DNA from: a virus
Reading direction: 5' to 3' (one strand)
IMG/VR virus record: IMGVR_UViG_3300002231_001545
Coordinates: 1-29,675 of that record
Length of the DNA: 29,675 bases
The notes beneath the pieces were generated by a model. It saw nothing but the letters and a program-made list of their open reading frames with translations. It did not search any database and was not told the DNA's origin. Made by a program: the position numbers and the translations under genes. Of this stretch, positions 1 to 29,675 are shown in pieces (positions within the stretch are counted from its first letter, which is position 1; every line of letters starts with the position of its first letter).

Positions 1-1
1 G

Positions 2-1405
2 GTGTCTGCTGAAACAAAAACTAAATTTGTCATTTTTGAACCCTCAACGCTTGAGAACATTGATTTCGCAATGTATGAATGGATTAATGAGAACATGGGC
101 GTTTCTGTTATCACGAACACTGGTTGGAAAAAGGTTCCTGTTATATGGGCCTCAGCAGAAAGAGCATATCAGCTGAAGCACAACAAGGACTTGAGAGACA
201 AACACGAAACTTTGATTTTGCCTCTTATAACTGTCGATAGAACAGGAGTGTCAAAAGATTCGGACAACAAGGGCTCATATTGGGCGAATGTGCCTCCGGT
301 CAATGGATACGAGCCTCAAGGAGGTTCGATTGAGATTGCGAGACAGATAAACAAGCCAAAATCTCAAAACTATAAAAATGCTTATTCTAAGAGAACGACC
401 GGCCAAGAAACCTTCCCGACCTCTAAAGAGAGAACAGTTTATCAAATAGCCTCGATGCCCCAGCCAGCATATTTGACTATCAATTACGAAATAAGCATCA
501 AGACAGAATACCAGCAGCAGATGAACCAAGTTATGCAGCCTTTCTTATATCTCGGCTCCGGAGTTCATTATTTTGTGATGGTGAGAAATGGACATCGCTA
601 CGAGAGCTTCTTGGAGGCTTCCGTTGGTCTGCAGAACAATGTTGCCAATATGGGCGAAGAAGAAAGAATATTTGAATCCAAAGTCAACATCAGGGTCTTG
701 GGATACATCTGGGGGGCAGACAAGAACCGAGAAAGACCAGCAATTTCAATTAGAGAATCTGCCGCAGAGTTTAAGTTCACTTCAGAGACCGTTATGGATG
801 GAAAGTCTGTATCAGAATTGCAATCTGCGTTGCTTTCGCCAGCAACTAGGCCAGCTGCCGGTCTTTTATCAGAGCCAGATTCTGTAACTTTTGGAGGAGC
901 AGCCGCCGCCGCAGCGGGCTCAGGAGGAGCAGATGACCTCGGAGACCACGAGGCCACTCAAAATTTAGCTTTGCGTGGCTATTGGATTTCTAATGATGGC
1001 GACAACGAGGGCATTAGAATAGATGATGACGGCAACATCGGTATTGGAACATCAAGCCCCGCTGCAGACCTGGATGTCGTTGGAACGTTGAGAGCTAGAG
1101 GCACAATCTTCTCAAGAAGGCTGGTTTCGTCAAACTATTCCTTGGTCACCACCGACCACATTATCGGTGTGAATAGTGCTGGTGGAAAGATAGATTTATA
1201 TCTCCCCCCCGCCTCTACAGTATTGGCAGGACAAATCTATGTTGTTAAGGATGAGGGCGGCGCATCGAGCACACACAACATAGATATAAATGTTGCCCCA
1301 ACAAGTGGCGATTCTATTGATGGGTTGCCTTTAATATGCATTGGAACTGATTATGGTGGAGTTTCCGTATATTGTGATGGCGTAAGTAAATGGTTTATTT
1401 ATTGA
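2..1405 (+). CDS. gp15-like tail-completion/sheath-stabiliser protein with fibre-type C-terminal domain
   Basis: 467 aa from a GTG at the window edge; the true start may lie upstream. Residues about 45-235 follow the layout of T4 gp15, the hexameric protein that caps the tail sheath at the neck: PVIWAS near 46, LILPLITVDR at 71-80, a proline-rich stretch, then the segment YEISIKTEYQQQMNQVMQPF at 162-181. A poly-Ala/Gly linker (299-310) leads to DGNIGIGTSSP (343-353), a motif typical of phage tail fibres. Residues 374-467 form a compact module closely matching the C-terminus of the next gene (shared VSSNYS, LP..ST, YV.KD..GA.ST, IDGL, and an aromatic Y end). T4 gp15 is about 270 aa with no such extension. 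The position just before fibre, sheath and tube genes fits a virion structural role. The gp15 link is by motif reading only; a different neck or baseplate protein is possible. Confidence 0.6.
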   Translation: MSAETKTKFVIFEPSTLENIDFAMYEWINENMGVSVITNTGWKKVPVIWASAERAYQLKHNKDLRDKHETLILPLITVDRTGVSKDSDNKGSYWANVPPVNGYEPQGGSIEIARQINKPKSQNYKNAYSKRTTGQETFPTSKERTVYQIASMPQPAYLTINYEISIKTEYQQQMNQVMQPFLYLGSGVHYFVMVRNGHRYESFLEASVGLQNNVANMGEEERIFESKVNIRVLGYIWGADKNRERPAISIRESAAEFKFTSETVMDGKSVSELQSALLSPATRPAAGLLSEPDSVTFGGAAAAAAGSGGADDLGDHEATQNLALRGYWISNDGDNEGIRIDDDGNIGIGTSSPAADLDVVGTLRARGTIFSRRLVSSNYSLVTTDHIIGVNSAGGKIDLYLPPASTVLAGQIYVVKDEGGASSTHNIDINVAPTSGDSIDGLPLICIGTDYGGVSVYCDGVSKWFIY

Positions 1406-1453
1406 GTTGAATTTTTTTCTTCTTTTGAGTGCCGAACTTTCTACTTACCAATG

Positions 1454-1472
1454 ATGAAGGAAAACCCTTCAT
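1454..1472 (+). other. leader hairpin before the fibre gene
   Basis: ATGAAGG (1454-1460) pairs perfectly with CCTTCAT (1466-1472) around a 5-nt loop. It sits 12 nt upstream of the Shine-Dalgarno site of the fibre gene. No T-tract follows, so it looks like a leader structure rather than a terminator. The role is unknown. Confidence 0.35.
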
Positions 1473-1484
1473 ACTTAACTTTAT

Positions 1485-1490
1485 AGGGGG
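1485..1490 (+). promoter_or_regulatory. ribosome binding site that sets the fibre gene start
   Basis: AGGGGG lies 10 nt before the ATG at 1501. The longer reading that would begin at GTG 1429 has only T-rich sequence upstream and no Shine-Dalgarno site, so 1501 is preferred. Confidence 0.65.
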
Positions 1491-1500
1491 AAACAAAAAT

Positions 1501-4500
1501 ATGGCATATCGTATTTTTCAACCAACTCCGTCATCGCAGTTGCCTATCAACTCCGATCTTATCCTTGAGGGTAAGATGGACGCAAATAGCGCAGAGATCG
1601 ATAACGGAAATCTTGAAATCCTTGCTGGTGCTGGCGAACTTTTGATGAACGCTAACGCTATCCAAGGTGTCGCAAGTGTGTATGGCGCCGCCATGCATCA
1701 CTCGGCTTCTACTTCTTATCAGATCAGCTCTGCCGGTCAGATGAGAATGGATGCTGCTTCTGGAGACTATGACTTCAGTGGCGCATTCGACCTCATGGCA
1801 GGTTCGATTTCTATGACTGGCGCAATCACTGCTACTGGTGACATGCAGCTTATTGGAAATGCTGACTTTGACGGAACACTTGACGTCGCTGGCGCAGTGT
1901 ACCTCGCCGCATCGGGCGTTGCTACAGACATCAGAGGAACTCTCTCTGTTGATGAGGCAGCTACTTTCGACGCAGCAGTTCAAATTCTTGGCCACGCTGA
2001 CCTCGACGGTCAACTTGATGTTGCTCAAGCTGTAAGCTTGGCTGCTCCTGGTCTTCAGACACTCGTTAGAGGAGATATCTTTGTCCAACAGGGCGCTCAA
2101 ATCCTCGGTTCTGTAGCCATGGCCAGCACTCTTCAAGTTGATGGTGCTGCTGATCTTAACGACACTCTTGATGTCGCAGGCGCAACTAGCCTTGCTGCTT
2201 CTGGCGTCGCAACCGACATCAGAGGAACACTCTCTGTTGACGAAGCTGCAGTTTTCGATAGCACGGTGCAGATGCTCGGCGCTCTCGACGTTGATTCTAC
2301 TTCGGACTTCCAAGGCGCAATGAACTTGCAAGCCGGCATTACTGTTGCTGGTGCTGCCGACCTTAACAGTTCTCTTGACGTCCAAGATGCCGCAAACTTC
2401 CAAGCTGGCGTTACAATTGGTGGTGCTCTCGACGCAAATAGCTCTGCTGACTTCCAAGGCGCAGTCAACTTGCAAGACACTTTGACTGTTGCTGGTGCTG
2501 CCGACCTTAATAGCTCTCTTAATGTTCAAGCTGGGGCCATCTTCCAGAGTACAGCTCAAATTGATGGTGCTGCTGATCTTAACAGCACTCTTGATGTTGC
2601 TGGAGCTGCTGATTTTGATAGCACTCTTGATGTTGCTGGCGCTGTAAGCCTTGCTGCTTCCGCTGTCGACACAAACATCAGAGGAACACTTTCTGTCGAC
2701 GAAGCAGCCACATTCGAAGGCGCAATGGACATCAATGCCGCAATGGACATTGATGGAGACATGGACGTTGACGGTGCTGCTCACGATATCAGTGGATCAA
2801 CATCTATTTCTTTGCACGCTCCTGCTATCGCTAGCAATGGCGTCTTGACACAGACTGGTGCTTCTAGCTTTGCTGGCGCAATGGACCTCCAAGGTGCTCT
2901 TAGCGCTACTGGTTCTGCACACGAGTTCAAAGCTTCTTCTGGGGACATTACTCTTGAAGCTTCTGCTGGTATCACAATGAACGCTTCGAGCCTTTCGGTT
3001 CAAGGCGCTTCTAACGCTACAGTTTCTTTCGCTAACACAGCTGGTGAGTTCTCTGTCACTTCTTCGGTTGTTGACATTTCTGGTAGCTCGGTCTACATGA
3101 GAGGCCCAGTTCAGTTCTTCGGTGCTCTTGACATTGACGCTGCTGCTGATATTCAAGGTGCTCTTAGCTTGCAAGACGCTCTTACGGTTGCTGGAAACGC
3201 CGACCTCAATGGCCAACTTGATGTTGCTCAAGCTGTAAGCTTGGCTGCTTCGGGTCTTGACACATACGTCAGAGGAACACTCACTGTTGACGAAGCTGCT
3301 GCTATTGATAGCACGCTTGACGTCTCCGGCGACCTCACAATTGACGGCGCCCTTGATGCTAACAGCTCTGCTGACTTCCAAGGTGCTGTCAATATGCAAG
3401 ACACTCTTACAATCGCTGGTGCCCTTGATGCTAACAGCACTTCGGACTTCCAAGGCGCAATGAACTTGCAAGACACTTTGACTGTCGCTGGTGCTCTTGA
3501 TGCTAACAGCTCTGCTGACTTCCAAGGCGCAGTCAATATGCAAGACACTTTGACTGTCGCTGGCGCAGCTGACCTCAATAGCACTCTTGATGTTGCTGGT
3601 GCGGTTGATCTTGCTGCCGCTGGTGTTGCAACTTCTGTCAGAGGAACCCTCGCTGTCGTACAGCAGGCAACTTTCACTGGGCACATTGATGCAAACAACA
3701 CTTCGGACTTCCAAGGTGCAATGAACTTGCAAGACGCTCTCACGGTCGCCGGCAACGCCGACCTCAATGGCCAACTTGACGTCGCACAGGCTGTAAGCCT
3801 TGCTGCTTCTGGTCTCTTGACAGACATTAGAGGTGAACTTTCTGTTGACGAAGACGCTGTCTTCGACGCCGCAGTCCAGATTGATGGCGCTCTTGACGCA
3901 AATGGCGCTTCCGACTTCCAAGGTGCAATGACCTTGCAAAATACCTTGACTGTCGCTGGCGCTATCGACGCTAACAGCTCTTCTAATTTCCAAGGCGCAA
4001 TGGTGTTGCAAAGCACTATTGCAGTTGGTGGAAATGCTGACCTCGATGGTCAACTCGATGTTGCTCAAGCCACAAGCCTTGCTGCTTCTGGTCTCTTGAC
4101 AGACATTAGAGGTGAGCTTTCTGTTGATGAAGATGCTGTCTTCGACGCTGCAGTCCAGATCGTCGGAAATGCTGATCTTGACGGACAACTTGATGTCGCT
4201 CAAGCTGCTAACTTCCAGGGTGGAGTTACAATTAACGGCGACCTCACTGTCCTCGGTTCTACAATTTCTGCTTCGGTTCAGACCATTCTCGTTGAGGACC
4301 ACACTATGGTTCTTGGCGACGGTTCCAGCCTTGCTGGTGCCAACAACGGTGGTCTCTACCTCGGCTCGGACAACAAGGCATCTGCTCACGCTTATATGTC
4401 TTTTGACAGCACCGACAGTCGCTGGGACTTCTCCCACGACGTTAACTTGGTCGCTGGCGAAACATACATGATTGGCGACACAGAAGTTCTTTCTGCTACT

Positions 4501-4914
4501 GAGCTTTTCCAAGGAATCCTCGATTCCAGTGGCAATGCTAGTCTCTCAATCGTCACAGCTTCTGCTGCGCAGATTACAGACTTGGTCGCTACTAACGCTA
4601 CAATTGACAACTTGACTGCTAACAACTTGATGTTCGGTGTTACTTCGGTTTCCTCGAACTACTCAGCTCAGTCGAGTGACTACTTCTTGGCTTGTGATTC
4701 CACTGCTGGAGCATTCACAATTACATTGCCTGCTGGTTCTACCGGTAAGACATATGTCATTAAGGACGCTTCTGGTGCCGCAAGCACTGTCAAGAAGATC
4801 ACCATCGCTGCTAACGGAGCAGAGACAATTGACGGCTTGGCCTCGATTGAACTCGCTTCGGAGCGTGCTGCTGTTTCATTGATTTGGGACGGCTCCGAGT
4901 GGTGTGTCTACTAA
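1501..4914 (+). CDS. giant repetitive tail fibre / adhesin
   Basis: 1137 aa from ATG 1501. Residues about 120-910 are a degenerate array of Ala/Asp/Ser/Val-rich units such as GALDANSSADFQGAVNMQ followed by DTLTVA, and longer cassettes containing RGTLSVDEAA. The pattern suits an elongated, probably trimeric, beta-rich shaft (inference). Residues about 910-1010 (GDLTVLGSTISAS, VEDHTMVLGDGS, NNGGLYLGSD, RWDFS) resemble the fibre domain widely seen in marine T4-like phages. A short heptad-like stretch (ITDLVATNATIDNL) leads into a 94-residue tip module shared with the preceding protein. Lysine and cysteine are almost absent from the shaft. Synonymous codons are strongly biased (GCT, GAC, CTT, AAC), unlike the hub genes downstream, which suggests high expression. 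The gene ends at a strong terminator. It probably takes part in host recognition; its exact place on the virion is unknown. Confidence 0.85.
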   Translation: MAYRIFQPTPSSQLPINSDLILEGKMDANSAEIDNGNLEILAGAGELLMNANAIQGVASVYGAAMHHSASTSYQISSAGQMRMDAASGDYDFSGAFDLMAGSISMTGAITATGDMQLIGNADFDGTLDVAGAVYLAASGVATDIRGTLSVDEAATFDAAVQILGHADLDGQLDVAQAVSLAAPGLQTLVRGDIFVQQGAQILGSVAMASTLQVDGAADLNDTLDVAGATSLAASGVATDIRGTLSVDEAAVFDSTVQMLGALDVDSTSDFQGAMNLQAGITVAGAADLNSSLDVQDAANFQAGVTIGGALDANSSADFQGAVNLQDTLTVAGAADLNSSLNVQAGAIFQSTAQIDGAADLNSTLDVAGAADFDSTLDVAGAVSLAASAVDTNIRGTLSVDEAATFEGAMDINAAMDIDGDMDVDGAAHDISGSTSISLHAPAIASNGVLTQTGASSFAGAMDLQGALSATGSAHEFKASSGDITLEASAGITMNASSLSVQGASNATVSFANTAGEFSVTSSVVDISGSSVYMRGPVQFFGALDIDAAADIQGALSLQDALTVAGNADLNGQLDVAQAVSLAASGLDTYVRGTLTVDEAAAIDSTLDVSGDLTIDGALDANSSADFQGAVNMQDTLTIAGALDANSTSDFQGAMNLQDTLTVAGALDANSSADFQGAVNMQDTLTVAGAADLNSTLDVAGAVDLAAAGVATSVRGTLAVVQQATFTGHIDANNTSDFQGAMNLQDALTVAGNADLNGQLDVAQAVSLAASGLLTDIRGELSVDEDAVFDAAVQIDGALDANGASDFQGAMTLQNTLTVAGAIDANSSSNFQGAMVLQSTIAVGGNADLDGQLDVAQATSLAASGLLTDIRGELSVDEDAVFDAAVQIVGNADLDGQLDVAQAANFQGGVTINGDLTVLGSTISASVQTILVEDHTMVLGDGSSLAGANNGGLYLGSDNKASAHAYMSFDSTDSRWDFSHDVNLVAGETYMIGDTEVLSATELFQGILDSSGNASLSIVTASAAQITDLVATNATIDNLTANNLMFGVTSVSSNYSAQSSDYFLACDSTAGAFTITLPAGSTGKTYVIKDASGAASTVKKITIAANGAETIDGLASIELASERAAVSLIWDGSEWCVY
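1860..4230 (+). repeat. degenerate repeat array encoding the fibre shaft
   Basis: In-frame repeats about 24 codons long and multiples of this recur through this stretch. Recurrent DNA strings include GACTTCCAAGG (2305, 2449, 3373, 3445, 3517) and cassettes encoding RGTLSVDEAA or RGELSVDEDA (near 1930, 2220, 2680, 3270, 3825 and 4105). Copies are near-identical at DNA level in places, so the region is prone to recombination or to assembly collapse. Confidence 0.85.
3346..3561 (+). repeat. three tandem 72-bp units inside the fibre gene
   Basis: Units 3346-3417, 3418-3489 and 3490-3561 each encode GALDANS(S/T)(A/S)DFQGA(V/M)N(M/L)QDTLT(I/V)A. The register is exact: GACTTC occurs at 3373, 3445 and 3517, 72 nt apart. 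Confidence 0.9.
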
Positions 4915-4936
4915 TCTTTATCTTTAGATAACGATA

Positions 4937-4978
4937 TGGGAATTGGGGGCTTATGCCCCCTTTTCTCGTTTATTCCCA
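4937..4978 (+). terminator. rho-independent terminator after the fibre gene
   Basis: GGGGGC (4945-4950), loop TTAT, GCCCCC (4955-4960), followed by TTTTCT. An outer arm TGGGAA (4937-4942) can also pair with TTCCCA (4973-4978). It lies 23 nt after the fibre stop codon and separates fibre from sheath transcription. Confidence 0.85.
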
Positions 4979-4986
4979 ACAAAATC

Positions 4987-5058
4987 CTAGAATATTCTTC
5001 TTTTTGGTCGTTTGAGGCGAGGAACAACTATTTATAAATGATTAGAAGAACATTCTAG
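4987..5058. repeat. inverted repeat flanking the sheath promoter box
   Basis: CTAGAATATTCTTC (4987-5000) is the reverse complement of GAAGAACATTCTAG (5045-5058) at 13 of 14 positions. The left arm contains the perfect palindrome AGAATATTCT. The CTATTTATA box at 5028 lies between the arms. This could be an operator pair, a large stem-loop or an RNA-processing site. Confidence 0.55.
5028..5036 (+). promoter_or_regulatory. putative late promoter box, sheath gene
   Basis: CTATTTATA, continuing to TATAAATG at 5033-5040, lies 68 nt before the sheath ATG. The same 9-mer recurs at 8085 and 9952 in intergenic gaps of the structural block. T4 late promoters use TATAAATA, and the reverse complement of this box contains exactly that sequence. 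Confidence 0.5.
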
Positions 5059-5103
5059 TAAATAAAAAAAAACAACTTTATTTACCCAAAGGAGCACTAA
5101 CAA

Positions 5104-8046
5104 ATGTCTGTAGATAAGTTTAAATTCGTATCACCCGGTATCTTCGTTGATGAGATTGATAACTCTCAATTGACACAATTGCCGGAAAATATTGGTCCCA
5201 CAATTATCGGGAGACTCACAAAAGGTCCAGCCATGAGACCTATCAAAGTAAATTCTTTTGCTGAATTTGTTGAGGTATTTGGCGACCCCGTCCCCGGTGG
5301 TCAAGGTGGAGATATCTGGAGAGATGGCAATTATACTGCCCCTACATACGCAGCATATGCAGCACAAGCTTGGCTGAAAAATAACAGCCCAATTACAGTT
5401 GTTAGACTTTTGGGAGATCAAAATATTGATGCTGCTGAGGCTGGACTCGCCGGCTGGAAAGTAAGTGAAAATACACCAAATGTATCGTCAACTGCTAATG
5501 GTGGGGCATTTGGCCTATTTATAGCCAATAGTGCCTCGACGGACCTCGGCAGCGCTCCCCTGGCTGCTATTTTCTATATCAAGACAGGGTCTATCCGTCT
5601 TATTGGCGAAGAGGCCGGCCCAGCCGGAACTTCAGAAGTCCAAGGCGATGCCGCTTTTGTTAAATCTGTCGGCGCAGATTATGAATTTAGAGCAATTATT
5701 GAAGACGCAGACGGAACTGCGGTTCTAACCTCGTCTTTCAACTTGAATAAGAATTCTGATAAATTTATTAGAGATATTTTCAATACAAATCCCACATTGA
5801 TCAATAGTGCTATCACGCAGGAAGGTCAAGCTGGGTTTGGTCTAGACGGGATCACATCGCCAAATAACAATCTCCAAACTTATTTCTTGGGAGAAAGTTT
5901 CGAGAGATGGGTCTACGACTCCTTGTCTGATGCGGCAGCTTCTTCAGCTGGTGGCCAATATGGCGTAATCCTTTCGCTAGAGAATGCTGATGTCGATGGC
6001 GGCGTATTTACTTTTGGTTCGCAGCCCTGTCAGACAGGTTGGGTAATTTCTCAGGACCTCACAACGGACACTGGAAGCTATGCTCCAACAAATATGACGA
6101 ACTTGTTTAGACTTGTTGCTAGAGATTCTGGCGAATGGGATCAAAACAATTTAAAGATTTCGATTGTAAACATTCAGGCAAGTCCAAACGAAGATGTAGA
6201 TCCTTATGGGACCTTCTCTATCGAAATTAGACGAGCACAAGATAGCGATAACGCTCCACAAGTAGTGGAAAGATTTAGCACATTGACTCTCGACAGGACT
6301 TCGCCGAACTATATTGCCCGAGCAATTGGCGATATGTATCAAGTTTGGGACGACGTTGAGAGAAGATATAGGGTTTATGGAAACTATAACAATCTTTCAA
6401 AGTATGTTAGAGTTGAAATGAACCCCGATGTCGAAGAGGGGGTGACTGATGCTAGGTTGCTTCCATTCGGACATTATGGCCCAGTAAAATATATTGATAC
6501 GCTCAATTGGAATTCGGGCTCTGCATTGACTGGCTTCGTTAGAGGCTATGGCGATGTTCCACAATTGTTTGTCAATGATACTTTATCAGGCCCCGCAGCT
6601 GATGCCGGAAGTATTTATACTGCCGGAGCACTCTTGACAGCTAGTTTCCTTTTCCCAGATACTCCTTTGAGGATTTCTTCTTCGAATGGGGGACTTAGAA
6701 AGGACACTCTCGCTTACTGGGGAGCAACTGCCGGCCTTAGAACAGACATCAACAGATTCGATAGAGGCTGGGGCGACTATATGAGAGCCCGCCCACTTGG
6801 CCTTAATTCAATCACAGCAGATGGAAGTGTGACTGAATATTCTTATGTGTTCTCACTTGATGATGTTGGTTATCTTTCATCCTCATTTAGTGGCGTCTCT
6901 ACTACTGAAGCAGTTTACGCAGCAAATAATAGAGTAAATGGAAGATCAATCACCTCTGGATTCTCTTCTACTTGCGAATCTGATTGTACCCCATCTTATA
7001 AGTTGGCGCTCAATGCAGACTATAACCGCTTCACGATGCCTCTTTATGGTGGTTTCGATGGTCTTGATATTCGTGAGAAAGAGCCGTTTAGAAATAGCGG
7101 AATGACTTCGGCAACAGAAAAGACTGACTACGCTTACAATTCTATCAAGAAGGCTATTGATGTGGTTTCTGACCCTGAGGTCGTAGAATATGACATTCTT
7201 ACAACACCAGGTATCACGAATGAAGGCTTAACTGATCACATGATAAACATCTGTGAAGAAAGAGGAGACTCTTTGGCTATTATCGATCTTCCTGGCGGAT
7301 TCGTCCCCAGCACTGAGAATAACCTCGGCGACGCTAGTCCTGATAACAGAGGCTCGGTGACAGAGACTATAAACAACTTGAAGACAAGAAAGCCAAATAC
7401 GAGCTATGCATGTGCCTATTATCCCTGGGTTCAGGTTAGGGATAGCAACACTTCTAGACTTCTTTGGGCGCCTCCTTCAGTTGTGGCTCTTGGAACGATG
7501 GGATCAAGTCAGAAGAAATCTGCCCTTTGGTTCGCCCCAGCAGGCTTCACTCGTGGAGGGCTGTCTGAAGGTTCGGCTGGACTTACAGTCACGAACGTAA
7601 AAGAAAGATTGAATTCTTCTGATAGAGACAAGCTTTATGAAGTCAACGTCAATCCGATTGCCACATTCCCAGCAGAAGGAATTGTTATCTTTGGACAAAA
7701 GACACTTCAGGCAACGCCAAGCGCTCTTGACCGAGTCAATGTCCGCAGACTTATGATTTATCTCAAGAAAGAGATTTCCAGAATGGCTGCAACATTGCTC
7801 TTTGACCAAAATGTCCAGAGAACATGGCAAAGATTTACAAGCAAGGCAGTTCCTTTCCTCGACGGCGTTAGAGCTGGTCTTGGTATCACGGACTTCAAAT
7901 TCTTGCTTGATGCGAGTACAACGACACCAGATCTTATCGACAGAAACATTATGTATGCTAAGATCATTGTCAAGCCTGCTCGTGCTATTGAGTACATCGC
8001 TCTCGACTTTGTTATCACTAACAGCGGAGCGGCATTCGACGACTAG
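5104..8046 (+). CDS. contractile tail sheath protein (gp18-like)
   Basis: 980 aa, with Shine-Dalgarno AAAGGAG 9 nt before the ATG. It forms the contractile outer tube that drives injection. The N-terminus (VSPGIFVDEIDNSQL, then TIIGRLTKGPA and FAEFVEVFG) and the C-terminal core from about residue 694 (YDILTTPGITNEGLTDHMI, AIIDLPGG, VNVRRLMIYLKKEI, PARAIEYIALDFVIT) match the conserved sheath core. T4 gp18 is about 659 aa, so roughly 320 extra residues lie in the middle part (about 110-690), where sheath proteins carry surface-exposed domains. The gene sits between the fibre terminator and the tail-tube gene, the usual sheath-tube order. Assignment of the family is secure; the nature of the inserted domains is not known. 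Confidence 0.95.
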   Translation: MSVDKFKFVSPGIFVDEIDNSQLTQLPENIGPTIIGRLTKGPAMRPIKVNSFAEFVEVFGDPVPGGQGGDIWRDGNYTAPTYAAYAAQAWLKNNSPITVVRLLGDQNIDAAEAGLAGWKVSENTPNVSSTANGGAFGLFIANSASTDLGSAPLAAIFYIKTGSIRLIGEEAGPAGTSEVQGDAAFVKSVGADYEFRAIIEDADGTAVLTSSFNLNKNSDKFIRDIFNTNPTLINSAITQEGQAGFGLDGITSPNNNLQTYFLGESFERWVYDSLSDAAASSAGGQYGVILSLENADVDGGVFTFGSQPCQTGWVISQDLTTDTGSYAPTNMTNLFRLVARDSGEWDQNNLKISIVNIQASPNEDVDPYGTFSIEIRRAQDSDNAPQVVERFSTLTLDRTSPNYIARAIGDMYQVWDDVERRYRVYGNYNNLSKYVRVEMNPDVEEGVTDARLLPFGHYGPVKYIDTLNWNSGSALTGFVRGYGDVPQLFVNDTLSGPAADAGSIYTAGALLTASFLFPDTPLRISSSNGGLRKDTLAYWGATAGLRTDINRFDRGWGDYMRARPLGLNSITADGSVTEYSYVFSLDDVGYLSSSFSGVSTTEAVYAANNRVNGRSITSGFSSTCESDCTPSYKLALNADYNRFTMPLYGGFDGLDIREKEPFRNSGMTSATEKTDYAYNSIKKAIDVVSDPEVVEYDILTTPGITNEGLTDHMINICEERGDSLAIIDLPGGFVPSTENNLGDASPDNRGSVTETINNLKTRKPNTSYACAYYPWVQVRDSNTSRLLWAPPSVVALGTMGSSQKKSALWFAPAGFTRGGLSEGSAGLTVTNVKERLNSSDRDKLYEVNVNPIATFPAEGIVIFGQKTLQATPSALDRVNVRRLMIYLKKEISRMAATLLFDQNVQRTWQRFTSKAVPFLDGVRAGLGITDFKFLLDASTTTPDLIDRNIMYAKIIVKPARAIEYIALDFVITNSGAAFDD

Positions 8047-8055
8047 AAAACTGTC

Positions 8056-8086
8056 GGGGAGAGGGGAAAAAACATTCTCCTCTCCT
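8056..8086 (+). terminator. hairpin after the sheath gene
   Basis: GGAGAGGGG (8058-8066) pairs with the stretch 8077-8085 ending CCTCTCC, giving about 9 bp with one G-U pair, around a 10-nt A-rich loop. Only a short T run follows (TATTT), so it may be a weak terminator or an mRNA-stabilising or processing hairpin that keeps sheath and tube expression separate. Confidence 0.5.
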
Positions 8087-8093
8087 ATTTATA
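8085..8093 (+). promoter_or_regulatory. putative late promoter box, tail tube gene
   Basis: CTATTTATA begins directly at the foot of the preceding hairpin and lies 44 nt before the tube ATG. It is identical to the boxes at 5028 and 9952. Confidence 0.5.
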
Positions 8094-8137
8094 AGAGATA
8101 AAGAGTTATTCTGCTCTAAAAGGAGATATAATAAAAA

Positions 8138-8764
8138 ATGGCAGCACAAAATTTTTGGACAAATTCTAGAGAAACCCAAAGAGACCCTAAGAGGCAATTT
8201 CGTTTTGTTATGTTCAACGGCAACATCCCACAGTGGATTGTTAAGTCGGTAACGAAGCCAAGCTTCTCTATGTCGGAATCAGAACATCAATATATTAATC
8301 ATACATTCTATTATCCCGGTCGTGTTACTTGGGAGACAGTTACAATGACTTTGGTTGACCCCGTTTCTCCAGATGCTGCTCAGACAATGATGGCCATTGT
8401 CGAGGCCGGCGGTTATAAGCCCCCAGTAAATGAAAATGATATCTCCACGATGTCTAAGGGCCGAGCCGTTGCAGCGCTAGGTGATGTCACCATTTCGCAG
8501 ATCGACGCTGATGGGAACGCAGTCGAGAGTTGGACACTCAAAAACGCCTGGGTACAGAACTTGAGTTTTGGCGATTTGGATTACAGTGGTGATGACTTGA
8601 CCAATATCGAAGTTACACTTCGCTATGACTTTGCTATTATGGCAACAGTCGACAAAGGAACAAGTCCATTGGCGCAGAACTCGTCTAATGTACTGCCTTC
8701 TAATTGGAACAACGGCTCGTTGCTCACTCCTAGTGGTGGAACTCCTGAAGGGCTTCAGAACTAA
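8138..8764 (+). CDS. tail tube protein (gp19-like)
   Basis: 208 aa, Shine-Dalgarno AAAAGGAG upstream of the ATG. The product polymerises into the inner tube that the sheath surrounds. The layout fits the T4 gp19 family: an N-terminal strand (RQFRFVMFNGNIPQWIVKSV), the PSFSMSESEHQYINHTFYYP region near residue 50, a VTWETVTMTLVDPV strand, and a late WTLKNAWVQNLSFGDLDYS segment (about 131-149) followed by IEVTLRYDFA. T4 gp19 is 163 aa; the extra length here is mostly a Ser/Asn/Gly-rich C-terminal tail. It directly follows the sheath gene, as in other contractile phages. Confidence 0.92.
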   Translation: MAAQNFWTNSRETQRDPKRQFRFVMFNGNIPQWIVKSVTKPSFSMSESEHQYINHTFYYPGRVTWETVTMTLVDPVSPDAAQTMMAIVEAGGYKPPVNENDISTMSKGRAVAALGDVTISQIDADGNAVESWTLKNAWVQNLSFGDLDYSGDDLTNIEVTLRYDFAIMATVDKGTSPLAQNSSNVLPSNWNNGSLLTPSGGTPEGLQN

Positions 8765-8769
8765 AAAAC

Positions 8770-8798
8770 TTAACACGAAAACTAATTACTAGTATAAT
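8770..8798 (+). promoter_or_regulatory. sigma70-like promoter before the gp26-like gene
   Basis: TTAACA (8770-8775), a 17-nt spacer, then TATAAT (8793-8798), preceded by an A6 run. It lies 31 nt before the ATG at 8829 in an intergenic gap. The architecture matches the promoters near 18093, 20112, 23225, 27121 and 28237. Confidence 0.55.
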
Positions 8799-8828
8799 AA
8801 GACAATACTTTTCATTAGTGAGGTTAAA

Positions 8829-9698
8829 ATGGCAATGAGAAATAATGAGGATCGCCTTGGAGTCATTGACTCTGGGGAGAACTCACCTGCAACCGTCGTC
8901 GCAGACACGACCGAAAATACGTCTGCCGCTTCTTTCAATTTCGTCACACCAACAGAATTCGTCGACCTTCCATCACAGGGCAAGCTTTACCCCGAGGGTC
9001 ATATTCTTCGTAATGTTGACTCAGTTGAAATCAAATACATGACGGCAAAAGAAGAAGATATTCTTACTTCTAAGAGCTTGTTGAAGAAAGGGAAAGCAAT
9101 CGATAGGTTCTTGAAATCTGTTGTTGTGGACAAAAGAATTAATATTGATGACATGTTCGTCGGCGACCGAGCTTCTTTGCTTGTGGCAGCACGAGCAACA
9201 GGATATGGAACAGAATATAATACTTCGGTAGTCTGTCCAGCCTGCACGGAAAGGACCGATTGGACATTTGATCTGACAGAGGCGAATACAGTTGGGCCAG
9301 ACAACATTCATGGAGATGCGACACTTACTGAAAACGGCACTATTGTTGTTAATTTGCCAAAGCTCGGCGTCAATGTTGAGTGCAGATTCTTGAACGGTCA
9401 TGATGAGAAAAGATTGGCCAAATCAGCCGAAATGAAGAAAAAGAACAGACTTCAGGAAACTCAGCTGACAGACACGTTCAGGTCTTTTATTGTGTCCGTT
9501 AACGGGAACACAGACAAGAACATTATCAATCAGCTTATTTTCAATATGCCTGCTCTTGATTCACGACATCTTCGAACAGTGTATGCATCGTCCACGCCAA
9601 ATGTTGATTTGACACAGGATTTTAATTGTGATCATTGTGGTTATGAAGGGTCCATGGAGGTGCCCTTCACTACGGACTTTCTTTGGCCTAAGCGATAA
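8829..9698 (+). CDS. gp26-like baseplate/hub protein with zinc ribbon
   Basis: 289 aa. After a disordered N-terminus, residues 40-100 carry a block typical of the T4 baseplate gp26/gp51-type family: PTEFVDLPSQGKLYPEGH, then VEIKYMTAKEEDILTSKSLL and KKGKAIDRFLKSVV. Two CxxC pairs, C136/C139 (CPAC) and C267/C270 (CDHC), are positioned to form one zinc site. The gene lies between tube and tape measure, where tail assembly chaperones and hub proteins are normally encoded, so it may act in hub assembly rather than be a major virion part. The exact T4 equivalent (gp26 or the gp51 assembly factor) cannot be decided by eye. Confidence 0.75.
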   Translation: MAMRNNEDRLGVIDSGENSPATVVADTTENTSAASFNFVTPTEFVDLPSQGKLYPEGHILRNVDSVEIKYMTAKEEDILTSKSLLKKGKAIDRFLKSVVVDKRINIDDMFVGDRASLLVAARATGYGTEYNTSVVCPACTERTDWTFDLTEANTVGPDNIHGDATLTENGTIVVNLPKLGVNVECRFLNGHDEKRLAKSAEMKKKNRLQETQLTDTFRSFIVSVNGNTDKNIINQLIFNMPALDSRHLRTVYASSTPNVDLTQDFNCDHCGYEGSMEVPFTTDFLWPKR

Positions 9699-9702
9699 AT
9701 AC

Positions 9703-9915
9703 ATGGAACAAGTGTATGAGCAGTTTTTTATTTTAAAGTATCATGGTGGCTGGTCGTTCGTAGAGGCGTATAATCTTCCTCTCCTTGTCCGACAATGGTT
9801 TGTTGAGAGATTGGCAAAACAGTTCAAGAAAGAAGCAGAAGAGATGGAGAAGATGAAGAAGAAAACTAAGACTCCAAGGTCATCTCCTCGAATGCCGAGA
9901 CCACCAAGAAAATGA
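9703..9915 (+). CDS. small tail-assembly chaperone-like protein
   Basis: 70 aa from ATG 9703, only 4 nt after the stop of the gp26-like gene. No good Shine-Dalgarno site is visible, so translation is probably coupled to the upstream gene. The frame also stays open upstream to 9628 and is +1 relative to that gene. The core VYEQFFILKYHGGWSFVEAY, then LVRQWFVERL and a Lys/Glu-rich helix, ends in a Pro/Arg/Lys tail. Small proteins of this kind, just upstream of tape measure genes, often act with the gene before them as chaperone pairs (inference). A hairpin terminator follows immediately. Confidence 0.65.
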   Translation: MEQVYEQFFILKYHGGWSFVEAYNLPLLVRQWFVERLAKQFKKEAEEMEKMKKKTKTPRSSPRMPRPPRK

Positions 9916-9921
9916 AGAAAG

Positions 9922-9945
9922 GCTCACTTCGGTGAGCTTTTTTTT
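9922..9945 (+). terminator. strong rho-independent terminator
   Basis: GCTCAC (9922-9927), UUCG-type tetraloop TTCG, GTGAGC (9932-9937), then eight T residues. An upstream A-rich stretch can pair with part of the T-tract. It closes the gp26-like/chaperone transcript 7 nt after the stop. Confidence 0.92.
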
Positions 9946-9951
9946 ATCTTA

Positions 9952-9960
9952 CTATTTATA
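9952..9960 (+). promoter_or_regulatory. putative late promoter box before the tape-measure operon
   Basis: CTATTTATA starts 7 nt after the terminator's T-tract and 37 nt before the ATG at 9989. The terminator-then-box arrangement supports a transcription restart here. Confidence 0.55.
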
Positions 9961-9988
9961 GAATGATAAGCAAATGGAGGGGTTTGCA

Positions 9989-10321
9989 ATGATAAACGAA
10001 GAAATTGTTATTGATTTGTCACAAGGCGCAACGTTGAAAGAGTTCAGCCAGCTTGCGATGATGGGAGCGAAAATAAAGCTGCTTTTGATGGGAATGATGG
10101 GCACTGCCAATCTTTCGAAGTTGGCGATTCCAGTTAAGGTTACAGGCAATCCCTCTCAAGTGGCTTCGTTTACGAGAACTCTCAACAGAGAAAAAAGATA
10201 TTTACAATCTTGGAAAAAGCATGGTCTAGACAATCCTAAGACTTGGGAAAGAAAAGCAGATTTGGATAGATCAGCAAAGGCTTTCCAAAAGGCCACTGGT
10301 ATGCAATGGCCATTCAAATAA
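9989..10321 (+). CDS. small conserved-looking tail protein, function unknown
   Basis: 110 aa. ATG 9989 is preferred over ATG 9974 because GGAGG at 9976-9980 sits 8 nt upstream of it, overlapping the alternative start. Residues 1-55 hold a Met/Leu-rich segment (LAMMGAKIKLLLMGMMG). The basic C-terminal half (ASFTRTLNREKRYLQSWKKH, LDNPKTWERKADLD, AFQKATGMQWPFK) is rich in Trp, Lys and Arg. It is the first gene after the late box and lies 19 nt before the tape measure gene, so it may help build the tail around the ruler. I do not recognise a named family. Confidence 0.8.
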   Translation: MINEEIVIDLSQGATLKEFSQLAMMGAKIKLLLMGMMGTANLSKLAIPVKVTGNPSQVASFTRTLNREKRYLQSWKKHGLDNPKTWERKADLDRSAKAFQKATGMQWPFK

Positions 10322-10340
10322 AGTAGGGCATTTTTTTTAG

Positions 10341-13028
10341 ATGGCGGACAACAGTTTATTAAAAGAAAAGATAGCGTTATTGGCGCAAGAAGTCCAATTG
10401 ATGAAGGAGCGCAATGAGCTAGAGGGCGTGACCTATACCAAGGCAGCCCAGACTCAACAGTTACTCAAAGCGGAAATTGAATTTCTTACTGAAGTTCGAA
10501 CACTAAAGCAAGATGAGAAGGCACTTAAAGACGAACTGGAGAAGCTCCAGCAGAAAGAACTTGATACGGCAACTCAACTCACTGAGCGAGAAAAAGAAAG
10601 ATTAAACACCCTCAGGATAGTTGCCCAGACAAGTAAAAAAGAGATAGACGAACAACTGAAGGCAGCTCTTCAATCCCAGAAAAGAATTGAAGGAGCTGCT
10701 GCCAAGCTTGCTGGCAATTTTCTTACAAGCTTGACTGGCATAAGGACATTTTCCAATACTGTTTCTGGCGACTTGATTAAAAATATTATGAAGGTCGAGG
10801 GCCGACTTCACCCCATGATAGAGATGATTGGGGGAATAGGAACATCTGCTATCGATGCGGTAGTTCAAAACACGAGGAAAATGGTTGGTCAATTTGACCA
10901 AGCCAGAGTTGAATTAAACAAAGTAACTGGGCAGTTTGGAAAATATGATGCTGTTTTAGAAGATTTTGCCACCGGAACAGAAAGTATGGCTGTGGGTCTG
11001 TCCGGCGCAACCTCAGCTATAGCAGCCTTAAATCAGAATATGTCTACCTTTTCTGGCCTTTCTGCGGAAGCCTCAAAGGGATTGATAAAACAGGTCGGAG
11101 AGCTTGAGAGGCTGGGCGTTTCTGCAGATGTCGCAGCCGAAGGCTTAGATTTTATGACTAAATCATTGGGCATGTCCAATGAAGCCGCAATGCAACAGCA
11201 AAGAGACATAATTGCTGCTGGCGAGGCAATAGGCATTTCTGCTGCAAAAATGACTAAAAACTTTGCCGCATCGGCAGATATGATAGCCAAATGGGGGGAG
11301 TCCGGTGTAGAGATATTTAAGGATCTTGCTGCAACGGCGAAGGCAACAGGTGTTGAGATGGCAACTCTCATAGGAATTGCCGAAGGATTTAATACATTCG
11401 AAGATGCAACAGCATCTGCTGCGAAACTAAATCAACTTCTTGGAGGGCAATTCCTTGATTCAATGGCTATGCTTAATGCAACCGAAGAACAACGAATAGT
11501 CCTGCTCAGGGAAGGTGTAGAGGCATCCGGGAAAAGCTGGGGATCAATGACTCAGTTTGAGAAACAGGCATTGAAGAATGCTGCTGGCTTTAGCAGTATG
11601 GCTGAGGCTTCTAAGTTCTTTACGACGTCTCCTCAAGATATAGAAAAGTATAAAGATTCTATGGACGGAGCAACGATGTCGGCTGAGGAGCAAGAGAAGA
11701 GGGCTCTTGAGAATATGACAGCCCAAGAAAAGATGGCCCATTTTATGGAGAAGCTGGCAGTAGCTATTCTGCCAATAACCGAATTGCTAAATAAGCTGAC
11801 AGAATGGTTAATCGAGGCTAACCAGGCTATGGATGGTAATTTGGGCATAGTTCTTAGTCTTACCGCAGCAGTTGGCGGCCTCGCCTTGGTGTGGTTGAAG
11901 GTAAAGAGCGTAATGGCTGCTATTAGTACTTCAAAGCAATTGGCGCAGCTGCCGGGACTAATGCAGAATCTAGGTAAGAGCACGCAAAAGGCAGCTGCCG
12001 ATATCGCTGATGGCGGCAAAAAAATGGCTGCAGGAGGAACGCAAGTAGGCGCAGCCCAGCAAACAATGGGCAATTCAGGGAAAACATCAATGGCTGGAAT
12101 GCTGCAAGGTGCCCTTGGCCTCCTCGCCATCGCAGCAGCAATAGCGGTCTTTGCTTTCTCAATTTGGCTTTTATCGGATATAGGCATAGGCACAATTGCC
12201 GCTATCGGAGGAATTCTGATTGGCTTTGCTCTTGCTATGGCATTTGTTGGCATGATAGCTGTTAAAGTCGGCCCCGCTATTGCTTTAGGGTTTGGAGCTT
12301 TGTCTGCTGCCATGATTCTTATCGCCACCGCCTTTCTCCTGTTTAATGTTGGGTTTGAACCATTTGTGTCTCAAATAGAAAGATTAGCTGGAATAGGTCT
12401 TGACGGCCTGGTTAACGTTGGATTAGGGCTTGGAGCAATAGGCCTCGGCTTGCTTGGCCTTTCTCTTGGGATGATTGCCTTTGCTACCGCAAACTTTTAT
12501 ATAATGGACAGTGATTGGGAAATGTTCTTTAAGATTATAGAGACGCTGGGGCGAGCCCTCGGCGGAGTAAGCCCAGAATCCGCTCAGGCTTTAGCAACAG
12601 TATTTGGAACTTTGACTAACTTGACAGACATAGAGAATATGGCAGATGGAATTGCGATGCTTTCACAAGCGCTCTTTGGTCTTGCCTTCGCTATGATGTT
12701 CTTGACAAAGGAGAGTGTGGAGAACTTTAAGATTTCTGCTGAAGGATTTGTTGAATATGTGGACGCTGGCTCGAAAATCACCGAACCGATGGTGGACAAT
12801 GTAAAGAGATTTGTAGACCAATCAGTTAGATATCGAGCAGCAAAAAATCAAGCCACTTTTGGTGGTCTCTTCGGCGGAGGCAAAGACGAGTTTGTGGATG
12901 CCCTAAAGGCAGGTTCTGCTGCTGGGGCCGCCCCTGCTGCCACCGGCGGAGGAAGCAAGACAATAGTTATGCAAGTCAATGGTCGTGAATTAGGAAGAGT
13001 GGTCGACGATTTGATAAATAAAAAATAA
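10341..13028 (+). CDS. tape measure protein
   Basis: 895 aa. The product sets tail length and is thought to leave with the DNA during injection. Residues 1-120 are a long charged coiled coil. A middle helical region is rich in Ala and Met (about 200-480). Hydrophobic segments lie near 500-528, 589-670 and 689-720. The C-terminus is a short domain KTIVMQVNGRELGRVVDDLI, preceded by a Gly/Ala linker, and is typical of tape measures. Using the usual 1.5 angstrom per residue rule, the tail would be roughly 130 nm (inference). The weak Shine-Dalgarno AGTAGGG lies 12 nt before the ATG. Position after the tail-assembly genes and before baseplate genes agrees. Confidence 0.87.
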   Translation: MADNSLLKEKIALLAQEVQLMKERNELEGVTYTKAAQTQQLLKAEIEFLTEVRTLKQDEKALKDELEKLQQKELDTATQLTEREKERLNTLRIVAQTSKKEIDEQLKAALQSQKRIEGAAAKLAGNFLTSLTGIRTFSNTVSGDLIKNIMKVEGRLHPMIEMIGGIGTSAIDAVVQNTRKMVGQFDQARVELNKVTGQFGKYDAVLEDFATGTESMAVGLSGATSAIAALNQNMSTFSGLSAEASKGLIKQVGELERLGVSADVAAEGLDFMTKSLGMSNEAAMQQQRDIIAAGEAIGISAAKMTKNFAASADMIAKWGESGVEIFKDLAATAKATGVEMATLIGIAEGFNTFEDATASAAKLNQLLGGQFLDSMAMLNATEEQRIVLLREGVEASGKSWGSMTQFEKQALKNAAGFSSMAEASKFFTTSPQDIEKYKDSMDGATMSAEEQEKRALENMTAQEKMAHFMEKLAVAILPITELLNKLTEWLIEANQAMDGNLGIVLSLTAAVGGLALVWLKVKSVMAAISTSKQLAQLPGLMQNLGKSTQKAAADIADGGKKMAAGGTQVGAAQQTMGNSGKTSMAGMLQGALGLLAIAAAIAVFAFSIWLLSDIGIGTIAAIGGILIGFALAMAFVGMIAVKVGPAIALGFGALSAAMILIATAFLLFNVGFEPFVSQIERLAGIGLDGLVNVGLGLGAIGLGLLGLSLGMIAFATANFYIMDSDWEMFFKIIETLGRALGGVSPESAQALATVFGTLTNLTDIENMADGIAMLSQALFGLAFAMMFLTKESVENFKISAEGFVEYVDAGSKITEPMVDNVKRFVDQSVRYRAAKNQATFGGLFGGGKDEFVDALKAGSAAGAAPAATGGGSKTIVMQVNGRELGRVVDDLINKK

Positions 13029-13049
13029 TAGCTTGTCTGTGAAGCAGTA

Positions 13050-13054
13050 GAGGG
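13050..13054 (+). promoter_or_regulatory. ribosome binding site pointing to TTG 13062
   Basis: GAGGG with a 7-nt spacer to TTG 13062 is ideal spacing, yet that TTG is in a different frame from the protein downstream. This is the main evidence for a one-base error at the start of the next gene. Confidence 0.6.
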
Positions 13055-13061
13055 AAGAGTA

Positions 13062-13938
13062 TTGGTAGATTTATTTTATTGATCCTAGTGATGACATAGC
13101 AGTCTATAAAGGTCTTTATATAGAGTTCTTTCATGTCCCGTCTGGAAAATCGGCCATCTTTAAGGCATTTTTGACAGGCTTCGAGGACTCCTTTGAAACA
13201 ACTTGGGCATCCGAAGACGTGTATGGGAGAATGGACCCAATCCAGACATATCAAGGGACAAAGCGAAGTTTGAATTTGAGCTGGACAGTTCCCGCAGCCA
13301 CTGTGAAGGAAGCAAGATCGAATATGGCTGAGATATCACGATTTATAAGAATGCAATATCCCGTTTATAGAGATGTTTCAAATCAAAATAGCGAGTTTTC
13401 AGCACATGCTATTTCGGCCCCGCCGTTGTTTAAAGTAAAGTTCGCCAATTTGGTTCAAAGTGCCCAAAGCTTTGTTGGGGGTGCGTCTGATGTAGATGAG
13501 CCTATTGTTCGGCAAGCGGCCGTTGCGGTAGATCAGCTTTCTGAAGCGGTAGATGTGACCTTTCCAAAGGAGGGAGAACCAGCTGCCGGGGCTGAGAATG
13601 CCGGCCTACTAGGGACCTTAAGTGGGTTTAGCTTTACCCCAGTGATCGATGATGGATTTTTTGACGTTGGGTTTGGCAAACTTTATCCAAAAAACATAGA
13701 ATGTTCATGCCAGATGGTGGTCCTACATCAACATCCTCTTGGGTTCAATGAAGATGGTGGATTTAGGCAAATAAACTTTCCTTATGGATTTTGGGACGAA
13801 GGCGACATCGACCAGGAGGCTTTGGAATTCTTGCAGTCAACTGATCAGCTTGCTGACGACCAAGAGGAGAAAGACACCAAAGAACAGACAGCCGAAGAAA
13901 TGGCATCCGCCCAGACCAAAGGTATTTTGGGCTCTTGA
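13062..13938 (+). CDS. baseplate / tail-tube-initiator-like protein (frame break near the start)
   Basis: The downstream frame is open from 13069, after a TAG at 13066. It reads IDPSDDIAVYKGLYIEFFHV, PSGKSAIFKAFLTGFEDSF, then WASEDVYGRMDPIQTYQGT and LNLSWTVPAATVKEA, with no good start codon before TTG 13171, which would cut off clearly protein-like sequence. If the TTTT at 13074-13077 were TTT, TTG 13062 would read LVDLFIDPSDD in frame, with a perfect ribosome site, giving about 292 aa. The VYGRMDPI block and the mix of strands resemble tube-like baseplate proteins of the gp48/gp54 type (inference). The C-terminal 40 residues are a Gln/Glu/Asp-rich tail. It lies between the tape measure and the LysM baseplate gene. 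The family assignment is tentative. Confidence 0.65.
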
Positions 13939-13958
13939 GGAATTTGTGAGGGAGAACA

Positions 13959-14297
13959 ATGGGAAGAAACAGCGATAGAGAAATAGTGACAAACGCCACA
14001 CAGGCTAACCGAAACTTGCGAGTCCCTCGCAAAAAGAGTTCAATAAGGCAATATGGTCCTTCTAATTTGAAGCATCTTACTGTTGACCAGATATCTCAAT
14101 TGACATTAAGAAAGCATATTTGGAAACTGGGAGATAGGTTTTATAAATTGGCCTATAAACATTACGGAGACTCTCAGCTATGGTGGGTTATTGCTCATTT
14201 TAACAAGCTGCCCACTGAAGGGCATGTCAATATCGGCGATGTTGTATACATTCCTTTTCCATTGCTAGAGTTCTTGAGAATGACTAGGGCACTATAA
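13959..14297 (+). CDS. LysM-type baseplate wedge protein (gp53-like)
   Basis: 112 aa, Shine-Dalgarno GAGGGAG before the ATG. A basic, probably flexible N-terminus (1-35) is followed by a LysM-like domain at about 53-101: HIWKLGDRFYKLAYKHYGDS, LWWVIAHFNKL, NIGDVVYIPFP. This pattern is seen in T4 gp53 and in the gpX/LysM proteins that join baseplate hub and wedge in contractile tails. Its stop overlaps the start of the next gene by one base (TAATG), so the two are translationally coupled. Confidence 0.8.
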   Translation: MGRNSDREIVTNATQANRNLRVPRKKSSIRQYGPSNLKHLTVDQISQLTLRKHIWKLGDRFYKLAYKHYGDSQLWWVIAHFNKLPTEGHVNIGDVVYIPFPLLEFLRMTRAL

Positions 14298-17068
14298 TGG
14301 CTGAAAATGAATCGAATATATATGGCTTTAATGAAGACTTTTATCTCTTATTGATGCAAAAGAGGATAATTGCGCAGGGAGTCTTGGATCAAGAGCTTAG
14401 GCATCGAAACTATGTAAATTTGATTGGGCAACCCTCGAAAGCCGTCCAGTCCTTTTTGGGGAATCCTGATTCTCAAATCCTTGCAGATTTTAGCCCAGAC
14501 AAGCAATCGTATCTGTATCCTAAAATAAGTCTTTATAAGGTTCAGAATTTGGGAACTACCAACCAGAGAGAGGTGCCCATACCATTTCATAGCTATATAA
14601 AGCCAGATGACATAGTAAAGATAACGAAGCAGAGACAAGGAAGGGCAGAAGGAATATCGATACAATCTTTGGATTATGAGTTTGACGGAACCGACCCGGC
14701 TCTCAAGTCAAATGTATCTTTGGCTCTCAAAATTAGATTTCAGAATGTTGAAGACTTGGTGCTCCCTATTGAAGGCTACGCAGATGAGTTGGGCAATGAC
14801 TTGAGATACTCTGATTTGATTAATGTACCAGAAACTCAATCTGGTGGTAAAAAATTATATAACGTGGCACTCACCACACCAGAGCAACAAGTTTTAAAAT
14901 CGGCTGTAAAGCTAGTTTGTGGCTGGGAAGTGCCGACAAATAAAAGAAGATTTTTTGACCAAAGAGAGATGACCGCAATAAAAAATACTCAGAGCGTCTT
15001 TTATCTTTCTTTGAAGTCCCATTCTATGGAGATAAATGCCGACGGAACATTTGAGCTTGATTTGGAATATTTGAGCAGTATGAATTCTTTGTTTGGGCAC
15101 TCTTCTGCTAATTTCTTAAGAATGAGCCCCCTCGACGTCGATGCGGTATCGAGACTTGCAAAGGACCGATCATCTGCAATTACAAAACTTTCTAGAATAG
15201 AGGCGACTACTAAGCAAAAATTATTAGAGGAAAAGATATCGCTCCCCGCAGGAGCGTCAAGGGACACATCTGCCGGCGAGCTTATTCAACACACTTTGAA
15301 TACCAGGCAACGTTTGAGGGACTCAACAGGCGGAATATCAGAGCTGGAAAAAGAAATGGCGAATCTTCAGTTAGCTGCCGATAGTAATCTTGCTACTGAT
15401 TCTGATGTCGTGCTTATAGAGCAAATTAATGAATATCAAGAATATATTGATTCATTGAAGTCCCTCGATGCTATTTTGGAAGACTTCGACAAAGGGCTGG
15501 AAGAAGTAAAGGCCGCCCAAGGAGCAGTCTCTGACACAATCAAAGAGATAAGATTGTTAAAGATGCGAGCATTTTCCAATAAGGTGGCAAGCAAATTAAG
15601 AGGCTTTCGATATACAAGCGAAGAGTGGGAAAAAGTGAAGAGCTATGTGACATCTATTATAGACCCTGAGGCCTCTGTGTCTCCTGCGTCCGCACTGGAT
15701 GCCCTAAGGGGCAATGAATTGGGGAAACCCCTTGCTAAGTTTAGCACAGAAGAATTTAGTACGCTAGCCAACGCTGCGAGCCAACAATCCCGAGCAATGA
15801 ATGAAGAAGGCCGCCGACAGGCATTCCCCGATGAGACTGCGATAGCAGAGAAGAAAAGACAACTTGCTGAAATCGATAAAGAGACCTCTGACTCCTTCGG
15901 AGACCTTAGTGAAAAGGTCGAAGCCCAGCTGTCCCTGCAAAGTCAAATTCGCAGATTGGAAAAAGAAATCGAACTTAAAGAGGCGGGGTTGTATGAATCA
16001 GGCGACGGCTTTCTTCTTACTTATTACTTGTTTGGGGACTTATTGGACGCAGCATTTGAAACATTGCTGGAACTAAATGGCGACGAATACGACCAGGTAT
16101 TGAGTCAATTTAAGTTGATATTAACAATGGTAAAGATATCTGATCCACTCCTTAGTACTTATCTTGGAGATGAAGTATATTATTCGATGGCCGACATACC
16201 TATTAGTTCTAAATTGTGGCATGCTTTTTGGCAAGAACGTGTAGTCGGTCCACAGAGAGAAGTTTATGCTTTGGCTGATTTTGTCAAAGAGATGTATAGT
16301 GATTTGCTCGTAAGGGCGATAGCACAAGCATCAAAGGATTATAGTCAAGATGGAAGATATCAACTTGGGGAAAGAAGTTTTCTTATTTTTTCCGGCCCTT
16401 TGAACGGATCAGGGCAAGATAGAATCACAGGAACACGAAAGTTTAACGGAACAGTGAACATTGGCGATGTCGAGAGCTTCCCCAGAGAATGGGACCCGGA
16501 AACAGCCAATTGTAATACCTATATTATGTTGCATACTAGCGATAGAGTTAGTGCTGATGATTTGTTTGGCGACCCACAACAAGACCAGAAAAAAGGAATT
16601 GTTCATTTGGCCGCTGGCTTGGATAAAGGCATCGTAAAGTCTATTAAGTATGAAAAAGAGGACGACAAGGACTTGCAGACTATTCGCATAGCTAATAACT
16701 ATGCTGATAACAATAGCACTTTTCCTCTTTTGCAGAATCTTTACAACGCAACAGTTGAGATGGCTGGGAACACACTTTTTGTTCCCGGCATGACATTCTA
16801 CATTAAGCCAATAATGCCTGGCCGAGGTAACATCGAGGAGAGAATTCGGGCATTGAAGAAATTGGGCTTGGGTGGTTATTATGTCGTAACGAAGGTGATC
16901 AACAAGGTAGACATCTCAGGCTTCAGCACTACTGTTCAGGGCAAGTATTTATATACACCGGACACAGACGCAGCTCTCCGACAGACAAACATCACCCTGC
17001 AAACTGCTGCAGAGTCCACGACCGCTGCCGTCTCTAATCTTGCAAGCGAAATAAAGGGATTATTTTAG
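14297..17068 (+). CDS. large baseplate hub-like structural protein
   Basis: 923 aa. An N-terminal beta-rich region (about 1-280) contains KISLYKVQNLG, VPIPFHSYI and a VSLALKIRFQNVEDL strand. A long coiled-coil region follows (about 284-560, for example RRLEKEIELKEAG). The C-terminal domain (about 690-890) has FLIFSGPLNGSG, STFPLLQNLYNATVEMAG, GMTFYIKP and YYVVTKVINKVDISGFSTTV, a pattern often seen at the end of phage hub or spike-carrier proteins. The extra coiled-coil insert makes it far larger than T4 gp27 (about 390 aa). Coupled to the LysM gene by a one-base overlap. The hub role is inferred from order and C-terminal pattern. Confidence 0.65.
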   Translation: MAENESNIYGFNEDFYLLLMQKRIIAQGVLDQELRHRNYVNLIGQPSKAVQSFLGNPDSQILADFSPDKQSYLYPKISLYKVQNLGTTNQREVPIPFHSYIKPDDIVKITKQRQGRAEGISIQSLDYEFDGTDPALKSNVSLALKIRFQNVEDLVLPIEGYADELGNDLRYSDLINVPETQSGGKKLYNVALTTPEQQVLKSAVKLVCGWEVPTNKRRFFDQREMTAIKNTQSVFYLSLKSHSMEINADGTFELDLEYLSSMNSLFGHSSANFLRMSPLDVDAVSRLAKDRSSAITKLSRIEATTKQKLLEEKISLPAGASRDTSAGELIQHTLNTRQRLRDSTGGISELEKEMANLQLAADSNLATDSDVVLIEQINEYQEYIDSLKSLDAILEDFDKGLEEVKAAQGAVSDTIKEIRLLKMRAFSNKVASKLRGFRYTSEEWEKVKSYVTSIIDPEASVSPASALDALRGNELGKPLAKFSTEEFSTLANAASQQSRAMNEEGRRQAFPDETAIAEKKRQLAEIDKETSDSFGDLSEKVEAQLSLQSQIRRLEKEIELKEAGLYESGDGFLLTYYLFGDLLDAAFETLLELNGDEYDQVLSQFKLILTMVKISDPLLSTYLGDEVYYSMADIPISSKLWHAFWQERVVGPQREVYALADFVKEMYSDLLVRAIAQASKDYSQDGRYQLGERSFLIFSGPLNGSGQDRITGTRKFNGTVNIGDVESFPREWDPETANCNTYIMLHTSDRVSADDLFGDPQQDQKKGIVHLAAGLDKGIVKSIKYEKEDDKDLQTIRIANNYADNNSTFPLLQNLYNATVEMAGNTLFVPGMTFYIKPIMPGRGNIEERIRALKKLGLGGYYVVTKVINKVDISGFSTTVQGKYLYTPDTDAALRQTNITLQTAAESTTAAVSNLASEIKGLF

Positions 17069-17090
17069 AAAATAGAGAGTACCAATTGTA

Positions 17091-18335
17091 ATGCCGCATA
17101 ACGATAAAGAAACACAAAAGAAGTTCAAGTTTTTCGAAACCTTAGGGGTCACTTTGGGCTCAATGCCAAAAGCAACCAATAAGTTGGGCGCTGTCCAATT
17201 GTATGCGGAAAGAGAAAATTATAAGCTCACCGCATACCCTGAATACATCGGCATAACTCCAAGAGATATGTGGAGAAAAGATTTGTATTATGGGAAGGTT
17301 GATTATGATGGGGCATTTGTTCTTCCTAGCGAGGATAGTCTTAAGCCCCTTGAGGGATCCACAAATGAGACGTTTCTTTTGGTAAATTTTGTGGCTGATG
17401 CGTTTGAAGACTTCAAGAATTATTTTGGCGAAGCCTTTTTGCGTGCTCCATCACTGGCTCAGCAAAGTATTTTTAAGAATATAAAAGTCAAGAAGGCATG
17501 GTTTAGTCTTACTAATGAGTATCATGGTCTGGTCAACAATGTCTATTCTTTTTTTACGAATGATTTTTTGAAGATCAACAATAAGCACGCCGACATCAAG
17601 AATTTTAAAGATTTTTTTCATATCTTTTTTGATTTTTTGAAGGGCTATATTGTAGATTTTCCTTTTACAAAGACGGGCTTCGTGTCTTCGGCATTTACAA
17701 GTCCCCTAGCTAGTGGACTAATTGTCGAATTGGCGGATCAAAGCCACTCCAAAGATGAGCCTAAAGTGACAAAGTGGCTTCACGACCCAAACTATCGATT
17801 TTATGCACAAACAGCACAAGATTTTGGATTCAAGATAGACAAGAACGCACCTTGGCGCTTGATTGCCGACATAAAGTCTCCGCCAATGCGGTCTTATATG
17901 GCTAGGTATGGAGTGGCTCCCGAGGACTTGTTCGAGTCCGATTATTTTTACCAGACTCATCTAATCGATATTCCAACTCTTCAGGTCTATTTTTACACAT
18001 TTTATAATTCTTATGTGCAAGCTTACCCTATCGCCAAAAAGCCTGTTGTCTGTTCGGGGAAAACAAAAAATAAAACAATCGTTAGAAAAGCCTTGACAGA
18101 GGAGCAATTTGCTGGTATTATCTCTATTAGAAAGTGGTATGAGCTATATGTCATGCTGCGAGCAATGGAAACAAAAAAAGACTGGAACGAGCAAAAAATA
18201 AAAAAAATTGTTGACAAAGCTCACGCAATGTTTAAAATACAAGGAGTGATACAGGCTCAAGAGTACTTAGACATGCATTTCCGTCCCAAGCAATTACAAA
18301 GAGGCGACAGTGATATTCCAGATACTAGACGATAA
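17091..18335 (+). CDS. protein of unknown function at the structural/replication boundary
   Basis: 414 aa, not recognised. It is rich in Phe, Tyr and Lys, with aromatic helices such as FFHIFFDFLKGYIVDF (about 173-190) and YFYTFYNSYVQAYP (about 305). No signal peptide, no nucleotide-binding motif and no zinc site are evident. It begins 22 nt after the hub-like gene and its end overlaps the polymerase gene by 26 nt. Given its position it is probably a late virion or tail protein, but a replication role cannot be excluded. A strong sigma70-like promoter lies inside its last quarter. Confidence 0.85.
   Translation: MPHNDKETQKKFKFFETLGVTLGSMPKATNKLGAVQLYAERENYKLTAYPEYIGITPRDMWRKDLYYGKVDYDGAFVLPSEDSLKPLEGSTNETFLLVNFVADAFEDFKNYFGEAFLRAPSLAQQSIFKNIKVKKAWFSLTNEYHGLVNNVYSFFTNDFLKINNKHADIKNFKDFFHIFFDFLKGYIVDFPFTKTGFVSSAFTSPLASGLIVELADQSHSKDEPKVTKWLHDPNYRFYAQTAQDFGFKIDKNAPWRLIADIKSPPMRSYMARYGVAPEDLFESDYFYQTHLIDIPTLQVYFYTFYNSYVQAYPIAKKPVVCSGKTKNKTIVRKALTEEQFAGIISIRKWYELYVMLRAMETKKDWNEQKIKKIVDKAHAMFKIQGVIQAQEYLDMHFRPKQLQRGDSDIPDTRR
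18093..18121 (+). promoter_or_regulatory. sigma70-like promoter for the replication operon (inside a gene)
   Basis: TTGACA (18093-18098), 17-nt spacer, TATTAT (18116-18121), preceded by an A-rich stretch. It lies 189 nt upstream of the polymerase start, inside the coding sequence of the unknown 414-aa gene. It would let replication genes be expressed without the late structural transcript. Confidence 0.6.
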
Positions 18336-19530
18336 GAAGAGTTGTGTGGGGTTCTACACAGACGGCAAAATACAGTATCAAATACCACAAAATTTGACCG
18401 CCACTTGGAAATGGGCACCCATAATGGCAGACGTCACTCGACCCATAAAATATGCCTATTTTTACACAAACGGAGCCCCCATTGAGGAAGTTTGTCCTCC
18501 TCATCTAAAAGAGGAGTTCGCCGCCTATTCCAAAAAGATGAAGGCGTTTCTCCGTTCGTTCAAACTTGCCAAGGTCAATCTTAACGACAATTGCTTCTTT
18601 GACCTTGTTCCATCACAATACCTCTTGAAATATTGTGCCATCAAGAACGAGATTACACAGCACGTCTTTCAGAACTATGAGTATCCAAAAGCTCACGGAT
18701 ACTATATCAAGCTGACCGACCTTATCCATAAGATTTCCCAACAAGAGCTGAATCTAAAGAAGGAGAACTTTACTCCTACTGACTTGATGAATCGGCAGAC
18801 AAGAAATTTTTATTCAAAGCTCGACGAAATGCCGAGAAGAATAAAATACGAAATCTTCGGCGGCAAAGGGGGTCGACTTCGCACCTCTCCCAATTCTTTC
18901 AAGATTTTTGCACTGAACAGGGACTACCGCAAAGTCATCGTTCCGCAAAATGATTTCTTTTTGGAGCTGGACTATAACGGGGATCATCTCCGTGCTATGT
19001 TGGGCCTTGCCCGAGTCAAGCAGCCGAAGGGAGACATTCACGCCATCAACGCAAAGAAGATATTCGGAGGAATAACCAGAGACGATGCCAAGAAGAGATT
19101 TTGGAAATGGGCATACAACGAGAACAACACCCACAAGAATTTAGAAGCCATCTACAAAAGAACAGAAACAAAAGAAAAATACTTTGATGGGGAGCACATT
19201 ACGACAATATTTGGAAGAAAACTGAAGGCAACATCAGGAAATGCCTTCAACTACATCATTCAATCTACGGCAAACGACATTTTGTGTCAGAAGGCAATCG
19301 ACCTAAAAGTTTTCCTAGAGAACAAAAAAAGCTTTATTTCTTTCTTACTTCATGATAGTATCGTCTTTGACATGAGCGCTGATGATAAGAAGATGGTCAA
19401 CTTTCTTATCTCGCTCTTCAGCGATACTCGTTTTGGAAAATACAAAGTAAATGCCAAGATGGGCACCAGCTTTGGTACAATGGTGGATTATGATGGAGAC
19501 GATAGTCGGTTTGGGAAAAGCTGGGAGTAA
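18310..19530 (+). CDS. minimal family A DNA polymerase
   Basis: 406 aa from GTG 18310 (GAGG just upstream). Carries the family A palm and fingers: GGRLRTSPNSFKIFAL (187-202), motif A LELDYNGDHLRAM (218-230, catalytic D221), motif B R257...K261...W265...Y269, the NAFNYIIQSTANDI block (311-324), and motif C LLHDS (346-350, catalytic D349). It probably replicates the phage genome. There is no 3'-5' exonuclease domain; the length equals little more than the polymerase half of E. coli Pol I. By my alignment, the Pol I residues Glu710, Phe762 and Glu883 are His226, Trp265 and Ser350, which is unusual. It overlaps both neighbours (26 and 38 nt), so expression is tightly coupled. Confidence 0.88.
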   Translation: MIFQILDDKKSCVGFYTDGKIQYQIPQNLTATWKWAPIMADVTRPIKYAYFYTNGAPIEEVCPPHLKEEFAAYSKKMKAFLRSFKLAKVNLNDNCFFDLVPSQYLLKYCAIKNEITQHVFQNYEYPKAHGYYIKLTDLIHKISQQELNLKKENFTPTDLMNRQTRNFYSKLDEMPRRIKYEIFGGKGGRLRTSPNSFKIFALNRDYRKVIVPQNDFFLELDYNGDHLRAMLGLARVKQPKGDIHAINAKKIFGGITRDDAKKRFWKWAYNENNTHKNLEAIYKRTETKEKYFDGEHITTIFGRKLKATSGNAFNYIIQSTANDILCQKAIDLKVFLENKKSFISFLLHDSIVFDMSADDKKMVNFLISLFSDTRFGKYKVNAKMGTSFGTMVDYDGDDSRFGKSWE

Positions 19531-20323
19531 TATTGCCAAAGTATTTGGCAAATACCCCCAATATGAGGCAATCACCATCGACACCGATGGCGATGCTGAC
19601 TTTCTTTTGCCAAAGATGTCCTCGGCAGAAGAATACGACGCAGAGGATTATGAATTCGGCGCATTGTTCCAGAAAACTTCCCACAATGTGACGTTTATTG
19701 TGAGTGGGGGAGGAAATGTATCCGCTGCTACCCTTCGCATCTTGGAGCAGATAAAACATAAGAATATTACAATAATTTATGTTCAACCGGACATCTCTCT
19801 TTTGATGGGCGAGAAAGAACTCCACCAAAAAGCAATGTTCGGAATCCTTCAGGAATATGCTCGCTCTGGCGTCATCGCCCGATTGGTGCTGATTTCGAAC
19901 ACGGAAATGGAAAAGTTTGCCGGCGACTTGCCGATTATTGGGTACTACGACAAAATCAACAATTTGATCACCCAGACACTTCATGTTATGGGCGTGTTCG
20001 AGAAATCAGATTCTGTGATGAGTAATCACACTCCAATAAGAGCGGGAAGCCGCATCACAACTGTGTCTTTGGTGGAGTACGAAAAAAATCAAGAAAAAAT
20101 GTTTTTTTCCCTTGACAATGAGACAGAAAGAAGGTATTATTACGCTATAAACAAAGAAAAGCTTCAAAAAGAGGGAGGTCTACTGAATAAGATAAAAGAG
20201 CACCTAAAATCGAATAACAGAGGAGGGGAAGTCAAAACATCTTTTTCTATCCACTCCACATCGCATGATAAAGATTACGCATATTGTTTAATTTGTACGT
20301 CAAACATCCAAAAAATAGAATAA
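19493..20323 (+). CDS. FtsZ/tubulin-like GTPase-fold protein
   Basis: 276 aa from ATG 19493, chosen because METIVGLGKAGSN puts the glycine loop at the very N-terminus; the frame is also open from ATG 19451. Landmarks of the tubulin/FtsZ fold appear in order: GLGKAGSNIA (6-15, T1-like), AITIDTDGDA (26-35, like FtsZ NTD), VTFIVSGGGNVSAAT (66-80, where FtsZ has GGGTGTG), IIYVQPD (94-100), LVLISN (131-136), a helix DKINNLITQTLHVMG (153-167), and a C-terminal half ending in a strand YCLICTSN (264-271). The signature loop is degenerate (no Thr), so polymerisation and GTPase activity are uncertain. The gene lies between polymerase and SSB, not in a structural block. A role in moving or centring replicating DNA, or in blocking host FtsZ, is inference. 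Alternative: another Rossmann-fold nucleotide-binding protein. Confidence 0.7.
   Translation: METIVGLGKAGSNIAKVFGKYPQYEAITIDTDGDADFLLPKMSSAEEYDAEDYEFGALFQKTSHNVTFIVSGGGNVSAATLRILEQIKHKNITIIYVQPDISLLMGEKELHQKAMFGILQEYARSGVIARLVLISNTEMEKFAGDLPIIGYYDKINNLITQTLHVMGVFEKSDSVMSNHTPIRAGSRITTVSLVEYEKNQEKMFFSLDNETERRYYYAINKEKLQKEGGLLNKIKEHLKSNNRGGEVKTSFSIHSTSHDKDYAYCLICTSNIQKIE
20112..20140 (+). promoter_or_regulatory. sigma70-like promoter for the SSB gene (inside a gene)
   Basis: TTGACA (20112-20117), 17-nt spacer, TATTAT (20135-20140). The -35 and -10 boxes are identical to those at 18093. It lies in the 3' part of the FtsZ-like gene, 242 nt before the SSB start. Confidence 0.55.
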
Positions 20324-20326
20324 ATA
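20319..20326 (+). promoter_or_regulatory. possible T4-late-type box before the SSB gene
   Basis: AATAAATA followed by CC differs from the T4 late box TATAAATA only at its first base. It spans the stop of the FtsZ-like gene and lies 55 nt before the SSB start. Weak on its own. Confidence 0.25.
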
Positions 20327-20381
20327 CCGAAAAACCCTGTAAAAAGCGAGAAAATCTACTAAATAAGAAAGGAGAAAGATA

Positions 20382-21131
20382 GTGGCACTTGATTTGAAAA
20401 AAATGAAGCAGAAGTTGGACAATTTGCAAAATCGTGGCGGAGGGTCGAGCACCATTCGATTCTGGAAGCCGCAGGAGGGGAACAATACAGTCCGTATTGT
20501 ATGTCCTAAAGATGGCGACGCCTTCAGAGGAAGGCATCTTCATTACAATGTAGGCAAGCGAGCCTTTTTGTGTCCCGAGAAGAACTTCGATGAGGATTGC
20601 CCAGTTTGCGATTTTGGTCGAAGTCTTTACAAGCAAGGAGATCCCGAAAGCATCTCTCAAGCCAAGACTATGTTCGCCCGACAACGATACTACTCCCCCG
20701 TAGTCGTCCGTGGCGAAGAAAGTGAAGGCATTCGTTGGTGGGGATACGGAAAAACAGTATATGAGACATTGTTGAAGCTCGTGCTCAACCCAGAATATGG
20801 AGACATTACGGATCCAGAAACTGGGACTGACCTTGATGTAGCCTACGACAGACCACCCGGAGCGTCGTTCCCAAAAACGACCATCGTCGCCAAGCGCCGA
20901 GCATCTCCCGTCTGTCCTGACATGGCAAGTGAAGAATGTCGTGAACTTTTGGACTCTATCCCCGACTTTGACGCTCTCTTCGACACTAAGTCGTCAGCCG
21001 AGATTACTGCTCTTCTGAATGAACACCTCACCACCGAGGCGGATGCAGAAGGGCTTTCGACAGAGACAGAGAAGTACGCATCCACAACAAAATCCACCGT
21101 TGATGATGCCTTCTCAGAGTTGCTCGGCTAG
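20382..21131 (+). CDS. single-stranded DNA-binding protein (gp32-like)
   Basis: 249 aa, GTG start with AAGGAG upstream. It coats ssDNA in replication and recombination. As in T4 gp32, there is a basic N-terminal arm (MALDLKKMKQKLDNLQNRGG), a core with strand IRFWKPQEGNNTVRIV, and a zinc site H52 (or H54), C64, C73, C76 with spacing close to that of gp32 (H64, C77, C87, C90). A long acidic, Ser/Thr-rich C-terminus ends in DDAFSELLG and would bind partner proteins. T4 gp32 is 301 aa. Followed by a strong terminator. Confidence 0.88.
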   Translation: MALDLKKMKQKLDNLQNRGGGSSTIRFWKPQEGNNTVRIVCPKDGDAFRGRHLHYNVGKRAFLCPEKNFDEDCPVCDFGRSLYKQGDPESISQAKTMFARQRYYSPVVVRGEESEGIRWWGYGKTVYETLLKLVLNPEYGDITDPETGTDLDVAYDRPPGASFPKTTIVAKRRASPVCPDMASEECRELLDSIPDFDALFDTKSSAEITALLNEHLTTEADAEGLSTETEKYASTTKSTVDDAFSELLG

Positions 21132-21151
21132 AGAGCGCCATTTCCTGAAGT

Positions 21152-21179
21152 GGGGGGCGTATGCCCCCCCTTCTTTTCT
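21152..21179 (+). terminator. rho-independent terminator after the SSB gene
   Basis: GGGGGGC (21152-21158), loop GTAT, GCCCCCC (21163-21169), then CTTCTTTTCT. It is very similar in design to the terminator after the fibre gene. It would let SSB be made in excess over recA. Confidence 0.85.
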
Positions 21180-21202
21180 AAATAAGAGGAGAAGATAAAT
21201 AT

Positions 21203-21898
21203 ATGTCAAAAAGAGCAGGAAAAATTGACAAAGGCTTTCTAACGAGAGTCAACAAAAAGCTTGGAAGAAAAGCTTTATATAACCTTAACGACGAAGAAGA
21301 CCCAACTGTTATTCCTTATTGGGTCCCAACTGGCTCTCGCTGGCTGGATTCCATTGTGGCCCGAGGAAAGGTCACAGGAATTCCAGGCGGAAGAATTACA
21401 GAAATCGCAGGGTTAGAAGGGACTGGTAAGTCGTGGATGGCATTGAAAATCGCAGTCAATGCGCAGAGAATGGGGATGCCCGTCCTTTGGGTTGATTCTG
21501 AGGCTTCTTTCGATAAAGAATACGCCCAAGATATGGGCATCGACTTTGGGGGCGAAGACTTCTTTTATGTTAGAGGTCTTTCTGTGGAAGAAACGCTCGG
21601 CACAGTTGAAGAATTCTTGAAGCAAGGAGTTCAGTCATTGGTGGTTTGGGATTCTCTTGCTCAGACGCCTTGCGAAGCTGAGATTGAAAAAGATTATAAC
21701 CCCAATGCTGATGTCGCCCGAAAAGCACGAGTGCTGTCATTGGCGATGAAGAAGCTGACTGTGCCAGTGAGCGAGACTGAAAGCACATTCGTGGTCCTCA
21801 ATCAGCTCAAGACGAACATCACAAGTAATATGTATGAGGCAATGGCGACCCCTTATGTCACACCAGGAGGAAATCTCTTGACTATTCTTATTCATTGA
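21203..21898 (+). CDS. uvsX: RecA/UvsX recombinase, N-terminal fragment (frame broken)
   Basis: 231 codons, then a premature stop. Walker A GLEGTGKS (70-77), the VLWVDSEASFD strand (94-104), Walker B LVVWDS (146-151), the FVVLNQLK strand (196-203) and the start of loop L2 (TPGGN, 220-224) identify a phage RecA-type strand-exchange protein. RecA proteins continue from GGN into AL.(Y/F), so a single base appears to be missing after 21874. The sequence resumes in the -1 frame as LDYSYSLRIWLTKRKSKK, and a second -1 change near 22020 leads to the C-terminal part. Restoring both bases gives about 371 aa, a normal size. It lies between SSB and FEN nuclease genes, as expected for phage recombination. 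Sequencing error and true inactivation cannot be told apart here. Confidence 0.85.
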   Translation: MSKRAGKIDKGFLTRVNKKLGRKALYNLNDEEDPTVIPYWVPTGSRWLDSIVARGKVTGIPGGRITEIAGLEGTGKSWMALKIAVNAQRMGMPVLWVDSEASFDKEYAQDMGIDFGGEDFFYVRGLSVEETLGTVEEFLKQGVQSLVVWDSLAQTPCEAEIEKDYNPNADVARKARVLSLAMKKLTVPVSETESTFVVLNQLKTNITSNMYEAMATPYVTPGGNLLTILIH

Positions 21899-22022
21899 GA
21901 ATTTGGCTGACAAAGAGAAAGTCAAAGAAAACTCATGTCAACGATGAGCGAGGATTCAAGACTGGATACGAAGTCAAGTGCACGCTCAAGAAGTCTCGCT
22001 TCGGTGGAGAAAATAGGGTTTG
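21875..22022 (+). pseudogene. RecA/UvsX middle segment in a shifted frame
   Basis: Read in the frame containing 21877, this gives LDYSYSLRIWLTKRKSKK, then HVNDERGFKTGYEVKCTLKK and SRFGGENRV. This matches the part of RecA after loop L2, including the conserved KSRFG. It has no start signal of its own. Confidence 0.75.
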
Positions 22023-22316
22023 TTCTTTCAATCTTATTTTGCAGGCGAGAACACAGGCATTGAGGACGAAGTCAGCTGGCTTGAAGCTTTGCGTGGAAGC
22101 AACAGCATCAGAACCGCTGGCGCTTGGTCAACCTTGACTTATGCTGACGGCTCGGAAGAGAAGTTCCAGAAGGCTAATTGGGTCAAGAAAATTAAAGAAA
22201 ACGAGAAATTTAAAAACCGCATTCTTGAGTTGATGGACGAAGAGGTCGTCTTGAAGTTTGAGAAAGCAGTGTCCGGTGGAGCAGAATTTTATTCGCTTCC
22301 AGGGGACCAACACTGA
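22020..22316 (+). CDS. uvsX: RecA/UvsX recombinase, C-terminal fragment
   Basis: From about 22023 the frame reads FFQSYFAGENTGIEDEVSWL, then EALRGSNSIRTAGAW and a helical end (KIKENEKFKNRILELMDEE), typical of the end of phage RecA proteins. No convincing start codon or ribosome site precedes it, so it is the tail of the broken gene rather than an independent one. The stop is 20 nt before the nuclease gene. Confidence 0.7.
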   Translation: MFFQSYFAGENTGIEDEVSWLEALRGSNSIRTAGAWSTLTYADGSEEKFQKANWVKKIKENEKFKNRILELMDEEVVLKFEKAVSGGAEFYSLPGDQH

Positions 22317-22336
22317 CGATTTGATAGGGGGAGATA

Positions 22337-23314
22337 ATGGCGAAAAGATTGTTGATAATTGATATGCTCAATCTTTTTATACGCAATTACACAGTGAACC
22401 CGTCTCTTGATGACAATGGCGTTCCTGTTGGCGGTGTAAAAGGGACTTTGGGGAGCATTCAGAAAATCTCCAAAGAGGTCAAACCAGATGAAATAGTTAT
22501 TTGTTGGGACACCGCTGGTGGCTCGCTGCGACGCAAATCGCAAAACAAGAACTATAAATCAGGAAGACGTCCAATCAAACTAAATCGTGTATACGAAGAT
22601 CTGGACGAAAAAGCCGCCGAACAGAACAAAATAAATCAAATCGTCAGATTGACAGAATATTTGAACCTTATGCCGATCATTCAATTGTCTGTTGAGGGCG
22701 TTGAGGCAGACGATATTATATCTTTTGTCTCCCAGGCACGACAATACAGTGATTGGCATAAGGTCATTTATTCTTCAGATAAAGACTTCTATCAGCTTTG
22801 CAACAAAAGAACTTTTGTTATTCGCAGAGTGAAGCAAGAATATAAAGCTGTCACCGAATCAAAGCTCGTGGAAGAGTTCAACATTCATCCAAACAACTTT
22901 GCCCTGGCAAGAGCCCTCGTTGGCGATAAATCTGATAACATTGTGGGAATCTCTGGGGTTGGAATGAAAACCGTAGCCAAGTGTTTCCCTTTCCTTTCTG
23001 AGGGCAAAACTTACTATATTAACGACATTATTGAGCACGCAAAGCAGAAATTGGAGGAGAGAACCCGAACCACCATCTATGGCAAGATTGCGAACTCAGA
23101 AAAGATAATCAAAGACAATTATGATATGATGCAGCTGTATTCCCCGCTGCTCTCAGTGAAAGCCGTCGAGCAAGTCAACTACGCTCTGGACAACTTTGAA
23201 TATGATTTTAATCAAACAAAGTTCTTGACAATGATAATGAAAGACGGTATAAGTAGTTATAAGTTTGATGACCTGTTCCGATGCCTGAGCCGCATCATTC
23301 GAGACAATAAATGA
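22337..23314 (+). CDS. 5'-3' exonuclease / flap endonuclease (T4 RNase H type)
   Basis: 325 aa, with GGGGGAG before the ATG. It removes RNA primers and flaps at the fork. PIN/FEN metal ligands are visible: D9 (LLIIDMLN), D58, E123/D125/D126 (GVEADDI), D148/D150 (SSDKDF), D197/D200 (VGDKSDN). The helix-three-turn-helix DNA grip follows (NIVGISGVGMKTVAK, 201-215). Length is close to T4 RNase H (305 aa). It supplies the nuclease activity that the minimal polymerase lacks. It overlaps the helicase start by 4 nt (ATGA). Confidence 0.92.
   Translation: MAKRLLIIDMLNLFIRNYTVNPSLDDNGVPVGGVKGTLGSIQKISKEVKPDEIVICWDTAGGSLRRKSQNKNYKSGRRPIKLNRVYEDLDEKAAEQNKINQIVRLTEYLNLMPIIQLSVEGVEADDIISFVSQARQYSDWHKVIYSSDKDFYQLCNKRTFVIRRVKQEYKAVTESKLVEEFNIHPNNFALARALVGDKSDNIVGISGVGMKTVAKCFPFLSEGKTYYINDIIEHAKQKLEERTRTTIYGKIANSEKIIKDNYDMMQLYSPLLSVKAVEQVNYALDNFEYDFNQTKFLTMIMKDGISSYKFDDLFRCLSRIIRDNK
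23225..23253 (+). promoter_or_regulatory. sigma70-like promoter for the helicase gene (inside a gene)
   Basis: TTGACA (23225-23230), 17-nt spacer, TATAAG (23248-23253), located in the end of the nuclease gene, 58 nt before the helicase ATG. Confidence 0.5.
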
Positions 23315-24702
23315 CAAGAAACGCAGAAAGTTTTTCAAAATATGGTCGTCCCTTCCAAGAAGGCCTCGTGCAGATAATCCTTGATGATCGTGCCTTCGCC
23401 GATCAGATTGGGGAAGTTCTTGACATAGAGTTTTTGGAACTAAAGCATCTACAATTATTCTTGAGGAAATTATACGGATACAAAGAAAAGTATCGCTCTC
23501 ATCCATCACGAAAGATGATGGCAACAATGTTGCGAGCAGACATCTCAAATGAGCCCGAAGCGCTCCAGAAACAAGTTCGTGATTATTATGCCAAGGTTCT
23601 GGCATCCCCCGCTCTTCTCGAAGAAGAAGAATATATTCGTGAAGCTTCTTTGGACTTCTGCCGCAAGCAAAAGCTCAAAGAGGCGATGATAAAATCAGTC
23701 AAGCTACTCAAGAATTCTTCTTTTGACGAGATTAGCGAAGTTATCAACAATGCTTTGAAGCTCGGCTCAGAGAATAACTTTGGGCATGAATACATCAAAG
23801 ACTTTGAAGAGCGCTTCGTCGTAAAAGCAAGAAGCCCAGTGTCAACTGGCTGGCCCTTGATGGACGGCATCACAAACGGTGGACTGGGGAAGAGCGAGCT
23901 TGGAGTGGTTCTTGCTCCGACTGGAGCTGGAAAGTCAATGGTTCTCGTTCATCTGGGAGCAGCAGCAGTAAAGGCTGGAAAAACGGTTGTCCATTACACG
24001 CTCGAACTCCAAGATACAGTGGTTGCAACCAGATATGACTCCTGCATCACGGGAATCCCGCTGAACAGTGTCTATCAGTTCAAAGACGAAGTTTACAAAA
24101 AGATTAAAGATATCAAAGGAAGCTTGATTGTCAAGGAGTACCCGACCAAAACAGCATCGACCAACTCAATTCGTGCTCATTTGGAAAGACTTCGACAACG
24201 CTCCATCTACCCAGATATGATTATTCTTGATTATGCAGACTTGCTCCGTCCAATCAAGGTGGAAAAAGAAAAAAGAAATGAGCTTGAATCCATTTATGAG
24301 AATCTTCGGGCCATGTCGCAAACTTACGAATGTCCAATTTGGACAGCAAGTCAGACAAACAGAAGTGGACTGAGCGTTGAGGTTGTCACAATGGAAGAAA
24401 TCTCAGAGGCATATTCAAAGTGCTTTGTCGCTGATTTTATCTTCTCGTTGTCACGGTCGAAAGAAGATAAAATTGGGAATACAGGCAGATTCCACATCGC
24501 CAAGAATAGGAACGGACCAGATGGAAGAACGCTCCCGATTTTTATGGACACCAGAAATGTTAGAATCGAGACTTTCAATAGCAAAGACCACAGAGACGAT
24601 GAGCTAAAAAAGAGAAAGAAGAATATAAGCAAAACAACAGCAGAAAAATACCAAATGCACCTAAAGGAGAAGAAAAATGGCGTACACCAAGTCACAGGTT
24701 GA
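23311..24702 (+). CDS. replicative DNA helicase (DnaB/gp41 type)
   Basis: 463 aa. A helical N-terminal domain (1-150) is followed by a RecA-fold motor: TGWPLMDGITNGGLG (179-193), Walker A APTGAGKS (202-209), HYTLELQD (228-235), Walker B MIILDYADLL (303-312), the sensor stretch WTASQTNRSG, and AKNRNGPDGR near the end of the fold. It unwinds DNA ahead of the polymerase as a hexamer. No primase domain is fused, and no primase gene is in the window. The Lys-rich C-terminus overlaps the RNR start by 26 nt. Confidence 0.92.
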   Translation: MTRNAESFSKYGRPFQEGLVQIILDDRAFADQIGEVLDIEFLELKHLQLFLRKLYGYKEKYRSHPSRKMMATMLRADISNEPEALQKQVRDYYAKVLASPALLEEEEYIREASLDFCRKQKLKEAMIKSVKLLKNSSFDEISEVINNALKLGSENNFGHEYIKDFEERFVVKARSPVSTGWPLMDGITNGGLGKSELGVVLAPTGAGKSMVLVHLGAAAVKAGKTVVHYTLELQDTVVATRYDSCITGIPLNSVYQFKDEVYKKIKDIKGSLIVKEYPTKTASTNSIRAHLERLRQRSIYPDMIILDYADLLRPIKVEKEKRNELESIYENLRAMSQTYECPIWTASQTNRSGLSVEVVTMEEISEAYSKCFVADFIFSLSRSKEDKIGNTGRFHIAKNRNGPDGRTLPIFMDTRNVRIETFNSKDHRDDELKKRKKNISKTTAEKYQMHLKEKKNGVHQVTG

Positions 24703-27103
24703 GGAGGCAACACTAGAATATTTCGATGGAGATAAGTTGGCGACAAACGTCTTCATTACCAAGTATTGTCTGAAAGATGAGAATTTAGAATATGTAGAGA
24801 AGACACCAGATGATATGCACCGCCGTCTTGCAGCAGAATTCGCAAGAATGGAAGCGAAGTTTGGCGGAGAGAGCCAAATGTCAGAAGAAGAGATTTATCT
24901 TCTTTTGAAAGACTTTAAAAACATTGTCCCTCAGGGCTCCCCGATGGCAGGTATCGGCAACAACTATGTCAATGTCTCATTGTCGAACTGTGTTGTCGTC
25001 GGCTCTCCAAAAGATAATATCTCTTCCATTGTTGATGCCGGGAAAGACTTGGCAAACTTGTTCAAGCGCCGATGTGGTGTTGGTCTGGACATTTCCAACC
25101 TTCGTCCCGAGAATGCCAGAGTGAGTAACTCTGCTGGTACAACCACTGGGGCTTGGTCTTTTGCCGACTTCTATTCTTATATTTGTCGAATGGTCGGCCA
25201 GAATGGACGCCGTGGTGCCTTGATGATTACTCTCGACGTCCGCCACCCAGACGTGCAGCAGTTCATCACGATGAAGCACGACTTGACCAAAGTCACCGGT
25301 GCGAATGTCAGCATCCGCATCACCAACGACTTTATGCAAGCTGTCGAGAACGATGAAGACTATGAGCTTCATTATCCAGTCGGTGCAGATACTCCGACAT
25401 TTGTAAGGACAGTCAAGGCGACAGAGATTTGGGACCAAATTGTAAGCTCTGCGACGACAACTGCCGAACCCGGCATCCTTATGTGGGATAACATTGTGGA
25501 CAATCTCCCAGCACATTCCTATGCCGATGAGGGATTTGAAACAATCTGCACAAATCCTTGTGCTGAGATTCCACTTTCTGCCTATGATAGTTGTCGACTC
25601 ATTTCCGTCAACCTGAAGCACATGGTTGAGAATGCCTTTGAGAATACAGCATTCTTTAATTTTGATAAGTTCTCCGATGTAGTTCGAAAAGCAATGCGTC
25701 TTTCTGACGACCTCGTCGAATTGGAAATGGAGAAACTAAAAAACATTATTAGCATTGCTGACGAGACAGATGAAAAAGAGCTGTGGGAAAAGCTTCTTCG
25801 TGCTTGTGCGGAAGGACGCCGCACCGGATTGGGCACCCACGGTCTTGCCGATGCCATTGCCCGATTGGAAATAGCTTACGATTCAGATGAGGCAATCGCC
25901 GTCATTTCAAAGATATATTCCACGTTCAGAGATGTGTCATATGAACAAAGCGTTGAGCTTGCAAAAGAACGTGGAGCATTCCAGGTATTCAACTGGGAGA
26001 CAGAAAAAGATAACAAATACATCAAAAGATTGCCCCAAAGAATTCAAGATGCCATAAAGAAGCACGGAAGACGAAACATTAGTATTCTGACGAACGCTCC
26101 AACTGGCTCGGTGTCCATTATGTCTCAGACATCATCCGGCCTCGAACCCGTGTTCCGAAATGTTTATGTCCGACGCCGAAAGTTGTCTCACAACGAAACG
26201 CATCTCACCCCAGACTATATTGATGATCTTGGAGATAAGTGGCTGGAATACAAAGTATTTCATCATAACATTTCTGAATGGGCAAGAATCAAAGGATTGA
26301 GCAGCGATGAACCTCTTCCTCCTTATTTCGTGGAGAGCAACTCAATTGACTGGAAACGACGTGTCGAGATTCAAGCGGCAATCCAAGATAACATTGACCA
26401 CGCTATTTCCTCGACAATCAACCTTCCCAAAGGGACTAAACCTTCTCTTGTCGGAGAGCTGTATTTCCAGGGATGGAAGAAGGGGCTAAAAGGAATAACT
26501 GTTTATGTTGATGGTTCCCGCTCTGGCGTCTTAGTGACGGACAAAGAAGAGAAAGAAGATTTTCCTTATCACTCTGCGCCAAAGCGTCCAAAAGACCTGG
26601 ACTGTGACATTCACCACATCACAGTCAAAGGAAAGGCTTGGACCATTCTGGTCGGCAAACTCGATAACAAACCTTATGAGGTCATGGGTGGAGAAACCCA
26701 GTTCATTGATTTGCCCAAGAAGTTCAAGACAGGGGCAATCATCAAGAACTCGTGGAAGACAAAACAATCCAGATACGACCTTCAGTTTGGTGAAGATGGG
26801 CTCATCAAGGACATCGCAAAAGTTTTCCAAAACCCCAACTTCTCGGTTCAGACTAGGCTCGTATCGCTTTCGATGCGACACGGAGCACATCCAAGCTTCT
26901 TGTCGGAGCAACTGCGGAGAGATCCAGATTCAGATATGTTTTCATTCTCCCGTGCTCTTTCCCGAGTGCTCAAGAAATACATTGAAGACGGAACAAAAGT
27001 TTCTTCGACTTTGGTTGAGGAGTGCGAACTGAAGAAATGTGAGCTTGTTTATCAGGATGGATGCGCCACTTGCGTGACTTGTGGCTATGCTCAATGCGGA
27101 TAA
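24677..27103 (+). CDS. nrdJ: adenosylcobalamin-dependent (class II) ribonucleotide reductase
   Basis: 808 aa, AAGGAGA upstream of the ATG. It makes deoxynucleotides for phage replication using coenzyme B12. Visible marks: redox cysteines C105 (LSNCVV) and C306 (DSCRLISVNL); the catalytic NPCAEIPLS (293-301) with thiyl C295 and E297; the phosphate-binding NAPTGSVS; and the VYVDGSRSGVL stretch typical of vitamin B12-dependent RNR. A Cys-rich C-terminus (CATCVTCGYAQC) probably regenerates the active-site disulfide. The single long chain with no nrdB gene alongside agrees with class II. The usual GCKG before the VY(R)DGSR motif reads GLKG here. No cobalamin synthesis gene is in the window, so it depends on host B12 (inference). 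Confidence 0.93.
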   Translation: MAYTKSQVEEATLEYFDGDKLATNVFITKYCLKDENLEYVEKTPDDMHRRLAAEFARMEAKFGGESQMSEEEIYLLLKDFKNIVPQGSPMAGIGNNYVNVSLSNCVVVGSPKDNISSIVDAGKDLANLFKRRCGVGLDISNLRPENARVSNSAGTTTGAWSFADFYSYICRMVGQNGRRGALMITLDVRHPDVQQFITMKHDLTKVTGANVSIRITNDFMQAVENDEDYELHYPVGADTPTFVRTVKATEIWDQIVSSATTTAEPGILMWDNIVDNLPAHSYADEGFETICTNPCAEIPLSAYDSCRLISVNLKHMVENAFENTAFFNFDKFSDVVRKAMRLSDDLVELEMEKLKNIISIADETDEKELWEKLLRACAEGRRTGLGTHGLADAIARLEIAYDSDEAIAVISKIYSTFRDVSYEQSVELAKERGAFQVFNWETEKDNKYIKRLPQRIQDAIKKHGRRNISILTNAPTGSVSIMSQTSSGLEPVFRNVYVRRRKLSHNETHLTPDYIDDLGDKWLEYKVFHHNISEWARIKGLSSDEPLPPYFVESNSIDWKRRVEIQAAIQDNIDHAISSTINLPKGTKPSLVGELYFQGWKKGLKGITVYVDGSRSGVLVTDKEEKEDFPYHSAPKRPKDLDCDIHHITVKGKAWTILVGKLDNKPYEVMGGETQFIDLPKKFKTGAIIKNSWKTKQSRYDLQFGEDGLIKDIAKVFQNPNFSVQTRLVSLSMRHGAHPSFLSEQLRRDPDSDMFSFSRALSRVLKKYIEDGTKVSSTLVEECELKKCELVYQDGCATCVTCGYAQCG

Positions 27104-27120
27104 AAAAGTGAAAAAAGTGC

Positions 27121-27149
27121 TTGACTTTTAAATGATGCCGTCGTATGAT
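27121..27149 (+). promoter_or_regulatory. sigma70-like promoter for the methyltransferase gene
   Basis: TTGACT (27121-27126), 17-nt spacer, TATGAT (27144-27149), in the intergenic gap 32 nt before the GTG. The context AAAAAAGTGCTTGACTTT is shared almost exactly with the promoter at 28237. Confidence 0.75.
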
Positions 27150-27180
27150 GTTTATAGTTTTTAAAAATAAGGAGAGATAG

Positions 27181-28227
27181 GTGAGAAGTATACGGAATAT
27201 TACTTTGGAAGATATCAAGCCGATTTTAAAAAAATTGGACTTTGAGGCTCTGTGCGAGGTGAGTTCATACTGCGAATCATTGAAAAAGGAGAGGAAAAGA
27301 CCAGCTCGCCCACTTAATGAATCTCATCAATCTACGGCAAATAAGAGAAAGTCAGGCGCCGAGCAATATTATACGAATCCAGACGTTGTAGATAAGTGCA
27401 TTGAGCAGGTGAAAAAACACTTATCGCTTGATGATAAAATTATTTTAGAGCCTTGTGGGGGAACGGGAGAGTTCATTAAAGGGTTGTTGAGGGCGGGCAT
27501 CGATAAAGAGAAGATAATCTCTTACGACATTCACCCAAAGCACGATTTAGTCCAGCAAGGCAATTATTTAGAAATAGCAGAATCCCTCAGTCCCTCTTCA
27601 TCGATGATAAGCATAACGAACCCGCCTTTTGGTCGTGCTTCACAATTGGCAAAGCAATTTTTCAACAAATCGGCAGAACATTGTGAATATATTTGTTATA
27701 TTGTACCTAAGTCTTGGAGAAAGTGGTCAACTCACAAATCTTTAGATGATAGATTTCATTTGATTGCCGACATCGATCTGCCCAAGGATTGTTTTTATGT
27801 GCCTGATGGAACTTTGGACAAGTATGGTAATGTTGCAAATAAAAAGAAAAAAACTTTGAATACTATATTCCAAATCTGGCAAAAGAAAGAGGAGAAAAGG
27901 AAAAAGGTTATCATTCCCGACCACGGGCTTATTAGGAAAGTCACTCCCGAAAATCTAAACGAAGAGAGAGTCGTGAAGGGTGCGAATTTTTCTATCGTGT
28001 ACGCAGGCCACTCCACTGGGAAATGTGAAGATATTGTCGATGATGTCGTACCATATAAGACGACCACATCATATTTGAAGATAGACAGGCAAGACGTCAA
28101 AGACGCCCTCCGGAAGATTGATTGGAAGAAGCACTATGAAAATACATCTTATGTTCGGTCCTTGTCTATCAACGAAATCAACTACGAACTGAACGACCAT
28201 TTTGGACTAAAAAATTATCAATTTTGA
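27181..28227 (+). CDS. DNA adenine-type (N6) methyltransferase
   Basis: 348 aa, GTG start with AAGGAGA nine bases upstream. An N-terminal helical extension of about 55 residues precedes the AdoMet-dependent core: QYYTNPDVVDKCIEQV (62-77), motif I EPCGGTGEF (90-98), D116 in ISYDIH (motif II), and the catalytic NPPFG (147-151) of adenine or cytosine-N4 methylases. The motif order I before IV fits N6-adenine methylases of the gamma-like arrangement. It probably modifies phage DNA, for example to escape host restriction; the target site cannot be read. It has its own promoter and is followed by a GHKL-like gene with a sister promoter. Confidence 0.85.
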   Translation: MRSIRNITLEDIKPILKKLDFEALCEVSSYCESLKKERKRPARPLNESHQSTANKRKSGAEQYYTNPDVVDKCIEQVKKHLSLDDKIILEPCGGTGEFIKGLLRAGIDKEKIISYDIHPKHDLVQQGNYLEIAESLSPSSSMISITNPPFGRASQLAKQFFNKSAEHCEYICYIVPKSWRKWSTHKSLDDRFHLIADIDLPKDCFYVPDGTLDKYGNVANKKKKTLNTIFQIWQKKEEKRKKVIIPDHGLIRKVTPENLNEERVVKGANFSIVYAGHSTGKCEDIVDDVVPYKTTTSYLKIDRQDVKDALRKIDWKKHYENTSYVRSLSINEINYELNDHFGLKNYQF

Positions 28228-28236
28228 AAAAAACGC

Positions 28237-28265
28237 TTGACTTTGAATGAGAATGGAAGTATAAT
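28237..28265 (+). promoter_or_regulatory. sigma70-like promoter for the GHKL-like gene
   Basis: TTGACT (28237-28242), 17-nt spacer, perfect TATAAT (28260-28265). It shares the AAAAAA..GCTTGACTTT context with the promoter at 27121. Confidence 0.8.
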
Positions 28266-28275
28266 ATGTGTGTAG

Positions 28276-28296
28276 GGTCGGAGAAAGGTTCTGACC
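28276..28296 (+). other. 5'-leader hairpin of the GHKL-like gene
   Basis: GGTCGGA (28276-28282) pairs with TCTGACC (28290-28296), seven pairs with one G-U, around a 7-nt loop. It would lie at the very 5' end of the mRNA from the promoter above, where it may stabilise the transcript. GAGG at 28304 is the ribosome site. Confidence 0.45.
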
Positions 28297-28315
28297 GATA
28301 AATGAGGTAGCTATA

Positions 28316-29675
28316 ATGAAGAAGAATATCACAAAACAACCTTTGAATTCGCAACTTTGGAGCGTTTTCTACGGCAGAGATGCAGCAGCACAATATACGG
28401 GCGGTCTACCACTAGCTCTTTGCGATGCTGTCATCGACAATTGGATGCACGCCGAGGGCGCAACAAAGGGGAATATTGAGTTAGTTTGCGAAGGCGATGA
28501 CGAGAATTTGGTGACTATCATCGAGAGCGTTAATGATGGTTCGCCAATGACATTGACTTCTGCACAAGTTGCCGGTGGCGACGGAGGAGCCCAAGAGATT
28601 CTTGATTTGCCCATCGGCGACATCCGTCGTGCTCTATCTCACTGTCCAACTCCGCAAGAACTTCACGCTGAGGGCAATCCAAGTTATTTCAACTGCGGAT
28701 TGAAGGCAGTGCTTGCAGGATACTGCGAAGGTATTACAATCATTGGCCATGACAAGGACAAGATATGCTTTGCCCAAACCGACCGCTCAAGTAAGTTTTA
28801 TGAGACAGAGTGGGAGATAGTTGATAAGGAGAAAGATGAAGAAAGGTTCTTGGCCTTGCGTGCTTCCTTCCCTTATGATACTGGGACAATGATGCGATTC
28901 AAGCTTCTTCCTGAGCATCGACAGACCAAGGACAAGAAGGACAAAGATAAGGACTTTCACCGAGTCATGAAAAAGATAATTGAGCTAGTCTACGCCAAAG
29001 GTCTTTTGGGCTGTGATTATCCTTTGGATATTTATCTTGATTCGGCGCTAGTCACTCGCCATTCAGTGACTGAATACCTTGACCCTCCATCTGCTGCCGA
29101 CGTCGGCGTTTGGAGAGGGGTATATAAAGGTGAGCCCCTCGCTGTCGTAACAGGACAAAAGAAATCTCGTGGACGTAAAGGAAACATCTTCTGCAGTCGC
29201 TTTGATGCAGGCATTTGGCCAATGTCCACGAGAATGTTAGCCAGCCAAGGCGTCCAGTTTGGGCTGAGTCAGTTCAAAGGCGACTGGCAATTCCATCAAA
29301 AAGTCCTCGCCATTGTTGATATGCAAAAGTCCACAGCGCTAAGGGAGGGCTTGTTTAACGCACAAAAAGAAGTAAATAAATCTTACAATCCCGCCGACAC
29401 GGCTTTCCGTGATTTCTTGATGGACCACCCCGACGGTCCGCAACTGCGTGAAAAATTCAAAAAGATGAGCACTGCTCCTCGGCCTATCGACGATGAGACA
29501 AAAGCTGATGAGAAGTTGCTCAATTGGTTAAACAAGCTGTGGAAGAAAAGTGGCGAAACGTTCACGAGAGCATCATCATCTCGTGATCCAAACAGGACCG
29601 GCGCCAAGCCCACGGGGAAGGGCAGCCGCCGCCGACCCCTTGATGTTGAGTTCTGTAGTTTCAAAGAGAAGGGGG
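28316..29675 (+). CDS. GHKL-ATPase-like protein (MORC/MutL/gyrase fold?), cut by the window end
   Basis: At least 453 aa from ATG 28316 (GAGG 8 nt upstream); no stop before the window ends. The N-terminus shows a possible Bergerat ATP fold: LALCDAVIDNWMHAEG (33-48, N-box-like, N42), a strand IELVCEGDDENLVTIIE (54-70), VNDGSPM (72-78, where GHKL proteins have DNG.GM), and GNPSYFNCGLKAVLAG (120-135, G2-like lid). A Lys/Asp-rich loop follows (204-216). The C-terminal part (about 400-453) is Ser/Arg/Gly-rich and looks flexible. MORC-like and MutL-like ATPases are known beside DNA methyltransferases in bacterial modification systems, and a methyltransferase gene lies immediately upstream. Alternatives: a divergent topoisomerase ATPase subunit, or no GHKL relation at all. 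Confidence 0.5.
   Translation, partial: MKKNITKQPLNSQLWSVFYGRDAAAQYTGGLPLALCDAVIDNWMHAEGATKGNIELVCEGDDENLVTIIESVNDGSPMTLTSAQVAGGDGGAQEILDLPIGDIRRALSHCPTPQELHAEGNPSYFNCGLKAVLAGYCEGITIIGHDKDKICFAQTDRSSKFYETEWEIVDKEKDEERFLALRASFPYDTGTMMRFKLLPEHRQTKDKKDKDKDFHRVMKKIIELVYAKGLLGCDYPLDIYLDSALVTRHSVTEYLDPPSAADVGVWRGVYKGEPLAVVTGQKKSRGRKGNIFCSRFDAGIWPMSTRMLASQGVQFGLSQFKGDWQFHQKVLAIVDMQKSTALREGLFNAQKEVNKSYNPADTAFRDFLMDHPDGPQLREKFKKMSTAPRPIDDETKADEKLLNWLNKLWKKSGETFTRASSSRDPNRTGAKPTGKGSRRRPLDVEFCSFKEKG

Follow-up and report, generated by a model that had tools for sequence, protein, structure and literature searches.

Results

A tubulin-like gene between the polymerase and SSB genes of a T4-related phage

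We analysed a virus record of 29,675 bases (the window, by which we mean this whole stretch of DNA) and conclude that it is a fragment of a T4-related (far-T4-like) phage. Its structural genes (tail sheath, tail tube, gp15-like stabiliser and baseplate) are followed by replication genes, which encode a polymerase, the protein considered here (hereafter family A), SSB, UvsX, a 5'-3' exonuclease, a DnaB-like helicase and ribonucleotide reductase. The features around the family A gene are:

17091-18335, + strand: conserved ORF of 414 aa preceding the polymerase, without Pfam or PHROG match, syntenic in relatives
18310-19530, + strand: short family-A DNA polymerase, the upstream neighbour (PF00476, 9.4e-9; phrog_17, 1.6e-12)
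19493-20323, + strand: tubulin/FtsZ-superfamily protein, family A (276-aa ORF; assigned by homologues and predicted fold)
20382-21131, + strand: gp32-like SSB, the downstream neighbour (PF08804, 8.6e-13; phrog_1192, 1.2e-29)
21203-22316, + strand: UvsX/RecA recombinase (PF00154, 3.7e-31), its ORF broken by two frame changes
22337-23314, + strand: 5'-3' exonuclease (PF02739, 7.2e-29)
23311-24702, + strand: DnaB-like helicase (PF03796, 2.2e-19)

A preliminary description had placed an FtsZ/tubulin-like ORF at 19493-20323, overlapping the polymerase gene and preceding that of SSB, and this was upheld: the ORF is real, and its start overlaps the 3' end of the polymerase ORF, which stops at 19528-19530. 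Translation could equally well begin at an in-frame ATG at 19490. The three motifs named there, GLGKAGSN (residues 6-13), ITIDTD (27-32) and SGGGNVS (71-77), are all present in the protein, and they are not due to chance, because 122 distinct homologues largely keep their glycines. Residue 276, the last of the protein, comes right behind the final strand and a short IQ motif that is conserved; the protein stops with the fold, lacking the C-terminal linker and conserved peptide of FtsZ as well as a TubZ/PhuZ-type C-terminal tail.

The frame changes in UvsX fall at ~21850-21880 and ~22040, and relatives have a single ORF, mostly of 370-400 aa; a sequencing or assembly error, or else a decayed gene, is the likely cause. 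In most relatives whose sequence extends that far, the 414-aa ORF occupies the same place.

Family A is widespread among uncultured phages and its position is conserved

Used alone, the family A protein had no significant match in Pfam, PHROGs, NCBIfam or PDB sequences (a single PHROG row, E 0.0018, covered 16 residues only), a single-sequence search of IMG/VR found no relatives, and sequence searches of 50,697 phage records with it or with a second member found no relative. With the neighbouring SSB as bait we obtained 80 IMG/VR loci, 73 of which, in addition to the window, carry a family A homologue upstream of SSB; of the seven others, four are cut off before the slot and three have other genes there. 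Homologues are 28-42% identical. A wider search with a 58-row alignment of family A raised the number of relatives in IMG/VR to at least 595. A set of bacterial and archaeal genomes yielded no relative, and family A was likewise undetected in Flavobacterium phage immuto, Microcystis phage Mel-JY01, LR756508, RM378 or 201phi2-1. Thus, with relatives in IMG/VR and none in phage records or cellular genomes, family A is, as far as we have seen, restricted to phages and uncultured. We take the phages that carry it to be probably marine, which is an assumption.

The gene order ORF414, polymerase, tubulin-like gene, SSB, UvsX, exonuclease, DnaB is kept across relatives. Among 153 loci carrying the family A gene, SSB lies no more than 1.3 kb downstream in 141 of the 142 with room for it, the sole exception being L064 (~1.5 kb), and the polymerase lies no more than 1.5 kb upstream in 116/134. 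These counts are biased, as part of the loci were fetched through SSB; the loci fetched with the family A profile agree. The question raised in the preliminary description, whether relatives keep the gene between polymerase and SSB, is therefore answered positively for nearly every relative that could be checked. Where a polymerase gene is nearby, it abuts or overlaps the family A gene in about half of the loci. In the 30 closest of 150 comparisons, dN/dS for family A was 0.026-0.092; the gene is under strong purifying selection in close pairs.

In most of the other loci with a nearby polymerase, a small ORF starting YNKLVRDKIP lies between the two genes (for example L002:5785-6084, L018:2022-2363 and L145:5681-5995); by its appearance we take it to be a MazG-like NTP pyrophosphatase.

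The slot is not always filled by family A. In three SSB-bearing contigs (L005, L034 and L052), SSB is preceded by other genes, and the isolates immuto and Mel-JY01 have a different gene between polymerase and SSB; thus, the function of family A is not universal among T4-related phages. We considered that the two short ORFs in the polymerase-SSB interval of immuto might be a split family A copy and rejected this, as the family A profile did not match them. An ORF of ~130-155 aa with the motif HRKK.SNT.YTIN.LN fills the slot in immuto, Mel-JY01 and the 484-kb LR756508 (L159:1346-1801, L160:5789-6256 and L161:7338-7748); neither the window nor the remaining fetched loci yielded it.

Family A has a predicted tubulin-superfamily fold

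AlphaFold2, given the 58-sequence family A alignment, returned a confident model (pLDDT 94.5, pTM 0.92); folding from a single sequence gave a poor one (pLDDT 42.6), which we set aside. In a Foldseek search with the model, the top 50 solved structures in the PDB were all members of the tubulin superfamily, FtsZ first (E 1e-12 to 1e-10, TMq 0.65-0.74), then TubZ and tubulin (best matches overall, E 1e-12 to 7e-10, TMq 0.63-0.74). VIA-align Z scores over residues 1-276 were 24.0 for CetZ, 23.9 for TubZ, 22.5 for FtsZ and 21.7 for beta-tubulin. Among viral structure models, the only clear matches were proteins named FtsZ or tubulin and PhuZ, the best at 15% identity, and thus family A itself seems to be absent from that library. 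Because the whole length of a confident model matches FtsZ, TubZ, CetZ and tubulin, the tubulin-superfamily fold of family A is as firmly established as a prediction allows. The N-terminal Rossmann GTPase domain, the central helix H7 and the C-terminal domain stand in the tubulin arrangement in the model and its whole-length matches. The preliminary assignment to FtsZ/tubulin, which the lack of a tubulin core, central helix and C-terminal domain would have refuted, is supported by this predicted fold, in which all three are present.

Some genomes carry a second, canonical FtsZ-like family

One contig with family A, G005 (166 kb), also encodes a 364-aa protein with canonical T1 (GVGGGGGK), T4 (AGGGGGTGS) and T7 (FDSKDL) motifs, which we call family B. 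It matches FtsZ by sequence (PDB, 1.1e-9; PF00091, 3.1e-6, below the cut-off), and one query found 107 relatives in IMG/VR. Family B occurs in contigs of up to 281 kb; one member is:

L162, 1030-2121, - strand: family B protein, contig IMGVR_UViG_3300025131_009739 (relatives L167-L246)

Both families belong to the tubulin superfamily, but B keeps the canonical T4 and T7 and a sequence match to FtsZ, while A does not. For family A, PF00091 gave no match with the window protein and matched only 2/58 members, short of the cut-off (best E 0.049), a profile search of PDB sequences found nothing significant, and comparison of the A and B profiles matched T1 alone. Since the PDB profile search was null and the comparison with B reached only T1, sequence alone cannot place family A.

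The two families occur together in 4/12 B contigs, and five of the large contigs searched have both. Three contigs (184-191 kb) have A without detectable B, and five (178-281 kb) have B without A. We therefore rejected a constant pairing of the two, as each occurs without the other in contigs of ~180 kb and more. Family B proteins have a variable, acidic N-terminal extension with a conserved DFDFV-type motif.

Family A keeps residues for nucleotide binding and lacks the T7 acid pair

We counted residue conservation over 122 distinct homologues and assigned residue correspondences from a weak profile alignment together with predicted secondary structure. The motifs are:

19508-19531, + strand: T1-like loop GLGKAGSN, residues 6-13 (G6, L7 and G8 99-100%; G11 97%)
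19703-19723, + strand: altered T4 signature SGGGNVS, residues 71-77 (G72 90%, G74 79%, S77 80%)
19787-19792, + strand: T5-like P-D, residues 99-100 (P99 82%, D/E100 93%)
19850-19867, + strand: family hallmark QEYARS at a helix end, residues 120-125 (95-100% per position, 122 homologues)
19898-19900, + strand: T6-type asparagine N136 (84% N), aligned to IPN of E. coli FtsZ via family B
19946-19960, + strand: H7 start, Y152-D-K-I-N156 (Y152 66%, N156 84%), aligned to the FtsZ H7 start via family B
20006-20053, + strand: T7/H8 region, residues 172-187, catalytic acid pair absent (122 homologues)

The T4 loop follows the family pattern [GSCA]-G-[SAG]-G-x-[IV]-S and does not meet the GGGTGTG / GGGTGSG signature; a permissive profile alignment, with a weak overall score, sets SGGGNVS against AGGGGGTGS of family B. 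We take N136 to be the guanine-recognition position of FtsZ/tubulin. In beta-tubulin, H7 starts Y-G-D-L-N (Y224/N228), a Y-x-x-x-N spacing equal to that of Y152/N156. Family A thus retains base-recognition residues in both T6 and H7, in a register that comes from a weak profile alignment. We infer from these residues, without biochemical data, that family A likely binds guanine nucleotide through T1, T5, T6 and the H7 start.

In the 203-kb contigs L249 and L250, which carry both families, the T4 loop of family A has lost most of its glycines, and nucleotide binding may have been lost in part of the family, for example in this branch.

The T7 acid pair (NxDxxD) of FtsZ and the active GTPase tubulins is missing from family A. 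The window protein has no acidic residue in 174-194, and across the 122 homologues no acidic column in T7/H8 exceeds 58%. D249 and D252 are invariant in family B, and E. coli FtsZ also has a D-x-x-D pair at T7. Because T7 lacks the pair, FtsZ-type hydrolysis, in which the GTP of a neighbouring subunit is activated, is unlikely, an inference made from sequence alone. The absent acids strengthen the earlier suggestion of a divergent or non-hydrolysing branch; GTP binding and filament formation remain inferred.

R187 (98% conserved) lies, like QEYARS, outside the nucleotide loops, and the conservation of both raises the possibility that they form a partner surface. A QEYTRS variant of the hallmark occurs in L248 and L249.

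Discussion

We searched the literature and found no report of family A, and FtsZ and tubulin go unmentioned in two papers on Far-T4 phages (PMC4360716; PMC7198788). We conclude that family A adds a new branch to the viral tubulins, in a genomic place not reported before: a tubulin-like gene, syntenic and strongly selected, in the replication operon of a large uncultured T4-like group, without a Pfam, PHROGs or NCBIfam family.

Family A shares with FtsZ the two-domain fold, the order of elements, the T1 loop, the T6 Asn and the H7 start, but is ~12-14% identical to it, has GGGTGTG replaced, lacks the T7 acid pair and C-terminal tail, and is encoded in a phage replication operon. CetZ gives the highest structural Z (24.0), tied with TubZ, but is cellular, 15% identical and without common genomic context. 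With TubZ and PhuZ, family A has in common the fold (TubZ Z 23.9; PhuZ-type viral models E 1.6e-7 to 7e-6), a viral origin and likely nucleotide binding, but it has no sequence match to them, no C-terminal tail and no T7 acids, and it differs in its replication-operon location. The phage tubulins known so far belong to nucleus-forming jumbo phages or to plasmid-like phages, and PhuZ serves those that form a nucleus (PMC3678025; PMC8314001). In six relatives carrying family A, nothing matched the 201phi2-1 nucleus shell protein (gp105, chimallin) by sequence; the positive control was found, and distant versions are not excluded.

Our best reading, held tentatively (probability roughly 0.42) and inferred as to role, is that family A is a tubulin-like protein that binds nucleotide, probably without hydrolysing it, and serves as a scaffold of the phage replication machinery. 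In this view, family A would be made together with the polymerase and SSB, as inferred from its place, and would bind guanine nucleotide through T1, T5, T6 and the H7 start; with no acid pair in T7, it would not complete an FtsZ-type active site on the neighbouring subunit, and any polymer would therefore be stabilised by nucleotide, with slow turnover, rather than dynamic. Such a scaffold may cluster or position phage replication complexes or new DNA inside the host cell; we do not propose virion movement, the role of PhuZ. The preliminary description had linked the gene to replication rather than virion assembly, and its place in the operon supports this and suggests a replication role without proving it; the role is inferred. 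Against the scaffold reading, the T4 loop is degenerate, a TubZ/PhuZ-type tail is lacking, there is no direct sign of polymerisation and there are no biochemical data. If it is true, replication would be organised by a cytoskeleton in phages that seem to lack a nucleus.

Nearly as probable as the scaffold is that family A is a tubulin-derived, nucleotide-dependent cofactor of the replisome that does not polymerise, a monomer or dimer that would bind polymerase or SSB through its QEYARS face and use GTP as a switch or just for folding. The overlap or abutment with the polymerase gene in many loci, the loss of the T7 acids, the near invariance of QEYARS and R187, which lie away from the nucleotide loops and could serve a partner, and the short, tail-less protein all favour this possibility, but the nucleotide-side loops T1, T6 and H7 are retained, and both domains of a polymer-forming fold are intact in the model. 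A dynamic PhuZ/TubZ-like cytomotive filament, which would centre or move phage DNA or capsids by GTP hydrolysis, is suggested by the common superfamily and by PhuZ and related viral tubulins being among the few significant viral structure matches; we consider it improbable, given the absent T7 acids and C-terminal tail and relatives without a sequence match to the 201phi2-1 shell protein.

Phage inhibitors of FtsZ exist, such as T7 gp0.4, lambda Kil and SPO1 gp56, and a mimic of host FtsZ had been offered in the preliminary description. As a decoy or cap, family A would be a dead subunit that joins or ends host filaments and so blocks division during infection. FtsZ is the best Foldseek match, and the missing acid pair is as expected of a poisoned subunit, but identity to FtsZ in the structural alignment is only ~12-14%, FtsZ polymer and tail motifs are lacking, and the gene is fixed in a core replication operon, not in a variable early region. 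This option is not shown and remains as a rival that we regard as doubtful. We also considered a Rossmann-fold NAD(P)-binding protein in place of a tubulin, on the basis of weak TrkA_N and NAD-binding Pfam matches (TrkA_N in 16/58 members, best 4.6e-6), and rejected it as all but excluded: the matches cover the common Rossmann stretch alone (33 residues in the window protein), and the top structural matches are all to the tubulin superfamily and extend over the whole length, including the C-terminal domain.

A bolder version of the scaffold reading is also possible, in which family A abandoned catalysis and turned into a constant structural component of the replication machinery throughout a group of T4-related phages; in some of these it would stand beside a second phage FtsZ with intact catalysis, and the two may form mixed filaments. 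Alpha- and beta-tubulin, which form mixed filaments, offer an analogy for A and B. The loss of the T7 acids, together with a canonical second copy in some genomes, makes these phages a natural experiment on tubulins that lose hydrolysis or pair.
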